Of a DNA stretch of 64,000 nt, positions 1-64,000 are shown one piece after another. A program made the translations under genes and the position numbers. The notes below the pieces were generated by a model. It did no database searches. It had not been told where the DNA came from and saw only the letters and a list, made by a program, of their open reading frames with translations. The stretch spans positions 452,001 to 516,000 of the forward strand of contig NZ_LT906480.1 of the NCBI RefSeq assembly GCF_900186865.1, written 5' to 3'. This stretch comes from Stenotrophomonas maltophilia. Its GTDB lineage: Bacteria; Pseudomonadota; Gammaproteobacteria; Xanthomonadales; Xanthomonadaceae. Each line of letters begins with the position of its first letter. Within the stretch, counting starts at the first letter, position 1.

Positions 1-148
1 AGCTGAAGGCACCCCAGGTCAGCCAGTCGTTGATCGGGTACTGCACCAGTACGTTGGACAGCAGCACCACCGCGCCCATCGCCAGTACCGCCAGCACCAG
101 GGCGCGGGCGGTCAGCGGGGCAAAAAGAGGGGCAGGACGCACGGACAT
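1..148 (-). CDS. yhhQ: Queuosine precursor transporter, N-terminal part (partial)
   Basis: Only the first 49 residues lie in the window; the gene runs off the left edge on the minus strand. The visible protein has a short cytoplasmic start, a hydrophobic helix (about residues 15-32) and the sequence SNVLVQYPINDWLTWGAFS, which is characteristic of the VUT/YhhQ family of inner-membrane transporters that import queuosine precursors for tRNA modification. The start is the ATG at 148-146. No preQ1-type leader was recognised upstream. The family call rests on this one conserved stretch. Confidence 0.8.
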   Translation of the reverse strand, partial: MSVRPAPLFAPLTARALVLAVLAMGAVVLLSNVLVQYPINDWLTWGAFS

Positions 149-224
149 GGCGAGCCAGGGGGACAAAGGGCGATCGCCCATTATCCGCCCGGCCCGCGGC
201 AAAGCCAAAACCGGTCGTTCAGCT

Positions 225-737
225 TTACAGCGCTTCGCTCATCACATCGCCAGCGGCGTAGGCGGTGGGCACGTAAGCCAGTGCCTGGCCCTGCGCGCTT
301 TTCACGGTCCAGCCGGCACCGGCTTCGGTGGGGTCGAAGTGCACCTGCTGGCCGACCACGAAGCCTGCAGCCTGGTCTTGATGCACGCGCGCCGGCCAGC
401 GCAGGGTGGCGGTCTGATCGGCTTTGTCCGGCACCTGCAGCTGTACCTGGCGCTCGCCCTCCGGCGTGGTCTCCACCTTCTTCACCTCCATCGGCGGCAG
501 CGGCACTGCCTTGGTGCGCGTGGCCCGGCCGTTGCGTTCGCTGGCCTTGAACGGCGCCTTGGACAGTTCGGACAAGCCCATCGAGGCCGCCAGTGGCAAC
601 GACAGCACCACGAACGACGTCACGATCACGCTGGCCTCGCTGCTGTTCAACTGCGGCGCGGCGCCAGCATGGACAGTGGGCACCAGCAGCACCGAGAGCA
701 GCAGGGCGGACGCGGGAATGCGCAGGCAACGGAACAT
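225..737 (-). CDS. Secreted hypothetical protein, paralogue of the upstream gene
   Basis: 170 residues with a clear signal peptide (cleavage expected after VHA, residue about 24) and a second hydrophobic stretch near residues 35-52. The start is the ATG preceded by AGGAGGT. The C-terminal half matches the protein encoded at 770-1264: both have a tryptophan-proline step, then VGQ.V.F.PT, a GW.VK segment, and GQ/GR with L.Y.P. The two genes are therefore duplicates. It is the last gene of a minus-strand operon starting with the DUF2145 gene; the gap to the upstream gene is 32 bases. No known family was recognised. An exported or periplasmic location is inferred. Confidence 0.75.
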   Translation of the reverse strand: MFRCLRIPASALLLSVLLVPTVHAGAAPQLNSSEASVIVTSFVVLSLPLAASMGLSELSKAPFKASERNGRATRTKAVPLPPMEVKKVETTPEGERQVQLQVPDKADQTATLRWPARVHQDQAAGFVVGQQVHFDPTEAGAGWTVKSAQGQALAYVPTAYAAGDVMSEAL

Positions 738-769
738 GGAGACCTCCTGGTCAACGTGGGGGCGGCGGC

Positions 770-1264
770 TCAGCGCCGGGTATCGAAGATGTCGCGCGGG
801 CCGGTGGCCTCGGGCAGGTATTCCAGCGGGCGGCCCTGGTTGTCCTTCACCTGCCAGCCCTGGTCGGTGCCGGTCGGCTCGAAGTTCACGGTCTGGCCCA
901 CGGTGAACTGCACGGCGGGATCGCCGGGGCGCTTCGGCCACTGCATCGACGCGGTGTTCTGCGGGTTGTTGGCATCACGCAGCAGTACTTCGCGGCGGCC
1001 GTCGACGGTGGTGGCGATGGCGCTCACCTGCATCTGCGGCAGCTTCACCGATGCGCCGTGGCCGGGCGGCAGCCCGGCATCCCGGGCTTCCTTGGCAGCG
1101 GCGGCGCGCGCGGAAGCAACCAGGGGCGCGGACATTTCCAGGCTCGGCCCCTGCGGACCCGGGTCCTGCAGGATGATGATGCGGCGTTCGGCATGGGCGG
1201 TGTTCGCGCCGAGCAGGCCGGCAATGATCACCATCGACATCAGGGAAACAGGCAGCGGACGCAT
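770..1264 (-). CDS. Secreted hypothetical protein, paralogue of the downstream gene
   Basis: 164 residues with a signal peptide (cleavage expected after AHA, residue about 25). The start is an ATG with GAGGAG about seven bases upstream. It lies 19 bases after the DUF2145 gene and 32 bases before its paralogue, so the three are probably cotranscribed. The C-terminal block (VGQTVNFEPT, then GWQVKDNQGR and LEYLPE) is shared with the next gene. Function is unknown; linkage to DUF2145 suggests a common periplasmic role. Confidence 0.75.
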   Translation of the reverse strand: MRPLPVSLMSMVIIAGLLGANTAHAERRIIILQDPGPQGPSLEMSAPLVASARAAAAKEARDAGLPPGHGASVKLPQMQVSAIATTVDGRREVLLRDANNPQNTASMQWPKRPGDPAVQFTVGQTVNFEPTGTDQGWQVKDNQGRPLEYLPEATGPRDIFDTRR

Positions 1265-1283
1265 GTCGTTCTCCTCGCGGGAT

Positions 1284-2135
1284 TCAGGGCGTGGCGGCAG
1301 CAGCACCGGCCACCGGCACATGGGGGATCACCAGTTCCTGTTGCAGCTGGCTGCGCTGGTGCAGGAAGTCGAATACCGATTCCACCGTCACCACCGAATA
1401 GTTGCCGGAAATGCGTTCGCCGGCGGGGTGGTCGGTGGTGGTGGCGTTTGCAATGAACAGGCGCGCACCCACGCGCTTGCCCAGGCCGATATGCAGCACG
1501 CTGGGCTGGTACTTCTGCTGGCGCAACCACTGCTGCGCCTGTTCGCGCTTGACGATGGCCGGCGCACCGTCGGCCTGTGCCATCGCTGCCGCCAGCACCT
1601 CCAGTACCCACTGGTTGGAGTTCTGGTAGTCGGTGGCGAACGGGTAGGCGACCACGTTGTACCTGGTCTCGTGCAGCGCCTTGGGCTGGATCGACGGCGA
1701 CACGAGCATCGCCTTCAATGCAGCACGCAGCGGCGCCGACGGCACGCCGATGCGCAGGTCGGTATGCCCGCCGCTCTCGCCGACGAAGTTGCCCAGGCCT
1801 TCGTGGTACAGCTGCGAGCTGTCGGTCTTGCAGCGGTTGAGCAGGTGCATCGCGCGCCAGCGGCCGTCGTCCTCGCGCAGCAGGAAGGCCAGGTGGCTGT
1901 GGCGCAGGCCGTAGCGGCTCAGGTCCTGGCCACCGCGCGCGGCCACCACCACGTCCACATCGGGCAGCGCGTCCAGGCGTTCGGCGGTGGTCCAGGCCAC
2001 GTCCAGCATCGCCGCCTGCGCGGCCACGCTCGGGTAGCGCTCGCGGCATTCGGTGCTGTTGGCCCAGGCCGGTGCAGTCGCCAGCAGGCTGGCGATCAGC
2101 AGCGCGGCGCGGGGCAGGCGGGAAAAACGATCCAT
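1284..2135 (-). CDS. DUF2145 family secreted protein
   Basis: 283 residues with an N-terminal signal peptide (cleavage near residue 25, after AWA). The body resembles the DUF2145 family of proteobacterial exported proteins of unknown function. Recognisable segments are RYGLRHSHLAFL, then HLLNRC, YHEGLGNFVGE and the C-terminal part with SVVTVESVFDFL. The histidine, cysteine and tyrosine content of the central part would suit a permuted papain-like fold, but that is speculative. It is the first gene of a three-gene minus-strand operon with two small secreted paralogues. Confidence 0.75.
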   Translation of the reverse strand: MDRFSRLPRAALLIASLLATAPAWANSTECRERYPSVAAQAAMLDVAWTTAERLDALPDVDVVVAARGGQDLSRYGLRHSHLAFLLREDDGRWRAMHLLNRCKTDSSQLYHEGLGNFVGESGGHTDLRIGVPSAPLRAALKAMLVSPSIQPKALHETRYNVVAYPFATDYQNSNQWVLEVLAAAMAQADGAPAIVKREQAQQWLRQQKYQPSVLHIGLGKRVGARLFIANATTTDHPAGERISGNYSVVTVESVFDFLHQRSQLQQELVIPHVPVAGAAAATP

Positions 2136-2183
2136 GTCGATACCTTCAACGGCGGGCAGGCCCGCGCGCCGATCATACGCCGG

Positions 2184-2414
2184 TCAGCGCAGCGGGCGAT
2201 CCAGGCCCTTGCGCTGGAGTTCCTTGTCGCAGGCGTCGCTGATCGGGGCCACCGGCAGCGGCGGGCGCTGGCCAGTCTTCGGATCGCGCAGCGCCGGCTG
2301 TTCGCGGTACGCGTCCAGCTGCTGCTGGCATTGATACGAGATCGGATCCAGCTCGGTGGGCGTGGTGGAGCAGGCGGCGAGCAGGGCCAGGGGCAGCAGG
2401 AGCAGGGTGCGCAT
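2184..2414 (-). CDS. Small lipoprotein
   Basis: 76 residues. A short hydrophobic signal ends in the lipobox LAAC with the lipidated cysteine near residue 15. The mature part is short and hydrophilic, with two further cysteines that could form a disulfide. No family was recognised. It stands alone between the DUF2145 operon and the palindrome array. Confidence 0.65.
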   Translation of the reverse strand: MRTLLLLPLALLAACSTTPTELDPISYQCQQQLDAYREQPALRDPKTGQRPPLPVAPISDACDKELQRKGLDRPLR

Positions 2415-2712
2415 GAAGACGTTCAGCGTGATGGGTGTTCGGGGGTGAGATATTCCAAGGGGGCCGGGCGGGATAATTGATGCCGGACTACCCGGGATGT
2501 GGCGGGACTACCCAGTGCAGATCCGACGACGTTGCGCCAGCGGCAATCCATGCCAAGCGGCGGCGATTGTTGCGACATCGCAACATTTGAGCCAGCTTCA
2601 CCCTCGATCCAAATGCCGCGCCGGCGCGGCATTTGCCTGAGTGAAATGCGTCGACGTCGACGCATTTCGGACACAATGTCCGTTTTGGCGTAGCAGCGTC
2701 ACTGCACCGCTG

Positions 2713-2778
2713 GCCCAGCCCGGGCTATACCACACCGCCTGCTAAGCACCCAAAAGCGACATCGTGTCGCTTTTCGAG
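2713..2778. repeat. Duplicated 66-base unit, copy 1 (with palindrome)
   Basis: A non-palindromic segment starting GCCCAGCCCGGGCTAT is followed by the palindrome with arms AAAAGCGACA / TGTCGCTTTT (spacer TCG) and then CGA. The same unit recurs at 2969-3034. Confidence 0.85.
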
Positions 2779-2811
2779 CCTCGTCATCAGATGACACCAG
2801 TCCTTGATCGT

Positions 2812-2923
2812 GGCGACCGTCGCCGGATTGCCGCTGTCGTCGGCGTAGGGCGCCCCGACGTAAGCCTTTGATTCAACAGTGCTCGCGTACTGTTCGGCGA
2901 TGATTTTGTCGGCGACCGTCGCC
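2812..2923. repeat. Two copies of a 13-base interrupted dyad
   Basis: GGCGACCGTCGCC occurs at 2812-2824 and again at 2911-2923, between the two duplicated units of the palindrome region. Confidence 0.6.
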
Positions 2924-2968
2924 GCGACGAGCGCCGACTGGATGCACCCGACGCGCATGGCGACACTT

Positions 2969-3034
2969 GCCCAGCCCGGGCTATGCCACACCGCCTGCCA
3001 AACTGCCAAAAGCGACTCAGAGTCGCTTTTCGAA
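2969..3034. repeat. Duplicated 66-base unit, copy 2 (with palindrome)
   Basis: Nearly identical to 2713-2778 in its left part. The palindrome has arms AAAAGCGACT / AGTCGCTTTT (spacer CAG): the innermost pair has flipped from A-T to T-A and the spacer has changed, so symmetry is kept while sequence drifts. Confidence 0.85.
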
Positions 3035-3388
3035 CGCCGCCATACGTTGCGCGGGGCCGTCCACCAGGGCAAAACGGCCGACGTCGGCCGTTTTCGTAAG
3101 GCCCATTGAATCGCGTGAAATGTCGCGACGTCGCGACATTTGGACAATACAGAAATCATGCGAATTCGCATGATTTGGCCGATACAGTGCCGATCACCAA
3201 AAGTGCCACTGTGGCACTTTTGCCAGTCATTGCCGCCTGTCTCACGCCCCAAATCGTGCGGCGCCGCACGATTTGCCTGCCATCCCCATAGAGGAAAAAC
3301 GCTCGGCGCCGAGCGTTTTGAGCGAAATCTCATTTCTAGAAACTGGTTTCAGGGAATTGCCTCGACGCCACCGGAATACTTTCGTCAC

Positions 3389-3404
3389 CCGGACAGCTGT
3401 CCGG
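3389..3404. promoter_or_regulatory. Perfect 16-base palindrome just upstream of the Mor-like gene
   Basis: CCGGACAG followed by its reverse complement ends four bases before the ATG at 3409. The inner GACAGCTGTC recurs at 4074-4083, upstream of the tail-chaperone gene. An operator for one of the Mor-like proteins is possible but inferred only from position and symmetry. Confidence 0.4.
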
Positions 3405-3408
3405 TTTC

Positions 3409-3978
3409 ATGAATGTCATCTGGAGCAAGAGCGTGTCGGCCAACAGAACCTTTTTCGATGAGGTTACGGACGTGATCCGTCTTGTCCTCAGTAGCGCGGA
3501 TGTTCCGCATGCCGACGCCCTCGCGGTATCCAGCCAAGTGTGTGGTCGGATCAAGTCCCAATTTGGAGGCAGCACGATCTACCTGCCGACGAACCGGTCC
3601 AAGGCAGGAGGGCATGCCAGCAAGCTGGGGATGGAACTCCTCGACCTGGTTGAGGACGAACTCTCTCATCAACTGCGCCAGGCGGCCCTGCTGGATGACC
3701 TGGAGCTCGCCGCTGCGACCGAAGACGTTCGCCAGGAGCTGCTGGCTCGATGCTGCTCTCTTTGCATCTACGTACCCAGCGGGCAACGGGATGCCGCATT
3801 GGCAAGGGCACTACAGGCTCACTCCCACCTTCAGAACAACAAGAGCAGGAGCGAAATCGCGACGATGCTGAATGTATCGACCCAAGCCGTCTGCAAGATG
3901 ATCAGGCGTGCAGAGAAACACCTCCAAGCGACGAACAAGCTAAAGGACGGTGAGCACCACAAGGAGTGCCAGGTATGA
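3409..3978 (+). CDS. Mor-like transcription activator, two Mor-type halves
   Basis: 189 residues. The Mu Mor/C family is marked by a GG..IYIP strand followed by a helix-turn-helix. Here GGSTIYLP is at residues 53-60, and a second related strand, LCIYVPSGQRD, at 118-128 leads into a helix-turn-helix (about 146-168, SRSEIATMLNVSTQAVCKMI). The protein thus looks like one degenerate plus one complete Mor-type unit. Mor activates the middle promoter of phage Mu; here it heads a cluster of phage tail genes, so a role as their activator is plausible. The start ATG is four bases after a 16-base palindrome, and no good Shine-Dalgarno is visible. A tiny reading frame overlaps its stop by ATGA. Confidence 0.65.
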   Translation: MNVIWSKSVSANRTFFDEVTDVIRLVLSSADVPHADALAVSSQVCGRIKSQFGGSTIYLPTNRSKAGGHASKLGMELLDLVEDELSHQLRQAALLDDLELAAATEDVRQELLARCCSLCIYVPSGQRDAALARALQAHSHLQNNKSRSEIATMLNVSTQAVCKMIRRAEKHLQATNKLKDGEHHKECQV

Positions 3979-4073
3979 CGCTTCGTTCATTCCAGATGCT
4001 TGCCATCGAGAGCGGCAAGCGGACCCTCTACTCGCTTTCCGTACCGTGCGCACCCGGACCCGGGTCCTCATGA
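3975..4073 (+). CDS. Possible 32-residue peptide translationally coupled to the Mor-like gene
   Basis: The ATG overlaps the stop of the preceding gene as ATGA and is preceded by AAGGAG at a usable distance. It encodes 32 residues beginning MTLRSFQMLAIESGKR. No family is recognised; the coupling is the only support, so this may be chance. The end contains the palindrome GGACCCGGGTCC. Confidence 0.3.
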   Translation: MTLRSFQMLAIESGKRTLYSLSVPCAPGPGSS

Positions 4074-4083
4074 GACAGCTGTC
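4074..4083. promoter_or_regulatory. Palindrome GACAGCTGTC, second copy
   Basis: Lies 40 bases upstream of the tail-chaperone ATG. It matches the centre of the palindrome in front of the Mor-like gene (3389-3404). A shared operator is an inference. Confidence 0.35.
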
Positions 4084-4123
4084 CGCTTCTGTTTCAATTC
4101 GCTCACAGACCCTGAGGTGAAAA

Positions 4124-4588
4124 ATGGCTAAGAAGATTGGAAACGTGGATGCCGAGCTGGGCACCAGCGAGGCGACGCAGATGACTGAAACCGGCAGTGA
4201 AGGCGGCCAGGCTGAACTGGAGATATTGATGGGCGAAGGCCAGGTTCGGGTGGCCGGCCAACAGCTCTCTGTACGTGAGTACACCTTCGCCGAGGGGCTT
4301 TTCATCCAGGCTACCGCTCGATCCTTCCTGGAAGATCTGTACGGCGTGTTCAAGCCAGGCAGCACCGTTCCCAGCTTCGAGCAAGTGAGTGCGATCTGCG
4401 CTCGCAATGCCGATGTGATTCTGGACCTGATGGCGAAGTCAGCCAATGTCGAACGCAGTTGGGTGGAGTCTCTGGCTGAGGCCGAGGGTGAACTGCTGAT
4501 GCTTGCCTGGTGGAGAGTGAACTCCGGTTTTTTTATCCGTCGGGTCCTCCGGCGCGCAATCGCAGAGGCGCCCCAAAGCAACCCGTGA
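4124..4588 (+). CDS. Phage tail assembly chaperone (G-like, short form)
   Basis: 154 residues, directly upstream of a second overlapping frame and the tape-measure gene, which is the standard place of lambda G/GT-type tail chaperones. The product begins with a polar, acidic segment followed by a helical domain (about residues 55-130). The start ATG follows a TGAGG Shine-Dalgarno. Near the end, in frame, is a run of seven T (4528-4534) read as two phenylalanine codons (NSGFFIRR); slipping back one base here moves the ribosome into the frame that ends at 4806. The sequence also resembles uncharacterised phage proteins of the DUF6631 type, but I am less sure of that name. Confidence 0.7.
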   Translation: MAKKIGNVDAELGTSEATQMTETGSEGGQAELEILMGEGQVRVAGQQLSVREYTFAEGLFIQATARSFLEDLYGVFKPGSTVPSFEQVSAICARNADVILDLMAKSANVERSWVESLAEAEGELLMLAWWRVNSGFFIRRVLRRAIAEAPQSNP

Positions 4589-4806
4589 GCTGGGCCAAGG
4601 TCTTCAGCGCCTTGACCCAGGCGGGCTATGGGCCTTGCCAGCAACTGAAATCAATGACGGGACGTCAGTTGCAGCTTCTCTACCGCGAATCGCAGCTACA
4701 GCGCCGTCGCTTTCGCGCTGAACGCATCAACGACATGAATGCCGCCGTGAACGGCGCACCCAAGGAAACCGCAGCGCTGCTCAGGCATCTGCTGTCAGAG
4801 GAATAG
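4534..4806 (+). CDS. Tail assembly chaperone extension (T part of GT), made by -1 frameshift
   Basis: This frame lies -1 relative to the preceding gene and is open through the slippery run T TTT TTT at 4528-4534. A -1 slip there would give a fusion of 137 residues of the first frame plus 90 residues starting YPSGPPARNRRGAPK and ending HLLSEE. A stem with arms CGTCGG (4538-4543) and CCGGCG (4549-4554) starts three bases after the slippery run and could stimulate the slip. An alternative GTG start at 4585 overlaps the upstream stop as GTGA but has no Shine-Dalgarno. The stop is two bases before the tape-measure ATG. The fusion would recruit the tape measure to tail subunits, by analogy with lambda gpGT. 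Confidence 0.6.
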   Translation, partial: YPSGPPARNRRGAPKQPVSWAKVFSALTQAGYGPCQQLKSMTGRQLQLLYRESQLQRRRFRAERINDMNAAVNGAPKETAALLRHLLSEE

Positions 4807-4808
4807 TC

Positions 4809-7800
4809 ATGGCAAGCAAGCGCAGCATGGAACTGGCGATGCGTATCGCCGTGGATATCGAGCAGGCGCAAAAGGCGCTGCCGGTATTGCAGCGTGGCTT
4901 GAGCTCGATTAAGGATGCTGGCAGTGCTGCTGGTGTTGGCTTTGACGCGTTGGCGCAGAAGTCCACCAAGGTTGCACAGGCCTTGGACAAAGCCAGCAGG
5001 AGCAGCTCTGAGTCCGCAGGCCGCATGGAAGAGGCGGGGGCAAGTGCTGCCAAGGGTGCCGCTGGCATGGAGGCAGCGGGCGGCTCGGCCAAAGCCATGT
5101 CAGCAGATGTTGCAGCTGCGGCAGATCGCGTGCGTGCATCTGGCACCGCCGTTCAAAAGACGGTTGCTGACGAAATTCGCATGATTGGAGAGCTTGATGC
5201 CCGGTTGCAGCGCGGTGCAGCAAGCATGGCCGACCTGGCTGAAACGGAGACCCTGCTCGATAGGGCGATGTCCAGAGGGTTGCTCAGCACCGAGGACTAC
5301 AACAACGCAATCAAGACTCTGGATAAGCAGGGTGGCGCGCTCGCGCGCACTGAGCGACAGCGCGAGCAGGCCGTGGATGGGGCTGTAGGGCGCTACGACA
5401 AAGCCTCGGTCAAGCTCCAGAAGCTCGAGCAGGATGAGCGTGCACTCAAGGTTGCAGTAGACTCCGGCCGAATCAGTCGTGAGCAGTACAATCGCGCGTT
5501 GTCGGACCTGACCGCGCAACGCAATGCGGTCAAAAACGCTGATGCGCTCTCGCGCTCAATGGGTGCTGGGGCCGTATCTGCGGGCCAGTATCAGGCCGCC
5601 ATGCGGCAGTTGCCTGCGCAAATCACCGATATCACCACCAGCCTGGCAACAGGCATGCCGATCTGGATGGTGGCGGTGCAGCAGGGCGGCCAGATCAAGG
5701 ACTCTTTCGGCGGCATCGGCCCTGCTGCGAGGGCGGTGGCGGCGGCCATCAACCCGATGGTGCTGGCTGTCGGCGGTACCGCTGCGGTGCTGGGCTCTAT
5801 GGCGTATATGGCCCACCGTGGCTACACGGAATTGCTATCGCTGGAGTCGGCGATCATCGCCAACGGTGGCAGCTCGGGCAGGACTGCTGGCCAGCTGAAC
5901 CAGCTTGCCGGTGAGGTTGGCGGGCTGGTCAAGGACTACGACCTGGCGCGCGCGTCGGTGGAGCAGCTCACTCGAAGCGGTCAGCTCTCAGGAAAGACCC
6001 TGGACGATGCCAGTCGCGCAGCAGCTGCGATGGCAAAGCTGACGGGTGATTCCATCGATTCGACCACCGCCAAGATTTCCGAAATCGCCAAGTCACCTAC
6101 CGAAACGCTGCGCAAGCTCAGTGACCAATATGGCTTCCTGACCGTTGAAGTCTACGAGCATGTGCGTTCTCTCGAAGAGCAGGGGCGCGAGACCGACGCG
6201 GTTCGGGTGGCGGTGGAGTATATGGCCGACGTCTACACCGAGCGGCTCAAGCGCGTGCAGGATGCCACTCGCGGCCTCACTGGCTTTGTGAGCCAGCTTC
6301 GTCAGGAGTGGCAGGCCTTTACGGCAGACCTGAAGAACATTTCCAACCCAACGCTGGAAATCGATATTGCCAAGACTCAGCAGCAGCTTGCGGCGCTGCG
6401 CAGTGGCGCTTTCGTTGCACCTCGATATCTGAGCGATCAGAACCGGGCCAACGATATCGCCGAGCTGGAGCGCCGACTGGCGCTGTTGAAGGCGCAGAAG
6501 GAAGACCAGGACGAACTCGCGTCGGGCGAGGCTTTTGTGACAGGACTGCGCCGAAAGGGTGTTGCCGTAGCAGATGACCTGGCACGTGCGCTCGATAGTG
6601 GTGCCAGCAAGGCCGAGAAGCTGAGAAAGGCCACTGCGGAGGTCGCCGATCAGTTCCGTACGCTTCGTGCGATCAGCCCCGGCAGCGACCTGCTCAAGGG
6701 AGTGGTGTTTGGGGACGATGGCAGCGTCAGCGGCGGTGCCTATGACCGGCGCGTCAAGCAGCTACAAAGTCAGTTTCGGGAGACGACGCCCAAGGCTCGA
6801 AAATCCGACGCGCAGAAGGATGAGGCCGCTGCACAGCGAGAACTGGAGCGGCTAAAGCAGCAAATTCAGCTGGTTGGAACGCTGGATGAAATGCACAAGA
6901 AGGCTACCGAAAAGGCTCGTATCGAGGCCGCTATTGCCGAGGGTGAGTTCAAGAATGCCACTGCGCGCACAAAGCAAGAGCTGCTGGACAAGGCAGCGGA
7001 GAAAGACCTGGCTGACCAGCGCCTTGATGCTGAGCGGCAGCTGCTCGGGGTCAGGGATCGAATTGCCCAATTGCAGGGGCAAGGCCCGGATGCGGAACTG
7101 GCGAAGACCCGCCGAGAGCTGAACCTGCTCAAGCAGGAGCTGGAGCGGCTGGGCGAAACAGCCAAAGCGGCCGACGTCACCAAACTACTCAACTTGAGCG
7201 AGGCGAGCACACGCTTCAAGACGTTGCAGGAGACCTACAACCAGACGATGGGTGCGATCGCGCTCGAGCAGCAGCGCATCCAGGTCGAGCTTCAGGCGGG
7301 GCTCATTACCGAGGCGCAGGCTCAAGATCGCATTGTGGCGGTCTACCAAAGCAAGCTCAGCACCATCAGGGAGATTCTCCCGGAGATGCGTGCCATCGCG
7401 TTGACGCTCAAGGACCCGGCAGTCATTGCGGCGGTGGATCAGATTCAGCTGAAGCTCCAAGAGATGGGGCAAACAACCAGCCTTCTGCAACAGTCGATCC
7501 GCAACACCCTGGAAGGGTCATTCAAGAACCTGTTCATGTCCCTGGTTACGCAAACCGATTCACTGAGTGATTCGATTGCCAACTTCTTCTCCAGCTTGGC
7601 GCTGGGTATTGCCGAGTTCGCCGCAGCTCAGCTTGCTCAAGCCGCAGCCATGCGTCTTATGAGCCTGTTCCCCGGTTCGAGTGGCGGTGGAGATGGGGCG
7701 CAAGAGATGACCAAAGCAGCAACGGTTGCGGCAGCAGCCGGTGCAGCTATTGGCCTTGGTGCCGCGAAGCTGGAGACCTCTGCAACCACTCTGGGGTCCT

Positions 7801-8306
7801 CGGGACTCGGCCTGGTCATCGGCGCGCAGGCGGTCAGCAAGGCCGCTAGCCAGATGCAGGCTGCTGCCGCGGCTATGGCTGTGTCCAGTGCAGCCAGCTT
7901 TGCAACTGGTGGTTGGACCGGGCCTGGTGGTAAGTACCAGCCTGCCGGCATCGTGCATGCCGATGAATTCGTCTTGCGCCAGGAAGTGGTTCGTCAGTCT
8001 GGTGCCAAGACATTCCTCTCAGCATTCAATCGAGTGGGCATGGCTGCCATCGGCGGCTGGCGCGATGGCTACGCGGAGGGCGGCCCGGTCAGCCTTGGAC
8101 AGCCCATGTCGGTCTCACAGCCAATGGCGAGGATGGTGGCTACTGGCGCTCCCGCGAGCCAGGCACCGCGCATTGGATTGCGGATGGTGAATGTGGTGGA
8201 GCCGAGCTTGCTGGCGAACTACCTGGATGACCCCGGGAGTGACCACGTGTTTATTAACAAGATCAATCGCAATTCCGAGGCGATCCGCCAGGTGTTGGGA
8301 GGCTGA
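4809..8306 (+). CDS. Phage tail length tape measure protein
   Basis: 1165 residues, mostly long alpha-helical, charged coiled-coil sequence, as expected for a tape measure that sets siphovirus tail length. Near residues 265-335 it has the prophage tail-length signature: LPAQITDITTSLATG, then VAVQQGGQ with FGGIG, followed by a hydrophobic helical hairpin (about 305-335). The C-terminal part has glycine/alanine-rich helices and the typical ending GGWTGPGGKYQPAG with HADEFV (about 1032-1055). GAGG precedes the ATG. It follows the tail chaperones directly, but no tail-tip genes follow; instead a Mor-like gene starts two bases after its stop. Confidence 0.9.
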   Translation: MASKRSMELAMRIAVDIEQAQKALPVLQRGLSSIKDAGSAAGVGFDALAQKSTKVAQALDKASRSSSESAGRMEEAGASAAKGAAGMEAAGGSAKAMSADVAAAADRVRASGTAVQKTVADEIRMIGELDARLQRGAASMADLAETETLLDRAMSRGLLSTEDYNNAIKTLDKQGGALARTERQREQAVDGAVGRYDKASVKLQKLEQDERALKVAVDSGRISREQYNRALSDLTAQRNAVKNADALSRSMGAGAVSAGQYQAAMRQLPAQITDITTSLATGMPIWMVAVQQGGQIKDSFGGIGPAARAVAAAINPMVLAVGGTAAVLGSMAYMAHRGYTELLSLESAIIANGGSSGRTAGQLNQLAGEVGGLVKDYDLARASVEQLTRSGQLSGKTLDDASRAAAAMAKLTGDSIDSTTAKISEIAKSPTETLRKLSDQYGFLTVEVYEHVRSLEEQGRETDAVRVAVEYMADVYTERLKRVQDATRGLTGFVSQLRQEWQAFTADLKNISNPTLEIDIAKTQQQLAALRSGAFVAPRYLSDQNRANDIAELERRLALLKAQKEDQDELASGEAFVTGLRRKGVAVADDLARALDSGASKAEKLRKATAEVADQFRTLRAISPGSDLLKGVVFGDDGSVSGGAYDRRVKQLQSQFRETTPKARKSDAQKDEAAAQRELERLKQQIQLVGTLDEMHKKATEKARIEAAIAEGEFKNATARTKQELLDKAAEKDLADQRLDAERQLLGVRDRIAQLQGQGPDAELAKTRRELNLLKQELERLGETAKAADVTKLLNLSEASTRFKTLQETYNQTMGAIALEQQRIQVELQAGLITEAQAQDRIVAVYQSKLSTIREILPEMRAIALTLKDPAVIAAVDQIQLKLQEMGQTTSLLQQSIRNTLEGSFKNLFMSLVTQTDSLSDSIANFFSSLALGIAEFAAAQLAQAAAMRLMSLFPGSSGGGDGAQEMTKAATVAAAAGAAIGLGAAKLETSATTLGSSGLGLVIGAQAVSKAASQMQAAAAAMAVSSAASFATGGWTGPGGKYQPAGIVHADEFVLRQEVVRQSGAKTFLSAFNRVGMAAIGGWRDGYAEGGPVSLGQPMSVSQPMARMVATGAPASQAPRIGLRMVNVVEPSLLANYLDDPGSDHVFINKINRNSEAIRQVLGG

Positions 8307-8307
8307 C

Positions 8308-8994
8308 GTGCAAGATAGACGCTCAAAGACTTGTGATCATCCGCTCAAATGCGGCTGCGCGCCCGCAGACGCGTGTCAGACACCAGCGGGCAGGGGTGCG
8401 GCTGACGATGGGCAGGGTCAGGGGTGGGCGACAAAGGTGAGCGACTTGGCGCCATTCTCAAATGAGGGCTCGGGTGTGATGGAGGGCCTTGCTGCCGCTC
8501 TTGCGCGTGCATTGCACAAGCTGAATTCAGAGGTGGACGTTCCTGCGGTAGTTGGAGCGGCTATTCAGTACGTCGCGCGGGAGCATGGCGGGGTCAATCT
8601 GTGCTTTCCGGTCTCCGCCGAAGGTGCGGGACGCCGCAGCGACACCAAGGCTCGCCGGGACGGATTCATTGCCGGATTGAAAGCGGAGGTCATCCGCCAA
8701 CTGGTAATCCGTGGGTGCGACCAGGACAGACGCGAGGCGGCTGGTGCAGCGGCCGTGGCGTCTGTGCTGACGGCATTCTCTGGGGGATCGGTCTATATCC
8801 CATCGATGGCGGCTTACCGCCAGGCCGAGCAACACGCGGCAATTGTTTCCCGCTACCGAGCCGGAGAGAGAACTCATGAAATTGCTGCGTCCTGTGGCAT
8901 CTCCGAGCGCTCGGTCCGTCGAATCTTGCAGCGAAGCCGCGAACGCAATCGACGTGAAGGTCGGAACTGGAAAGCAACAACTGATAGGCCGTAG
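8308..8994 (+). CDS. Second Mor-like regulator, duplicated Mor half
   Basis: 228 residues from a GTG start with GGAGG five bases upstream, the Shine-Dalgarno lying inside the end of the tape-measure gene. It contains two GG-strand motifs: HGGVNLCFP (about residue 94) and SGGSVYIPS (about 160), followed by a helix-turn-helix (about 183-210, THEIAASCGISERSVRRIL). This is the layout of the Mor/C activator family and of the first Mor-like gene at 3409, although the two share little sequence outside the motifs. The cysteine-rich N-terminus (CDHPLKCGCAPADAC) could bind metal. A regulator so close behind a tape measure is unusual. Confidence 0.6.
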   Translation: MQDRRSKTCDHPLKCGCAPADACQTPAGRGAADDGQGQGWATKVSDLAPFSNEGSGVMEGLAAALARALHKLNSEVDVPAVVGAAIQYVAREHGGVNLCFPVSAEGAGRRSDTKARRDGFIAGLKAEVIRQLVIRGCDQDRREAAGAAAVASVLTAFSGGSVYIPSMAAYRQAEQHAAIVSRYRAGERTHEIAASCGISERSVRRILQRSRERNRREGRNWKATTDRP

Positions 8995-9053
8995 AAGCAC
9001 GTGATTGCTGCGTATGCAGCTCTCTATTCCTACCCTGTGACAGGCATTTCAAA

Positions 9054-9626
9054 ATGGCATTGCGTGCATTTCAAATCTTCCGAGCTGGAACATGGAACTC
9101 TCAGTCTGGCTCGGTCACCATCGACAAGCGGGCCGTCACCGCCGTTGCCCTCAACTATAGCCAAGCGGTAAAGGCTGCCCCCTTGGTGCTCGGTCACCCT
9201 GAGGTCGAGACGAACACCTATGGTCAGGTGCGAGGCTTGGCTGAAATGGATGGCGAGCTCTACGCCTTTGCCGATGTGGATGACAGCCTGATCGGCTCGG
9301 TGCGAACTGGCTCCTACAAGAGCGTCTCAGCCTCGATTTACCTTCCCAACTCGCCAGGCAACCCCATGCCGGGTACCTACTACCTCCGGCATGTCGGCTT
9401 TCTGGGTGCTCAAGCCCCCGCTGTAAAGGGAATGCAGCCGTTGAGCTTTGCAGAACCTGCGCATGGCGGCACTCCCTCTGTTGCGAACTTCTCCGCACCC
9501 ATCGGGTACCAGGTTGATCGTGCACAGATGCAGTTGTACGAACTGGCGCGTGATGTGCAACACGCCAACCCATCTATCGGCTTTATCCAAGCCGCGATCA
9601 TGGCCCAAAAGGCCATTCAACGATAA
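9054..9626 (+). CDS. Prohead protease/scaffold-like phage protein (Mu I-like, N-terminal part)
   Basis: 190 residues. The pattern is that of Mu-like head protease/scaffold proteins: LVLGHPE (residues 44-50), GQVRGLAEMDGELYAF (57-72), GSYKSVSASI (86-95) and LRHVGFLGAQAPAVKGM (111-127), then SFAE. The family is usually longer, with a C-terminal scaffold; here only a short tail of about 50 residues follows, so the scaffold part is reduced or missing. It acts in capsid maturation in intact phages, but no portal, terminase or major capsid gene is nearby. Confidence 0.65.
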   Translation: MALRAFQIFRAGTWNSQSGSVTIDKRAVTAVALNYSQAVKAAPLVLGHPEVETNTYGQVRGLAEMDGELYAFADVDDSLIGSVRTGSYKSVSASIYLPNSPGNPMPGTYYLRHVGFLGAQAPAVKGMQPLSFAEPAHGGTPSVANFSAPIGYQVDRAQMQLYELARDVQHANPSIGFIQAAIMAQKAIQR

Positions 9627-9635
9627 GAGGTCCCC

Positions 9636-10430
9636 ATGAACACCATCACGGAAATCCAGTCCAGCATCGAAAGCCTGGGCGCGATCAAAGAGAAAATCAC
9701 TGCCGCCGTTTCTGAGCGCTACCAGCGCTTGGAGGTGCTGGCCGGGGAAAGGGGCAGGATCGTCTCGCAGCCCGTGTCGCGCAGGGACTACACGACGCTC
9801 GTGTGGCGCATGCTGGATCTGAAGGCTGATCACTATCGTCAGAGGCTCACCGATGAGCTCAGGAAATCCATCTTTGGGAACGGTGACCCCGGCCAGATGA
9901 AGGCCACTGTAGGGTCGGCCATGCGGGTCAACACGATGAAGCCCGACGATATGCTTGGCATCCTGCCGGGACAGCTGCGCGGAGCGGTCTACGGCGGTGA
10001 TTTTGACAGGGAGCCGCTCACCCAGCTTGCCGCTACCTACTTCCTCCTGGATGAGATGAAGCTGGCGACTGCCGACGCCCTGGATGGCATCGCAAATTGG
10101 CCCAAGGCCCTCCCGCTCAAGGCTTCGCTGGCGAAGATCGGCGAGATTGATCGGGAAATGCTCAGCATTGAGTCCGAGCTGGAGTTGCTGAAAAAGGATG
10201 CGCACCGCATCGGCCTGACCCTGCCACCGAAGCCGGTGAAGGTGGAGCCGATCCAGCCGGGTAGCTGGGAGTGGTTGAATCAGCTGACTGAGAGCGTGGA
10301 GCGTCGCCGGCGACAGGAGGCGATTGACGATCCCCTGCGCGCTCGGTCAATCGTTGTGCGGGATGGCGTCAGGGGCTGGATGCGCATGAATCTGGAAACC
10401 GGCCAGGAAGAGTTTGTTCCCGAGCGCTGA
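9636..10430 (+). CDS. Hypothetical phage-associated protein
   Basis: 264 residues, starting nine bases after the protease-like gene with AAGAGGT as Shine-Dalgarno, so the two are probably cotranscribed. The N-terminal 60 residues and residues 165-200 are predicted helical or coiled coil (ESLGAIKEKITAAVSERY; EIDREMLSIESELELLKKDA). The C-terminus is arginine-rich (VERRRRQEA). No family was recognised. It could be a structural or scaffold partner of the preceding protein, but this rests on position only. Confidence 0.55.
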   Translation: MNTITEIQSSIESLGAIKEKITAAVSERYQRLEVLAGERGRIVSQPVSRRDYTTLVWRMLDLKADHYRQRLTDELRKSIFGNGDPGQMKATVGSAMRVNTMKPDDMLGILPGQLRGAVYGGDFDREPLTQLAATYFLLDEMKLATADALDGIANWPKALPLKASLAKIGEIDREMLSIESELELLKKDAHRIGLTLPPKPVKVEPIQPGSWEWLNQLTESVERRRRQEAIDDPLRARSIVVRDGVRGWMRMNLETGQEEFVPER

Positions 10431-10664
10431 GCCAGGCGCTAACGGACAAGCGGTGCGTGTCCGTGGGCCTCGGCCTCAACAACGACCGCAGGGTGGGCTG
10501 CTCTTCCGGCCGTTGGCCGTTCGCCAGATTCTCCGAGGGCGAAGTCACGGGGCGGTGACCACCCAACCCCAGAGCTGTTGCATGTGCAGCCTCGGGGGTG
10601 TAATGTCTGTCCCGTCGCCCCACATGGGCGTCCGGGATTGCAGTCCCATCAACCTGAGGCGCAT
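10431..10664. other. Gene-free region after the phage-derived cluster
   Basis: No convincing reading frame. Visible structure includes a hairpin CGGACA...TGTCCG at about 10443-10463. The stretch GATTGCAGTCC followed by ACCTGAGG near 10636-10659 is repeated further right (about 10813-10850) in front of the gene at 10859. Confidence 0.5.
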
Positions 10665-10696
10665 AAAGCGCCCATCGCCCGATGAAGGCGCTTTTT
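10665..10696 (+). terminator. Rho-independent terminator
   Basis: Stem AAAGCGCC ... GGCGCTTT with an inner CATC/GATG stem, followed by a T run (10692-10697). It would end transcription of the phage-derived cluster before the structured leader. Confidence 0.7.
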
Positions 10697-10736
10697 TGTT
10701 GTCCCGCATCGGGCGGGGGCGGCCAGTCAGTTTTAT

Positions 10737-10832
10737 GGCGGGCGGTGCGCGGGGGTCGAAAGACCCACCGGTCCTCAGGCCGGTACTGCAACCGTGCATC
10801 GTCCGCCACCATGATTGCAGTCCGGGTGGCGG
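10737..10832 (+). ncRNA. Structured 5' leader: three-way junction with a competing hairpin
   Basis: Outer stem 10737-10751 pairs with 10793-10807. It encloses a hairpin 10753-10766 (GGGTC, GAAA loop, GACCC) and a hairpin 10767-10784 (ACCGG/CCGGT). A third hairpin, CCGCCACC (10803-10810) with GGTGGCGG (10825-10832), uses bases of the outer 3' arm, so the two folds compete. The same architecture with different loops and compensating bases lies in front of the gene at 27706. A cis-regulatory role is inferred. Confidence 0.6.
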
Positions 10833-10858
10833 TCACTCACAGACCTGAGGACCCGACA

Positions 10859-11251
10859 ATGAACATGACCAATTCCGCCAGCCAGCCCCCTTCCCGCTCG
10901 CTCAAGCTGGCAGCATCCCAAGCCCATGATGACCTTGACACCATTGCCGGAGCGCTGAATGGCCTGCGCGACGCGCTGGAAGTCCGGGGCAACAACGACG
11001 CCATCAACCGGGATAACCTGGCGATGCTCTTCCACGCCACTGAGGCACGCAACTTGCCGGAGGGCGTCAGTGATGAGGGGATTGGCGAGGCCCGCGCTGC
11101 GATCATCGACCTGATCAGCCCCGAGGCCAACTTGAACGGCATCTCTCGCGCCCGTGTGTGGTCGCTGGTCTGCCTGCTGGCCAAGCTGCAAGAGGTTGCC
11201 GTCCACCGGCTCGGCGAGATCGTGCACGGCCATCCAGCTCTGGATGCTTGA
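10859..11251 (+). CDS. Small hypothetical protein behind a structured leader
   Basis: 130 residues, mostly helical and acidic. The ATG is chosen because it follows CCTGAGGACCCGACA (TGAGG Shine-Dalgarno) and the structured leader at 10737-10832; no good in-frame start lies upstream. Similar size and similar leader are seen for the protein at 27338-27706, but the sequences are not clearly homologous. The arrangement recalls the DUF3077/DUF6124-type small proteins of gamma-proteobacteria, which is a tentative comparison. An intrinsic terminator follows at 11285-11308. Confidence 0.6.
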   Translation: MNMTNSASQPPSRSLKLAASQAHDDLDTIAGALNGLRDALEVRGNNDAINRDNLAMLFHATEARNLPEGVSDEGIGEARAAIIDLISPEANLNGISRARVWSLVCLLAKLQEVAVHRLGEIVHGHPALDA

Positions 11252-11284
11252 CCGCCCTATTCGGTCCACAGCAGCCTCAACCTG

Positions 11285-11308
11285 ACGCCCCGGCCATCCG
11301 GGGCGTTT
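11285..11308 (+). terminator. Rho-independent terminator
   Basis: Stem ACGCCCCGG / CCGGGGCGT with loop CCAT, then TTT. It ends the gene at 10859-11251. Confidence 0.75.
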
Positions 11309-11353
11309 CTGCATCTGCAAATTCGTTACACGCTACGCAATCTGCGGCAGCAT

Positions 11354-11389
11354 CCATTTATCGCGCATTCCACGCCCCATTTATCGCGC
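11354..11389. repeat. Direct repeat of 13 bases, period 23
   Basis: CCATTTATCGCGC at 11354-11366 and 11377-11389. It lies between the phage-derived cluster and the first core gene on the right. A regulatory site or an old attachment site are both possible. Confidence 0.5.
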
Positions 11390-11463
11390 GCCGTTACAGA
11401 TGGGGGACGCTGGACTCTAACCGCACAGTCGGATCGAAATGTTCAGAAAACGCTGCGCACCCG

Positions 11464-11540
11464 GTAGTGCCGGCCGCTGGCCGGCAACGTCAGGATCTTC
11501 GGTAGCGCGTAGAGCATTGCCGGCCAGCGGCCGGCACTAC
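11464..11540. repeat. SMAG (GTAG) repeat pair, inverted
   Basis: 11464-11486 (starts GTAGTGCCGGCC) and its inverted mate 11518-11540. Each copy has two GCCGGC sites. The right copy supplies the TAG stop of the ELM1-like gene. Confidence 0.9.
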
Positions 11541-12502
11541 CCCAATGCCAGACGCTGTTTCACTTCCGCGGCCACCCGCGCGGTCTCGCGCAGTGGTTCG
11601 ATGCGGTCGTACTGCCAGTCCAGCCAATGCGCCTGCAGCCGCCCGCGCTCGCGCAGCTGCTGCTGGAAGCGCGCCAGCCGGCCCTGCGCGGTATCGGCCA
11701 GCGCCACCATCACCGGCATGCGCGTGGCGCAGGCTTCAGACAGCAGGTTCACCGAATCGGGCGAGACCACCACGCGGTTGGCCCAGCCGAGCAGGCCGCC
11801 ATAAGGATTCGTACCGTCGCCGCCGTCGCCCCAGATCACGTGCGGCAGGTCGGCGAACGTCGCGCGCAGGATCTCGGCCAACGCCGGTGGCGTGCGCCGC
11901 GAGGTGGTCGCCAGCAGGCTGCCGCCTTCGCTGCGGATCTGCCCGGCCAGCGCCTGGAACACGCCCACCATCGCCGTTTCATCCCACGGCGCCAGCGGCG
12001 TCGGTCCACCGACAAGCAACGCGGTGCGCGGGCCGGGCAAGGTACTGAAGCCGGCGAACGCGGCGCGGCCCCAGGCCAGCCAGTCGTCGTCCACCGGGTT
12101 GAGGCTGCCGAGCAGGGTCAGCACGTTGCTGCCACGCAGGGCATCGTGTTCGGGCACCACCACCACGTCCCAGTGGCGTGCGCCGATGCGCGGGTCGAGG
12201 ATCTGCACCACCTGGCTGCCACGTGCGCGCAGCACGCGCAGTGCGCCGGCGGCCTGGCGGCCACAGCCGATCGCCAGCGCCGGGGCCTCGGCAGCCAATG
12301 ACGCGAAAGCCTCGCCATAGCCGTTCACATCACCCGGCAGGCGCCGCGGCGACAGCCAGCGCCAGGGTGCGCGGGGCTGCAGGACCAGCGGTCGGTGGGT
12401 GCCCTGGCGCAGCGCCGAGGCCAGCGCGACCGCTTGGCGGACATTGCCCGCACGGCCGTCAGTGACCGTCCATGGCGCGCTCGATCGTTTCACCATTGGC
12501 AT
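11537..12502 (-). CDS. ELM1/GtrOC1-like (DUF1022) family protein
   Basis: 321 residues. The pattern WTVTDGRAGN at the N-terminus, GCGRQAAG (about residues 79-86), then WDVVVVPEHD and GSNVLTLLGSLNPVD, fits the bacterial ELM1 (mitochondrial fission ELM1-like, DUF1022) family. These proteins resemble glycosyltransferases and are often near lipopolysaccharide genes; the true reaction is not established. Two in-frame ATG codons start the gene (12502 and 12496), neither with a clear Shine-Dalgarno. The stop codon lies inside a SMAG repeat. Confidence 0.75.
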   Translation of the reverse strand: MPMVKRSSAPWTVTDGRAGNVRQAVALASALRQGTHRPLVLQPRAPWRWLSPRRLPGDVNGYGEAFASLAAEAPALAIGCGRQAAGALRVLRARGSQVVQILDPRIGARHWDVVVVPEHDALRGSNVLTLLGSLNPVDDDWLAWGRAAFAGFSTLPGPRTALLVGGPTPLAPWDETAMVGVFQALAGQIRSEGGSLLATTSRRTPPALAEILRATFADLPHVIWGDGGDGTNPYGGLLGWANRVVVSPDSVNLLSEACATRMPVMVALADTAQGRLARFQQQLRERGRLQAHWLDWQYDRIEPLRETARVAAEVKQRLALG

Positions 12503-12622
12503 TAATTCGTTTCAGCCCTGCTGGGTGTTGCAACAGTCGCGACACTCTACACTGCGGCTCGTCGTTTCGCCCCGCGCCGCCCGCGGGCACTGACTTCCCT
12601 TAGCCGCCCTGGAGATCCACCG

Positions 12623-13213
12623 ATGTCCCACGCGCTCGACGCTGCTGCCCTCGACCAGCTGTTCCGTACTGCCCGCACCCAGAATGCCTTCCTCGACAAG
12701 CCGGTCCCGGCCAGCCTGCTGCAGGAACTGTACGACCTGGTGAAGTGGGGCCCGACCGCCGCCAACACCACGCCGGCCCGCTTCGTCTTCGTCACCTCGA
12801 AGTTAGCCAAGGCCAAGCTGGCCCCGGCCCTGTCCGAAGGCAACCACGACAAGACCATGGCCGCTCCGGTCACCGCCATCATCGGCTTCGACCTGGATTT
12901 CCACGAGAAGCTGCCGTACCTGTTCCCGCACACCGATGCCAAGGCCTGGTTCGACGGCCCGCAGGAAGGCCGCCACGAAGCCGCCCTCCGCAACGGCAGC
13001 CTGCAGGGCGCCTACCTGATCCTGGCCGCACGCGCGCTGGGCCTGGATGCCGGCCCGATGTCCGGCTTCGACCCGGCCAAGGTCGACGAAGCCTTCTTCG
13101 CCGGCACTTCGATCAAGTCGAATTTCCTGGTCAACCTGGGTTACGGTGACCCGGCGGGCCTGTTCCCGCGTCTGCCGCGCCTGTCGTTCGACGAAGCGGC
13201 GCGCATCGCGTAA
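12623..13213 (+). CDS. rutE: Malonic semialdehyde reductase-like nitroreductase
   Basis: 196 residues, the normal length for the RutE/HadB group of FMN-dependent nitroreductases. Typical segments are the start [37 protein letters not shown] (residues 40-57), [22 protein letters not shown] and [10 protein letters not shown]. In E. coli RutE reduces malonic semialdehyde to 3-hydroxypropionate in pyrimidine breakdown, but no rut genes are nearby, so general detoxification of aldehydes or quinones is equally possible. GGAG precedes the ATG. Confidence 0.8.
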
Positions 13214-13299
13214 GTCGTTGTATCGGTTTCGGGCCTGCTGTCCCGTGGCAGGCTCTTGCTGCACCGTGTACCCACCCTACGATCCGGAGAGTTCCTCAG

Positions 13300-14007
13300 A
13301 TGAGCGCCACCCGTAAACTGCTGCTGCCGCTGGCCCTGACCCTGGCCATCGCCGCCTGCTCCAAGCCGGCCGACACCGCTGCCCCGGCCGCCGCCGCCGC
13401 CGCCCCGGCCACCACCGAGCAGGCCGCCACCCCGGCCGCCGATGCCGCCGCTGCCGCGCCGGCCGCCGAAGCGATCAAGATCGCCTCGGGCACCTACAAG
13501 CTGGACCCGACCCACACCGACGTGCTGGCCCAGTGGAGCCACTTCGGCTTCTCGAATCCGAGCGCGCACTTCGGCAACGTCGAAGGCACCCTGGTGTACA
13601 ACGCCGAAGACGTGACCAAGTCCACCGTGGAAGTGAAGTTGCCGCTGAGCGGCCTGAACAGCTTCACCGCCAAGTTCGACGAGCACCTGAAGAGCGCCGA
13701 CTTCTTCGACGCCGCCAAGTTCGCCGATGCCACCTTCAAGAGCACCAAGGTGGAAGCCGCTGGCACCAACAAGCTGACCGTCACCGGTGACCTGACCATC
13801 AAGGGCATCACCAAGCCGGTCACCCTGGACGTGACCGTCAACGGCGGCGGCGAGCACCCGATGGCCAAGGTTCCGGCCGCCGGCTTCGATGCCACCACCA
13901 CCCTGAAGCGCAGCGATTTCGGCGTCGGCGCGTATGCCCCGAACGTCAGCGATGAAGTGAAGATCCGCATCACCACCGAAGCCACCGGCGAAAAGCCGGC
14001 TGCTTGA
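13300..14007 (+). CDS. YceI family lipoprotein
   Basis: 235 residues. A lipoprotein signal ends in IAAC (cysteine near residue 20), followed by a low-complexity Ala/Pro/Thr linker (about 21-62) and the YceI lipocalin-like domain (about 65-230: YKLDPTHTDVLAQWSHFGFS, then FDEHLKSADFFDAAKF, GDLTIKGITKPVTLDV and C-terminal VSDEVKIRI). YceI proteins bind isoprenoid-type lipids in the periplasm. The Ala/Pro linker probably tethers the domain to the membrane. A strong terminator follows. Confidence 0.88.
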   Translation: MSATRKLLLPLALTLAIAACSKPADTAAPAAAAAAPATTEQAATPAADAAAAAPAAEAIKIASGTYKLDPTHTDVLAQWSHFGFSNPSAHFGNVEGTLVYNAEDVTKSTVEVKLPLSGLNSFTAKFDEHLKSADFFDAAKFADATFKSTKVEAAGTNKLTVTGDLTIKGITKPVTLDVTVNGGGEHPMAKVPAAGFDATTTLKRSDFGVGAYAPNVSDEVKIRITTEATGEKPAA

Positions 14008-14038
14008 TGCATCCAACTCACTCGTCGTGAGAAGGCAG

Positions 14039-14068
14039 AAGGCCCGCTGAAAAGCGGGCCTTCTTTTT
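14039..14068 (+). terminator. Rho-independent terminator after the YceI gene
   Basis: Stem AAGGCCCGCT / AGCGGGCCTT with GAAA loop followed by CTTTTT. Confidence 0.9.
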
Positions 14069-14076
14069 GGGTGCCG

Positions 14077-14150
14077 GTAGAGCCGGCCGCTGGCCGGCTG
14101 CATGCGAGGTGCCCGATGATGAGGGGTTGCCGGCCAGCGGCCGGCACTAC
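14077..14150. repeat. SMAG repeat pair, inverted
   Basis: 14077-14099 and inverted mate 14128-14150, each with two GCCGGC sites. Confidence 0.9.
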
Positions 14151-14178
14151 CCGGTAGACGCCAACCTGCATCTGGTGG

Positions 14179-14199
14179 GTGCGGACCGTTGGTCCGCAC
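14179..14199. repeat. GTAG-type palindrome variant
   Basis: GTGCGGACC, three bases, GGTCCGCAC. Related elements with the same GTGCGGACC stem occur at 15677-15701. Confidence 0.6.
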
Positions 14200-14205
14200 G
14201 ATCCC

Positions 14206-14607
14206 TCAGCGCAACGCGCCCAACCATGCCACGCACGCTTCGCTCGGGCTCTGCTTGGCTTTCACTGCCAGCCCGCTTACACGCACGAACGTCTGCGCGG
14301 CCTGCGCCACCACCTGGCGTGCGATCAGCGCCGCCTGCTTGGTCGCGGCCTGCTGCTTGCGCAGTTGCACGATGTGCACCGACGGCCGGCCCACCGGCGC
14401 GTATTTCTGGTCGCGGCGCAATACATCGGCCACCTGCGCCACTTCGAATTCGGCCTGCAGGTAGCGGTGCTGTGCCTCCACCAGCTCACGCAGCGGCGTG
14501 CGCAGTGCGGCGGGGTCGGCAAAGGCGGCCAGTGCCACATCGCAGGCGGCGTCATCGGCAAAGCGGGTACGCAGCGCATCCACGCTGGCCAGGGTCAGTT
14601 TGGCCAT
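14206..14607 (-). CDS. Hypothetical protein
   Basis: 133 residues, largely helical, rich in Ala, Gln and Val. No signal peptide or membrane helix and no recognised family. The ATG has GAGG six bases upstream. It sits between SMAG elements and has no obvious operon partner. Codon use looks like the rest of the chromosome, supporting a real gene. Confidence 0.55.
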   Translation of the reverse strand: MAKLTLASVDALRTRFADDAACDVALAAFADPAALRTPLRELVEAQHRYLQAEFEVAQVADVLRRDQKYAPVGRPSVHIVQLRKQQAATKQAALIARQVVAQAAQTFVRVSGLAVKAKQSPSEACVAWLGALR

Positions 14608-14684
14608 GTGGGCCTCGTTGCTGCAGGAAAGGAGCGCGATTGTCGCATTGCTTGGCGTGTTCCGGAGCGGCGGTCTTCCGTTTG

Positions 14685-14771
14685 GTAGAGTCGACTGTTA
14701 GTCGACTGCTCTTGGCGCGATGCCGGAAACCCCCGCGCTGCGCGCGATAGTCGACTAACAGTCGACTCTAC
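14685..14771. repeat. GTAG repeat pair of the GTCGACT type
   Basis: 14685-14711 (GTAGAGTCGACTGTTAGTCG...) and inverted mate 14747-14771. It is the same family shape as SMAG but with a different stem. Identical types recur at 42575-42662 and 53439-53526. Confidence 0.85.
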
Positions 14772-14816
14772 CTGGCTGGCGTTTCAGGCGCAGCCGCACC
14801 CACGGAAGGAAGACCC

Positions 14817-15638
14817 ATGCAGGACGCGCAGTACTGGTTGAACGAATTCTGGTCGGGCCTGAGCGTGCTCGATCTGGTGGGCGGCAGCGTGCTCGGTATG
14901 CTGCTTGGCCTGGTGCTGGGCATTCTCGCCTGGCGCGGGCTGCACCGCCGGGGTTGGTTGCAGCGGCGCAAGCGCTGGCATCACTGGCTGCTGGCCAGCT
15001 ATGTGGTGGTGCTGCCGCTGGCCACCGCCTTCTTCGGGCTGCAGCTGGGCTTCACCGCCGGTGCGCACCGCGCGCTGTTCAAGCAGCTCGATCATTTCCA
15101 GCCGCACCTGCAGACCCTGGTGGAAGGCTGGAGTGAGGGCTTCACCGACTCGCTGGACGACCCGCGCATGCGCGAGGCATTGCGCAGCCAGGGCACGGTG
15201 GGCGACGTGGCCGATACCATCGCTTCGGCCTACCTCAGCGAACATCCGTTGCCCGGCCTGGATCGTCTTGGCAACGGCCCGTTGGCGCGCGGCACCGGCT
15301 GGGTGATCGGTAAGGTGCGCGAAGGCCTGCTGCGCGGCATGGTGGAAGACACGCTGGTGGACAAGGCCGACACCGTGGGCCTGGAGCCCAAGGTGGTGCG
15401 CGAGGCGCTGACCATGCATGTGGATGAGCTGCTGCACACCCGTGGTGTGCTGCGGCTGGTGAAGGCGCAGATCAACGGCATGATGCCCGGCGTGTACTTC
15501 GGGCTGCTGTTGCCGTTGTTGGTCATCGCACTGCTGGTGGCGCTGGAGATCTGGGCCGCGCAGCGGTTCGGGTGGGCGCGCCGGGTGGTAGTGCCGGCCG
15601 CTGGCCGGCAATTGCGGTTTCCTGCAGAAGGTTCATGA
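14817..15638 (+). CDS. Membrane protein of unknown function with SMAG-encoded tail
   Basis: 273 residues with about three membrane helices: residues 18-38, 60-80 and a C-terminal one near 222-245 (YFGLLLPLLVIALLVALEIW). The middle (80-215) is a soluble helical region. The ATG follows GGAAGGAAG. The last 18 residues (RVVVPAAGRQLRFPAEGS) are a translation of the SMAG repeat at 15588-15610 and its spacer, so an older stop was lost or the repeat inserted into the gene end. No family recognised. Confidence 0.65.
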   Translation: MQDAQYWLNEFWSGLSVLDLVGGSVLGMLLGLVLGILAWRGLHRRGWLQRRKRWHHWLLASYVVVLPLATAFFGLQLGFTAGAHRALFKQLDHFQPHLQTLVEGWSEGFTDSLDDPRMREALRSQGTVGDVADTIASAYLSEHPLPGLDRLGNGPLARGTGWVIGKVREGLLRGMVEDTLVDKADTVGLEPKVVREALTMHVDELLHTRGVLRLVKAQINGMMPGVYFGLLLPLLVIALLVALEIWAAQRFGWARRVVVPAAGRQLRFPAEGS

Positions 15639-15664
15639 GGTTGCCGGCCAGCGGCCGGCACTAC
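15588..15664. repeat. SMAG repeat pair, inverted; left copy is coding
   Basis: 15588-15610 and 15642-15664. The left copy lies inside the preceding gene. Two GCCGGC sites per copy. Confidence 0.9.
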
Positions 15665-15676
15665 CTGTTGCAGGGC

Positions 15677-15701
15677 GTGCGGACCAACGGTCCGCACCTA
15701 C
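15677..15701. repeat. GTGCGGACC palindrome ending in CTAC
   Basis: GTGCGGACC, three bases, GGTCCGCAC followed by CTAC; a third GTAG-family element next to a SMAG pair. Confidence 0.65.
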
Positions 15702-15731
15702 CAGGCAGGGTCCGCACCCACCGTCTTTGGA

Positions 15732-16529
15732 TCAATCGCCGTCGGTTTCGTCCGGGTGCGCCTTCCAGTAGCCGGTCGAGCGGATCCAGTCGCGCGGTAC
15801 GCCCAGGTGGCCTTCGATGAACTTGCGCATCATCCGTGCGCGGCGCGATTCGGTGGCGATCCAGTAGAAGACATCGCCGTCCGGTGCCTCGAAGTCGGTC
15901 AGCATGTCTTCCAGCAGCGTGCTGGTGGCCGCCGGGAAGCCATTGCGCTCCAGCCAGTGGATCCGCACGTTCTCGTACTGCGGCAGGTCCTGGCGTTCGG
16001 CCTCATCGCTCACTTCGATGAAGGCCTGCACCTCGGCACCGTCCGGCAGCACGTCCAGCCAGCGGGCGATGGCCGACAGCGCGGTTTCATCGCCGATCAG
16101 CACATAGGCATCAAAGCTGTCGGCCACCACGAACGAACCGCGCGGGCCGCCGATCACCAGCACGTCGCCCGGCTGGGCCTGCTCGGCCCACGGCCCGGCA
16201 ATGCCCTGGTCGTGCAGTACGAAGTCGATGGCCAGCTCGCCGGTCTCGTGGTCCCACCAGCGCGGGGTGTAGTCGCGGGCCGGCGAGGGCTCCTTGCCGG
16301 CCGGATAGCTGCGGCCTTCGGCGGTGACCACCGGCAGCACCATCTCGCCCGCAGCGTTGGGGAAGAACAGCTTGATGTGGTCGTCGGCACCGGGCGAATC
16401 GAAACCGACCAGCTCGGCGCCACCCAGCACGATGCGGCGCATGTGCGGGGTGACCTCTTCGGTGCGCAGCACGGTCAGTTCACGGAAGCGCACATCCAGG
16501 CGCAGGCGCGTGTTGTTGTGTTCGGTCAT
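15732..16529 (-). CDS. Siderophore-interacting protein / ferric-chelate reductase (YqjH/ViuB-like)
   Basis: 265 residues. The N-terminal FAD-binding domain has RDYTPRWWD (residues about 85-93, the FAD-binding RxYTxR motif) preceded by DDHIKLFFP. The C-terminal SIP domain has LVIGGPRGSF, YVLIGDETALSA and the terminal YW. This cytoplasmic flavoprotein family reduces ferric siderophores to release iron. AGGT precedes the ATG. The gene follows a PadR-type regulator on the same strand with a 59-base gap, which matches the E. coli yqjH/yqjI partnership. Confidence 0.9.
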   Translation of the reverse strand: MTEHNNTRLRLDVRFRELTVLRTEEVTPHMRRIVLGGAELVGFDSPGADDHIKLFFPNAAGEMVLPVVTAEGRSYPAGKEPSPARDYTPRWWDHETGELAIDFVLHDQGIAGPWAEQAQPGDVLVIGGPRGSFVVADSFDAYVLIGDETALSAIARWLDVLPDGAEVQAFIEVSDEAERQDLPQYENVRIHWLERNGFPAATSTLLEDMLTDFEAPDGDVFYWIATESRRARMMRKFIEGHLGVPRDWIRSTGYWKAHPDETDGD

Positions 16530-16588
16530 GGGGTTACCTGTAAAGGTGTCGCGCAGTGCTGCGCGGCGTAGGAGAGACCTGGCTGGAT

Positions 16589-17149
16589 TCAGTCTGGCTG
16601 GGTCGTTGAAATGGGTGGGCTCTCGCTACCGGCCGTACCGTTGAGCAGGGCAGACGCCCGCGTCAGCAGCGCCGCCACTTCTTCCGCTTCGCCCTCGGCC
16701 CAGCGGCCGTGGTGATGCACCAGCGCCCGCTTGAACTCGCGCAGGGCACCGGCCAGCGGCGGCGGCAGCGAGGCCTTGGTGATCTCGCGGGCGCGGTCGA
16801 AGGCACGCCGCTGTGCCAGCCGCACCTGGGTGCGCTGCACCTTCAGCTCGAACTCGCCGGCGGCGGTGATGCGGAAGATCCGCTTGCCGTCCACTTCCTC
16901 GGCCTCGATCCAGCCGGCCTGCTCGAAGCTGGCCAGCAGCGGGTACATGGTGCCGGCGCTGGGCGTGTAGGCCTGCATGAACTGGTTGCTGATCAGCTGC
17001 ATCAGCTCGTAGCCATGGCGGGGTTGCTCGCCGATCAGGGCCAGCACCAGCAGGCGCAGGTCGCCGCGGCTAAGCACCCGCGGCTGGCCGTTGCGGCGCG
17101 GCACTTCCGGATTGGTGGAACGGGCTCTGGGAGAAGCGGTGCGGCTCAT
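16589..17149 (-). CDS. PadR family regulator (YqjI-like)
   Basis: 186 residues from the chosen ATG. The PadR winged helix is at about residues 28-100: VLSRGDLRLLVLALI, HGYELMQLISNQFMQAYTPSAGTMYPLL and GWIEAEEVDGKRIFRIT. A helical C-terminal part follows. In E. coli YqjI represses yqjH and responds to iron/nickel; here the regulator and the reductase form one operon. The ATG at 17149 is preceded directly by a CGATATATCG palindrome, so binding there would block its own start. A longer frame with a TTG start at 17206 would make the operators coding, which I consider less likely. The metal-binding His-rich N-terminus of E. coli YqjI is not seen. Confidence 0.8.
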   Translation of the reverse strand: MSRTASPRARSTNPEVPRRNGQPRVLSRGDLRLLVLALIGEQPRHGYELMQLISNQFMQAYTPSAGTMYPLLASFEQAGWIEAEEVDGKRIFRITAAGEFELKVQRTQVRLAQRRAFDRAREITKASLPPPLAGALREFKRALVHHHGRWAEGEAEEVAALLTRASALLNGTAGSESPPISTTQPD

Positions 17150-17151
17150 TT

Positions 17152-17196
17152 CGATATATCGGTAAACGAGTGTGCAAACGATATATCGATATATCG
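17152..17196. promoter_or_regulatory. Probable PadR/YqjI operator: three CGATATATCG palindromes
   Basis: The 10-base palindrome occurs at 17152-17161 and twice, overlapping by two bases, at 17179-17188 and 17187-17196. The position at the start of the regulator gene argues for autoregulation. Confidence 0.75.
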
Positions 17197-17206
17197 AAGC
17201 CGGCAA

Positions 17207-17700
17207 TCATCGATCCGGCCACAAGCGGGTCAGTTTTGGGCCACGGCCAGCCCCGCGCACAGCAAAAGGGGCGCCCCTTGCGAGGCGCCCCGGGCAACAC
17301 TGTGGAAGGGAGCGAGGCAGGGCCAGACGGCGGACCGAAGCGGGCGAGGCCAACACTCAAGGCCTACCCTGAGGGCAGGGTGGGGGCCAATCCAGAGGCA
17401 GGTGCGACACGTTGTCGCCGGTTCAGCGCTAGCCCGCGCTGCCGATACGGCAGGCTGTGGTGCTGCCCTACAACCGTCATCGGCAGCGGTAACACTGCGT
17501 CCTGCACATGGGCGCAGCGGCCCGCAAGCGACAGCCCGCGCAGCCACCAAGGCCCGCCGCAGGGCCGTCAGCGGGCCCGGCAAGCCCCTTGCGGACACTG
17601 GCCGGTTGCATCCATACGCCTGCGTAGCCAAGTGACGAAAGCCCTTGGTGCGCTACACTTTGCGGTCTAGAAATCTATACAACAGTCGCGCGCGTGCGTG
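17207..17700. other. GC-rich gene-free region upstream of aceE
   Basis: No protein family is recognised in any frame. On the minus strand a strong hairpin (GGGGCGCC / GGCGCCCC, 17270-17293) is followed by TTTT, as if a minus-strand transcript of roughly 300-400 bases ended there. The RNase P, tmRNA, SRP and 6S signatures I looked for were not found. The right end should hold the aceE promoter; TTGGTG (17645-17650) and TAGAAA (17668-17673), 17 bases apart, are one possible -35/-10 pair. Confidence 0.4.
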
Positions 17701-17717
17701 CGGTTATGGGAGCGCTA

Positions 17718-20405
17718 ATGAACTGGTTGAACGAGGTGCTGAACAACGACCCGAATCCTGTGGAAACCCAGGAGTGGATCGAGTCGTTGAAGGCCGTTAT
17801 TGATGTCGAGGGCTCCGAGCGCGCGCATCAGCTGCTGGAAGGCATGGTGGAACTGACCCGTCGTTCGGGCGCCTACCTGCCGTTCTCTCCCACCACCGAA
17901 TACGTCAACACCATCGAACCGCAGTTCGAGGCCAAGAGCCCGGGCAATGCCGAGCTGGAATGGCGCATCCGTTCGATCATCCGCTGGAACGCGATGGCCA
18001 CCGTGGTCCGCGCCAACCGCAAGCCGGGTGACCTGGGCGGCCACATCGCCTCGTTCGCGTCCGGCGCCACCCTGTACGACGTGGGCTTCAACCACTTCTG
18101 GCGCGCCCCGAGCGAAAACCACCCGGGCGACCTGCTGTTCATCCAGGGCCACAGCGCCCCGGGCATCTACGCGCGTTCCTTCCTGGAAGGCCGCATCAGC
18201 GAAGAGCAGCTGGACAAGTTCCGCATGGAAGTGGACGGCGGTGGCCTGTCCTCGTACCCGCACCCGTGGCTGATGCCGGACTACTGGCAGACCCCGACCG
18301 TGTCGATGGGCCTGGGCCCGCTGGCTGCCATCTACCAGGCGCAGTTCATGCGCTACCTGGAAAACCGTGGCCTGATCGAGAAGTCCGACCGCAAGGTATG
18401 GTGCTTCATCGGCGACGGCGAGAGCGACGAGCCGGAAACCCTGGGTGCCATCGCGCTGGCCGGCCGTGAAGGCCTGGACAACCTGATCTTCGTGGTGAAC
18501 TGCAACCTGCAGCGCCTGGACGGTCCGGTGCGCGGCAACGGCAAGATCATCCAGGAACTGGAAGGCGTGTTCCGTGGCGGCGGCTGGAACGTGATCAAGC
18601 TGCTGTGGGGCGGTTACTGGGATGCCCTGCTGGCCAAGGACACCAACGGCGTCCTGAAGAAGCTGATGATGGAAACCGTCGACGGCGAATACCAGAACTG
18701 CAAGGCCTTCGGCGGCGCGTATACCCGCGAGCATTTCTTCGGCAAGTACCCGGAAACCGCTGCGATGGTGGCCGGCCTGAGCGACGACGACATCTGGCGC
18801 CTGAACCGTGGTGGCCACGACCCGCACAAGGTGTACGCCGCCTACCACCAGGCCGTGAACACCAAGGGCATGCCGACCGTCATCCTGGCCAAGACCGTGA
18901 AGGGTTACGGCATGGGCAGCGCCGGTGAGGCACTGAACCCGACCCACCAGACCAAGAAGCTGGACGACGAAGCGGTGCGCCACTTCCGCGACCGCTTCAA
19001 CATTCCGGTGACCGACGCGCAGCTGGCCGACGGCCAGGTGCCGTTCTACCACCCGGGCCCGGATTCGCCGGAAGTGCAGTACCTGCAGGAACGCCGTGCC
19101 GCGCTGGGCGGTTACCTGCCGCAGCGCCGCCGCAAGGCCGACAAGACCTTCGTGGCGCCGAAGCTGGAAGCCTACGAGCGCCTGCTGAAGAGCAGCGGCG
19201 AGCGCAGCTACTCCACCACCATGGCGTTCGTGCAGAGCCTGAACATCACCCTGCGTGACAAGGAACTGGGCCCGCACATCGTGCCGATCGTGGCCGACGA
19301 AGCCCGTACCTTCGGTATGGAAGGCCTGTTCCGCCAGATCGGCATCTACGCGCCGTTCGGCCAGAAGTACAAGCCGGTCGACGCCGACCAGCTGATGTTC
19401 TATCGCGAAGACCAGAGCGGCCAGGTGCTGCAGCAGGGCATCAGCGAGCCGGGTGCGATCAGCTCGTGGATGGCCGCCGGTACCAGCTACTCGGTCAGCA
19501 ACGTGCCGATGTTGCCGTTCTACATCTACTACTCGATGTTCGGCTTCCAGCGCGTGGGCGACATCGCCTGGCAGGCCGCCGACATGCGTACCCGCGGCTT
19601 CCTGCTGGGTGGCACCGCCGGCCGCACCACGCTGAACGGTGAAGGCCTGCAGCACGAAGATGGCTTCAGCCATCTGGTGGCCGGTGGCATCCCGAACGTG
19701 CGCAGCTACGACCCGACCTTCGGCTTCGAAGTGACGGTGATCCTGCAGCACGGCACCAAGGCGATGATGGAAGATCAGATTGACGAGTATTACTACGTCA
19801 CCCTGATGAACGAGAACTACACCCACCCGGAAATGCCGGAAGGCGCGGCCGAAGGCATCGTCAAGGGCATGTACCTGCTGACCGATGCCGGCAAGCCGAA
19901 GAAGGGCGAGCTGCGCGTGCAGCTGCTGGGTTCGGGCACCATCCTGCGCGAAGCCATTGCCGCGGCCGAGCTGCTGGACAAGGACTTCGGCGTGACCGCC
20001 GATATCTGGAGCTGCCCAAGCTTCAACGAACTGCGTCGCGATGGTTTCGACGTGGAGCGTGCCAACCGCCTGCATCCGGAAGGTGAGCAGCGCAAGGCCT
20101 ACGTGACCGAGCTGCTGGAAGGCCGCCAGGGCCCGGCGATTGCCGCCACCGACTACGTGCGTGCGTATGCGGACCAGATCCGCGCGTTCGTGCCGATGTC
20201 TTATACGGTGCTGGGTACCGATGGCTTCGGCCGTTCGGATACGCGTGCGAACCTGCGCCGGTTCTTTGAGGTTGACCGCTACTACATCGCGCATGCCGCG
20301 ATTGCGGCGCTGGCGAAGGAAGGCAAGATGACCGCGAAGGATGTGGCCCGGGCGATCAAGCAGTACAAGATTGATCCGGAGAAGGCTAATCCTGTTGGGG
20401 TTTGA
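17718..20405 (+). CDS. aceE: Pyruvate dehydrogenase E1 component, homodimeric type
   Basis: 895 residues from the ATG at 17718, which follows GGAGCG; an in-frame ATG 24 bases earlier is less likely. It is the thiamine-diphosphate-dependent E1 of the pyruvate dehydrogenase complex and makes the acetyl group of acetyl-CoA from pyruvate. Typical segments are EYVNTIEPQ, GDLGGHIASFASGATLYDVGF cut into GGHIASF and GATLYDVG, the ThDP motif GDGESDEPE...NLIFVVNCNLQ, LQHEDGFSHL and YYYVTLMNENY. The length matches E. coli AceE (887). No E2/E3 genes follow in this window. Codon use is that of a highly expressed core gene. Confidence 0.97.
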   Translation: MNWLNEVLNNDPNPVETQEWIESLKAVIDVEGSERAHQLLEGMVELTRRSGAYLPFSPTTEYVNTIEPQFEAKSPGNAELEWRIRSIIRWNAMATVVRANRKPGDLGGHIASFASGATLYDVGFNHFWRAPSENHPGDLLFIQGHSAPGIYARSFLEGRISEEQLDKFRMEVDGGGLSSYPHPWLMPDYWQTPTVSMGLGPLAAIYQAQFMRYLENRGLIEKSDRKVWCFIGDGESDEPETLGAIALAGREGLDNLIFVVNCNLQRLDGPVRGNGKIIQELEGVFRGGGWNVIKLLWGGYWDALLAKDTNGVLKKLMMETVDGEYQNCKAFGGAYTREHFFGKYPETAAMVAGLSDDDIWRLNRGGHDPHKVYAAYHQAVNTKGMPTVILAKTVKGYGMGSAGEALNPTHQTKKLDDEAVRHFRDRFNIPVTDAQLADGQVPFYHPGPDSPEVQYLQERRAALGGYLPQRRRKADKTFVAPKLEAYERLLKSSGERSYSTTMAFVQSLNITLRDKELGPHIVPIVADEARTFGMEGLFRQIGIYAPFGQKYKPVDADQLMFYREDQSGQVLQQGISEPGAISSWMAAGTSYSVSNVPMLPFYIYYSMFGFQRVGDIAWQAADMRTRGFLLGGTAGRTTLNGEGLQHEDGFSHLVAGGIPNVRSYDPTFGFEVTVILQHGTKAMMEDQIDEYYYVTLMNENYTHPEMPEGAAEGIVKGMYLLTDAGKPKKGELRVQLLGSGTILREAIAAAELLDKDFGVTADIWSCPSFNELRRDGFDVERANRLHPEGEQRKAYVTELLEGRQGPAIAATDYVRAYADQIRAFVPMSYTVLGTDGFGRSDTRANLRRFFEVDRYYIAHAAIAALAKEGKMTAKDVARAIKQYKIDPEKANPVGV

Positions 20406-20433
20406 TTAGAAGTCTGATCCAAGTTTATAAATA

Positions 20434-20470
20434 GGGCGCTGTTGCAGATTGTTGCAGTGGCGCCTTTTTT
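20434..20470 (+). terminator. Terminator after aceE
   Basis: GGCGC ... GCGCC stem enclosing a direct repeat GTTGCAG, followed by TTTTTT. Confidence 0.7.
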
Positions 20471-20493
20471 AATCTGAATGCCAGGATTAAAAC

Positions 20494-21669
20494 ATGGAAG
20501 TGCTGGACGTTACTAGTGATTGGTTTGATGATGATCAAGATTCGGACATCGATGGGCGTATCGATGAGTATGAGATAAGTTCGTCGCCAAACGATTTTAA
20601 CGTCGCTACGATCTTTAGTTTTATTAAGTCGGGCGCCGTTAAGATCCCCGGATTTCAGCGTCATTTCGTTTGGGACATCAAGCGGTCGTCTAAGCTAATT
20701 GAGTCGCTTATACTTGGTCTTCCTGTCCCCCAGGTGTTTTTATACGAAGATTCACGTAATAGTTTTCTTGTGATCGATGGTCAGCAGCGCTTAATGTCCA
20801 TTTATTACTTTGTGCTGCAGCGCTTTCCTCGGCAGGATAAGCGTGCGGAGTTGAGGGCAATATTTGACCGATATTCTGGTGAAATACCGGCATCTATCAT
20901 TGATGATGATGACTATTTCGTTCCATTTAAGCTGAAATTGCCTGAGCAGTTGCCAGGGCATCCGAGTCGATTTAATGGACTTAATTATTCAACCCTGGGT
21001 GATTACAGGGTTGCATTTGATCTTCGTACTGTTCGAAACATAATTGTTAAGCAGACTACGTCAACTGGTAACGATTCCGCTGTTTTTGAGATTTTTAATC
21101 GTCTCAATTCGGGGGGCGTTAATTTAACTCCCCAGGAAATTCGGGCGAGCATGTATCACTCTGATTTCTACGCTGTTCTCCAGCGAATGAACTCAAAGCC
21201 TGGTTGGAGGCAGATAGTTGGTCGTGAGGAGCTGGATCTTCACATGAAGGACGTGGAGATTCTTCTTAGGGCATTTGCACTGCTGATCGATTCAGATTCA
21301 TATGCTCCGTCAATGACAAAGTTCTTGAATCTGTTCTCTAAAAAATCCAAGAGTAATAGTCCTGAGCATAATCTCTACTTAGAAAGAATATTTGATGAAT
21401 TTTTGACGGCGACTAGTCGCTTGTCAAGCAAGGCTTTCTTTACTCCTGCAAATAATCGATTCAATATTTCTCTGTTTGAGTCCGTATTCTATGCTGCCTG
21501 CAAGCCTGTCTTCGATCTGAGAGGCATGCATATTCCGGAGGTGTCAGAGGCGCTGCTCAATAAACTTCGCTCCGAGCCTGGTTTTGTATCTGCATCCTCA
21601 GAAGGTACAAGTAAGTCGGAGAACGTTTCCCGAAGGCTGGGCTTGGCCTCCACCATAATGGCGGGGTGA
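20494..21669 (+). CDS. DUF262 domain protein (GmrSD/ParB-like nuclease fold)
   Basis: 391 residues. The DUF262 domain occupies about residues 35-215, with IPGFQRHFVWD (51-61), LGLPVPQVFLYE and VIDGQQRL (93-100), the DGQQR motif typical of GmrS-type ParB/Srx folds that bind and hydrolyse nucleotides. The usual GmrD-type HNH (DUF1524) is not visible; the C-terminus is of unknown type. The next gene overlaps its stop by GTGA and encodes a HEPN-type protein. Codon use is much richer in A/T than the neighbours, indicating recent transfer. AGGA precedes the ATG. A two-gene defence module is likely. Confidence 0.8.
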   Translation: MEVLDVTSDWFDDDQDSDIDGRIDEYEISSSPNDFNVATIFSFIKSGAVKIPGFQRHFVWDIKRSSKLIESLILGLPVPQVFLYEDSRNSFLVIDGQQRLMSIYYFVLQRFPRQDKRAELRAIFDRYSGEIPASIIDDDDYFVPFKLKLPEQLPGHPSRFNGLNYSTLGDYRVAFDLRTVRNIIVKQTTSTGNDSAVFEIFNRLNSGGVNLTPQEIRASMYHSDFYAVLQRMNSKPGWRQIVGREELDLHMKDVEILLRAFALLIDSDSYAPSMTKFLNLFSKKSKSNSPEHNLYLERIFDEFLTATSRLSSKAFFTPANNRFNISLFESVFYAACKPVFDLRGMHIPEVSEALLNKLRSEPGFVSASSEGTSKSENVSRRLGLASTIMAG

Positions 21670-22190
21670 CAGTGAAGACTGTCGAGGAATTGAAGTTTTC
21701 CGCTGATTCAATCAAAGGCTTCTTGACGGAGAGGGGCGAGATTTCTCTGGTTGTAACTGCTGAAGATGTTTGGAGAAAAAGCGTGCTAATTGCTGCGGCG
21801 TCTCATTTCGAGCATGAGCTTGGCCTGGCGATTGAACGATCTGCTCTCCGGCGGGATGTTCCGGAGGATTTTCGAAGCTTAATAGAGTCAAAGGCTATTT
21901 CAAGGCAGTTCTATAGCTACTTTGACTTCGATAAAGCGAATACAAACAAGCTCTTTAGAGCTTTTGGTGCTTCCTGCAAAAGCAGGGCTGAGTCAAAAAT
22001 TAAAGACTCAAAAAGGCTGAGGGAATCTCAGTCGGCATTCCTCAGAATATGCTCGCTTCGCAATCAAATGGTGCATAATAATTATGCTGCGTTCAATATT
22101 GATTTGACGACCGACGAAATCTATTCTCTCTATCGCCAGGGTTGTCTTTTTGTCGAATTTTTCGAGGCAATTATATCCGACTGGCACTGA
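21666..22190 (+). CDS. HEPN-domain protein (RiboL-PSP-HEPN-like)
   Basis: 174 residues, helical, A/T-rich codon use. It has the HEPN ribonuclease signature R-x4-H as RNQMVH (residues 132-137), followed by NN, in the context SLRNQMVHNNYAAF. HEPN proteins often act as abortive-infection RNases. The GTG start overlaps the TGA of the DUF262 gene, so translation is coupled and a complex or toxin/sensor pair is plausible. A second GTG at 21672 could be the true start. The assignment to the RiboL-PSP subgroup is tentative. Confidence 0.7.
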   Translation: MTVKTVEELKFSADSIKGFLTERGEISLVVTAEDVWRKSVLIAAASHFEHELGLAIERSALRRDVPEDFRSLIESKAISRQFYSYFDFDKANTNKLFRAFGASCKSRAESKIKDSKRLRESQSAFLRICSLRNQMVHNNYAAFNIDLTTDEIYSLYRQGCLFVEFFEAIISDWH

Positions 22191-22306
22191 TCAGCTACAG
22201 GCGGTTTAGTCAATGCTGTGCGGAAATGCCGTCACTGGATCTTAAGTTAGTCCTAGAATACTGCGGGTGATGAGCTCAATGTGCACATCTGAAGATGCGG
22301 CTCGGA

Positions 22307-23017
22307 TCAAACGGCAAGGTCCAGCGGAAGATCGCTGATATCCTTAATGCGCTGGCCGTCCACAAGGATGGCCAACATCTCCCTGGCATCATCCAGGCCA
22401 AGTTCATCTAGCGCGTTCTGTAATTCATAAAGTGCGAAATGATACGTACAATCAATGTCACCCGTCCCCAGCGCTATCGAGGCCAATCGACTCGGCAGCG
22501 GTTCCGCGGTCACCACTACAGCGTGAGGGAGTCTGCCTTTCCGATTTCTGATCAGATTCAGAGCCTCAGAGCGAGCATTTTGAGCTCGATCGCTCCGTAT
22601 AGTCCATTTGCAAGAAATGCTCGCATGGAGCAAGTTCAGGCCTCCATTGGACTTGCGAATTGATGCCCGCCTAGCGACTGAGTTATCTACCAGAAACTCC
22701 TCGGAGTTGATGGTGTTATCTTCAATTAGGCCTTGGGAAATAATTATGTCTGGAGTGATCGTATAGTCTCCACCAAGGGCCGCGGCTAGCTCGCGATTGC
22801 CTCTTGTTGCGTTGTCTAAAGCAACTAGATGGGCATACTGCTGGAACTGCGCGATTTTTCGGCGGTTTCGTCCGCCAACCTGCAGTACCTCCCAGCTCCC
22901 CGGGCGAATATGTCCAAGTTTCAAGAACGTCGCGCGTACGAAATCAGCGCAGATGCCTTCGAAGGTAGCGCCTGAAGTCTGGGCGGCTACACGGGCTGCT
23001 GTGGTCTCAACCTTCAA
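22307..23017 (-). CDS. NgoMIV-type type II restriction endonuclease (GCCGGC)
   Basis: 236 residues. The core strongly recalls NgoMIV, which cuts G^CCGGC: ITPDIIIS (residues 87-94, catalytic Asp90), then SCKWTIRSDRAQNARSEALN starting at 135 (catalytic Lys137; RSDR at 141-144 corresponds to base-reading residues in NgoMIV/Cfr10I), and SIALGTGDIDCTYHFAL near 180-196. The start is a TTG; an in-frame stop lies 39 bases further upstream, so the protein is about 50 residues shorter than NgoMIV (286) at its N-terminus. It sits downstream of the methyltransferase. Whether the short form is active is not known. Confidence 0.85.
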   Translation of the reverse strand: MKVETTAARVAAQTSGATFEGICADFVRATFLKLGHIRPGSWEVLQVGGRNRRKIAQFQQYAHLVALDNATRGNRELAAALGGDYTITPDIIISQGLIEDNTINSEEFLVDNSVARRASIRKSNGGLNLLHASISCKWTIRSDRAQNARSEALNLIRNRKGRLPHAVVVTAEPLPSRLASIALGTGDIDCTYHFALYELQNALDELGLDDAREMLAILVDGQRIKDISDLPLDLAV

Positions 23018-23171
23018 TTGTGAGCGATGTGTTTGCCGATTCTCTTGCTCGGGCCACTATCCTTGTCAGAATTTGAAGGGTTTCCCTCTGAGTCCAAAGT
23101 TAGGATTTTTCTCAACAGCGTTGAATGAAAAGCGAGGCGCTCGCTGGTGAAACTTGCTTCCGTATCTTTTT

Positions 23172-24128
23172 TCATGCAGCCCTGCTTGAGTTCTGTCGCA
23201 GCAGCGCCTTCTTGATTTGGCTTGCAACCGACGCCGCAACGGGTGGAGGGAATGCATTGCCAATCTGCCGATAAGCTGCGGTCTTTCGTCCTGCAAATTC
23301 CCAAGCATCCGGAAAACCTTGGATACGAGCAGCCATCCGGGGCGTAAGCCGGGGCATTCCAACGAAATCAGTATCAGGTGCCTGGTCCCATAGGCCCATG
23401 CCATCAACTCCAAGCGCAGCCCAGGCCTTCTTGGCGCGAGTCGGGCCGAGATCGGGGCCGCCGTGCTTCTTAGAACCACCGACCAACGTAGGAGCAATCG
23501 CATTTGCTCCCTCCCGCCATGCGTCAACTTGATCCCAGCCCCTCGCGCCCATCAAATCATGCAGGAGCTCGCCAACAGTCTTCGGCGGCACTTCCGATGC
23601 TTCTGGCCAAGAGAAACCCGAGGCCAGCTCCTTTCGCATGCCAACAAATATAACGCGCGGACGAAGCTGGGAGACGCCGTAATCCGACGCGTGAAGCAAC
23701 CGCCAATCACCGACGTACCCCAGCTTCTTGAGATCTTTCTCGACGCCCTTTCTATAGTCCTCGAACTTTGGATCGAGGAGGCCGCGAACGTTTTCCAGCA
23801 TGATGGCTTGAGGGCGAACCTGGTCCACGATTCGAATGGCTTCAGGGAATAGATCACGCTCATCGTCGGCACCAAGCTGCTTTCCGGCCTTAGAAAAAGG
23901 AGGGCAGGGTACGCCGCCGGCAACGAGGTCCACACCCTTATATGGGGATGCGTCGAATTCGCGAAGATCACCCTCAATCACGTTCCAGCTCGGGCGGTTC
24001 AAGCGGAGCGTCTGGCATGCGGCCGGCTCCCATTCCACGAGCGCAGAGTGGTCGAAGCCGGCCATCTCTAGGCCAAGGCCTTGTCCGCCAGCACCGGCGC
24101 ACATCTCAAGGGAGGTGAATTGACTCAT
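23172..24128 (-). CDS. DNA (cytosine-5) methyltransferase, predicted GCCGGC specificity
   Basis: 318 residues with the ordered C5-methyltransferase motifs: I (CAGAGGQGLG, residues 10-19), IV (GGVPCPPFS, catalytic Cys75), VI (ENV, 112-114), VIII (QLRPRVIFVG) and X (QIGNAFPPPVA near the C-terminus). It lies between an NgoMIV-type and an NaeI-type endonuclease gene, both read in the same direction, so it should protect GCCGGC. It is the only methyltransferase in the island. A Vsr gene follows the usual logic of repairing deaminated 5-methylcytosine. Confidence 0.92.
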   Translation of the reverse strand: MSQFTSLEMCAGAGGQGLGLEMAGFDHSALVEWEPAACQTLRLNRPSWNVIEGDLREFDASPYKGVDLVAGGVPCPPFSKAGKQLGADDERDLFPEAIRIVDQVRPQAIMLENVRGLLDPKFEDYRKGVEKDLKKLGYVGDWRLLHASDYGVSQLRPRVIFVGMRKELASGFSWPEASEVPPKTVGELLHDLMGARGWDQVDAWREGANAIAPTLVGGSKKHGGPDLGPTRAKKAWAALGVDGMGLWDQAPDTDFVGMPRLTPRMAARIQGFPDAWEFAGRKTAAYRQIGNAFPPPVAASVASQIKKALLRQNSSRAA

Positions 24129-24530
24129 GTAGATCTCAGATCAGAAAGGAGCCCGGCAGGAGGGTGTCGCGCTGGATACAGCGCGAGCTCCTTAGAGCAC
24201 CAGGTGTTGGGTGGGGGCGGTGGGGTCAGCAAGTACACGCTGGCGCCGTATCAGATGCTGAGACTAGGGCAGGCGTGCCCCTAAGCCGCATGACAGTGCG
24301 TGGCGTGTCCAGATGCCTGGATTCCCCTTCTCTGGCAACTGCCAGCGTACCAAGCCTGATCGCTAGTGCAAGTGTTTGGAGTTCAGGACGCTTGGGACGT
24401 CATCCCTGCAGGTCAATTCCGCCAAATAGCTTCCGAAATCCCCGAGATGTCAAGGCCCGCGCTGGGCCACTGCGTAACGCAGTCAGCCGAGTCCTGGAAG
24501 CTGCTGGCTGTGAGCCTCTATAGCAAAGCC
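24129..24530. other. Gene-free region between methyltransferase and NaeI-type genes
   Basis: About 400 bases without a recognised gene. I looked for a small helix-turn-helix controller (C protein), which many restriction systems carry, and did not find one. The promoter of the methyltransferase is expected at the left end. Confidence 0.4.
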
Positions 24531-25349
24531 TTATGGGCTATCAGAGATCCTGAGGCTCAACCATTCATCTTTGGCTGCAGGGGTGAAGCCGTGGGCGATC
24601 ATGATCTCGCGGTCCGCGAGATAGGTGGCACAAAGGACCTGGTAGCCCTCCCTCCCCAGCGTTTCCTTCATCTCGCGAGCCCGCTTCACTGCATCCCTTT
24701 GCTGTGCTAACTGTTCGATGACGTCCCGTGGGATGAGAAGGCCCGTGGCCATGGTGAAGAGCGCGCGCACTCGCTGCCGCCCACTAGGCTGGGCCAAGAT
24801 TGCCGAGCGCACCACTTCAGGGAGATCCAGCATGAAGTTCCTGGGCATCGGACCTTCTACAAGCCATCGAATCTGCGCCTTACCGGCAGCGGAGATGGAC
24901 TTCTTCCCGTCTCTGTTCTGGCCATTGGTCAGTACTGCTGGGGTCATTCTCAACAGGCCGAGCCAGCAAAGCCCCTTCACATCGTCCGCGCGGACAAGCA
25001 TGCAAAGCTGCCCAACCGCCTCCTGCGGGATCATCCAATCGTTCTTGACAGTGAATTTGGTATCAACCTCGTGGCCGGCAATTAGATTGTCCAATAAGAC
25101 TCCTCGCTCCAGGGCCAAGGCTTTGCGGAGCAGGATCTCGACCTTTGTGCCGATGTAAGTCTTTTCTGTTTTCTCTAGCTGATCAATGCAAAATCGCCCC
25201 GTACGGGGCGCGTCAATCACTTCGTCGAACGCCGTGCGGAGCGCTTGCCCCACTTTGCTCAGCAGAGCAGGGTCGCGTGAGAGAGCAGCCGCAACCTGCT
25301 CTAAAGCGGGGTCATCCAGCTGAGGAACTTGTGAAAAAAGGCCATTCAT
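24531..25349 (-). CDS. NaeI-type type II restriction endonuclease (GCCGGC)
   Basis: 272 residues. The N-terminal endonuclease domain matches NaeI, which cuts GCC^GGC and needs two sites. Visible residues are YIGTKVEILLRKAL (Glu71), VLLDNLIAGHEVDTKFT (Asp87, Asp96, Lys98) and WMIPQEAVGQLCML. These positions are one off the catalytic Glu70/Asp86/Asp95/Lys97 of NaeI as I recall them. The C-terminal part (about 165-272) corresponds to the NaeI topoisomerase-like DNA-binding domain. NaeI is 317 residues, so this member is shorter. It is unrelated to the NgoMIV-type enzyme encoded 1.5 kb away, yet has the same expected target. Confidence 0.85.
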   Translation of the reverse strand: MNGLFSQVPQLDDPALEQVAAALSRDPALLSKVGQALRTAFDEVIDAPRTGRFCIDQLEKTEKTYIGTKVEILLRKALALERGVLLDNLIAGHEVDTKFTVKNDWMIPQEAVGQLCMLVRADDVKGLCWLGLLRMTPAVLTNGQNRDGKKSISAAGKAQIRWLVEGPMPRNFMLDLPEVVRSAILAQPSGRQRVRALFTMATGLLIPRDVIEQLAQQRDAVKRAREMKETLGREGYQVLCATYLADREIMIAHGFTPAAKDEWLSLRISDSP

Positions 25350-25443
25350 TGAACCCTTCTATCACAATGTGGGCAATTTACGTAAGGTTATGTCGTGTCC
25401 GGCCCATAGTTAGCCGCTGCCCAATTCTCGTGATCCTGAGTTG

Positions 25444-25863
25444 TCAGTCGGGCCGCAACAATCTGACTATGCGATCGATCTCTCGGGCTCGATCCGCTTC
25501 CCGCTTGATCTTGCACTCCCAAACAGTAATCACCTTCCAGCCTGCGGCCCTTAAGCGGCGCGCTGACCTACGGTCGCGCCGGACATTCGCTTCCAGCTTG
25601 GGTGACCAGTAGCGCGCGTTAGTTCCCGGCCTCCTTCCGTTCAAGCAACTGTGCAGATGCCAGAAGCAGCCATGCACGAAGATGACGGTTCTGTACTTCG
25701 GTAGCACGATATCTGGTCGTCCAGGAAGCCCGCTTCCTCCCAGCACATACCGAAAACCTCGAGCATGCATAGCTTTGCGTAGCCACAGCTCAGGTTTGGT
25801 ATCTGAGCTGCGAATCCTGGACATTCGTTCGCTTCGTGCTTCAGGGCTAAGAATGTCGGGCAT
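25444..25863 (-). CDS. vsr: Very short patch repair endonuclease
   Basis: 139 residues, the usual Vsr length. It carries the full active-site set at the same numbers as E. coli Vsr: Glu25 (TKPELWLRK), Asp51 (PDIVLPKYR), and His64 and His69 in FVHGCFWHLH (62-71). Vsr nicks 5' of T in T:G mismatches that arise when 5-methylcytosine deaminates. Its place next to the C5-methyltransferase and two endonucleases fits a dedicated repair function for the methylated target. Confidence 0.95.
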   Translation of the reverse strand: MPDILSPEARSERMSRIRSSDTKPELWLRKAMHARGFRYVLGGSGLPGRPDIVLPKYRTVIFVHGCFWHLHSCLNGRRPGTNARYWSPKLEANVRRDRRSARRLRAAGWKVITVWECKIKREADRAREIDRIVRLLRPD

Positions 25864-25959
25864 CGTCCTGCCTCGGGTCTTCTGAGATAAAGCACACTCT
25901 CGCTTATTTCAGCTCTCGGTAGATAGCAAGTGAACGTTCCATTGGTCCCGCACTGCTTC

Positions 25960-26727
25960 CTACCACTGGCACTGCGATCGATGCCAACTGATTGATTCCT
26001 GGCAGGCTGACAGCTCAGACGGCATGGGAATGCTCAACTCACGGCCATCCAACTCGAAGTAGGTTGATTGCTGGAGAGCAGGCGCCACGGCGATCCGCAG
26101 AGAGCCGGGGTTGATGGCTATCAGATACAAATCGAACAGAGTGTGCACATCGGCACGGAGCAAAAGACCGTTCCTGACATCGTTGCTCTTTAGGCCTGAG
26201 TAGGGCTGGATGTGGGCCGCCTCGAGCGCATCGACCACATCGCATCCCGTCATAGCACAGCAGCCGCCGTATGCGTCCAGCAGTGCCTTGCGGAAGGCAG
26301 GCTGCCCGCGGCGCCGAACGATAGCTGCCAGCACACGTTGCCTCTCGTCCACCTCGTCTGTTGGAGAGAAACTACCAGATGCCTCCGCCGCTTTGGCCTC
26401 CTGCTCCAACAGTCCCTTTGTAGGACCAGAGACCGACGTGAGCGTCTCACAGGAAAGCCCGAGGAGCATGGCAAGTTTCGGCTCAACCCTCGCACCCACG
26501 TTCGATGCTGGGAGAAGCCCGGGTAGCCAAGGTTTGCCTGCCTGATCTAGAACATGGGAAATGTTCTGCATGCGGTATTCCCACGCCTTGGGCGTGCGTC
26601 CGTGGCGGGTTGCCAGTTCCCGATAGACCCTTGCCTTCTCAAGGGCTGATCCACTAGCAAGTCGGGCCTCCATTTGGCGATACGCCTCAACGGCAGCAGC
26701 CAATTCGTCGTCAGTCCACCTGCTCAC
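25960..26727 (-). CDS. HNH endonuclease
   Basis: 255 residues. The C-terminal HNH nuclease has GGCCAMTGCDV, then EAAHIQPYSG (first His), VRNGLLLRADVHTLFD (Asn and last His). The N-terminal 100 residues form a separate domain beginning SRWTDDELAAAVEAYRQM, probably target recognition. This combination is common next to restriction systems and often represents a modification-independent or -dependent HNH restriction enzyme. It is the last gene of the defence island and is on the same strand as the restriction genes. Confidence 0.85.
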   Translation of the reverse strand: MSRWTDDELAAAVEAYRQMEARLASGSALEKARVYRELATRHGRTPKAWEYRMQNISHVLDQAGKPWLPGLLPASNVGARVEPKLAMLLGLSCETLTSVSGPTKGLLEQEAKAAEASGSFSPTDEVDERQRVLAAIVRRRGQPAFRKALLDAYGGCCAMTGCDVVDALEAAHIQPYSGLKSNDVRNGLLLRADVHTLFDLYLIAINPGSLRIAVAPALQQSTYFELDGRELSIPMPSELSACQESISWHRSQCQW

Positions 26728-26894
26728 ACCCTTCCCTGTCCGCGACCGCGCGTGGCGCTCCTGGGGAAAGTATGCCGTAAACGATGCAATGAGCCGCTAA
26801 TGGCTTGAGGCGGAGGAGCGTAGTGTGTCAGCGCAAACCGCAGACTGTTCAGGCCCGTCGATGCATCCAGTACGTGGAGTTCGGTTGCAAAGCC

Positions 26895-27251
26895 CTAATC
26901 GGCCGGAAGTAGTCGGCTACTCCAGCGCTGGAGTAGAGGTTGAACGCAAGCCGTCTCACTGGCTCGGCCTATGAAGCCTAGGATGAGCAACTGTGATGAC
27001 GAGTTGTCCACCAGCAGAGCGGGCTCACCTAGGCAAGTGAGTTCGAAGTACCTTGCTTCAAAGCGTCCGGCACCAAGCGTTGCATCTTCAGCCGCTAGGC
27101 TTAGGGCTTCCTCGCGCATGACAGCAAATTCGGTAGCCGAGACCTTGGGGTAAGTCTTCAGCTCCAAATCGCCTTTTGGCAAGTGGAAGTGGGCGAGCGC
27201 TGAACCAATCAGCGCTGCTAAGCACAGTACTGCGTACGTCAGAGACTTCAT
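26895..27251 (-). CDS. Small secreted hypothetical protein
   Basis: 118 residues with a signal peptide (cleavage after ALA, residue about 20). The mature part has two cysteines (ELTCLG and ETACVQ) that could form a disulfide, and the run LLILGFIG. No family recognised. It is separated from the HNH gene by 167 bases on the same strand. Confidence 0.6.
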   Translation of the reverse strand: MKSLTYAVLCLAALIGSALAHFHLPKGDLELKTYPKVSATEFAVMREEALSLAAEDATLGAGRFEARYFELTCLGEPALLVDNSSSQLLILGFIGRASETACVQPLLQRWSSRLLPAD

Positions 27252-27337
27252 TGGAAGTCCTGCAGATCAGAGGCGAACGGATAATGGGGCCGCGACGATA
27301 GCCTGCAGCCCATTGCTTAAGGCTCAAGCCTTAGGCG

Positions 27338-27706
27338 CTACTCCCGCACCTGCAACCGCTCAGTCACCTGCGCAGTCAACGCCACACACGCCATCTTCAA
27401 CCCTTCCATCACCCGATCTCCCAGGTACTCCTCGGGCGCTCCATTCTGCCGAGTCCGCTCCGCAGCCAGCATCAGCTCCGCCACCACGCGCAGCCCCGCC
27501 AGCGCGCAATCCGCATCCGCCAGCTGAAGACACCGCCCAGGCAGTTGATGCCGCTCCGGCCAAGGCTGGCCATCCGCAGCCGTACCGGTGCCGATGCGGT
27601 GCAGCGTGGCGACGAAGGAGTTTGGGTCGGGTGAGGGTTCGCGCTCGGTCTTGGCGTTGTCCGGATCGTACTGCGCGTGCAGGGAACGGAAGTCCGATGT
27701 GTTCAT
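27338..27706 (-). CDS. Small hypothetical protein behind a structured leader
   Basis: 122 residues. The N-terminal half is polar and proline-rich. The C-terminal half is helical, with CLQLADADCALAGLRVVAEL and APEEYLGDRVMEGLKMACVAL, a pattern that recalls the small DUF3077-like proteins (tentative). The ATG at 27706 is chosen because the structured leader ends about 30 bases upstream; longer versions of this frame would translate the leader. It shares leader architecture with the gene at 10859. Confidence 0.65.
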   Translation of the reverse strand: MNTSDFRSLHAQYDPDNAKTEREPSPDPNSFVATLHRIGTGTAADGQPWPERHQLPGRCLQLADADCALAGLRVVAELMLAAERTRQNGAPEEYLGDRVMEGLKMACVALTAQVTERLQVRE

Positions 27707-27736
27707 GGCAATGCTCCGTACAGGACAGATAGCAGC

Positions 27737-27825
27737 GCCACCGATAAAGGTGGCGGACGGTGCGGGCTCGAAAACCGGTGAATACCCAAGCCGGCGGGCC
27801 CGAAGGCCCCCACGCACCGCCCGCC
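27737..27825 (-). ncRNA. Structured 5' leader, second copy of the three-way junction
   Basis: Read on the minus strand: outer stem 27813-27825 pairs with 27752-27764 (GGCGGGCGGTGCG with CGCACCGTCCGCC). Inside are a hairpin 27796-27809 with a TTCG loop and a hairpin 27775-27794 closed by CCGG/CCGG. A competing hairpin 27737-27754 (GCCACC/GGTGGC) uses the last bases of the outer arm. This is the same design as 10737-10832 with other loops and compensating pairs. Confidence 0.65.
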
Positions 27826-27960
27826 ATGGAACGCGAACGGATTGCCAGTCGGCGCCATCCGAGGATGACGCCGACTGGCAAGCGTAAAGCACTGGGTATT
27901 CAGACGGGTTTTCGAGTCCCGCGCCACCCTTTTCCGGTGGCACGCCAAGAGATACCCGTA
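27826..27960. repeat. Inverted-repeat region mirroring the leader
   Basis: A 13-base perfect inverted repeat (27842-27854 with 27869-27881) lies between the leader and an inverted partial copy of it: GGGTATTCA at about 27895 with GGGTTTTCGAG and GCCACC...GGTGGC near 27925-27945. It looks as if a second leader once faced the plus strand; no gene follows it there. Confidence 0.55.
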
Positions 27961-28159
27961 CAGCTACCAAATGCCAAGAAACTGCAGAACCGACGATTGC
28001 CAGTCCTGACGCTTTCGGCATTGTCGCACACGGTGTTAAGCCAGCAAGCGATTGCGCTGCAACGGTCTTGGAGGGCTTGGCGTTATTGGCCCCAAGCGCA
28101 GGATTACTCGCAGTCAGCGCCTTGGCGCAGGGCCGATCGCGACAGATTGGACCAGCGGT

Positions 28160-28585
28160 TCAGCCGGGCGGCGCCTCGGCCGGAGGCACGAAGCTCAAAC
28201 GCACCCGAACCCGCGCATGTCGCGCGACGCCATCAACCACAACCGGATCAAAGCGCTACTTGTCCACTGCGGTAAGGGCCGCACGATCAAGCTCCCGCAG
28301 TCCGCTGGACCGCGCCACCATCACGTTGGAAACGTGGCCCAGCTCATTCAGTTGAGCAACCAACAGCACCTGCATGGGAGCCTGCAGGAAGGTATCGGGT
28401 GGCGTGGCAGGGGCCGTTGAATACTCAATGGCAGGCGCCTGCTGCAGCTCGAAGGTGGGGTTGTCACCGCGCTCCACGAACACTTCACTGGAAACCTGCG
28501 GGTTTGCCGCCATGGCCATGGCAGGTGTAGCGCCCAGCAGCATCAGAACGAAGTCCAGTGCCAGGGTAGTGTTCAAACGGGGCAC
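28160..28585 (-). pseudogene. TonB C-terminal-domain protein interrupted by an amber codon
   Basis: From a GTG start (28585) the frame has a signal peptide (LDFVLMLLGATPAMAMA) and a TonB-like C-terminal domain: MQVLLVAQLNELGHVSNVMVARSSG, then ALTAVDK, a TAG codon at 28258-28256, and in the same frame RFDPVVVDGVARHARVRVRLSF to a TGA at 28162-28160. In this family the residue before RFxP is nearly always Trp (TGG), so the stop is most simply a TGG to TAG change. Full length would be 141 residues. It may be a decayed gene or a sequence variant. Confidence 0.7.
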
Positions 28586-28676
28586 ACGTGGTTTCCATTC
28601 CGGTGCGCTGCCAGCGTAGCGGCCATCCCTTGGCATCGCTTGCCTTGAATGCCGGCGTGCGGGATTTCTGCGCGGC

Positions 28677-28886
28677 TCACATAGGCGCGCCCGGCCGTGG
28701 CCACAGCGCATCGTCGCGCTCCAGGTCGTAGTCGCTGCCAAACGCCAGCGCCGCCTCGCGCGGTGGGAGGTCTGCGTAGCAGCCCAGCAGGTAGTCATCC
28801 ATGCCGGCATCGCTATGGTCGATGGCGAACAGGTGGAGGAGCTCCTTGTCAAAGGCTTCCAGCCATGTGGGGTGGATCTTGGTCAT
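28677..28886 (-). CDS. Small acidic hypothetical protein
   Basis: 69 residues from the second ATG, which has GGAGG at proper spacing; an ATG six bases earlier abuts the Shine-Dalgarno and is less likely. The sequence is acidic with the segments TWLEAFDKELLHLF, YLLGCYADLPPREAALAFG and YDLERDDALW. Similar small proteins are, I believe, common in Xanthomonadaceae, but no function is known. No signal peptide. Confidence 0.6.
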   Translation of the reverse strand: MTKIHPTWLEAFDKELLHLFAIDHSDAGMDDYLLGCYADLPPREAALAFGSDYDLERDDALWPRPGAPM

Positions 28887-28997
28887 GGGCATCCTCCAGT
28901 GGGGACGGGGGGAGGCTTAGGCCTGTCTCAGCGGCTGTGACGGTGCGGCCCCGCCCAAATTTGGCGGGGCCGCATCCGCTTCGCTTTCGGCCGTTGA

Positions 28998-29204
28998 TCA
29001 ACTCGTATGGCAAGCTGCAGCGCAAGTGGCACAGCCATTCGACTGCCGGTACCACCTCCGGGCTTCAGCAACGGCCGTCCTACAGCTGGTGTGCAAGCCG
29101 AGGTCCTGTGTGGACTGGGCGCGAGCAAGCCAATAGCATCCCTGTTTATGCACCTCATGGTCTCCATTGGCCTGCGGCGTTCTGTTCACAAAGTAGCGGT
29201 CCAT
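28998..29204 (-). CDS. Small cysteine-rich conserved protein
   Basis: 68 residues. The pattern YFVNRTPQANGDHEVHK, GCYWL, then QSNGCATCAAACHTS at the C-terminus is that of a widespread small bacterial protein family of unknown function in which an NGDHEVH motif and a C-x2-C-x3-C-H end are conserved. The Cys/His set suggests metal binding. GGGAG precedes the ATG. The function is unknown. Confidence 0.65.
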   Translation of the reverse strand: MDRYFVNRTPQANGDHEVHKQGCYWLARAQSTQDLGLHTSCRTAVAEARRWYRQSNGCATCAAACHTS

Positions 29205-29383
29205 TTACTACTCCCTATGCGTGTACGGTAAGCGCACCATTGCGCGTGGTCGACTTTGATCACTCCCAGTCGCAGGAGCCGCGACGCAGCGAACTTCGTC
29301 GCAGAATCATCTGCGGCCGGGGTGTATAAGTACGGGCGAAGGCGCCTTCAACGTCTTCGATGAGCCTTGGAAGAGGAAAAGCG

Positions 29384-30022
29384 ATGTTTCGACAAGGAAG
29401 ATGGTTGGTCTGCCTGGCCTTGATACTGTCAGGTTCCCTGCTGAGCGGCTGCCGAGCCAGCTCGGAGGCGGTACCCGGGCCGCGTGCTCCGGCAGAGAAC
29501 GGGACCCTGGTGCCCTTCGTCAGGCCGCTGCCGCTGGTAGCAATGACCACACCCATGGTGGTCGAGTTCACCCTACCGCCCCCAGGGAAAAGCTCCTCGC
29601 CAACCTTGTTTCTTGGAATCCGGGTGGGTGGAGAAGACGGGCTGAAATCACTGAATACGAGCCGTGAGATCCGCAGTATGGGCCTACCCGCCGAGGTGAA
29701 ACTGGAGCGGCTGGAGGCGCAGAAGCGCATTCCTGTTCCGTTGGTGAGGGTGGAGTCGGTGGCAGGCACGCCCGCGCGTATTGAGCCCATCGGACCCACG
29801 GGCCGGGTGGAAGCCGGGTGGTTGGATGACGTCGATCATCAGTCTCTGCAGTCAGCAGGATTGGAGACGCCTGACAGTCACCACACACAACTTGCCCTCG
29901 CTTGGGCTCAGGAACTGCAGCCTGGCCACTACAGGCTGAGCATGCAGATACTGAAGCCTGATGATCGATTGGCGGCCACGCAAGCCGAGTTGCTGGTGGC
30001 CTACGTAAACAAGTCGAAGTAG
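29384..30022 (+). CDS. Lipoprotein, probable immunity protein of the adjacent effector
   Basis: 212 residues from the ATG with GGAAGAGG upstream. A lipobox LSGC places the lipidated cysteine near residue 23, after a hydrophobic signal. The mature part has no recognised domain. Its stop is nine bases before the ATG of an X-T4SS effector. Xanthomonadales effectors secreted by the bacteria-killing type IV system are typically paired with a periplasmic lipoprotein immunity gene directly upstream, so this assignment follows from position and localisation, not from sequence similarity. Confidence 0.65.
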   Translation: MFRQGRWLVCLALILSGSLLSGCRASSEAVPGPRAPAENGTLVPFVRPLPLVAMTTPMVVEFTLPPPGKSSSPTLFLGIRVGGEDGLKSLNTSREIRSMGLPAEVKLERLEAQKRIPVPLVRVESVAGTPARIEPIGPTGRVEAGWLDDVDHQSLQSAGLETPDSHHTQLALAWAQELQPGHYRLSMQILKPDDRLAATQAELLVAYVNKSK

Positions 30023-30031
30023 GAGTGCGTC

Positions 30032-30970
30032 ATGGACGACAAGTACACAGTCACAATCTTCGTTGCCGCTCCCGGCACGCCGCTGCTGGCTGGAGGGACA
30101 TCCAGCGCCGGCCACGTATACTACAAAGTGGCACATGGCAAGGACGAGGTGAGCTTTGGCTTTGCACCCATCGAGCATGGCGTCGTGACTGGGCCTGGAA
30201 TGGTCTACAACAATGACGCCGAGCAGTACAAAGACCCGTACTACACGCGGACGATGGAAATCAGCAAGCGGCAGTACGACAAGCTGGTGGAATTTGGCAC
30301 AAAGCCCGGCGAGCATGGATTCAGTACTGAGTATCACGGGGTGGAAAACAGCTGTATCGACTACACGTGGGGCGCACTGAATCACGCCGGCCTTCATCGA
30401 ACCAACCTTCTCTTTATGCAGGACAAGAGCTTCGAAGGTGGCCTGAAACCGCTCAGCAATGTGGAGTACATCCGCAGCATCCGCGCGCCCTTTCCAGATA
30501 GCGCGCTGAATAGCGAGCACTACAACAAAATGCCGGAGAGAACGTTGATGCAGCGAATCATCAGCGATGAGCGACTGCCGCAGGGCGATCGCGATATGCT
30601 CGATTCCATCCGCAAGGGAATAGCGGGCATTGATGAGGCGCATGGCCGCTCCTACGATGGGACCAGCGAGCGGATGTCAGTGGGCTTGTTGGCCACGGCC
30701 AAGGAGAGCGGGCTGGAGCATGTCGACCATGTGGTATTGGGCAATGCTCCAAGCGATGGTTCGCCGCAGCGACTGTTCGTCGTGCAGGGGGAGCTCAACG
30801 ATCCTGCCCATGTGCGAGCTTCGATGACGGCGGAGGAGGCTGCGCGAACACCGGTGGAGCAGTCATTCGCCAAGGTCGAGCAGATTTCGCAGACCCAGCA
30901 GGAGCGCGCCTTGTTGGCGCCGCAGGAGCCGGCCCTGGAACAAACCCGGGCGCCGCTGCAGATGGGCTGA
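30032..30970 (+). CDS. X-T4SS effector: NlpC/P60-like (permuted) domain plus XVIPCD
   Basis: 312 residues. The N-terminal domain (1-165) has a His in AGHVYYKV (His28) and a later Cys in ENSCIDYTWGALNHAGL (Cys108), the order seen in circularly permuted NlpC/P60 (LRAT/YiiX-like) cysteine hydrolases. The C-terminal part (about 180-290) is an XVIPCD secretion domain: GDRDMLDSIRKGIAGIDEAH, LEHVDHVVLG, LFVVQGELNDPAHVRA and TPVEQS, with a Gln-rich tail. It is predicted to be injected into rival bacteria and to attack peptidoglycan or another envelope amide. AGGAG precedes the ATG; the upstream lipoprotein is the likely immunity partner. A second, related effector follows. Confidence 0.8.
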   Translation: MDDKYTVTIFVAAPGTPLLAGGTSSAGHVYYKVAHGKDEVSFGFAPIEHGVVTGPGMVYNNDAEQYKDPYYTRTMEISKRQYDKLVEFGTKPGEHGFSTEYHGVENSCIDYTWGALNHAGLHRTNLLFMQDKSFEGGLKPLSNVEYIRSIRAPFPDSALNSEHYNKMPERTLMQRIISDERLPQGDRDMLDSIRKGIAGIDEAHGRSYDGTSERMSVGLLATAKESGLEHVDHVVLGNAPSDGSPQRLFVVQGELNDPAHVRASMTAEEAARTPVEQSFAKVEQISQTQQERALLAPQEPALEQTRAPLQMG

Positions 30971-31103
30971 CTTCCAGCGACTGCACGGAAGATCACAGTT
31001 TCGAGCGCCTTGGCCTCGAAACTGCTTCCATCTCCACCTGCCTCCCATCCCACCTATGCCATCATCCAGCCAGGACCGCAGCACCCATCAAGGCTGAACA
31101 GGC

Positions 31104-32030
31104 ATGGAGCAGGCAACACGCTACACCGCAACGCTGTACCTGGCCGCCCCCGGCACCCCGCTGAAGAGTGGGGGCACCTCGCCGCGCGGCCATATGTACC
31201 TGCAGGTGGCAGCAGGCGACGAGGCCCACAGCTACGGCTTCGCACCACCGCGCCAGGCGCCGGGCGAAGCCCGCACCGGCGTGCAGTACGCGCAGGTGCG
31301 CCACGATGATGCCGACGAACATCTGGACCCGTACTACAGCCGCACCCTGGAAATCACCGAGGAGCATTACGGCTGTCTGCGTGATTTCGCCGAGGAGCCG
31401 GCCGAGTTCGAATTCGATGTGGATCGCCCGGCCACCATCAACCGCTGCAGCGATTTCGTCTGGGCGGCGCTGCACTATGCGGGCTTGCATCCGCTGCCGG
31501 CGCCGCTGGACGGCGGCAGCAACCTGGGCGAGTTCGCGGTGCTGTTCAACCTGCCGGAAATCCAGTGTATTGGCGCGCCGTACCCGGGCAGCGATCTGAA
31601 TGCCGAAACCCATCATGCGATGCCCGAGCGCGAGGCCGAGCACCATCGCCAGGGTGACCGCGCCAGCGATGAGCCGCCGCCGACGCCGATTGAAGTGGCC
31701 GGTACGTTGCTGGATCCCTCGCATCCAGACCATCGTCTGTTCTCGCAGCTGATCCAGAAAGTGGCCGAACTGGATGCGGCGCATGGCCGCCCGTTCGATG
31801 CCGCCAGCCAGCGCATCAGCGCCAGCTTGCTGGTGCTGGCCAAGCAGAACAATCTCTCGCGCGTGGACCACGTGCTGCTCAGCCGGCCGACGAAGAGCAG
31901 CCATGCGGCGGAGAGCATCTTCATCGTGCAGGGCGACCGCAACGATCCCGGGCACCGCCGCGCCAGTATCGCCACCGAGGTGGCGGCCAAGACCGATGTG
32001 GCCGATTCACTGCGGTTGAAGGAGCAATAA
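31104..32030 (+). CDS. X-T4SS effector paralogue: NlpC/P60-like (permuted) domain plus XVIPCD
   Basis: 308 residues, same plan as the preceding effector. The N-terminal domain shares AAPGTPLKSGGTS, RGHMYLQV (His30) and NRCSDFVWAALHYAGL (Cys115). The XVIPCD domain (about 190-303) has HPDHRLFSQLIQKVAELDAAHGRPFD, LSRVDHVLLS, IFIVQGDRNDPGHRRAS and a short charged tail. G/C-richer codons than the first copy suggest different histories. No separate immunity lipoprotein was found beside it, so it may share the upstream one or be a decayed second toxin. Start has only a weak Shine-Dalgarno. Confidence 0.78.
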   Translation: MEQATRYTATLYLAAPGTPLKSGGTSPRGHMYLQVAAGDEAHSYGFAPPRQAPGEARTGVQYAQVRHDDADEHLDPYYSRTLEITEEHYGCLRDFAEEPAEFEFDVDRPATINRCSDFVWAALHYAGLHPLPAPLDGGSNLGEFAVLFNLPEIQCIGAPYPGSDLNAETHHAMPEREAEHHRQGDRASDEPPPTPIEVAGTLLDPSHPDHRLFSQLIQKVAELDAAHGRPFDAASQRISASLLVLAKQNNLSRVDHVLLSRPTKSSHAAESIFIVQGDRNDPGHRRASIATEVAAKTDVADSLRLKEQ

Positions 32031-32196
32031 TCCGCGCGCCTGCCATACGCGCGTCGGCGCACGCCACGCCCCCCACCTGCTACCATGCCCCCGCAACCCC
32101 AGCCAGCCCACCCTGCGCAGACAGATGCGGGGCGGGCCGTCGCAGTACGGCCCAGCGAGCCAGGACACCTTCCCGTGCCCATTCAAGGACGCTCGC

Positions 32197-33342
32197 ATGT
32201 TCCGTAATCCTCTCTTCCGTTCGGCCGCGCTGGCCCTCGCTGTCTCGCTCAGCCTCGGCGCGCCCTCCGCATTCGCCGACAACGCACCCGCCGCCAGTGC
32301 CACCGCCGCCGTGCAGCGCCAGGCCGTGGCCAAGGGCCTGTACGAGCTGGCCTACAGCCCGAAGCAGAACGCCGTGTTCGTGGCCTCGTCCGGCGGCTTC
32401 GGCGATGACGCCGGCCCGGCCCAGGTGCTGCGCTTGAACCCGGCCACGCTGGCCGTGGAAACCCGCATTCCGCTGGAGCGCAAAGCCTTCGGCGTGGTGC
32501 TGGATGACGCCCACAACCGCCTGTACGTGGGCAACACCGTGGACCTGTCGGTGACCGTGGTCGACACCGCACAGAGCAAGGCCGTCGGCACCATCCAGCT
32601 GATGGAGAAGAAGACAGGCAAGGACGGCAAGGCCGCTTACACCCACGACCTGCGCGAGCTGGTGGTCGACAGCGCCGCCAACCGCCTGTACGTGACCGGC
32701 CACAGCAGCCAGCCGGACGTGAGCAGCGTGCTGTTCGTGATTGATACGAACACGCTGAAGGTAATCAACACCATCGACGGCCTGGGCAATGCCAAGGCGC
32801 CGGGCCTGGCGCTGGATGCGGCCAACAAGCGCGTCTACACCACCAATCTGCTGGCCGACCTGGTGGTGGTGGGCACCGATTCGAACAAGGTGGTGGCGCA
32901 GCACAGGATCGCCGCCGAGCAGCCGATGAACATCGCGCTGGACCCGGCCGGCAAGCGCCTGTTCGTGACCGACCAGGGCTCGGAATTCCTGCGTGGCTAC
33001 CAGGCCAAGAGCAGCGGCCTGGTCAGCAAGCATCCGGGCCAGCGCGTGCTGGTGCTCGACCGCAGCACCGGCAAGGAACTGGCCAGCATCCCGACCGATG
33101 CCGGCCCGCTGGGCATCCTGCTGGACGCACCGCGTAAGCGCCTGTACGTGACCAATCGCGAAGCGGGTACGGTGACGGCGTACAACAGTGACAGCTACCA
33201 GAAGGTGGCGACCTACAAGGTGCCGACCCACCCGAACAGCCTGGCGCTGGATGCGAAGAACAACGTGTTGTTCGTGAGCATCAAGAACGGCGAGAAGGAC
33301 GACAAGGGCGCTGACGAGAGCGTGGCGCGGATTCAGTTGTAA
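32197..33342 (+). CDS. YncE family periplasmic beta-propeller protein
   Basis: 381 residues with a signal peptide (cleavage near residue 27, after AFA). Seven-bladed propeller repeats of the YVTN/YncE type fill the rest: VFVASSGG, LDDAHNRLYVGNTVDLSVTV, VDSAANRLYVTG, LDAANKRVYTTNLLADLVVV, LDPAGKRLFVTDQGS, LDAPRKRLYVTNREAGTVTA. E. coli YncE binds DNA and is linked to iron supply, but the function of this group is unsettled. The start ATG lies after the region GGACGCTCGC; upstream in-frame codons do not look coding. Confidence 0.85.
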   Translation: MFRNPLFRSAALALAVSLSLGAPSAFADNAPAASATAAVQRQAVAKGLYELAYSPKQNAVFVASSGGFGDDAGPAQVLRLNPATLAVETRIPLERKAFGVVLDDAHNRLYVGNTVDLSVTVVDTAQSKAVGTIQLMEKKTGKDGKAAYTHDLRELVVDSAANRLYVTGHSSQPDVSSVLFVIDTNTLKVINTIDGLGNAKAPGLALDAANKRVYTTNLLADLVVVGTDSNKVVAQHRIAAEQPMNIALDPAGKRLFVTDQGSEFLRGYQAKSSGLVSKHPGQRVLVLDRSTGKELASIPTDAGPLGILLDAPRKRLYVTNREAGTVTAYNSDSYQKVATYKVPTHPNSLALDAKNNVLFVSIKNGEKDDKGADESVARIQL

Positions 33343-33358
33343 GGAGTCGAACGAGTGG

Positions 33359-33383
33359 CCACTGTGGACTTGATCCACAGTGG
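33359..33383 (+). terminator. Hairpin after the YncE-like gene
   Basis: CCACTGTGGA / TCCACAGTGG with a five-base loop. Without a T run it may be a GTAG-type repeat relic or act as an mRNA end stabiliser. Confidence 0.4.
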
Positions 33384-33438
33384 TCAACAAATGGATGAAC
33401 CTGCAGAATGCTGGCCGCTCCTACTGGGTCAGGAAAAC

Positions 33439-34227
33439 ATGGAAATTCTTGCGCGCACTGTTGATCGCCTCAGAGCGCTGAATATGGAGAAAAAATTCTA
33501 CCTGCTCGGAGCATCACTGCTGGCGGTGTGGATTTTCGAGGTGGTAAGAACCGGGAATCAGTACAGCTTCCAGGCTGCTCTTGTCCTAGGCTATACATTG
33601 ATGGCGCTGGGGTTGATGACCTGGCTTATCCCAGTCCTTCAGGGGGCATGGAGGTATGGCTATGTGCGCAGGCTGATGCTGATGCTGCACTTGGGGGTTA
33701 TTCTTGTGGCGGCCATGATCGCGCGAAACATCATGACTAGCGCAACCGGTCTCCCGGGGCAGGATTTCGTCATGGCTACCGGAGCGCTAGCGCTTCCGCT
33801 TTACATATTTGTTTGGCTGACGCTGGCAATGTTGCTTGTAGGCTTGGCGACCGTTGTCTGGCAAATCACGTTGGGATTGGTGGCGCTCGGAGTGCCACTT
33901 CTGGCGATGCTGATCCCTTCTGTCGGCCGGCGTGTAAAGAGTAGATTGGAAGGGAAGAAGAACATCGCACTGGCACGGCTTCTGGGCGTAGTTGGATTGT
34001 TCGGCGGGCTTCTTGTCTCAAGTCAACAGTTGAGGGATTTTCAACCCGAGCTTGAGCGGGTAGGGCTTTGGATTGCGTACTATGGCGATTATCAAGCAGC
34101 CGACAAGTATCCGGGCTTGCCCGCCGACGATCGCACGCTGATGCACGCCAACGGTGTTTACTCTGTGGCGAGACGTCAGCCGGGCGGCGTTATCTCTATT
34201 GAGGTCCATTACTGGAAAATGCCGTAA
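33439..34227 (+). CDS. Membrane protein of unknown function
   Basis: 262 residues from the ATG after CAGGAAAAC; starts at 33355 and 33481 are also possible. About six membrane helices between residues 20 and 205, e.g. FYLLGASLLAVWIFEVV and LTLAMLLVGLATVVWQI, then a soluble tail of about 60 residues ending EVHYWKMP. A lower G+C content than its neighbours suggests transfer. No family recognised. Confidence 0.6.
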   Translation: MEILARTVDRLRALNMEKKFYLLGASLLAVWIFEVVRTGNQYSFQAALVLGYTLMALGLMTWLIPVLQGAWRYGYVRRLMLMLHLGVILVAAMIARNIMTSATGLPGQDFVMATGALALPLYIFVWLTLAMLLVGLATVVWQITLGLVALGVPLLAMLIPSVGRRVKSRLEGKKNIALARLLGVVGLFGGLLVSSQQLRDFQPELERVGLWIAYYGDYQAADKYPGLPADDRTLMHANGVYSVARRQPGGVISIEVHYWKMP

Positions 34228-34253
34228 ATCGTGAAGATAGCTTCAGAGAAGCA

Positions 34254-34652
34254 TCACCCCAACCGGTGCGCAGGATTCTGCATCTCCTGCGCTTGGGTTT
34301 CGACCTGCGGCTGCACACCCACCCCCAACTTCTGCATCGACTGCTCCACCGGCGTCTGCGCTGCCACAGCCGTCGGGATCATCGCGCGCAGGTGCGCCGG
34401 ATTGGCCGGGTCGCCCTGCACGACGAAGACGTTATGCCCGGCCGGATGATTGGCCGTGGCGTTGCTGACCAGCACATGGTCGACCTGCTGCAGGCCCTGC
34501 TCGCGGGCGAGCACAGTCAGGCTGGCGGTCAGTCGCTCGCTGGTCTGGTCGAACGGGCGGCCATGCTGCGCGTCCAGTGCGGCCACGCCCTGGCGGACCT
34601 GCTGATTGAGGCCATAGTCGGGGTGGTTGGGGGTGATCTCTGCCATGGCCAT
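34254..34652 (-). CDS. Stand-alone XVIPCD domain protein
   Basis: 132 residues. Nearly the whole protein is an XVIPCD: HPDYGLNQQVRQGVAALDAQ, RLTASLTVLAREQGLQQVDH, VFVVQGDPANPAHLRAM, and a Gln-rich end (TPVEQSMQKLG...). No toxin domain precedes it, and no good Shine-Dalgarno is seen (ATG at 34652 or 34646). It could be the remnant of a third effector, or a free secretion signal domain that competes for the VirD4 coupling protein. It is 2.2 kb from the two effectors. Confidence 0.7.
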   Translation of the reverse strand: MAMAEITPNHPDYGLNQQVRQGVAALDAQHGRPFDQTSERLTASLTVLAREQGLQQVDHVLVSNATANHPAGHNVFVVQGDPANPAHLRAMIPTAVAAQTPVEQSMQKLGVGVQPQVETQAQEMQNPAHRLG

Positions 34653-34709
34653 CGAACGGTAGCGGTGGGTCGTGGGTGAACCCCCCAAGTATAGATCCGG
34701 CCCGCGAAG

Positions 34710-35189
34710 TCAGTCTGCCGGCCGATGGTCATAGCTGATCACCCGCTCGGCCAACCAGCGCCCGTCCACGCGACGCCAGACCTGGATGAAGCGGGCCTGG
34801 CCCACCCAGCGCTCCACGCCGTCCTTGCCGCGTTCATGGAAGCGGTGGTCGCCGATTTCCAGCGCCCGCTCGTCGTGTAGCGGGAACACCTGCAGCGAAG
34901 GCTCCGCCCGCTCGCGGCGCAGGCTCCAGCCGCCCTTGCGCGCATTGCTGCACATGTTGGCCACGCTGCGGCGGAAGTCTTCGCGGCTGCTGGCCGACTT
35001 GCCATCCTTGTCATGGAAGAACTCCATGTCCTGGGTGGTCATCGCGGCGGCCTTGTCGGCATCGCAGGCTTCGAAGGCGGCGGCGAACAGCTGGGTGTCG
35101 GCCTGGCGGATCTGCTCGCGCAGGTCATCGGAGGGCGCGGGTGCGGCGGCGAGGCCGGCGGCCAGCAGGGGCAGGGTGAGCAGCAGCAT
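34710..35189 (-). CDS. Secreted NTF2-like (DUF4440) protein
   Basis: 159 residues from the ATG at 35189, giving the signal peptide MLLLTLPLLAAGLAAA; an ATG at 35225 is an alternative. The mature part has the SnoaL/DUF4440 pattern: LREQIRQADTQLFAAAFEACD, MTTQDMEFFHDKDGKSASS, and the ending FIQVWRRVDGRWLAERVISYDH. This cone-shaped fold is used for many small-molecule functions, so no substrate is proposed. A periplasmic location is inferred from the signal. Confidence 0.75.
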   Translation of the reverse strand: MLLLTLPLLAAGLAAAPAPSDDLREQIRQADTQLFAAAFEACDADKAAAMTTQDMEFFHDKDGKSASSREDFRRSVANMCSNARKGGWSLRRERAEPSLQVFPLHDERALEIGDHRFHERGKDGVERWVGQARFIQVWRRVDGRWLAERVISYDHRPAD

Positions 35190-35410
35190 GGCGAGTTTCC
35201 AGGGAGGGTTCACGCAGGCTCGCATGGCGTTTGGGGCGCTGCAGCCGGCGTCCGACGAAACGGCCCTTCCACGGAGTGAATGCCCGCATTGACGGCCCGG
35301 CTCCAGCGGCGTCGCCTGTGCAGGGGATGTCATGGCGGCCGGCGATTCCATCACGGTCGCGATAGGGGCCGGCCCGTAGCCTGAAATCCTCCCCTTCCAC
35401 AGGAGGTTCC

Positions 35411-36223
35411 ATGCCTGCTTCCCGCGTCCGCCTGCACGTTGAAGACACTGGTGGCGACGGCCGCCCGGTCATTCTGATTCACGGTTGGCCGCTTTCCGCC
35501 GACGCATGGAAGACGCAGGTGTCGATCCTCCGCGACGCCCAACACCGGGTGATCAGCTACGACCGGCGCGGCTTCGGCCGTTCCGACAAGCCCGCCGAGG
35601 GTTACGACTACGACACGCTGGCGGCGGATCTGGCCGGGGTGATCGAGGAACATGACCTGCGCGGCGTGACCCTGGTCGGTTTCTCGATGGGCGGCGGTGA
35701 GGTTGCGCGGTATGTGGCCAATCACGGGCAGGAGCGCCTGCACAGCGTGGTGTTTGCAGCAGCGGTGCCGCCGTATCTGCTGCGCGGCGAGGACAATCCG
35801 GAAGGTCCGCTCACACAGGACAAGGCCGACGAAATGCGTAGCGGTCTGGAGAAGGATCGCGAGGCGTTCTTCGATGGCTTCACCCGCGATTTCTTCAGTG
35901 CCGATGGCAAGCTGATGGTCACCGAGGATGAGCGCCAAGCCGCAATCGCGCTTTGCCATCAATCCGACCAGACGGCGGCGCTGGGTTGCATGAAGGCGTT
36001 TGCCACTACCGACTTCCGCGACGATCTGAAGAAGATCACGGTGCCAACCCTGATCCTGCACGGTGACAGCGACGCCATCGTGCCGTTTGAAGGCTCGGGC
36101 CAGCGCACGCACCAGGCCATTCCGGGCAGCGAAGTGGTGATCCTGGAAGGCGCACCACATGGGTGCAATACCAGCCATGCGGACCACTTCAATCTGGCGC
36201 TGCTGAACTTCCTGAAGCGGTAA
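35411..36223 (+). CDS. Alpha/beta hydrolase (chloroperoxidase-like)
   Basis: 270 residues, the normal size for the cofactor-free chloroperoxidase/esterase group. The oxyanion motif is HGWPLSADAW (residues 25-34), the nucleophile is Ser in GFSMGGGEVARY (about 91-102), the acid is Asp in HGDSDAIVPF and the base His is in APHGCN. These enzymes hydrolyse esters and can form peracids from carboxylic acids and peroxide. AGGAGG precedes the ATG. A small gene starts nine bases after its stop. Confidence 0.88.
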   Translation: MPASRVRLHVEDTGGDGRPVILIHGWPLSADAWKTQVSILRDAQHRVISYDRRGFGRSDKPAEGYDYDTLAADLAGVIEEHDLRGVTLVGFSMGGGEVARYVANHGQERLHSVVFAAAVPPYLLRGEDNPEGPLTQDKADEMRSGLEKDREAFFDGFTRDFFSADGKLMVTEDERQAAIALCHQSDQTAALGCMKAFATTDFRDDLKKITVPTLILHGDSDAIVPFEGSGQRTHQAIPGSEVVILEGAPHGCNTSHADHFNLALLNFLKR

Positions 36224-36232
36224 GCTGCGGCC

Positions 36233-36406
36233 ATGCGCCAGACCAAGACACCCCCGTGGAAGAAGCCCAATCCCAAGGGCCAGACCTCGCAGCCGCTGTC
36301 GCCTGCACAGAAAGAGGCGGCGCGGCAGCGGGCGGAAGAGAATGGCCGGCGTTATCCGAATCTGGTGGACAACATGTGGGCCGCGAAGCTGCCGCGCGGG
36401 TCCTGA
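36233..36406 (+). CDS. Small basic protein (57 residues)
   Basis: Starts at the ATG nine bases after the hydrolase gene and ends in TGA just before a GTAG repeat. The product begins MRQTKTPPWKKPNPKG, continues LSPAQKEAARQRAEENGRRYPNLVDNMWAAK, and is basic and hydrophilic. The SPAQKxxARxRAxxxGRxYPNLVDNM pattern looks like a conserved proteobacterial small protein of unknown function. It is probably cotranscribed with the hydrolase. Confidence 0.65.
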   Translation: MRQTKTPPWKKPNPKGQTSQPLSPAQKEAARQRAEENGRRYPNLVDNMWAAKLPRGS

Positions 36407-36409
36407 TCT

Positions 36410-36468
36410 GTAGAGTCGAGCCGTGCTCGACCCCGCACGGTGCCCATCCACGCATGGCGTGGATCTAC
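36410..36468. repeat. Two GTAG-family repeats
   Basis: 36410-36431 (GTAGAGTCGAGCC...GCTCGAC) and 36446-36468 (ATCCACGCATGGCGTGGAT then CTAC). Confidence 0.8.
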
Positions 36469-36497
36469 TGCAACAGCGGCCTGGCCTGGCCCGGCAT

Positions 36498-37178
36498 CTA
36501 CATGCCGTCCAGCGGCGTCCAGCCGGGTTCCAGCCATGGCGAGATCTCGCTCTGGCGGACGGTGATTGCCTCCGTCGGCAGCCCCGCCAAGCGCGCAAGT
36601 TCTGCACGCAGCAGCTCGGAATCCACCGGCCCGGCCGTAGCCACCTGCAGCCGATCACTCTGATGCCTCACCTGTACCGGTAGCGTGGCGTGCGCGTCAT
36701 GCTGGCCGCCGGTGCGCCCGATCGGGTAGCGCATTGTTACCGGCCGTGACAGCTGCGCCAGTGCGGGCTGCCACGCCTGCAGCACGAAGGGCTGCCCGGC
36801 AGCGGGAACATGTACTTCAGCAATCGTGGCCGGGTAGCCCGTAAGGCTCTCGACCAGCACCTGGAAGCGCGCGCCATCCGGCATGACCAGCACGGCGGCA
36901 ATCAACGCAGAGAACGAAACGAACACCGCCGCGAGGTTCCAGCTGCGCGGCGCGGTGGCCGGACGCGTTGCGGTGCGCAGGCCCGGTCTGCGCCGCAGCT
37001 TGCGCGCGTAGATGCGCCGGTCCTTCCTGCGCGGGCTGCTGCTGTGCTCGGGCAGGTTCAAGGGCACCCGTGGAAGGCGCGCCACGCGGGCCTTGATCAG
37101 GCGCGACAGCAGCATCCACGCGATCACGAACGCCAGCAGCGGAAGCAGCGTTCGCACCCACAGATACAGCGTGACCAT
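36498..37178 (-). CDS. Membrane-anchored hypothetical protein
   Basis: 226 residues from the ATG at 37178 with AGAGGT upstream; a longer start at 37217 is possible. Two membrane helices (about residues 3-24 and 80-100) bracket a basic, proline-rich cytoplasmic segment; the C-terminal 125 residues appear periplasmic. No family recognised. It is divergent from the membrane-protein gene at 37312. Confidence 0.55.
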   Translation of the reverse strand: MVTLYLWVRTLLPLLAFVIAWMLLSRLIKARVARLPRVPLNLPEHSSSPRRKDRRIYARKLRRRPGLRTATRPATAPRSWNLAAVFVSFSALIAAVLVMPDGARFQVLVESLTGYPATIAEVHVPAAGQPFVLQAWQPALAQLSRPVTMRYPIGRTGGQHDAHATLPVQVRHQSDRLQVATAGPVDSELLRAELARLAGLPTEAITVRQSEISPWLEPGWTPLDGM

Positions 37179-37311
37179 CCACAACACCTCTACATGCGAC
37201 CATCCATGCTCATCCACATCCTACCGGGACCACGCGGCGGTTGTCGTATCCGCCAGCCGACAAGCACAGGGCGCTTGGTTAGGATGGTCCTTTGTTGTCA
37301 CGGATGAACCG

Positions 37312-37971
37312 ATGGTCTCTGCTGCTGCCCGCTTCTGTCGTATCTGTGGTCCTGGCCCGATTCTGCTGGCACTGCAGGTGGTGGCGCTGCTGGCGGTAGC
37401 CCTTGCAGCCGGCTTCTTCCACTACCGCGTGGGATTGCTGCTGGAGCCGGTGGATGACGCATGCGGTGGGCCTGATCCTGTCGCGCGCATGCAGGTTGCA
37501 GAACAGCTGCTGGCGCGGTCCGCTGCGCTTGCACCATGGCAACCGTTGCAGTGGATTCCGATGGCGGGGGTGATACTGGCGTTGCTGGGCGCGATGTCGA
37601 TCAGCGTCTACCGCCTGGGGCGTCTGTCCGAACGCCTGCGACGCGCCAACTGGGGGGTGATGGCCCTGCACGCCGCGATCCTGGCGCTGGCCCTCAGGGC
37701 ATTGCATCTGTACGACATGGCGTGGACCAGCGTGGCCAAGCTGTCCCCAGCGGCGTGCCTGGTGGAACTGGGCGAACAGGGCCGGTTGCCGCTGGCACAG
37801 GCGCAGCAGGTGGTGTTCGAGATCCTCACCCATGAGCATGCGCCGCTGCTGCGCAATCCCGATGACCTTGCCCTGGTGCTGGTCGCGTTGATGCTGGTGG
37901 CAATGGCTGCAGGATTCATGCTGTGGCGGGCGATCGTGCGCGAACGTCAGGTGCAGTCGCCCAGCCCCTGA
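37312..37971 (+). CDS. Hypothetical membrane protein
   Basis: 219 residues with about four membrane helices: 16-36, 83-101, 115-135 and 190-210 (LALVLVALMLVAMAAGFMLW). The loop after the first helix contains DDACGG. It resembles DUF2975-type proteins in layout, though this is only an impression. It ends six bases before an unrelated upstream region of the deacetylase gene. Confidence 0.55.
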   Translation: MVSAAARFCRICGPGPILLALQVVALLAVALAAGFFHYRVGLLLEPVDDACGGPDPVARMQVAEQLLARSAALAPWQPLQWIPMAGVILALLGAMSISVYRLGRLSERLRRANWGVMALHAAILALALRALHLYDMAWTSVAKLSPAACLVELGEQGRLPLAQAQQVVFEILTHEHAPLLRNPDDLALVLVALMLVAMAAGFMLWRAIVRERQVQSPSP

Positions 37972-38040
37972 GGGGGTGTGACCGACCACGCGCCCGCAAT
38001 CGCGCTACAGTCTGCGCTTCGCTCCTGCAAGGATGTGCCA

Positions 38041-39009
38041 ATGCGTTGGTTGCTGCGTGCTGTACCGCTACTGCTCTGCTCGTTGGCGGTACACGCCGCC
38101 GAGGTGGACCGCCGGATTGCGGTGACCATCGACGACCTGCCCTGGGCGCGGGTGGACGAGATCGTTCCGCCGGATCTTCAGTCGCGGCACGAAGCGCTGA
38201 TGGCGCAGCTGCATCAGGCAGACGTGCCGGTGGTCGGCTTCGTCAACGAGAACAAGCTTGAGATCGATGGGCAGGTGCAGCCGGCGCGGGTGCAGATGCT
38301 GCGCGACTGGCTGGACGCCGGTTATGTGCTGGGCAACCACACCTACTCGCACATGGACCTGAACGCCAAGGGCGTGCCTGCGTTCCAGCAGGATTTCCTG
38401 CGTGGCGAGGCGGTGCTGCGGCCGTTGCTGGCCGAGCGCGGGCTGAAGCCGCAGTGGATGCGTCACCCCTATCTGCGTGCCGGGCGCACGCCGGAAGAAC
38501 GCGCGCAGATGGACGTGTTCTTCAAGCAGCATGGCTACCGCGTGGCACCGGTGACGGTCGACAACGGCGAGTGGGTGTGGGCGTTCGCCTATGCCAACGT
38601 GGTGAACGAGCAGCCGGATTCCCCGGCGCGCGAGGCGACGCTGGCGCAGCTGCGCAAGGGCTATGTGCCGTACATGCTGAACAAGCTGGACTACTACGAG
38701 AAGCAGTCGCAGGCGCTGCTGGGTTACGCGCTGCCGCAGGTCTGGCTGATGCATGCGAACGAACTCAATGCAGCCACGTTCGCCGAACTGGTGGCGGCGA
38801 CGAAGCGGCGCGGCTATCGCTTCATTTCGCTGGACGAAGCGATGCGTGACCCGGCCTATGCGCGGGGCGCCGAAGGCTACAGCGGCCGTTACGGCCCGAG
38901 CTGGCTGCACCGCTGGGCGATGGCGGAGAAGAAGCCGAAGGACTTCTACGTCGGTGAACCGGAAGTGCCGAAGTGGGTGATGAAGCTGGCGAAGGTGGAC
39001 TCGGAATGA
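38041..39009 (+). CDS. Secreted polysaccharide deacetylase family protein
   Basis: 322 residues. Signal peptide of 19-20 residues (MRWLLRAVPLLLCSLAVHA). The NodB-type domain has motif 1 AVTIDDLPW (about residues 27-35, TxDD), motif 2 LGNHTYSHMDLN (HxxxH) at about 99-110 and motif 3-like WMRHPYLRAG. These metal-dependent enzymes remove N-acetyl groups from polymers such as peptidoglycan or poly-N-acetylglucosamine. Location is expected to be periplasmic. It stands alone in the plus direction, convergent with the methyltransferase gene. Confidence 0.87.
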   Translation: MRWLLRAVPLLLCSLAVHAAEVDRRIAVTIDDLPWARVDEIVPPDLQSRHEALMAQLHQADVPVVGFVNENKLEIDGQVQPARVQMLRDWLDAGYVLGNHTYSHMDLNAKGVPAFQQDFLRGEAVLRPLLAERGLKPQWMRHPYLRAGRTPEERAQMDVFFKQHGYRVAPVTVDNGEWVWAFAYANVVNEQPDSPAREATLAQLRKGYVPYMLNKLDYYEKQSQALLGYALPQVWLMHANELNAATFAELVAATKRRGYRFISLDEAMRDPAYARGAEGYSGRYGPSWLHRWAMAEKKPKDFYVGEPEVPKWVMKLAKVDSE

Positions 39010-39012
39010 GGC

Positions 39013-39855
39013 TCAGCGCTTGACGGCCAGCACGCCGTCAAGCGCCAGTTCGGCCTTGAACCCCGCCTTTTCCAGGCGCTTGGCCACTTCACGCGGCACG
39101 TCGCGGCCGCTGGTCAGCTTGTTCGGGGCGCCGGTGTAGTGGAACAGGCGACCGCCCTTGCGGATGACGCGGGCGAGGTGGTCGTAGAACACCTGCGAGT
39201 ACAGTTCGCCGGCGATGCCGAAGCGCGGCGGGTCGTGCAGGATCGCGTCGACGCTGTTGCTGGCCACCTGTTCGATCTGCTGCGAGACATCGCCGTGGCT
39301 GAATTGCAGGCGGCCACCAGCCGCAGCCGATTCCGGATCCGGCGACCACGGGTTGAGCGTGCGCAGCCACATCACGTCGGCATTCTTCTCGAACGAACGG
39401 ATCTGGCCGACGCCGGCCTCCAGCGCGCAGGCGGCGAAGTAGCCCAGGCCACCGCAGGTATCGAGGATGACCTTGCCGGCCGGGGCGACCAGCTCCACCT
39501 TGCGACGCGCGTCCTCGAACGGTGACAGCTTGGAGGTCGGCAGCATCTTGATGCCGTCGATCTCGAAGGTCGGTGCGCCCCATTCGGTCGGCACCAGCTT
39601 GATCAGCGAACCGCTGTAGCGCGAAATCGGTGCGAAGTCCTCGCCGTCCCAGTAGTACAGCGTGCGGTCCTTCAGCTTGCCCGGCCACGGGTAGGGCTGG
39701 CCACGGAAGTGGAAGCCGTCGGCATCCAGCACCACGCTGTCCTCGCTGCGGCCGAGGTCGAGCGAGCCCTGCCAGTCGGCGGCGCCCTTGTCATGGGCAC
39801 GGCGCAGGGTATCGGCGCTGTCGCGGGTCAGCAGGGGGCCGGTGTAATGGGGCAC
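39013..39855 (-). CDS. SAM-dependent methyltransferase (COG2521-like)
   Basis: 280 residues from the GTG at 39855; the longer frame upstream reads through a GTAG repeat (MAWIYCSS...) and is not credible. The C-terminal Rossmann domain has motif I DTCGGLGYFAACALEAG, an acidic loop FEKN, then NPWSPDPES, and motif IV LHDPPRFGIAGELYS with FYDHLARVIRKGGRLFHYTG. This order matches the predicted archaeal-type methyltransferase group COG2521, which is rare in bacteria. The substrate is unknown. Confidence 0.75.
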   Translation of the reverse strand: MPHYTGPLLTRDSADTLRRAHDKGAADWQGSLDLGRSEDSVVLDADGFHFRGQPYPWPGKLKDRTLYYWDGEDFAPISRYSGSLIKLVPTEWGAPTFEIDGIKMLPTSKLSPFEDARRKVELVAPAGKVILDTCGGLGYFAACALEAGVGQIRSFEKNADVMWLRTLNPWSPDPESAAAGGRLQFSHGDVSQQIEQVASNSVDAILHDPPRFGIAGELYSQVFYDHLARVIRKGGRLFHYTGAPNKLTSGRDVPREVAKRLEKAGFKAELALDGVLAVKR

Positions 39856-39927
39856 GGCGGGTACCGGGGCGGTTCGGGGGAGGGCATGGTACCGCAGCTG
39901 TTGCCGGGGCCACGTGTGGCTGCTGCA

Positions 39928-39986
39928 GTAGATCCACGCCATGCGTGGATGTAGACGGGAGGAGCCGAGCGTGGGCTCGGCGCTAC
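39928..39986. repeat. Two GTAG-family repeats
   Basis: 39928-39950 (GTAGATCCACGCCATGCGTGGAT) read as two halves GTAGATCCACG and its mate, and 39963-39986 (GCCGAGC...GCTCGGCGCTAC). Confidence 0.8.
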
Positions 39987-40306
39987 CGCTGGCTGGTGCA
40001 GCTGTAGCCGTGTGTGGCTCCTTCTCCTGAAATCATGTTGACGCCGCGTGAGGGCTGCATGCCCTGCAGCGCGCACGACCGACGATGGACGTCCTGGGTT
40101 TCCGGTGTCTGCCGATCAAAGTCGTAGCGCAGGCTGCCGTCTTCCTGCAGCAGCCAATGCACGGTAACGCGTTCGTGGCGACCATCACCGAGATCCCAGT
40201 CCAGGGTGCGCATGACCAGGGTCTGGCCATCGGGCAGCTGCCGGACTTCGTCATAGGCCCCCTCGGTCTTCGGCGCGCTTACCGCAAGCAGCAGAAACAG
40301 CAGCAT
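39983..40306 (-). CDS. Small secreted hypothetical protein
   Basis: 107 residues beginning MLLFLLLAVSAPKTEGAY, a short signal peptide (an ATG six bases earlier is an alternative). The mature part contains MRTLDWDLGDGRHERVTVHW, and two cysteines (RSCALQG and GYSCTS). No family recognised. It is followed by a GTAG repeat overlapping its end. Confidence 0.55.
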   Translation of the reverse strand: MLLFLLLAVSAPKTEGAYDEVRQLPDGQTLVMRTLDWDLGDGRHERVTVHWLLQEDGSLRYDFDRQTPETQDVHRRSCALQGMQPSRGVNMISGEGATHGYSCTSQR

Positions 40307-40375
40307 TGGCATCGCTCCTCAAAGAAGACAGGATGCGCCCATAGTGCCCTGAGCCGCCATCAGAATCATTGCGCC

Positions 40376-40792
40376 TTACGGGCACTTCACCGCATACACC
40401 GGCCCAGCACCGATCAGCATCAACGCCATGTAGTCACTATCGCTGGCCTTGCCCTTCAACGTCGCGTCCTTGTTGAAATGGAAGATGCCGAAGCCGCCCG
40501 CCATGCGGATCAACGCGCTGTCGATCTGCTCGGCGTCATCGCGGAAGTAGCGGCTGATCTCGCTGCGGGTGGCCTTGTGCAGGGCATTCGGCTCGCGCTG
40601 CCACTGGTCGCCGCGGCTGAAGGAGACGAAGTACTGGCCGCCTTCCCTGTCGATGCGGAAGTCGGCCGGTTTGCGCACGCCGGTGGCGAAGCAGCCCTGC
40701 AACGGGTCGGCGCTGAAAGGAAGCCCGGCATCGCCACTGCAGGCGGTGAGCAGCAGGACGGCACCGGGCAGCAGCAGGCGAAGCATGCGCAT
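40376..40792 (-). CDS. Lipoprotein of unknown function
   Basis: 138 residues. Signal with lipobox LTAC (cysteine at residue 18). The mature domain has CFATGVRKPADFRIDREGGQYFVSF, ALHKATRSEISRYF and YAVKCP, with two cysteines likely paired. No known family. An outer- or inner-membrane lipoprotein is predicted. Confidence 0.65.
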   Translation of the reverse strand: MRMLRLLLPGAVLLLTACSGDAGLPFSADPLQGCFATGVRKPADFRIDREGGQYFVSFSRGDQWQREPNALHKATRSEISRYFRDDAEQIDSALIRMAGGFGIFHFNKDATLKGKASDSDYMALMLIGAGPVYAVKCP

Positions 40793-40882
40793 GGGATGTC
40801 CCTACAGGGCAGGTGCGGCTAGTGTAGGCGGCACTCGGGCGTCGCCCGTACAGAAATTCGGCAAGAACAAAGGGGTTTTCGG

Positions 40883-41167
40883 ATGGCGCAGGGCAAGGCA
40901 CCGTGGTGCGGCATGGCCAGTTGGCTGGGGATCGCTGTGGGTTGGGGAGCCGGCACATTGGCGGCGCAGGCGGCGGTGGCCGCAGGCGGCAATGGCATGG
41001 CTGCGGGATTGGGCGTGGGCGTGCTGGGCGCGGCACTGGTGGGCTGCGGCCTGGCGGTGGCCTCGCGCGTGCGCGGCGAGCGCTGGCCGTGGATCGGCAT
41101 CGGTGGTGCGGTGCTGAGTGCGCTGCCGCTGCTGATGTACCTGCTGCGGATGATGCTGAAGCTCTAG
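40883..41167 (+). CDS. Small membrane protein
   Basis: 94 residues with three hydrophobic helices (about 10-32, 38-58, 70-90) and very short loops, rich in Gly and Ala. No family recognised. A SMAG pair follows the stop codon directly. Confidence 0.55.
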   Translation: MAQGKAPWCGMASWLGIAVGWGAGTLAAQAAVAAGGNGMAAGLGVGVLGAALVGCGLAVASRVRGERWPWIGIGGAVLSALPLLMYLLRMMLKL

Positions 41168-41169
41168 CG

Positions 41170-41245
41170 GTAGTGCCGGCCGCTGGCCGGCAACTGCAGT
41201 TTGGGTCCGAAGCTCATGAGGTTGCCGGCCAGCGGCCGGCACTAC
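41170..41245. repeat. SMAG repeat pair, inverted
   Basis: 41170-41192 and inverted mate 41223-41245, each with two GCCGGC sites. Confidence 0.9.
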
Positions 41246-41255
41246 CCGGTATGGA

Positions 41256-42260
41256 TCACACGATGCGGTGAATCTCCACCGTCACGTGCACCAGCTCCTC
41301 ATGGATCGCCAGCGCCTTGCGCACGGTATCCGCATCCAGGCGGGCGTCGCTGGTAACCACGCTGGCGCTGACCGCGTACTTGCCGCGACCGACCTGCCAG
41401 ACGTGCAGGTCGGCCAGGCGCGCCGGCCAGGGACCCTGTTCGATCACTTCGCGAACTTCGGCCACCACCGGTGCGTCCATCTGCGCGTCGAGCAGGATGC
41501 GGCCGCTGTCGCGCAGCAGGCCGACAGCCCACACCGTGACCAGCACGGCGCCGACCAGGCCCATCACCGGGTCCAGCCAGGTCAGGCCCAGCAGCTTGCC
41601 GCCGAGCAGGGCGACGATGGCCAGCACCGAGGTGGCGGCGTCGGCCAGCACGTGCACGTAGGCCGAGCGCAGATTGAGGTCGTGACCGTGCGCATGGCCG
41701 TGATCGCGGTGTTCGTGGTCATGCCCGTGATGATGGCCATGGTCATGCCCGTGGTGGTGATGCGCGTGGCCCGGGCTGTCGTGCAGCCACCACGCGCAGA
41801 GCAGGTTCACGCCCAGGCCTACCGCAGCGATCGCGATGGCTTCGTTGTAGTGGATCGGCGCCGGTACCCACAGCCGCTGCAGTGACTGCACGGCCATCAG
41901 CGCGGCGACGCCGAGCAGGGCGATGGCGCTGGTGTAGCCGGCCAGGATCTCGATCTTCCAGGTGCCGAAGGCGAAGCGCGGGTCGTGCGCGTAGCGGCGC
42001 GCGCAGCGGTAGGCGAACACCGCCAGGCCCAGCGCCAGCGCGTGCGAACTCATGTGCCAGCCGTCGGCGAGCACGGCCATGGAGTTGAACCACCAGCCGC
42101 CGACGATCTCCACCAGCATCATGCCGAAGGTCAGCCACAGGGCGCGGCGGGTATTGCGTTCGGCCAGCGGGTTGCCGTCGTCGAAGCGGTGTTCGTGGCG
42201 ACGGGCGGCGGCGAGGGCGTCCAAGTGCATGGCGGCGGGAGCTGGAGTGGATACCCCCAT
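41256..42260 (-). CDS. dmeF: Cation diffusion facilitator, Co/Ni efflux
   Basis: 334 residues from the ATG at 42260. Six membrane helices with the CDF Zn/Co site residues (H..D in MAVLADGWHMSSHALALG and YVHVLADAATSVLAIVALLGG). Between helices IV and V is a long His-rich loop (about residues 175-203, HAHHHHGHDHGHHHGHDHEH). The cytoplasmic C-terminal domain follows. This is the DmeF subtype that exports cobalt and nickel. The gene is divergent from a CsoR/RcnR-type regulator with only 18 bases between start codons, giving a DmeRF pair; its ATG lies inside the likely operator. Confidence 0.9.
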   Translation of the reverse strand: MGVSTPAPAAMHLDALAAARRHEHRFDDGNPLAERNTRRALWLTFGMMLVEIVGGWWFNSMAVLADGWHMSSHALALGLAVFAYRCARRYAHDPRFAFGTWKIEILAGYTSAIALLGVAALMAVQSLQRLWVPAPIHYNEAIAIAAVGLGVNLLCAWWLHDSPGHAHHHHGHDHGHHHGHDHEHRDHGHAHGHDLNLRSAYVHVLADAATSVLAIVALLGGKLLGLTWLDPVMGLVGAVLVTVWAVGLLRDSGRILLDAQMDAPVVAEVREVIEQGPWPARLADLHVWQVGRGKYAVSASVVTSDARLDADTVRKALAIHEELVHVTVEIHRIV

Positions 42261-42267
42261 AGGGTAT
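42251..42267. promoter_or_regulatory. Probable DmeR operator
   Basis: ATACCC-CCATA-GGGTAT, a G/C-tract inverted repeat of the CsoR/RcnR type, overlapping the dmeF start and 12 bases before the regulator start. Confidence 0.75.
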
Positions 42268-42278
42268 ATGATCCCGCC

Positions 42279-42563
42279 ATGGCGCATGTACACAAGAATC
42301 GAAAGCAGCTGCTGACCCGGGTGCGCCGCATCGCGGGCCAGGTGGCGGCGTTGGAGCAGGCGCTGGACCAGCCCGAGGGTAAAGCCGGCGACTGTGCGGA
42401 CGTTCTGGTGCAGGTCGCCGCCGTGCGCGGTGCCGCCCACAGCCTGTTGATGGAGCTGCTGCACGAGCACCTGCAGGAACACGTGGTGGGTGCCGACGAC
42501 CCGCAGCAGCGGGCGGACGAGGCCGCGGTGCTGGTGGAGCTGCTGCGCCGCTACGGCAAATAG
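42279..42563 (+). CDS. dmeR: DmeR-type metal-sensing repressor (CsoR/RcnR family)
   Basis: 94 residues, all-helical DUF156 protein. The N-terminus MAHVHKNRKQLLTRVRRIAGQVAALE has the family start and His3/His5. The core has CADVLVQVAAVRGAAHSLLMELLHEHL, with the metal-binding Cys and two His. Metal binding (Co/Ni) would release the G-tract operator at 42251-42267 and allow dmeF expression. The divergent arrangement with dmeF supports the assignment. Confidence 0.88.
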   Translation: MAHVHKNRKQLLTRVRRIAGQVAALEQALDQPEGKAGDCADVLVQVAAVRGAAHSLLMELLHEHLQEHVVGADDPQQRADEAAVLVELLRRYGK

Positions 42564-42574
42564 GCCGGGGGGCG

Positions 42575-42662
42575 GTAGAGTCGACTGTCAGTCGACTGCT
42601 CTTCGTACAACCAACGAAAAACCCCGCGCTTCGCGCGATAGTCGACTAACAGTCGACTCTAC
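42575..42662. repeat. GTAG repeat pair of the GTCGACT type
   Basis: 42575-42597 and inverted mate 42638-42662; the right copy supplies the TAG stop of the MerC-like frame. Confidence 0.85.
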
Positions 42663-43034
42663 CCCGCGTGGCGGTGCCGCGCGTTCCAGATATGCGTTGC
42701 GGCCAGCAGCAGGCTGCCGGTGACCGTCATCGGCGTTTCCCAGTCATGTGAGGGCAGCGCCAGCGCGCCGGCCAGCAACAGGCCCAGACCGACGCCGGCG
42801 GCGGCCCAGGCCAGTACGGGCAGCGGGTGACGGCGCTCGGCGCGCCATAGCGCGTAGCCGGTCAGTGGCAGGGCGATGGCCACGAACAGCAGGGTGCACC
42901 CATTCCGCTTCGGCCCAGGTGCCGAACAGGGGGAGCGCGGCGGCCAGCAGGGGCAGCGCCAGGCAGTGCAGCAGGCACAGGCTGGACAGGGCGACCGCAC
43001 CGGCATCAAGCAGGGCGGCAGAAGGCGACTTCAT
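42659..43034 (-). pseudogene. MerC-domain membrane protein with a frameshift
   Basis: The start (43034) reads MKSPSAALLDAGAVALSSLC then LLHCLALPLLAAALPLFG and TWAEAEWVH, typical of the MerC family (Cys pair in the first helices). After CAC at about 42895 one extra C in a CCC run shifts the frame; reading on without it gives LLFVAIALPLTGYALWR, PVLAWAAAGVGLGLLLAGAL and ETPMTVTGSLLLAATHIWN. Repaired, the protein has 124 residues and four membrane helices. It is divergent from a zinc-related GTPase gene with a Zur box between them, so it probably took part in zinc scarcity responses. A sequencing error cannot be excluded. Confidence 0.75.
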
Positions 43035-43056
43035 CGGGGGAGGTTCCTTGCGCAAC

Positions 43057-43077
43057 AATTGTTATACAGTAACATTT
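43057..43077. promoter_or_regulatory. Probable Zur box
   Basis: Inverted repeat AATTGTTAT..GTAACATTT between the divergent merC-like and zigA genes, a good match to the gamma-proteobacterial Zur operator (core TGTTATA/TATAACA). Zinc starvation should induce both. Confidence 0.75.
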
Positions 43078-43103
43078 CCGTTCCGCAGCCAACCCGCTCC
43101 GAC

Positions 43104-44429
43104 ATGAACACTGTTTCCCGCGCCGACCGTCGCCTTCCGGTCACCGTGCTGTCCGGCTTCCTCGGGGCCGGCAAGACCACCCTGCTCAACCAGATCCTGC
43201 GCAACCGCGAAGGCCTGCGCGTGGCGGTCATCGTCAACGACATGAGCGAGGTCAACATCGATGCGCAGCTGGTGCGCGAGGGTGGCGCCGAGCTGCGCCG
43301 CACTGAAGAGACGCTGGTGGAATTCAGCAACGGCTGCATCTGCTGCACGCTGCGCGATGATCTGCTGCAGGAAGTGCGGCGCCTGGCCGATGCGGGTCGC
43401 TATGACTACCTGCTGATCGAATCGACAGGCATCGGCGAGCCGATGCCGGTGGCGGCCACCTTCGCGGTGCGCGACGAACATGGCTTCAGCCTGAGTGATA
43501 TCGCGCGGCTGGACACGATGGTGACGGTGGTCGACGGCAGCGCGTTCCTGGCCGACTTCGGCTCGACGTCGCGACTGGCCGAGCGCGGCCAGCAGGCCGG
43601 CCCGGAGGATGATCGAGGTGTGGTTGACCTGCTATGCGAGCAGGTCGAGTTCGCCGACGTGATCGTGGTCAGCAAGGTGGACCAGGTGGATGACGAAGCG
43701 TTGCAGGACACGCTGGCCGTGTTGCGTGGCCTGAACCGCGACGCGAAGCTGCTGCTGTCCAGCTTCGGCGATGTGCCGCTGGCCGAGCTGCTGGATACCG
43801 GTCGCTTCGACATGGAGCGTGCGCAACGTGCGCCGGGCTGGGTGAAGGAACTGCGGGGCGAGCACACACCGGAAACCGAGGAGTACGGCATCGGCAGCTT
43901 CGTCTACCGCTCGCGACGTCCGTTCCACCCGGCGCGCTTCGCCCGCGCGCTGCAGTCCGGCGTGCCCGGCGTGATCCGCAGCAAAGGCTGGTTCTGGCTG
44001 GCCAACCGCATGGACTGGGTGGGTGAGCTGAACAGCGTGGGCGCGGCGACGCGCACGCAGGCGGCGGGCTTCTGGTACGCCGCACGTGACCGCGTGCGGG
44101 CCGGGCTGGAAGACACCGCGCCGTTGTTGCCGCCCACGCCGCTGCCTTACAGCGACCTCGGATGGGCGCGGCAGCAGGCCGATTGCTGGAGCGCGCCGCT
44201 GCCGGGGCCTGAAGAATTCCCGGATTCGGCCGCGCACGCGGCGATGCAACGGCTGTGGCATCCCTTGTGGGGCGACCGTCGCCAGGAACTGGTGGTGATT
44301 GGGGTGCACATGGATGAGCGTGCGGTGCGCGCAGAGCTGGATGCGTGTCTGCTCAACGACCAGGAGCTGCGTGCGGGGCCATTGCTGTGGCAGCAGTTGC
44401 CGCAGGCGTTCCCGGTGTGGAAGCGTTGA
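43104..44429 (+). CDS. zigA: Zinc-chaperone GTPase, COG0523/CobW family (ZigA-like)
   Basis: 441 residues. The G domain has Walker A GFLGAGKTTLLNQIL (about residues 19-33), the metal site CICC (GCICCTLRDDLL, about 74-85), Walker B LIESTGI and the guanine motif SKVD. The C-terminal CobW_C domain carries GSFVYRSRRPFHP and GVHMDERAV. The long form with a CXCC motif and a Zur box upstream is the ZigA-type zinc metallochaperone. The ATG at 43104 is 26 bases after the Zur box. Role: supply of zinc to enzymes under zinc starvation. Confidence 0.9.
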   Translation: MNTVSRADRRLPVTVLSGFLGAGKTTLLNQILRNREGLRVAVIVNDMSEVNIDAQLVREGGAELRRTEETLVEFSNGCICCTLRDDLLQEVRRLADAGRYDYLLIESTGIGEPMPVAATFAVRDEHGFSLSDIARLDTMVTVVDGSAFLADFGSTSRLAERGQQAGPEDDRGVVDLLCEQVEFADVIVVSKVDQVDDEALQDTLAVLRGLNRDAKLLLSSFGDVPLAELLDTGRFDMERAQRAPGWVKELRGEHTPETEEYGIGSFVYRSRRPFHPARFARALQSGVPGVIRSKGWFWLANRMDWVGELNSVGAATRTQAAGFWYAARDRVRAGLEDTAPLLPPTPLPYSDLGWARQQADCWSAPLPGPEEFPDSAAHAAMQRLWHPLWGDRRQELVVIGVHMDERAVRAELDACLLNDQELRAGPLLWQQLPQAFPVWKR

Positions 44430-44452
44430 CGGTGCATTGAGGATCCATGGGT

Positions 44453-44475
44453 TGCCGGCCAGCGGCCGGCACTAC
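44453..44475. repeat. SMAG repeat, single
   Basis: Inverse orientation (ends GGCACTAC), two GCCGGC sites; downstream of zigA. Confidence 0.85.
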
Positions 44476-44534
44476 CCCCTGGTCGATACGTCATGCGTGG
44501 ATGGATGCATGGCGGAGTCGAGCATGGCTTGACT

Positions 44535-46142
44535 CTACAGACTGTCGCGCCATTGCCAGTGGTTGGCGGTGACCTGCAACACCTGCGTCGGTCGCAATGC
44601 CTGCAGCAGGTGCCGGTCGTGGCTCACCATCAGCAGCGCGCCCGGCCACGCCGCAAGCAGTTCCTCCAACGCCTGCAATGCGCTCAGATCTAGCGCATTG
44701 CCGGGTTCGTCCAACAGCAACAGCTGGGGCGCGGGATCGGCGTACAGCACGCTGGCCAGCGCACCTTTCACGCGTTCGCCATCGCTGAGGCTGTGGGCTG
44801 CCCGCTGGATGCGCTGTGCATCCAGCCCGAGCAGGGCCAGCCGCGTGCGCAGCTCGCCTGGGTCCGCGCCCGGGTTGGCGGCCTGCACGGTGTCGAGGAT
44901 GCTGCGCTCGCCGGACAGCCCCAGCAGCTGCTGGTCGAGCAGGGCCAGTGGCGCATGCCGTTGCACGGCGCCACTGCGTGCAGGCAGCTGGCCGGCCAGC
45001 ACACGCAGCAGGGTCGATTTGCCGCTGCCGTTGTCACCGACCACGGCGATGCGCTGGCCGCGGCGGATCTCCAGCTGCAACGGTGCACTGCAGCCATGTG
45101 GCGGCACCAGCGCCTCGGCCTGTAGCAGGCGCATGCTGCCACGGTCACCCGCACCGGCGAACAGTGCCAGTTCCGGCGCCGCGTGCACCGCCGATGCCGC
45201 TGCGCGCAGATGCTCTGCGCTGGCCTGCAGGCGTTCGGCCTGCACCTGTTGTGCGCGGCCGTGGCTGGCCTCGGCGCGCTGCTTCTGCCGGCCGAGCAGG
45301 ATCGGGGCCTGGTTGGCCTGCTTCGCATCGCGGTTGCCACGCGCCTGGCGTTGTTGTTGCCGTTCGTGCTGTTCGCGCGCGCTGCGTTGCTGCTGGCGGT
45401 GCTGGGCGCGCGCATGATCGAGCTGGGCGGCGGCAGCTTCGCGCTCGGCGGCGCGCGCATCGGCATAGTGCTGCCACGGTCCGCCGTAACGATGCAGCCC
45501 GCGCCCATCGAGTTCGACGATCTGCTGCATGTGCGCCAGCAGCTCGCGATCATGACTGATCACCAGCAGGCCACCGCGCCACTGCTGCAACTGCTCGTAC
45601 AGCTGTTGGCGATGGCGTGCATCGAGGTGGTTGCTGGGTTCGTCCAGGATCAGCCAATCGGCACCGCTGGCCCAGGCACCGGACAGCGCGACCTGCATGG
45701 CCTGGCCACCACTGAGGCGCGCGGCCGGCTGGGCGGGATCGAGATCGTCGGGCAGCCGAAGCGCCTGCCATTGCTGCTGCAGGCGTTCGCGCAGGTCCCA
45801 GCGGTCGCCGACGCAGGCGAAGTCGGCCTCGTCCACGCTGCCGGCTTCGATGCGTTGCAGTGCGGCCAGTTCCGCGCCGACGCCGGCCAGTTCACCGACC
45901 GTGCCGGCGGGTGGATAGCCGGGCGTCGGCAACAGGAACACGCGGCCACTGCCGCGCACCTGGCCAGTGTCGGGCAGCAACCGTCCGGCCAGCAGGCGTG
46001 CGAGCACGCTCTTGCCGGCGCCATTGGCACCGACCAGGCCGGTGGCGACCGGTTCGAAGGAAAACGTCAGATCGGAAAACAGCGGGCGGCCGTCGGCCAA
46101 TCGATACGACACGCGATCGAGCGTGAGGGAATGCGGAGTCAT
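44535..46142 (-). CDS. ABC-F family ATPase
   Basis: 535 residues with two ABC domains and no membrane segments. Domain 1: Walker A GANGAGKSVLA (about 38-48), signature LSGGQ, Walker B WLILDEPSNHLD. Domain 2: Walker A GDNGSGKSTLL (about 368-378), signature LSDGE, Walker B LLLLDEPGNALD. The linker between them (about 235-310) is an Arg/Gln/Ala-rich coiled coil. ABC-F proteins act on the ribosome; this Uup/YheS-like form with the linker RQARGNRDAKQANQAP is typical of a subgroup of unknown target. The second signature has Asp in place of Gly. Confidence 0.88.
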   Translation of the reverse strand: MTPHSLTLDRVSYRLADGRPLFSDLTFSFEPVATGLVGANGAGKSVLARLLAGRLLPDTGQVRGSGRVFLLPTPGYPPAGTVGELAGVGAELAALQRIEAGSVDEADFACVGDRWDLRERLQQQWQALRLPDDLDPAQPAARLSGGQAMQVALSGAWASGADWLILDEPSNHLDARHRQQLYEQLQQWRGGLLVISHDRELLAHMQQIVELDGRGLHRYGGPWQHYADARAAEREAAAAQLDHARAQHRQQQRSAREQHERQQQRQARGNRDAKQANQAPILLGRQKQRAEASHGRAQQVQAERLQASAEHLRAAASAVHAAPELALFAGAGDRGSMRLLQAEALVPPHGCSAPLQLEIRRGQRIAVVGDNGSGKSTLLRVLAGQLPARSGAVQRHAPLALLDQQLLGLSGERSILDTVQAANPGADPGELRTRLALLGLDAQRIQRAAHSLSDGERVKGALASVLYADPAPQLLLLDEPGNALDLSALQALEELLAAWPGALLMVSHDRHLLQALRPTQVLQVTANHWQWRDSL

Positions 46143-46314
46143 GCGACCTCCATGGATGCCGGGTTCTCCCCTGCGCGCAGGGGCGGGAAGAGTCAGGCCG
46201 TCTGGTGGGAAGACGGCGGCATCAATGGCGCATTGGTCGCGAGCCTCTGGGAGGAATGAGCGGCCAGTATAGCGGGGCTGGCTGAATGGTTTGATGGCGC
46301 GACTCTACAAAGGC

Positions 46315-46337
46315 ATCCACGCATGGCGTGGATCTAC
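46315..46337. repeat. GTAG-family repeat
   Basis: ATCCACGCATGGCGTGGAT followed by CTAC; same type as 36446-36468 and 49914-49936. Confidence 0.75.
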
Positions 46338-46367
46338 TGTGGGCCGGGCATGGGGTGGATCGATCGC

Positions 46368-47267
46368 CTAGGGCACGGTTTCCAGGCGTGCGCTGACGAA
46401 GTCGATGAACACGCGCAGTTTCGGTAGCACGTGGCGGCCGGAGGGCCACAGCAGGTGGAAGATGCCGCAGGAATGCACATGCTCGTCCAGCACGGTGACC
46501 AGGCGGCCATCGGCCAACGCATCGCGCACCGAGTGCACTGGCACGAAGGCCAGGCCGATGTCACGCAGGGCCAATGCCACGCGCGCTTCGATGGTGTTGG
46601 CCACCATGTGCACTGGCAGTTCCTGCGGTGTTTCATGGTCGGGCCAGTGGATCGGCCACAGTTCCAGTTTGCCGGTACTGGGGAAGCGATAGTGCAGCAG
46701 CGTGTGCTGCATCAGATCGGCCGGTGTGCGCGGCGTGCCGCGCCGCTGCAGGTAGGCGGGTGAGGCGACGATGCGGCGTGGAAACACACCCAGGCGTCGT
46801 GCGTTCATGCGTGAGTCGCTGGGCTCGCCGACGCGCAGTACGGCATCGAAACCTTCCTCGATGACGTCGACCAGCCGATCGCTGAAATCGAGGTCGAGGC
46901 GGATATCGGGATAGGCCGCCATGAACTCGGCCATCAGCGGCAGGGTCAGGTCGCCCACCAGTGGCAGGCCGATGCGCAGCGTGCCGCGAGGCGTGGCGTG
47001 CGGTTGTGCCAGCTCGGTGCGTGCGGCATCGCGCTCGTCGAGGATGCGCCGGCAACGCGCCAGGAACAGCTGGCCTTCGGCGGTGAGGGTGATGCTGCGC
47101 GTGCTGCGGTGGAACAGGCGCACGCCCAGCGCATGCTCCAGGCGGGCAACGCATTTGCCGGCGGCCGAGGCCGAGATGCCCTGCAGGCGCCCGGTCTCGA
47201 CGAAGCTGCGGGTATCGGCCGCGTGCACGAAGGTCTGCAGATTGGCGAGGTTGTCCAGGACTGACAT
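46368..47267 (-). CDS. LysR family transcriptional regulator
   Basis: 299 residues. The winged-helix domain (1-60) reads FVHAADTRSFVETGRLQGIS, SAAGKCVARLEHALGVRLFHRSTR, followed by the periplasmic-binding-like effector domain (about 90-299). The start is the ATG at 47267; upstream in-frame residues do not look like family. It is divergent from the serine-hydrolase gene at 47496, with about 230 bases between, and may control the hydrolase-MFS operon. Confidence 0.88.
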   Translation of the reverse strand: MSVLDNLANLQTFVHAADTRSFVETGRLQGISASAAGKCVARLEHALGVRLFHRSTRSITLTAEGQLFLARCRRILDERDAARTELAQPHATPRGTLRIGLPLVGDLTLPLMAEFMAAYPDIRLDLDFSDRLVDVIEEGFDAVLRVGEPSDSRMNARRLGVFPRRIVASPAYLQRRGTPRTPADLMQHTLLHYRFPSTGKLELWPIHWPDHETPQELPVHMVANTIEARVALALRDIGLAFVPVHSVRDALADGRLVTVLDEHVHSCGIFHLLWPSGRHVLPKLRVFIDFVSARLETVP

Positions 47268-47495
47268 GGGCGTGCGGGCAGTGAAAGCGGCAGGGTAGGT
47301 TGGTGCGACCGTAGCGGCTGGCTCCGCCATCGCAACACTGTGGTGCGGGGTGGCGTGGGGCCGTTACGGCCTAGCAGTTCCGGCCATCATGCCGATTGCG
47401 GACTGCACGGTCCATGATGCCCGGAGCGGCAACCGGCTTTTTGCGCTGCGCCGTGCTGCCTAACGTGGCGGGCCTCTCCCCCACGGATTCCCGCG

Positions 47496-48674
47496 ATGAA
47501 TGCCGCTCCTTCCCTTGAACCCACGCCGACACTGCCATCGGTGCAGCGGCTGCTGCAGCAGGTGCACCCGCAGCGCCTGGTCGGTGCGGTGGTGCTGGTG
47601 CGCGAGCACGGTGTGCTGCGCCACGCCAGCGCGACCGGGCTGGCCGATCGCGAGACGGCCACGCCGATGCAGCGCGACCAGTTGTTCCGGCTGGCATCGG
47701 TCAGCAAGCCGCTGCTGACCACGGTGATCCTGCGCCTGGTAGCAGAGGGCGTGCTCGACCTCGATATGCCGGTGCAGCGCTGGCTGCCGGACTTCCGCCC
47801 GGCACTGGCCGACGGCAGCACGCCGCCGATCAGCCTGCGCCAACTGCTCAGCCACAGTAGCGGGTTGGGCTATCGCTTCCTCGAAGCCGATGCCGACGGC
47901 CCGTATGCGCGCGCTGGGGTCAGCGATGGCCTGGACGCGAACCCGCTCTCCCTGGCCGACAACGTGCGCCGCATCGCGCAGGCGCCACTGCTGTTCGCGC
48001 CGGGCAGCCAATGGCTCTACTCGCTGGGCGTGGACGTTGCCGGTGCCGTTGCCGAAGCAGCGACGGGTGAAACGCTGCAGGCACTGTACGAGCGCTTGCT
48101 GGCCGCACCGCTGGGCCTGCGCGACACCGCCTTTGCTGCGCGCAACGCGGCACGCTTGGCCACCCCCTATGTAAGCGACGCGCCGCAGCCGCATCGCCTG
48201 CAGGAAGGCGAGGTGGTCGCTCCGTTCGAGGGTACGGTCGGCATCGAATACAGCCTCGCGCGCGCCACCGATGCCAGCCGTTTCCCCTCGGCCGGGGCCG
48301 GCCTGGTCGGTACCGCCGATGACGTGATGGCGGTGCTGGAAGCCTTGCGTGATGTGCAGCGTTCAGGCCTCCTGCCGTCCGCACTGGCAGCGGAGATGGC
48401 CAGCCCGCAGGTCGGCGAGCAGGGACCGCCGGAACCGGCCGGCTGGGGCTTCGGCCTGGGCTTTGCGGTGCTGCGCGATGCGGCCGCAAGCGGTACGCCG
48501 CAGAACGCAGGTACATGGCGCTGGGGCGGTGCCTACGGGCACAGCTGGTTTGTCGATCCTGTGCGCGGGCTGAGCGTGGTGGCGCTGACCAACACCCTTT
48601 ACGAAGGCATGGACGGTGCCTTCGTCGATCAACTGCGCGATGCGGTGTATGCCGATATGGGGACCGTGCGATGA
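47496..48674 (+). CDS. Serine hydrolase (class C beta-lactamase/esterase fold)
   Basis: 392 residues, no signal peptide. The Ser-x-x-Lys motif is ASVSKPLL (about residue 70), the Tyr motif is WLYSLGVDVAG (Y-S-L in place of Y-x-N), and the third motif region is GGAYGHSW near the C-terminus. Esterases of the EstB/LpqH-like group share this pattern. The gene overlaps the MFS transporter start by ATGA, so the two are translationally coupled and may process and export the same compound. Confidence 0.83.
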   Translation: MNAAPSLEPTPTLPSVQRLLQQVHPQRLVGAVVLVREHGVLRHASATGLADRETATPMQRDQLFRLASVSKPLLTTVILRLVAEGVLDLDMPVQRWLPDFRPALADGSTPPISLRQLLSHSSGLGYRFLEADADGPYARAGVSDGLDANPLSLADNVRRIAQAPLLFAPGSQWLYSLGVDVAGAVAEAATGETLQALYERLLAAPLGLRDTAFAARNAARLATPYVSDAPQPHRLQEGEVVAPFEGTVGIEYSLARATDASRFPSAGAGLVGTADDVMAVLEALRDVQRSGLLPSALAAEMASPQVGEQGPPEPAGWGFGLGFAVLRDAAASGTPQNAGTWRWGGAYGHSWFVDPVRGLSVVALTNTLYEGMDGAFVDQLRDAVYADMGTVR

Positions 48675-49855
48675 GCGGCCATGCCATCGATGCAGCCAGC
48701 CCCGCCGGTGAAGCCACGCGCCTGCCATGGGCCGGCCTGCTGGCGTTGGCCGGTGGCGGCTTCATCACGCTGCTGACCGAGACCCTGCCGGCCGGTGTAC
48801 TGCGGCCGATGGGCGACAGCCTCGGCGTGAGTGATGCGGCGGTCGGCCAGCTGGTCAGCGTGTACGCACTGGGCTCGGTGATGGCCGCCTTGCCGATGAC
48901 CGCACTGACCCAGCGCCTGCCACGACGCCCCTTGCTGCTCGCCGCGATTGCCGGCTTCGTGCTGGTCAACACGCTGACCGCACTGAGCAGCAGCTATCCG
49001 CTGATCCTGGCCGCGCGTTTCCTGGCCGGCGTGAGTGGTGGCCTGCTGTGGTCGCTGGTGGCCGGTTACGCCGCGCGCATGGTGGTGCCGTCGCTGCAGG
49101 GCAGGGCAATCGCGGTGGCGATGGTCGGATCGCCGTTGGCGCTGTCACTGGGCGTACCGGCGGGCACCTTGCTGGGCCAGCAGATCGGCTGGCGTTGGGC
49201 GTTCGCGCTGATGAGCGTGCTGGGCGTGGGGCTGCTGGCGTATGCGCGTTGGGCACTGCCGGCCTTGCCCGCCGCCGGTGCTGGCCGGCGCATACCGCTG
49301 GGCACGGTGTGGCGCATGCCGGGCGTGCGCAGTGCACTGCTGGTGATGGTGCTGTACGTGCTGGCGCACAACGTGCTCTACACCTACATCGAACCGCTGG
49401 CGGTGGAGGCCGGCGCCGGCCCGTGGCTGGACCGCCTGCTGCTGGCCTTTGGCGTGGCCGCCATCGCCGGCATCGGCATTGCCGGCTGGGGCGTGGACCG
49501 TCATCTGCGCACGCTGGTGTGGGTGGCGGTGATCGGTTTCATCGTGCCGGTGCTGACCCTGCTGTTGTGGCCGGGCCAAGCGACGCCGCTGCTGCTGGCA
49601 ACGATCCTGTGGGGCGTGGCCTTCGGCGCGGTGCCCACGTTGTTCCAGACCGCATTGGCACGGCGTGCGGGTGCCGCCGCGGATCTGGCGCAGTCGATGC
49701 TGGTGACCGGTTGGAACCTGGCCATCGCCGCCGGTGGCGTTGCAGGGGGTGTGCTGCTGCAGGCGGGCGGCCCGAACCAGTTGGGATGGCTGCCGTTGCT
49801 GCTGCTGGCGGTGAGCGTGGCGTGGCTGCTGGCACGGCCGAAGGCCTGGGCGTAG
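48671..49855 (+). CDS. MFS transporter (AraJ/sugar-efflux-like)
   Basis: 394 residues with 12 membrane helices. The first half has LLTETLPAGVLRPMGDSLGVS, an early loop RLPRRPLLL and ARFLAGVSGGLLWSLV, typical of the drug:H+ / arabinose-efflux type MFS. The second half contains YTYIEPLAVEAG. Its ATG overlaps the stop of the serine-hydrolase gene. A LysR regulator is divergent from the pair. Substrate unknown. Confidence 0.85.
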   Translation: MSGHAIDAASPAGEATRLPWAGLLALAGGGFITLLTETLPAGVLRPMGDSLGVSDAAVGQLVSVYALGSVMAALPMTALTQRLPRRPLLLAAIAGFVLVNTLTALSSSYPLILAARFLAGVSGGLLWSLVAGYAARMVVPSLQGRAIAVAMVGSPLALSLGVPAGTLLGQQIGWRWAFALMSVLGVGLLAYARWALPALPAAGAGRRIPLGTVWRMPGVRSALLVMVLYVLAHNVLYTYIEPLAVEAGAGPWLDRLLLAFGVAAIAGIGIAGWGVDRHLRTLVWVAVIGFIVPVLTLLLWPGQATPLLLATILWGVAFGAVPTLFQTALARRAGAAADLAQSMLVTGWNLAIAAGGVAGGVLLQAGGPNQLGWLPLLLLAVSVAWLLARPKAWA

Positions 49856-49877
49856 GCGGCGATCAGTGATGGCGCGG

Positions 49878-49936
49878 TGCCGGCCAGCGGCCGGCACTAC
49901 CGTGGTCCACGCCATCCACGCATGGCGTGGATCTAC
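49878..49936. repeat. SMAG repeat and a second GTAG-family repeat
   Basis: 49878-49900 (two GCCGGC sites) and 49914-49936 (ATCCACGCATGGCGTGGAT plus CTAC). Confidence 0.85.
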
Positions 49937-49954
49937 CGAGCGCAGCGACCCGCG

Positions 49955-50180
49955 TTTGCCTTTGCCTTTGCCTTCTTCTGTTGATTCCGTGGCGGGACGC
50001 CGCCGGAACCTGTCAGAGGCCGGGACGGTTGGGTTCGCGGGGGTGTCCGCGGCATGGATGCCGCGGCCAAGCCCCCACGGACGGGTTTACGGCGCCCCCC
50101 GCGAACCCGACCGTCCCGGCCAACCCTGGGATAGCAATACGCGACCCGCCACGAGGGGCTCCGCCGTTCGCCGTCCTACT
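49955..50180. repeat. Large intergenic repeat, copy A
   Basis: A conserved core at 50041-50098 (starts GGGTGTCCGCGGCATGGATG) is enclosed by copy-specific inverted arms 50020-50043 and 50095-50119, and is followed by the module GAGGGGCTCCGCCGTTCGCC. Copies B and C are near 58671-58901 and 58951-59205. Confidence 0.75.
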
Positions 50181-51792
50181 CCACTCCCTCACGCTCGATC
50201 GGCACGCTGCGCGGATTCTGCATGTGCTCCCGCGCCGCGCCATAGCGCTGCTGCCGCTTGTGGTGGAACGCCACGAACTCATCCCGTGGCAGCGGCCGCG
50301 AGAACAGCCAGCCCTGCGCGAACTCGACCTTCCGGGTATGCAGGTACGCCAGCTGTGCCTCGGTTTCCACGCCCTCGGCCACCACCCACAGGCCCAGCTC
50401 CTTGGCCATGTCGATGATGTGCGGCGTCACCGGGCTGGTCGCGCTCTCGGTGCCGATCGCATCGATGAACGACTTGTCGATCTTCAGCGCGTCAAGTGGC
50501 AGCTGCTCCAGGTACTGCAGGCTGGAGAAGCCGACGCCGAAATCATCAATGGCCACGCTGTGCCCGGCCCGACGTGCCTGTGCCAGCATCGTGCGGGCGC
50601 GGTCCAGATCGAGGAAGCCGCGCTCGGTGGCTTCCATCCAGATCTGTTGCGGCAGGATGCCGCTGCCGGCCATGTGCTTGGAGATCATCTTCAGCGCACG
50701 GCCGCTGCTGATGTCTTCGGCGGCCAGGTTGATCGCAATGTGCGCGCTGCGGTCGGCCACCAGCAGTTCGCGCATGTCGCGCACCACGTTCTCGATCACC
50801 AGATCGGTGACTGCGGCGATCATGCCGGCCTCTTCGGCCAGCGGAATGAACAGGTCCGGCCGCACCTGGGTGCCATCCGGGCGCTGCCAGCGTACCAGCG
50901 CCTCGGCGCCGACGCAGATGCCGGTATCCAGTTCGATGATGGGTTGATAGTGCAGGTACAGCTCGCGGCGGCGGATCGCCGTGGCCAACTCGCCGCGCAG
51001 GGACAGGCGGCGACGCGACAGCCAGATCACCAGGCCGGCACCGATGGCGGCCAGCAGAACGCCGATCGGCACGAACAGCCAGGCCTGCTGGCGGAAGGTC
51101 GCGGCAAGCGCGGTACGCGGCGTGGTTGCGATCGCCAGCCACTCTTCGTTGCGCGCGGTGGCGTACAGGGTGTTGTGGTCCAGGCCCTCACCGGGCGCGC
51201 GCAGCAGGGTTTCCAGCAATGCCGGATCCATGCCGTCCTGCCTGGCCAGGAGGCGGCCGTCCGGGCTGGCCAGGGCAAGGCGCACGTTCGGGTCGGCGAT
51301 GACATCGACGAAGCGGCGCGGATCGACCAGCACGTCGTAGTTGCCATACAGGATCGACAGGACCTGGCGCCGTCCGCTGGCCTCGGGGCGCACATCCACG
51401 GCGATGCCGGCGCCATCACTGGTGACGTGGTCGGACCTGGGCTGGTTGACGTCGGACAGGAACGGGCCCCACGACGTGCAGCGCAGCTTGCCACCCTCGA
51501 AGTAGCCCATCTGGTCGACCGACGGCGAGGTCATCACCAGCGTCTGCATGCGCCGGATGTGGTCCGGCCCGCACGGATCGTAGGCGCCGGCCTCGGCGGA
51601 CTTCAACGCGGCCAACGCTTCCAGGTAAGACTGGTCGGCGCGGCGCAGGGTGCGGCCGGCGATGTCGCGCAGGCGCTGCTGCTCGACACTGACCGCACGG
51701 TCCCAGGTGGCATAGGCCATCACCGCGATCGGCACGGCTGCGGCCAGCAGCGCCAGTGCGGTGCCGCCGATGATCACGCGCAGCCGGCTCAT
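50176..51792 (-). CDS. c-di-GMP phosphodiesterase with CSS-motif sensor (EAL)
   Basis: 538 residues. An N-terminal membrane helix (7-28), a periplasmic CSS-motif domain with two cysteines (YDPCGPDH and LRCTSWG), a second helix (about 240-262) and an EAL domain (about 275-520). The catalytic set is visible: EALVRW, INLAAED, WMEATE, DDFGVGF, KIDKSF, AEGVET and QGWLF. It should hydrolyse c-di-GMP. CSS-type EAL proteins are controlled by the redox state of the periplasmic cysteine pair (DsbA/DsbB), known from E. coli PdeC. Confidence 0.92.
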   Translation of the reverse strand: MSRLRVIIGGTALALLAAAVPIAVMAYATWDRAVSVEQQRLRDIAGRTLRRADQSYLEALAALKSAEAGAYDPCGPDHIRRMQTLVMTSPSVDQMGYFEGGKLRCTSWGPFLSDVNQPRSDHVTSDGAGIAVDVRPEASGRRQVLSILYGNYDVLVDPRRFVDVIADPNVRLALASPDGRLLARQDGMDPALLETLLRAPGEGLDHNTLYATARNEEWLAIATTPRTALAATFRQQAWLFVPIGVLLAAIGAGLVIWLSRRRLSLRGELATAIRRRELYLHYQPIIELDTGICVGAEALVRWQRPDGTQVRPDLFIPLAEEAGMIAAVTDLVIENVVRDMRELLVADRSAHIAINLAAEDISSGRALKMISKHMAGSGILPQQIWMEATERGFLDLDRARTMLAQARRAGHSVAIDDFGVGFSSLQYLEQLPLDALKIDKSFIDAIGTESATSPVTPHIIDMAKELGLWVVAEGVETEAQLAYLHTRKVEFAQGWLFSRPLPRDEFVAFHHKRQQRYGAAREHMQNPRSVPIEREGVE

Positions 51793-52022
51793 GGCCGGGG
51801 CTCCAGCGGGGCGGGCGGGGCAGGGCGCATGGTCGGGCCGATCCTTGGGCAGGTGCGGCTATCTGAGCATGGCGCCGGGCCGGGCGGAATGGGATGAATC
51901 CGGTATTCGGTCACATTGTGATGAAAGCGGCCAAGTTTGACGGGATTGGCCCATCCGACGCTGGCGCTCCGGCCTGTGGAGGACTACCGTCGAACGCTTC
52001 GCCCGCCCTTTTGCCCGCGCCC

Positions 52023-53396
52023 ATGACCGAGCCCGCAACGCCCCCCGAGCACCTGCGCCGCAGCCTGTCCAACCGCCACCTGCAACTGATCGCCATCGGT
52101 GGTGCCATCGGCACCGGCCTGTTCATGGGCTCAGGCAAGACCATCAGCCTGGCCGGCCCGTCCATCGTCTTCGTTTACCTGATCATCGGCGCGATGCTGT
52201 TCTTCGTGATGCGCGCGATGGGCGAGCTGCTGCTGTCCAACCTGCAGTACAAATCCTTCATCGATTTCTCCACCGATCTGCTCGGCCCCTGGGCCGGCTT
52301 CTTCTGTGGATGGACGTACTGGTTCTGCTGGATCGTCACCGCCATCGCCGATGTGATCGCCATTGCCGCCTACGCGCAGTTCTGGTTCCCCGGGCTTGAC
52401 GCCTGGAAGCCGGCGCTGGCGTGCGTGATGCTGCTGCTGTCGCTGAACCTGGTGACGGTGAAGCTGTTCGGCGAAATGGAATTCTGGTTCGCGCTGATCA
52501 AGATCGTGGCGATCTGCGCGCTGATCATCACCGGCGCCGGCCTGGTGGCGTGGGGCTTCACCTCGCCCAGCGGCCACACGGCGTCGCTGTCGAACCTGTG
52601 GAACGACGGCGGCATGTTCCCGATGGGCCTGGTCGGTTTCTTCGCCGGCTTCCAGATTGCGGTGTTCGCCTTTGTCGGCATCGAGCTGGTCGGCACCACC
52701 GCCGCCGAAACCGCCGACCCCGAGCGCAACCTGCCCAAGGCGATCAACTCGATCCCGGTGCGCATCATCATCTTCTACGTGCTGGCGCTGATCGCGATCA
52801 TGGCCGTCACCCCGTGGCGCCAGGTGGTGCCGGACAAGAGCCCGTTCGTGCAGCTGTTCGTGCTCGCCGGCATCCCTGCCGCCGCCAGCCTGATCAATTT
52901 CGTGGTGCTGACCTCGGCCACGTCCTCGGCCAACAGCGGCATCTTCTCCACCAGCCGCATGCTGTACGGCCTGGCCGAAGAGGGCCACGCCCCGCGCGGG
53001 TTGTCGAAGTTGTCACGCGCCGCCGTGCCCGCCCGCGGCCTGCTGTTCTCGTGCCTGTGCCTGCTCGGTGGCACGCTGCTGATCTACCTGATCCCGAACC
53101 TGGTGACCGCCTTCACCCTGGTGACGACGCTGGCGACGGTGCTGTTCATCTTCGTCTGGTCGCTGATCCTGGTGGCCTACATGGCCTATCGCCGCCGCTA
53201 TCCGGAGCGCCATGCCGCATCGATCTTCAAGATGCCCGGCGGTGTTGCCATGTGCTGGGCCTGCCTGGTGTTCTTCGCCGCCGTGCTGGTGCTGCTGAGC
53301 CTGCAGGCCGACACCCGCCAGGCGTTGATCGCCAGCCCGGTGTGGTTCGTGCTGCTGGGCGTGGGGTATTGGGTGCGTCGGAGGACCGCGAAATGA
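52023..53396 (+). CDS. Amino acid permease (CycA/AAT family)
   Basis: 457 residues, 12 membrane helices. The start RRSLSNRHLQLIAIGGAIGTG with GLFMGSGK is the AAT family signature; EMEFWFALIKIVAI and GIELVGTTAAETADPERNLPKA also fit. Closest named relatives would be CycA (D-Ser, D-Ala, Gly) and GabP; the sequence does not decide between them. The ATG at 52023 is preferred; an in-frame ATG at 51894 would add 43 residues with no family similarity. Confidence 0.88.
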   Translation: MTEPATPPEHLRRSLSNRHLQLIAIGGAIGTGLFMGSGKTISLAGPSIVFVYLIIGAMLFFVMRAMGELLLSNLQYKSFIDFSTDLLGPWAGFFCGWTYWFCWIVTAIADVIAIAAYAQFWFPGLDAWKPALACVMLLLSLNLVTVKLFGEMEFWFALIKIVAICALIITGAGLVAWGFTSPSGHTASLSNLWNDGGMFPMGLVGFFAGFQIAVFAFVGIELVGTTAAETADPERNLPKAINSIPVRIIIFYVLALIAIMAVTPWRQVVPDKSPFVQLFVLAGIPAAASLINFVVLTSATSSANSGIFSTSRMLYGLAEEGHAPRGLSKLSRAAVPARGLLFSCLCLLGGTLLIYLIPNLVTAFTLVTTLATVLFIFVWSLILVAYMAYRRRYPERHAASIFKMPGGVAMCWACLVFFAAVLVLLSLQADTRQALIASPVWFVLLGVGYWVRRRTAK

Positions 53397-53438
53397 CCGG
53401 GGATGCGGGGGGCGGCAAGGCCGAAATCGGGAACGTCG

Positions 53439-53526
53439 GTAGAGTCGACTGTTAGTCGACTGCTCTCCCGTGAGTCACCGGAAAACCCCGCGCTGCGCGC
53501 GATAGTCGACTGACAGTCGACTCTAC
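53439..53526. repeat. GTAG repeat pair of the GTCGACT type
   Basis: 53439-53460 and inverted mate 53502-53526; same type as 14685-14771 and 42575-42662. Confidence 0.85.
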
Positions 53527-53616
53527 CGCCGCGGGCGCCGGCGCGGGTGCAGGGCGCAGCCCTGCCGGCCCCCATTCACCCAACATTAGCGGGCGCGGCC
53601 GGATGATCCGGCCGCC

Positions 53617-54393
53617 ATGTCCCGTCACCCTCTCCTGCTTGCGCTGTTGCTGCTGCCCAGCCTGTGGCCCGGGCTGGCCGCCGCGCGCACCGTCTACCGC
53701 TGCGTGCAGGGCAACACCGTCAGCCTGGCCACCGCGCCGGAACCCGGTTCACGCTGCACCGCGAAGGAAATCGACGACAACGCCATCCAGACCCCGAACC
53801 TGTGGGGCAACATGGGCGTGTTCAGCGGCGTGCTGTACGAGCGCGAGCAGGATGGCGCGCTGGTCTACTCCACCCGCAACCTGCCCGGCTCGCGGGTGTT
53901 CCTGAAGTTCACAGTGGCCACGCCGCCGGGCGAACCTGCCCACGAAGGCCTGGGCAAGGTCGGCAAGCCGCAGTTGGCGCAGCACTCCAAGCAGTTCAAG
54001 GCCGCGGCCAAGGCCACGGGTGTCGATGACGCATGGCTGCGCGCGATTGCCCATGCCGAAAGCAACTTCGATGCGCTGGCGGTCTCGACCAAGGGCGCAC
54101 AGGGCGTGATGCAGTTGATGCCGGAGACCGCACAGGAATATGGCGTGCGCGATCCGTTTTCGCCGCAGCAGTCGATCGAGGGCGGCGCGCGCTACATGCG
54201 CGCGCTGCTGCGCCGCTACAACGGCGATCGCCCGTTGGCGGCGGCCGCCTACAACGCGGGCATCGGTGCAGTCACCCGCTACAAGGGCGTGCCGCCCTAC
54301 GCCGAAACCCTGGCCTATGTGGACAAGGTGATGGCCCTGTATGCACGCTACCGCGAAGCGATGGGCATCCGTACCGAGGTGCCAGCCCGCTAG
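53617..54393 (+). CDS. Lytic transglycosylase (SLT) with DUF4124
   Basis: 258 residues with a signal peptide (cleavage after AAA, about residue 23). A DUF4124-like N-terminal segment (TVYRCVQGNTVSLATAP) precedes the SLT domain (about 130-250): the catalytic Glu is in AIAHAESNFDALAVS, followed by GAQGVMQLMPETAQEYGV, GGARYMRALLRRYNG and AAAAYNAGIGAV. It cleaves peptidoglycan glycan strands to anhydro-muropeptides in the periplasm. Confidence 0.92.
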   Translation: MSRHPLLLALLLLPSLWPGLAAARTVYRCVQGNTVSLATAPEPGSRCTAKEIDDNAIQTPNLWGNMGVFSGVLYEREQDGALVYSTRNLPGSRVFLKFTVATPPGEPAHEGLGKVGKPQLAQHSKQFKAAAKATGVDDAWLRAIAHAESNFDALAVSTKGAQGVMQLMPETAQEYGVRDPFSPQQSIEGGARYMRALLRRYNGDRPLAAAAYNAGIGAVTRYKGVPPYAETLAYVDKVMALYARYREAMGIRTEVPAR

Positions 54394-54402
54394 GCGGAAG
54401 GT

Positions 54403-54430
54403 GTAGTGCCGAGCCCACGCTCGGCGCCAC
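54403..54430. repeat. GTAG-family repeat
   Basis: GTAGTGCCGAGCC...CTCGGCGCCAC; just after the transglycosylase gene. Confidence 0.7.
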
Positions 54431-54441
54431 AGAAAATCGGC

Positions 54442-55962
54442 TCAGCGCGAAGTGGAAGCGCTGACCAGGTCGTAGCGCTCAATGCGGCCGACGCGTGCCA
54501 CCTCGGCCTGCACGTCGGCGCGCTGCTTCAGCGCACGCCAGGCCGCATCGATCTTCACGTCACCGGGCAGCGAGGGGTAGGTGCGCATGTCCTGCAGGGA
54601 GGCCAGCGTCTCGCCACGGTCGGTGGGGGAGCGCAGCTGTTCGATCAGCACTGCGGCTGCGCCGTCCAGGTTGCCTTCGTCCAGCAGCATCTCGCGATGG
54701 AACAGGCGTGCGTCGTCGCGCTGGGCAAGGATCACCGAGCGGGCGGCTTCCACTGCCTGGGCATCGCCGCGTTCGCGGGCGGCAGCGAACTGCAGCAGTG
54801 CCTGGGCCGCCTTGCCGTAACCGGCCAGGCCTGGCATGTCATTCACTGCGGCAGCAGCGTCCTGCATGCGGCCCAGCGAACTGAGCACGAAGCCGACGTT
54901 GAACTGGTGCTCGGCACCATCCGGGCCCAGCGCACCGATGCGTGCGGCCAGCCTGGCTGTGGCCAGCGCATCGTCGGTACGGCCCAACCGGCGCAGCGCC
55001 GTAAGCCGGCTGTTGAGCAGCCATGCCACCCATTCGGCTTCCGCCGCCGAGGGCGACTCACCTTCGGCCGCCGCACCGGCCATGCCATCGGTCAGTGCCA
55101 GCACTTCCTCGTTGCGGTCCAGCATCAGCAGCGTACTGCTGAACTCGGCCATGCGTGCGTCCAGCGCCCGGTCGAGCAGGCCGGAGACCCGCAGTTCGTC
55201 GAGGTGTTTCTGTGCAGCCTGCACCGGATCGAAGCGGGCATCGGCGCGGTCGACATAGCGATCAAACCGCTTGTCACTGCGCAGGCGGATGATCTCGGCG
55301 GGGCCGGTGATGCGCGCCAGCGTGGCGGGAATCCTGTCGCCACGGCCGTTGTCGGCCTGCAGCGTGGCCAGCGCCAGCCACAGCCCGGTGGGTTCCAGGC
55401 CGCCGCTCTTCCAGCCGTTGTCGAACAGCGCCTGCAGCAGTTCCATGCGCTGCTGGGGCTGGTCCCGCAGGCGGAACTGCAGGTAGTTGATCGCGTGGTG
55501 GTCCACCGGCAACGGCGCGTCGGCATGCTTCAGCGCCTGCACCAGGTGCTTCGTGGCAGGTGCCGGTTGGTTCTCGGACAGTTCCACCGAGACCAGGGTC
55601 AGCAGGATCTGCGCGTCGTCCGGCAATGCTTCCTGTGCGCGCTGCAGGTAGCGGCGGGCCTGGTCCGGCTTCTTCTGCACCATTGCGGTCCAGCCGGCTA
55701 CCTGCGCGGCGCGGCCGCGGTGTTCGGCATCGAAGTCATCCAGCATCGGATCTTCCATCAACCGTTCCATCGCGATCAGCGCGCCCAGCGTGTTGCCACT
55801 GCGCGACTGCTGGATGGCTTCATCCCATCGCGTAGCATAGGCCTGGTGCATCGCATCGGCGGTGACGGACGGCTTCTGCGGTACCACCGTGATCGAAGCA
55901 GTGGCGGATGTGCTGGCCAATGCGGCAATCAGCAGGGCGGCGACGGGGAGGATGCGGGGCAT
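54442..55962 (-). CDS. Secreted tetratricopeptide-like protein
   Basis: 506 residues from the ATG at 55962; longer upstream reading has no support. Signal peptide (cleavage near residue 22, after ATA). The rest is alpha-helical with TPR-like helix pairs: ARRYLQRAQEALPDDAQILL, ALIAMERLMEDPML, LGRTDDALATARLAARIGALG, NVGFVLSSLGRMQDAAAAV. It could be a periplasmic scaffold. The gene is divergent from the NHL/M23 gene at 56128. Confidence 0.75.
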   Translation of the reverse strand: MPRILPVAALLIAALASTSATASITVVPQKPSVTADAMHQAYATRWDEAIQQSRSGNTLGALIAMERLMEDPMLDDFDAEHRGRAAQVAGWTAMVQKKPDQARRYLQRAQEALPDDAQILLTLVSVELSENQPAPATKHLVQALKHADAPLPVDHHAINYLQFRLRDQPQQRMELLQALFDNGWKSGGLEPTGLWLALATLQADNGRGDRIPATLARITGPAEIIRLRSDKRFDRYVDRADARFDPVQAAQKHLDELRVSGLLDRALDARMAEFSSTLLMLDRNEEVLALTDGMAGAAAEGESPSAAEAEWVAWLLNSRLTALRRLGRTDDALATARLAARIGALGPDGAEHQFNVGFVLSSLGRMQDAAAAVNDMPGLAGYGKAAQALLQFAAARERGDAQAVEAARSVILAQRDDARLFHREMLLDEGNLDGAAAVLIEQLRSPTDRGETLASLQDMRTYPSLPGDVKIDAAWRALKQRADVQAEVARVGRIERYDLVSASTSR

Positions 55963-56127
55963 GGAGGATTTCCATCCGTGGGAACCGCATTGAACCCGCT
56001 GCAGCCAGCGAGAACAAGCGCGATGGATGGAACTCTGGCGTTTGACCGCACGATTGGCCATGGCGGATCGTGCGTTCAGCGACTATTGTCGGTGCCTCTT
56101 CAGACAGCAGGCAGGCAGCGCAGCACG

Positions 56128-58209
56128 ATGGCACGGTGGCAATGGATGGCGGCAGGCGTAGCATTGGCGACGGTAGTGGCGTTGGCCGCAACCTGGTGGG
56201 AGACACCGCTGCATACGCTGGCTGAACCGGCGGGTCCGGTTCCAACGCCGCTGGCGTGGACCGCGCAGATCGAACCGCTGGCCGGCGATGGCCACCCGGG
56301 TGACCGCGATGGCGCGTCCGCGCAGGCACGTTTCGCCGATCCGTACGCGTTGCTGCGCAGTGCCGATGGCAGCGTCTATTTCACCGATGCCGGTGACAAC
56401 AACCGGATCCGTCGCCGCCTTCCCGATGGTCGCGTTGAAACGGTGGCCGGGCAGGGCGAGGGGCGCGTTGATGGCCCGGCACTGCAGGCCAGTTTCAATA
56501 CGCCTTCGGGCATTGCCGCCGACGCGCAGGGCAACCTGTATGTGGCCGACACCGGCAACCATGCCATCCGCCGTATCGGCATCGATGGCCAGGTGACCAC
56601 GCTGGCCGGTGGCGAACAGGGCCACGCCGATGGCCCTGCCATGCAGGCACGCTTTGATGCGCCGATGGGCATCGCAGTGGATGCGCAGGGCCAGGTCTAC
56701 GTGGCCGATACCTTCAATGACCGCATCCGGGTGATCGGTACCGATGGCAACGTGCGCACCCTGGCCGGCGGCGATCGGCCGGGCCTGGCCGATGGCACCG
56801 GTGCCGCTGCGCGCTTCGATACGCCGGTGGCGCTGGCCTTCGACGCGCAGGGCGCGCTGCTGGTGGCCGACCTGTTCAACAACGCGGTGCGCCGCGTAGG
56901 CGCCGACGGCACGGTGAGCACCGTGGTCGCCGCCGGTGGCGTGATCAATGGGCCGCTGTCGCTGGCCACCACCCACGACGGTGTGCTGTACGTGGGCGAT
57001 CTTGATGGCCGCATCGTGCAGGTGACGCCGCAGGGCCACCAGATCGCGCTGGTTGGCAATGGTCGCCTGCCGCGCCTGGCCCGCCCGAGCGGGCTGGCGA
57101 TGGATGCCGATGGCAGCGTGCTGGTGGCCGACGCCGCCAGCTACCGTCTGCATCGCCTGCGCCCGCTGCCGGTGGGCGAACTACCGGCACCGGCACTGGT
57201 CGGCCCGGCTGCCGATGCGGCGTTGCCTGAGACGGGCGGTCGCTGGCCGCTGGCACCGCAGGGCGGTTGGCATGAAGTGGTCGGTACGTTGGGTGAGGTA
57301 CGCGGCAACTTCACCGGCGAGAGCCGCCACCACCTGCATGGCGGTTTCGACGTGCGCGGTGATGTGGGCCAGACCGTGCTGGCGATTGCCGAGGGCAAGA
57401 TCAGCAGCCCGGTGGCCGCCTGGAACCTGGGTGAGCAGGCCGAGGGCCTGGCGGTGGACCGCCTCAAGTACATCCACATGCGGGTCGGCCGCACCCCGCG
57501 CGATGAGCCCTACGATGCGCGCTGGCAGGCGTTGTATGACGAGCAGGGCAAGCTGGAGCGGATGCGCGTGCGCCGCGGCATGCGCATCCACGTCGGCGAC
57601 CGCCTGGGCAGCATCAACAACCAGGCGCACGTGCACCTGGCCGTGGGTACCGGTGGTTTCGAGACCAATGCCGTGGCGCTGGGCTTCCACAACTACGCCG
57701 ACCACTTCGCACCGCGCATCACCGATGTGGCGCTGCTGGACGACAACGACCAGCCGATGGCCGCCGGCAGTGATGGCGTGGTGATGGTGGCGCGCCAGGG
57801 CCGCGGCGTGCAGATCGTGATCGAGGCCTGGGACCAGGTCGACAACAACCTGCCGCGTCGTCGCCTGGGCATGTACCAGGTGGGCTACCAGATCCTCGAT
57901 GCCGGCGGACAGCCCCTGCAGGGTTACGAGCAGCCGCGCTGGAACATCGTGTTCAACCGCATGCCGCCGCAGAAGGAAGCGGTGCGCGTGGCCTACGCAC
58001 CGGACAGCGGTATCACCGTGCATGGCAGTGCGGTGACCCGGTTCCGTTACCTGGCCACCAACACCGTGCGTGATGGCCTGATGGAAACCGGGCGCTGGCA
58101 GCCGGCGGCGCTGCCACCGGGCGAGTACATCGTGCGCTCCAGCGTGCGCGACTACAGCGGCAACGAAGGCGTGGGCCCGCGCGAGATCAGGGTACGGCTG
58201 CTGCCATAG
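56128..58209 (+). CDS. NHL-repeat beta-propeller fused to an M23-like peptidase domain
   Basis: 693 residues from the ATG at 56128. An N-terminal membrane anchor (about 5-22) is followed by six NHL-type blades (about 50-345; repeated LYVADTGNHAIRRI, VYVADTFNDRIRVI, LLVADLFNNAVRRV). From about 385 a LytM-like part follows: HHLHGGFDVRGDVGQTVLAI and AHVHLAVG, giving the H-x(n)-D and H-x-H metal ligands of M23 endopeptidases. A beta-sandwich tail completes it. The combination is unusual; it may cleave peptidoglycan cross-links at a site found by the propeller. Its end overlaps the convergent YCII gene by 23 bases. Confidence 0.75.
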   Translation: MARWQWMAAGVALATVVALAATWWETPLHTLAEPAGPVPTPLAWTAQIEPLAGDGHPGDRDGASAQARFADPYALLRSADGSVYFTDAGDNNRIRRRLPDGRVETVAGQGEGRVDGPALQASFNTPSGIAADAQGNLYVADTGNHAIRRIGIDGQVTTLAGGEQGHADGPAMQARFDAPMGIAVDAQGQVYVADTFNDRIRVIGTDGNVRTLAGGDRPGLADGTGAAARFDTPVALAFDAQGALLVADLFNNAVRRVGADGTVSTVVAAGGVINGPLSLATTHDGVLYVGDLDGRIVQVTPQGHQIALVGNGRLPRLARPSGLAMDADGSVLVADAASYRLHRLRPLPVGELPAPALVGPAADAALPETGGRWPLAPQGGWHEVVGTLGEVRGNFTGESRHHLHGGFDVRGDVGQTVLAIAEGKISSPVAAWNLGEQAEGLAVDRLKYIHMRVGRTPRDEPYDARWQALYDEQGKLERMRVRRGMRIHVGDRLGSINNQAHVHLAVGTGGFETNAVALGFHNYADHFAPRITDVALLDDNDQPMAAGSDGVVMVARQGRGVQIVIEAWDQVDNNLPRRRLGMYQVGYQILDAGGQPLQGYEQPRWNIVFNRMPPQKEAVRVAYAPDSGITVHGSAVTRFRYLATNTVRDGLMETGRWQPAALPPGEYIVRSSVRDYSGNEGVGPREIRVRLLP

Positions 58210-58594
58210 CCGCAGCCGGGGCGCCGCAGCGCTCGCGCTCGGCGTCCATGTCTTCCAGCGGCCGCACCTCGATGCTGCCGAAGCGCGCCCATGGGAAGTC
58301 GCGGGCGATGCGCATGGCTTCGTCGCGGTCGCGGGCGACGATCAGGTTGAAGCCGGCCAGCAGTTCGCGGGTTTCGGCGAACGGGCCATCCAGTACACGG
58401 CTGTGGCCATCGCGCACGCGCAGGGTCTGCGCGGTGTCGACCGGTTGCAGCTTCTGCGCGGCCAGCAGCGTGCCCTCGGCCTGCAGCTTGTCGGCGTGGG
58501 CCAGGCAGTCGCGCATCAGCGCGTTGAATTCTTCGGTGGGCAGGGCCTGCAGCAGGGCAGGCTCGATGTAGATCAGAAGCAGGTACTGCTGCAT
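58187..58594 (-). CDS. YCII-related DGPF-domain protein
   Basis: 135 residues, start ATG at 58594. The family motif is seen in VLDGPFAETRELLAGFNLI (DGPF), followed by a beta-strand/helix repeat MRIARDFPWARFGSIEVRPL. DGPF proteins accompany ECF42-type sigma factors, and such a factor is 2.5 kb away. The 3' end overlaps the convergent NHL/M23 gene by 23 bases. Function of the domain is not established; it is a small ferredoxin-like fold. Confidence 0.88.
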   Translation of the reverse strand: MQQYLLLIYIEPALLQALPTEEFNALMRDCLAHADKLQAEGTLLAAQKLQPVDTAQTLRVRDGHSRVLDGPFAETRELLAGFNLIVARDRDEAMRIARDFPWARFGSIEVRPLEDMDAERERCGAPAAAMAAAVP

Positions 58595-58670
58595 GGCACG
58601 GTCCTGGCGGGGGGCGGAGTGTCCATGATCGCGCAGGTTTGCGCGTGAGCATGTTGCAGCGCGGGAGGCG

Positions 58671-58901
58671 GCGCCTTCGGCGGGGATCGGCGAACGGCGG
58701 AGCCCCTCCGTGGTGGCGCTACAGCGTGATTCTTGGGCTTGGCCGGGTGGGTAGGCGGGTCGGGGGACGCCGTAAACCCGTCCATGGGGGCTTGGCCGCG
58801 GCATCCATGCCGCGGACACCCCCGCCCCGCCTACCCACCCGGCCTTGGACAGATCTCTGCAGCTGATCCACCACGGAAAATCACAAACAAGAGCAAAAGC
58901 G
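58671..58901. repeat. Large intergenic repeat, copy B (reverse orientation)
   Basis: Core at 58766-58824, inverted arms 58741-58768 and 58818-58845, flanking module GGCGAACGGCGGAGCCCCTC at 58690-58709. It is an inverted partner of copy C. Confidence 0.75.
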
Positions 58902-58950
58902 GGTCGCTTCGCTCGCAAAGCCGAGGCCGCCAGCCAATCGCTGTTGCTGG

Positions 58951-59205
58951 TGCCTTTGCTCTGCCTTTTCTCTTGATTTTCCCGTGGTGGGGCAGCCGCA
59001 GAGATATGTCTGGGGCCGGGCGGGTGGGATTGGCAGGGTATCTGCGGCATGGATGCCGCGGCTAAGCCCCCATGGACGGGTTCACGGCGTCCCCGCCAAT
59101 CCCACCCGCCCGGCCCACCCACAGGAACCCAGCTTTCAGCGACCAACCCAACCCCACCACGGAGGGGCTCCGCCGTTCGCCGACTCCCGCCGAAGGCGCG
59201 CTTTC
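58951..59205. repeat. Large intergenic repeat, copy C
   Basis: Core at 59038-59095, inverted arms 59013-59040 and 59091-59117, flanking module GAGGGGCTCCGCCGTTCGCC at 59163-59182. Together with copy B it forms a roughly 500-base inverted repeat; CCACCACGGAAAATCA (about 58869) pairs with TGATTTTCCCGTGGTGG. Confidence 0.75.
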
Positions 59206-59306
59206 CGCGCAAGAAAAAAATTTCCAACAGACGTGTCGATTCCCAGCCCCCTGGTTCGTTGTACCCAATGAAGGGCACGCACCACGCGTCCCCACGGGAG
59301 ACCGCA

Positions 59307-59720
59307 ATGAAAGTGATGGTGATCGTGAAGGCCAACGCCGACTCCGAAGCCGGCCGCATGCCCAGCGAACAGGAACTGTCCGAAATGGGCGCCTTCAACG
59401 AACAACTGGTGGCCGCCGGCATCATGCTGGCCGGTGAAGGCCTGCACGCCACCCAGCGCGGCCGTCGCATTCATTTCGGCAGCGGCGCACCCAGGGTCGA
59501 GGCCGGTCCGTTCGGTCCTGCCAGCGAACAGATCGCCGGCTTCTGGCTGTGGGAGGTGCGGTCGCTGGACGAGGCCGTTGAATGGGCCAGCCGCGCGCCG
59601 TTCAACAGTGGCGGCACGCTGGAGCTGCGCCCGCTGATTTCCGCCGAAGACTTCGGTGAAGCCTTCACTCCCGACTTACAGCAGCAGGAACAGCGTCTGC
59701 GTGCACAGCTGGAAGATTGA
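59307..59720 (+). CDS. YCII-related protein
   Basis: 137 residues from the ATG with GGGAG upstream; an earlier in-frame ATG at 59268 lacks similarity. It begins MKVMVIVKANADSEAGRMPS and has VEAGPFGPASEQIAGFWLWE in place of the DGPF motif, then VEWASRAPFNSGGTLELRPL. It is the first of a run of plus-strand genes ending with the ECF sigma factor, probably an operon: YCII, VOC, VOC, DUF1428, sigma. The reaction is unknown. Confidence 0.88.
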   Translation: MKVMVIVKANADSEAGRMPSEQELSEMGAFNEQLVAAGIMLAGEGLHATQRGRRIHFGSGAPRVEAGPFGPASEQIAGFWLWEVRSLDEAVEWASRAPFNSGGTLELRPLISAEDFGEAFTPDLQQQEQRLRAQLED

Positions 59721-59735
59721 CCCGATTCATCTCCC

Positions 59736-59758
59736 TGCCGGGCACGACCCGGCACTAC
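59736..59758. repeat. Short GTAG-family palindrome
   Basis: TGCCGGGCACGACCCGGCA followed by CTAC, between the YCII and VOC genes. Confidence 0.6.
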
Positions 59759-59787
59759 TGCCCTGAACCGCACAACGGAGTATTGCC

Positions 59788-60210
59788 ATGAAACTGATTC
59801 CCTTCCTCGGCTTCAGCGGCCAGGCCCATGAGGCGATGGCGTTCTACGCCAAGGCGCTGGGTGGCCAGGTCACCTCGGAAATGAAGTACCGCGACATGCC
59901 GCCCTCCGACGGCTCGCCGGGCTGCAACGAAATGCCGCCGGAAACCCTGGACCACGTCGCGCACAGCCAGCTGGAAATCGGCAGCGCCATCGTGATGGCA
60001 GCCGACGGTCCCGGCGGTGGCGAGGGTGGTTCGACCACCATCAATGTCGACGTCGACAGCATCGAGGAAGCCGAGCGCGTGTTCGCGGCGCTGGCCGAAG
60101 GTGGCCAGGTGCAGATGCCGATCGCTGAAACGTTCTGGGCGCACCGCTGGGGCATGCTGATCGACCGCTACGGCAAGCCGTGGATGGTCAACTGCATGAA
60201 GCAACCCTGA
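59788..60210 (+). CDS. VOC family protein (PhnB-like)
   Basis: 140 residues, the two beta-alpha-beta-beta-beta modules of the glyoxalase/bleomycin-resistance superfamily. It starts KLIPFLGFSGQAHEAMAFYAKALGG and ends FWAHRWGMLIDRYGKPWMVNC, typical of the PhnB/3-demethylubiquinone type. Metal ligands are not all present, as is common in this group. Part of the ECF42-linked gene run. Confidence 0.88.
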   Translation: MKLIPFLGFSGQAHEAMAFYAKALGGQVTSEMKYRDMPPSDGSPGCNEMPPETLDHVAHSQLEIGSAIVMAADGPGGGEGGSTTINVDVDSIEEAERVFAALAEGGQVQMPIAETFWAHRWGMLIDRYGKPWMVNCMKQP

Positions 60211-60246
60211 TTCCTCTCTTTCTTTCATCCACAAGGAGCTTCACCG

Positions 60247-60657
60247 ATGAGTGCACCGCAACCGCAGATGATCTTCGTCAACCTGCCTGTGCAGGATCTC
60301 AACGCATCCAAGGCCTTCTTCGCCGCGCTGGGCTACGGCTTCAACCCGACCTTCACCAACGACGATGCGGCCTGCATGGTCATCAGCGAGAGCATCTTCG
60401 TGATGCTGCTGACCCAGCCGTTCTTCAAGCAGTTCACCAACAAGGCGATTGCCGATGCGCACAGCCACACCGAGGTGATCACCTGCCTGTCGGCCGACAG
60501 CCGCAAGGCGGTGGACGTGATGGTGGACAAGGCGCTTGCGGCGGGTGCCAGCGAACCGCAGCCGGCGCGCGACTACGGCTTCATGTACCAGCGCGGCTTC
60601 CAGGACCTGGATGGCCATCTCTGGGAAATCGCACACATGGACGGCGAGCCGGGCTGA
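60247..60657 (+). CDS. VOC family protein
   Basis: 136 residues, start ATG after CAAGGAG. It has the pattern QMIFVNLPVQDLNASKAFFA, NDDAACMVISESIFVMLL, and the ending GFQDLDGHLWEIAHMDG, typical of single-substrate glyoxalase-like proteins (COG3607-type). Follows the PhnB-like gene by 36 bases. Function not known. Confidence 0.88.
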   Translation: MSAPQPQMIFVNLPVQDLNASKAFFAALGYGFNPTFTNDDAACMVISESIFVMLLTQPFFKQFTNKAIADAHSHTEVITCLSADSRKAVDVMVDKALAAGASEPQPARDYGFMYQRGFQDLDGHLWEIAHMDGEPG

Positions 60658-60681
60658 CGGCCGCCGCAAGGGAGAACCCTC

Positions 60682-61038
60682 ATGGCTTACGTGGATGCTT
60701 ACGTGCTGCCGTGCCCACAGGACAAGGTGGCGGCCTACCGCCGCCTCGCCCGCAAGGCCGGTGCGGTGTGGAAGGACCATGGCGCGCTGCAGTACATGGA
60801 ATGCGTGGCTGACGATGTGGAACCGGGCAAGAGCACCTCGTTCCCGCGTGCGGTCAAGGCAAAGCCCGGCGAAACGGTGATCGTCGCCTTCGTGGTGTTC
60901 CGTTCGCGCGCGGCGCGCGACCGCATCAACGCCAGGGTAATGGCCGACCCGCGGCTGGCGTCGCTGGGCCCGAAGGACATGCCGTTCGATACCAGGCGCA
61001 TGTTCTGGGGCGGCTTCAAGCCGATTGTTGAAGCGTGA
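60682..61038 (+). CDS. DUF1428 family protein
   Basis: 118 residues. The start YVDAYVLPCPQDKVAAYRRL, then GALQYMECVADDV, FPRAVKAKPGETVIVAFVVF and the ending MFWGGFKPIVEA are characteristic of DUF1428, a small dimeric alpha-beta-barrel family. It lies directly before the sigma-factor gene. Confidence 0.9.
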   Translation: MAYVDAYVLPCPQDKVAAYRRLARKAGAVWKDHGALQYMECVADDVEPGKSTSFPRAVKAKPGETVIVAFVVFRSRAARDRINARVMADPRLASLGPKDMPFDTRRMFWGGFKPIVEA

Positions 61039-61083
61039 GCTGCGGCGCTTGTGCGGGCCGGGCGTGCGTGCTGTGATCGGCGC

Positions 61084-62346
61084 ATGCCCGATCCCGCACT
61101 GACGCAGCGTCTGGAAACCCTCTGGCGGATGGAGTCGCCGGTGTTGATCGCGCGCCTGGCGCGGCTGCTCGGGGGCGATGTCGGCCGTGCCGAGGAGCTG
61201 GCCCAGGACACCTGGCTGGCCGCGCTGGAGCGCTGGCCGGAACAGGGCATCCCGGACAACCTCGGAGCCTGGCTGATGACCACTGCGCGCAACCGTGCCA
61301 TCGATGTGCTGCGCCAACACCAGCGGGTGGCGCAGCAGCATGCGCAGTGGGGCGAGGAACTGCACCCAGCGGCGCTGCCGGCACCGGATGACAGCCAGGC
61401 GCTGGAGGATGACCTGGGTGACGATCTGCTGCGGTTGATGTTCGTGGCCTGCCATCCGGTGCTGCCGGCCGATGCGCGGGTGGCACTGACCCTGCGCCTG
61501 CTCGGTGGCCTGACCACCGTCGAGATCGCACGTGCGTTCCTGCAGCCCGAGCCGACCATCGCCCAGCGCATCGTGCGCGCCAAGCGCACCTTGGCGCAGA
61601 AGCAGGTGCCCTATGAGGTGCCGCGCGCGGACGCGATGCCCGAGCGACTGGCTTCGGTGCTGGAGGCGATCTACCTGGTCTTCAATGAAGGTTACGCGGC
61701 CAGCGCCGGCGATGACTGGATGCGTCCGGCGCTGTGCGAGGAGGCACTGCGGCTCGCACGCATCCTGGCGCACCGGCTGCCGGTGCCGCCGGTGCTGGGC
61801 CTGCTGGCACTGATGGAACTGCAGGCATCGCGTGCTGCGGCACGGACCGACGCGCAGGGCGCGCCGGTGCTGCTGGACCAGCAGAACCGCGCGCGCTGGG
61901 ACTGGCTGCAGATCGAACGCGGGCAGCAGGTGCTGGCCCGCGCGCTGGCCGCCGGTGGTGCTGATGATCCCTATGTACTGCAGGCGCGCATCGCCGCCTG
62001 CCATGCGGCGGCACGTCGGGCTGAAGCCACCGACTGGCCACGTATCGCTTCGCTCTATACCCAGTTGCTGCGGGTGATGCCTTCGCCGGTTGTCGCTTTG
62101 AATCGGGTCGTGGCGGTGCTGCGCAGCGAGGGCGCGTTCGCTGCGTGGGCACAACTGCAGCCACTGCTGGTGGATGCACGTCTGCGCGACTATGCCCCGC
62201 TGGAGGTCGTCCGCGCGGAGATACTACAGGCGCTGGGGCGCGACCTCGACGCACGTCATGCTTTTGCCGAAGCCGCCAGACTCAGCCAGAACCAGGCGGA
62301 GCGGGGCCTGCTGCGCCAACGGGCCGGACTGCCGCCCCAGGAGTGA
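61084..62346 (+). CDS. ECF42-type RNA polymerase sigma factor
   Basis: 420 residues, much longer than a usual ECF. Sigma region 2 (about 15-85) has AEELAQDTWLAALERWPEQGIP and WLMTTARNRAIDVLR; region 4 (about 115-185) has LTLRLLGGLTTVEIARAFL and IAQRIVRAKRTLAQ. A large helical C-terminal part (about 200-420, DUF6596-like with TPR-type helices) is the mark of ECF42. These factors are found with DGPF/YCII genes and lack a classical anti-sigma factor, the C-terminal domain acting as regulator. The neighbours fit this exactly. Confidence 0.9.
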   Translation: MPDPALTQRLETLWRMESPVLIARLARLLGGDVGRAEELAQDTWLAALERWPEQGIPDNLGAWLMTTARNRAIDVLRQHQRVAQQHAQWGEELHPAALPAPDDSQALEDDLGDDLLRLMFVACHPVLPADARVALTLRLLGGLTTVEIARAFLQPEPTIAQRIVRAKRTLAQKQVPYEVPRADAMPERLASVLEAIYLVFNEGYAASAGDDWMRPALCEEALRLARILAHRLPVPPVLGLLALMELQASRAAARTDAQGAPVLLDQQNRARWDWLQIERGQQVLARALAAGGADDPYVLQARIAACHAAARRAEATDWPRIASLYTQLLRVMPSPVVALNRVVAVLRSEGAFAAWAQLQPLLVDARLRDYAPLEVVRAEILQALGRDLDARHAFAEAARLSQNQAERGLLRQRAGLPPQE

Positions 62347-62453
62347 CTGCGACGAACGCAGCACTTGTCGGCAGGCGCCTGAGCGGCTATGTTTCGCGCC
62401 CAGCGGACGCATCAGCGTCCGCATTCCGTGCGTATTGACCGAGGAGCGGTTGG

Positions 62454-63650
62454 ATGTATTCAAGGACGAAGAGCGCATCGCGCGCTTTTGCGCGCCTGCT
62501 TGCCTGTGCCCTGTGCCTGGCCGTGTGGCCGATGGCCGCGCAGGCGGCTGACAAATCGCAGCAGGCCTACTGGGCCGGTTTTGCCTATACCGCGGATGCC
62601 GCTGCCGTGCAGGCGACCACGCCGCATGCGCATGCCGTGCTGGAAAACCGCGGCCTGATCCCGCTGAACCAGACCCTGGCGCAGGCGCTCAAGCGCCGGC
62701 CGCCGGCGAACCTGGAGCTGATCGACCAGCCGGTGGCGATGCTCGACGGCACCACCAGCGCGACTGTGCTGGCCGCCGCACTGGACCGCGAACTGGTCTC
62801 GGTCGAGCCGATCGGCAACCAGTACAAAGTGCTGGTGGAAGTGGCCCTGCAGGCACTGTTCTTCGATTTCCGCGAGCGCCAGGTGATCGCGTCCTATCCG
62901 CTGACCCTGCAGCGCATCGACGTGCAGGACTATCGGCCGGACAACGACGATATCGACGCGATCGTCGCCGATCTGCTGTACGGCAGCGCCGATACCAGCC
63001 TGTCGCAGGTGCTGGCCGCCAGTCTCGCCCAGGCCAAGCTGCCCGATGCCGCCGTGCGTCGCCTGCAGGTCGGTGGCGTAACCCTGTCCGACGCGGTCCG
63101 CGCCAAGCTGCCCGACCCGAAGTGGGAAACCCCGCTGCGCGCCACGCTGGCCCATGAACTGTCCAAGACGCTGTCGTCCAATACCGGCGTCGGCCTGCTG
63201 CCGCCGGCCTCGGGCCAGGCGATCGGTGGTGCGATGGCCGCCCGCTTTGCCGACGGCAAGGTCTACCAGCTGAAGATTCCCGAGCCGGACTACGTCATCA
63301 CTGTGCAGGTCGATGCGCTGAAGAACGGCGTCATCAATGAAACCCCGGCGATGAAGACGATGCTGTTCGGCGCATTCTTCACCGCCAAAGTGACCGAACC
63401 GTTCTCCGGCAAGGTCTATTTCGAACAGCCGCTGCGCAAGGGCGCCACCAAGGTGGTGCCGGTCACGCAGTGGCAGGTCGACCAGTGGTCGGCCAGCTAC
63501 GAAACCCTGCTGGCCGGCTTCGATGCCTTCGCCGGCGCCGCCGCCAAGCGTGCCGATTCGCGCGCATGGCTGGACGAACAGAAGCCGGGCGGCCGCCCGT
63601 TGCAGCAGCAGACCCAAGCCCTCCAGGAGTTGATCAAGTCATGTCGTTGA
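62454..63650 (+). CDS. Secreted hypothetical protein
   Basis: 398 residues with a signal peptide (cleavage near residue 32, after AQA). No domain recognised. The sequence alternates predicted strands and helices, e.g. VLVEVALQALFFDFRERQVI and YQLKIPEPDYVITVQVDAL. The next gene overlaps its end by nine bases, so the two are probably translated together and act together in the periplasm. Confidence 0.7.
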   Translation: MYSRTKSASRAFARLLACALCLAVWPMAAQAADKSQQAYWAGFAYTADAAAVQATTPHAHAVLENRGLIPLNQTLAQALKRRPPANLELIDQPVAMLDGTTSATVLAAALDRELVSVEPIGNQYKVLVEVALQALFFDFRERQVIASYPLTLQRIDVQDYRPDNDDIDAIVADLLYGSADTSLSQVLAASLAQAKLPDAAVRRLQVGGVTLSDAVRAKLPDPKWETPLRATLAHELSKTLSSNTGVGLLPPASGQAIGGAMAARFADGKVYQLKIPEPDYVITVQVDALKNGVINETPAMKTMLFGAFFTAKVTEPFSGKVYFEQPLRKGATKVVPVTQWQVDQWSASYETLLAGFDAFAGAAAKRADSRAWLDEQKPGGRPLQQQTQALQELIKSCR

Positions 63651-64000
63651 TGCGTACCATCCTGCTCATCCTCATCGCGCTGGTGGTGGCCTCGCCGGTC
63701 GCCGCGCAGACCGCGAGTTCGCGCGGTACCGGTTCGGCCAGCTACGGCCTGCGCCTGAGCGCCGACACCCGCGCGCAGGCCCTGAACAAGGCCAAGGTTA
63801 ATGCACTGGAGGCGTACATCGCTGAAACCGGTGCGGCCAAGCTGCGCCTGTTCGAAGCCCGCCGCGCCGAGTTCATCGGCGAGATCGACCGTTATGTGCT
63901 CAGTGCCGTGCCGCTGTCGGACACCGAAGACAAGAAGGCCAAGACCTACACCGTCACTGTCCGCGCCGAGATCAACACCACGCTGCTGCAGACCAAGCTG
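63642..64000 (+). CDS. Secreted protein, N-terminal part (cut by window edge)
   Basis: About 119 residues are visible from the ATG at 63642, which overlaps the end of the preceding gene. Signal peptide MSLMRTILLILIALVVASPVAA is followed by SRGTGSASYGLRLSADTRAQ, and a helix ALNKAKVNALEAYIAETGAA with a strand KTYTVTVRAEINTTLL. The layout is reminiscent of LPP20/DUF541-like exported proteins, without certainty. The C-terminus lies outside the window. Confidence 0.65.

What the first reader, a model, noticed from the sequence alone, without database searches (positions are those of the whole stretch)
2566..3404. Array of at least ten different, near-perfect 23-26 bp palindromes
Seen: ten dyads of nearly equal length, all starting AAAA/AAAT and ending TTTT/ATTT, with unrelated GC-rich half-arms (e.g. 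AAATGCCGCGCC, AAAACGGCCGAC, AAATGTCGCGAC, AAATCATGCGAA, AAATCGTGCGGC). Inference: because the sequences differ but the design is constant, the selected property is symmetry or hairpin formation, not recognition by one protein. Possible roles are an insulator of bidirectional terminators in front of a phage-derived cluster, cruciform/ssDNA hairpins used in recombination or packaging, or a family of small RNA ends. I know of no described element with this design.
Basis: partly seen in the sequence, partly recalled or inferred. Interest (0 to 1): 0.88.

Follow-up and report, generated by a model that had tools for sequence, protein, structure and literature searches.

The report
Phage satellite's key ring of sites
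A small parasite of jumping (transposable) phages carries, beside its left end, a row of about ten different 23-24 bp palindromes of the kind that a helper phage carries singly at one DNA-binding-protein gene, which suggests that the row lets many different helpers recognise the parasite.

Summary
Observation confirmed: ten palindromes (seven of 24 bp, three of 23 bp) at 2611-3319; shuffles give 0.01. They lie 175-883 bp inside the left end of an 8,963-bp element (2436-11398) with 6-bp target duplications, ends like transposable phage phiSHP3, its own tape measure, chaperones and protease part, and no transposase: a likely satellite of transposable phages. A second copy, an IMG/VR copy and elements in two other genera also carry arrays. 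The same design occurs singly in transposable phages, inside or abutting a DUF3102 gene next to transposase A. Some satellite and helper sites are identical over all 23-24 bp. Patterns from array arms of unknown origin found further helper genes with such sites. The site tracks DUF3102's recognition helix (r = 0.88); its predicted fold resembles ParB/Noc, at middling scores. In 395 family genomes the satellite's 264-aa protein occurs only in the three genomes where I found arrays. Best reading: a collection of helper-specific ParB-like binding sites. Binding and function in cis are inferred. Terminator and RNA readings are disfavoured.

The parts
2430..2435 (.). left copy of 6-bp target-site duplication GATGGG
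2436..2564 (+). left end of the element, TGTTCGGGGGTGAGATATTCC..., like the left ends of phiSHP3 and of the resident helper prophage
2565..2588 (.). degenerate eleventh dyad GATTGTTGCGACATCGCAACATTT
   Evidence: read by eye; the L022 counterpart at 7205 is better preserved
2611..2634 (.). site 1, 24 bp; outer 10 bp as in helper L114, centre differs
2644..2667 (.). site 2, 24 bp, identical to the in-gene site of helpers L115, L116, L117 and L123; 18-bp core in phiSHP3
2752..2774 (.). site 3, 23 bp, identical (other strand) to the in-gene site of helpers L105 and L107
3008..3030 (.). site 4, 23 bp; nearest helper site 4 mismatches
3071..3094 (.). site 5, 24 bp; outer 10 bp as in the in-gene site of L149 and L156
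3118..3141 (.). site 6, 24 bp, identical to the in-gene site of helper L147
3153..3176 (.). site 7, 24 bp; outer 10 bp as in helper L144
3199..3221 (.). site 8, 23 bp; nearest helper site is that of the resident helper type (3 mismatches)
3251..3274 (.). site 9, 24 bp; outer 10 bp as in helper L143
3296..3319 (.). site 10, 24 bp; outer 10 bp as in sites abutting DUF3102 genes in L150, L151, L152 and L157; 2 mismatches to the PhiKM site
3389..3404 (.). CCGGACAGCTGTCCGG just before the Mor-like gene, possibly an operator; not of the array design
   Evidence: role inferred
3409..3978 (+). Mor-family transcription activator, 189 aa
   Evidence: PF08765, 6.5e-10
4124..4588 (+). tail assembly chaperone, 34-35% to phiSHP3 and Bhz63
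4510..4806 (+). overlapping second chaperone frame, 37% to the region of the phiSHP3 gpGT extension
4809..8306 (+). tape measure protein, 1165 aa; 43% to phiSHP3, 57% to the resident helper
8476..8994 (+). second Mor/C-family regulator, 29% to phiSHP3 Mor (start codon uncertain; open frame listed from 8191)
9054..9626 (+). head maturation protease, N-terminal part only, 190 aa, 45% to phiSHP3
9636..10430 (+). 264-aa satellite protein of unknown function; in 3 of 395 family genomes, the three in which arrays were found
10731..10813 (+). C4 antisense RNA
   Evidence: RF01695, 65.9 bits, E 2.8e-11
10859..11251 (+). 130-aa open frame present in both genome copies
   Evidence: coordinates read by eye
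11355..11398 (+). right end with two CATTTATCGCGC repeats, ending ATTTATCGCGCGCCGTTACA as in phiSHP3
11399..11404 (.). right copy of target-site duplication GATGGG

Best explanation
The element at 2436-11398 is a transposase-less satellite of B3/phiSHP3-type transposable phages. Its palindrome array is a collection of binding sites, about one per helper lineage, for the ParB-like DUF3102 protein that each helper encodes next to its transposase. Shown here: the element's anatomy, the identity of some array and helper sites, the co-variation of site and recognition helix, and the link of arrays to such elements. Inferred: that DUF3102 binds the site, and that binding in cis makes a helper treat the satellite as its own (for transposition-replication, packaging, or protection from insertion), so that the array sets the range of helpers that can be used.
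Confidence: 0.66

Rival explanations
1. Sponge: the array binds and titrates helper DUF3102 proteins, either to disable helpers or to wake the satellite when a helper is induced.
For: Ten or more sites in the satellite against one in the helper; satellites often interfere with helpers (general knowledge).
Against: Sites of one array are nearly all different: all ten in the window are distinct, and exact duplicates were seen only in a tandem repeat in G455. A sponge would be expected to repeat the same site.
Confidence: 0.2
2. Bidirectional terminators or an insulator, or RNA hairpins with a role as transcripts.
For: All can form stems of about 10 bp; some end in TTTT; the array lies between a mobile end and the Mor gene.
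Against: Symmetry runs through the centre in 19 of 23 24-mers; T-runs are 3-4 long, while terminator-like hairpins in the genome sample have loops of 4-6 or longer T-runs; the same sites occur singly inside or abutting helper DUF3102 genes and track a DNA-recognition helix.
Confidence: 0.05
3. Sites for the satellite's own Mor/C-type regulators.
For: The array lies upstream of a Mor gene.
Against: G192 has only about 90 bp and no detected Mor relative between array and tape measure; the putative Mor operator is another palindrome (3389-3404); the single helper sites lie at DUF3102, not at mor.
Confidence: 0.03
4. No function: palindromes kept perfect by template switching between arms.
For: Quasi-palindrome correction is a known mutation process (recalled).
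Against: Near-constant length and fixed ends, absence in the 400-kb sample at 0-1 mismatch, and identity with helper sites across genera.
Confidence: 0.02

Closest known systems
Phage satellites (P4, PICI/SaPI, cfPICI, PLE; named from general knowledge)
   Same: Small element without a full set of virion genes, with some helper-like structural genes, in a genome with a candidate helper; carries helper-like cis-acting signals.
   Different: Has transposable-phage ends and 6-bp duplications, no integrase or transposase seen; carries a row of many different helper-type sites; encodes a tape measure protein.
Mini-Mu elements (recalled)
   Same: Ends of a transposable phage without its transposase, in principle movable in trans.
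   Different: Natural, with a partly conserved gene set in three genera, and with an array that mini-Mus lack.
ParB/Noc/KorB DNA-binding proteins and parS/NBS sites
   Same: Predicted fold of DUF3102 residues about 63-192; palindromic site beside or inside the protein's own gene.
   Different: No CTPase domain detected; 23-24 bp site; the site lies in or at the gene of a transposable phage; satellites carry sites without the protein.
CRISPR arrays
   Same: A row of short, equal-length, different sequences that match different phages.
   Different: Units are palindromes with no constant repeat between them; they equal a probable protein site, not a protospacer; cas genes were not sought.

Membership tests
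phage satellite | mobile element lacking genes for an autonomous phage cycle | tested here: met
   Two genome copies at different places with 6-bp duplications; phiSHP3 transposases A and B, large terminase, portal, head morphogenesis and major capsid proteins give no tblastn match at 1e-3 in either copy.
phage satellite | depends on and is mobilised by a helper phage | not testable with these tools
   Left end matches that of the resident prophage G000:C1:1017491-1055952, itself flanked by GATTCG; mobilisation untested.
phage satellite | conserved gene set across independent copies | tested here: met
   Array, tape measure, protease and 264-aa protein in G000 (2 copies), L022 and G455 (tape measure shortened); array and tape measure in G192, 264-aa protein on another contig.
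B3/phiSHP3-type transposable phage | transposase A and B and full structural set | tested here: not met
   Only chaperones, tape measure, part of the protease and a Mor relative match phiSHP3.
ParB/Noc family (for DUF3102) | ParB-type helix-turn-helix DNA-binding domain | tested here: inconclusive
ParB/Noc family (for DUF3102) | N-terminal CTPase (ParB/Srx) domain | tested here: inconclusive
   No such Pfam match in 23 members; the predicted N-terminus is helical or low-confidence.
intrinsic terminator | GC-rich hairpin with loop followed by a run of T | tested here: inconclusive
   GC-rich stems, but near-symmetric centre and T-runs of only 3-4; the terminator scan tool was not run.
CRISPR | constant repeats between variable spacers | tested here: not met
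   No constant repeat; stretches between the palindromes differ in length and sequence.

The most novel reading that the evidence does not exclude
Transposable phages carry a hypervariable identity system: a ParB-like DUF3102 protein and a single matching palindrome that marks phage DNA as self for transposition, packaging or insertion immunity. A family of transposon-like satellites forges many of these identities at once by keeping an array of 10 or more different palindromes, so the array can be read as a list of the helpers it has been selected to use.
Probability: 0.5. Interest if true: 0.96.

Novelty: categorically new. Interest (0 to 1): 0.9.

Why it matters
If right, it gives a satellite of transposable phages (the listings of eight answered searches, showed none that I recognised by title or start of abstract; only open PMC papers are held), a probable DNA-recognition role for the DUF3102 / PHROG 1748 family of unknown function, a readable link between recognition helix and site, and a way to predict a satellite's helpers from sequence alone. 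It also offers a natural test of how a parasite keeps access to many hosts when the host's recognition signal diversifies.

Tried and rejected
Relatives by array DNA: no match in phage or plasmid records; among 60 relatives only two weak matches, G012 and G047, which showed no array. Weak Mor hits in G000 (third place), G031 and G096 showed no array and no relatives of the other satellite genes; only the G000 place was looked at for genes and looks like ordinary chromosome. The genome-contig scan with the Mor alignment found no relative. A helper right-end pattern in IMG/VR: no match. In the genus scan most pattern hits outside G000 looked like host terminators; one in G005 led to a helper. 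Two weak DUF3102 hits, G099 and G102, showed no design site. Site binding by the IclR-like HTH protein or by transposase A is disfavoured because both stay 99-100% identical between helpers with wholly different sites (only the N-terminal part of transposase A was held). L155 hairpins lie in AT-rich DNA and look like terminators; L158 and L159 had no DUF3102 in the piece held. The phiSHP3 paper (PMC8104090) is not held: nothing of it was seen. PMC10884400, PMC10689766 and PMC9936078 were seen as passages only; other papers as search listings only. only sought papers naming phiSHP3.

The null for shared sites draws arms from the array's own letters column by column; it ignores that array sites are related to each other, and the observed 5 equals its maximum, so it is modest evidence by itself. 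The correlation uses 17 genes that I chose (near-duplicates dropped, but the resident helper and L104 share one site). In one search the best dyad in a 100-bp zone was taken for each gene, so a two-mismatch 'site' may be chance. The arms were chosen because the window and the other arrays hold them. L142 and L145 are counted apart because their DUF3102 assignment is weak or by eye.

Full report
1. Observation. The window (G000:C1:452001-516000) holds ten 23-24 bp palindromes at 2611-3319. Shuffles of the region give a mean of 0.01 and a maximum of 1 (300 shuffles). In 20 sampled stretches (400 kb) of the same genome no 23/24-mer AAA...TTT dyad with at most one mismatched pair occurs, and seven with two. 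A genome-wide pattern for the 24-mers finds 14 places: 7 in this array, 6 in its second copy, one host terminator-like site. The 24-mers read AAAW N4 CG NN | NN CG N4' WTTT; the three 23-mers begin AAAAG and have an odd centre.

2. Surroundings. A second copy lies at G000:C1:3003123-3011987 (L017:9124-17988). From window 3153 to 11398 the copies are 97% identical; in the array, 2531-2800 aligns at 84% and 2801-3152 has no long collinear match. Both start TGTTC...GTGAGATAT and end CGCGCGCCG(T/G)TACA, with 6-bp duplications GATGGG and CTATTC. These ends match those of the transposable phage phiSHP3. The element encodes a Mor-family regulator, two tail chaperone frames, a tape measure protein, a second Mor/C regulator, the N-terminal part of a head protease, a 264-aa protein and a C4 antisense RNA. 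The phiSHP3 relatives are 29-46% identical; the first Mor gene had no match there. Transposases A and B, large terminase, portal and major capsid protein of phiSHP3 have no match in either copy. The same chromosome holds a phiSHP3-like prophage at 1017491-1055952, flanked by GATTCG on both sides; its tape measure is 57% identical to the satellite's. A third copy is IMG/VR contig L022, with the same gene order and its own array but no 6-bp duplication.

3. Symmetry is kept while sequence changes. Seven sites of the two genome copies, paired by order and flanks, differ by 7 pairs changed on both sides and still complementary and by 4 other changed pairs. This points to selection on the sites.

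4. The clue. The genus scan (91 genomes) found one exact 24-mer in G005 inside a phiSHP3-like prophage, in the gene next to transposase A. phiSHP3 and Bhz63 carry an 18-bp version at the same codons. The gene's Pfam family is DUF3102 (18 of 23 members match); PHROG 1748, unknown function. Of 14 such genes examined, 9 have a clear palindrome in that part of the gene (phiSHP3, Bhz63, G005, Ps59, Fc22, B3, KP12, PhiKM, Mae-JY22), one is weak (LspJY19) and four have none there (Ps60, Bise, JBD18, JBD67). Of 27 IMG/VR loci, 18 have a perfect site, 3 have one mismatched pair and 6 have two. The resident helper has one, of the 23-bp class, so both length classes of the array exist in helpers.

5. Array sites equal helper sites. 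With 57 array sites (49 distinct) from five satellites and 20 distinct helper sites, six are shared exactly over the whole 23-24 bp. In nine comparisons the flanks agree by a few bases at most, as expected of a protein footprint. Among 24-mers 5 are shared against a resampling mean of 1.14, maximum 5 in 5,000. After the scans below, 8 of the 10 window sites share at least their outer 10 bp with a site at a DUF3102 gene (counted) and 3 are identical throughout.

6. Prediction test. Array arms CATG/CGTG and GTCG had no known helper. Patterns for them hit 7 IMG/VR contigs other than the satellite. Four sites are in clear DUF3102 genes (L143, L144, L146, L147), one in a gene with a weak DUF3102 match (L142), one in a gene with a similar helix motif that I read by eye (L145), and one in an XRE-like repressor gene 2.6 kb from a Ps60-like DUF3102 gene (L148). 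L147, L144 and L143 equal sites of the window, L017 and G455 exactly. A third pattern hit 11 contigs: 2 with the site in the gene, 5 with sites abutting its inferred start, 4 without DUF3102 in the piece held, one of which (L154) carries six such sites.

8. Generality. In 395 genomes of the family, clusters of six or more pattern hits within 1 kb were seen in G000, G192 and G455 (places of some other genomes, such as G311 and G343 with five hits each, were not listed or examined). Both new arrays lie just inside a phage-like left end: G455 with a complete 8,315-bp element, duplication CTTGCG, a shortened tape measure, protease and 264-aa relatives; G192 with a tape measure, the contig then ending. 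A separate search for the 264-aa protein in 395 family genomes found only G000, G192 and G455 (in G192 on a different contig).

9. Mechanism. I infer that helper DUF3102 binds its own palindrome near its transposase genes and that the satellite, in which no DUF3102 was found, needs a matching site in cis to be served. Because helper sites diverge, the satellite keeps many. Distinct, mostly unrepeated sites favour this over a sponge. What DUF3102 does for the helper (transposition complex, packaging, insertion immunity, autoregulation) is not known from this work.

10. Novelty. The listings of the searches answered here showed no satellite of transposable phages and no function for DUF3102 that I recognised; the library holds only open PMC papers. 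As a satellite this is a new variant of a known kind; a row of helper-specific sites for a ParB-like family has no counterpart that I know, hence 'categorically new' for the array.

Noticed in passing
window 10731-10813: C4 antisense RNA (Rfam RF01695, 65.9 bits) inside the satellite; the second copy (L017 around 17310-17400) differs at many positions here while the genes around it are nearly identical (by eye).
   Followed up: no
window 4124-4806: Two overlapping tail chaperone frames as in phiSHP3 gpG/gpGT, which suggests a programmed frameshift.
   Followed up: no
window 2588-2610; L017:9270-9297, 9514-9535 and 9721-9742: A spacer motif like GAGCCAGCYTCACCCTC recurs between palindromes in both orientations (by eye), so array units seem to have been duplicated and inverted.
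   Followed up: partly
L154:348-789: Six design palindromes in about 440 bp of an IMG/VR contig with a terminase-like match but no detected DUF3102; perhaps another kind of array.
   Followed up: partly
L142:1784-1807: Design palindrome in a gene that joins a DUF3102-like N-terminus to what looks like a phage adenine methyltransferase (read by eye).
   Followed up: no
L094 and L095: JBD18 and JBD67 have CCGAACGGTTCGG twice in the DUF3102 gene instead of one 24-mer at the usual place.
   Followed up: no
L148:3033-3056: Site inside an XRE-like repressor gene 2.6 kb from a DUF3102 gene; no other design site was found in the 13.5 kb held, so the site may change place.
   Followed up: partly
window 50047-50066 and 58796-58815; L017:7746-7771: Hairpins that look like REP-type repeats of this genus (recalled), unrelated to the array.
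   Followed up: no
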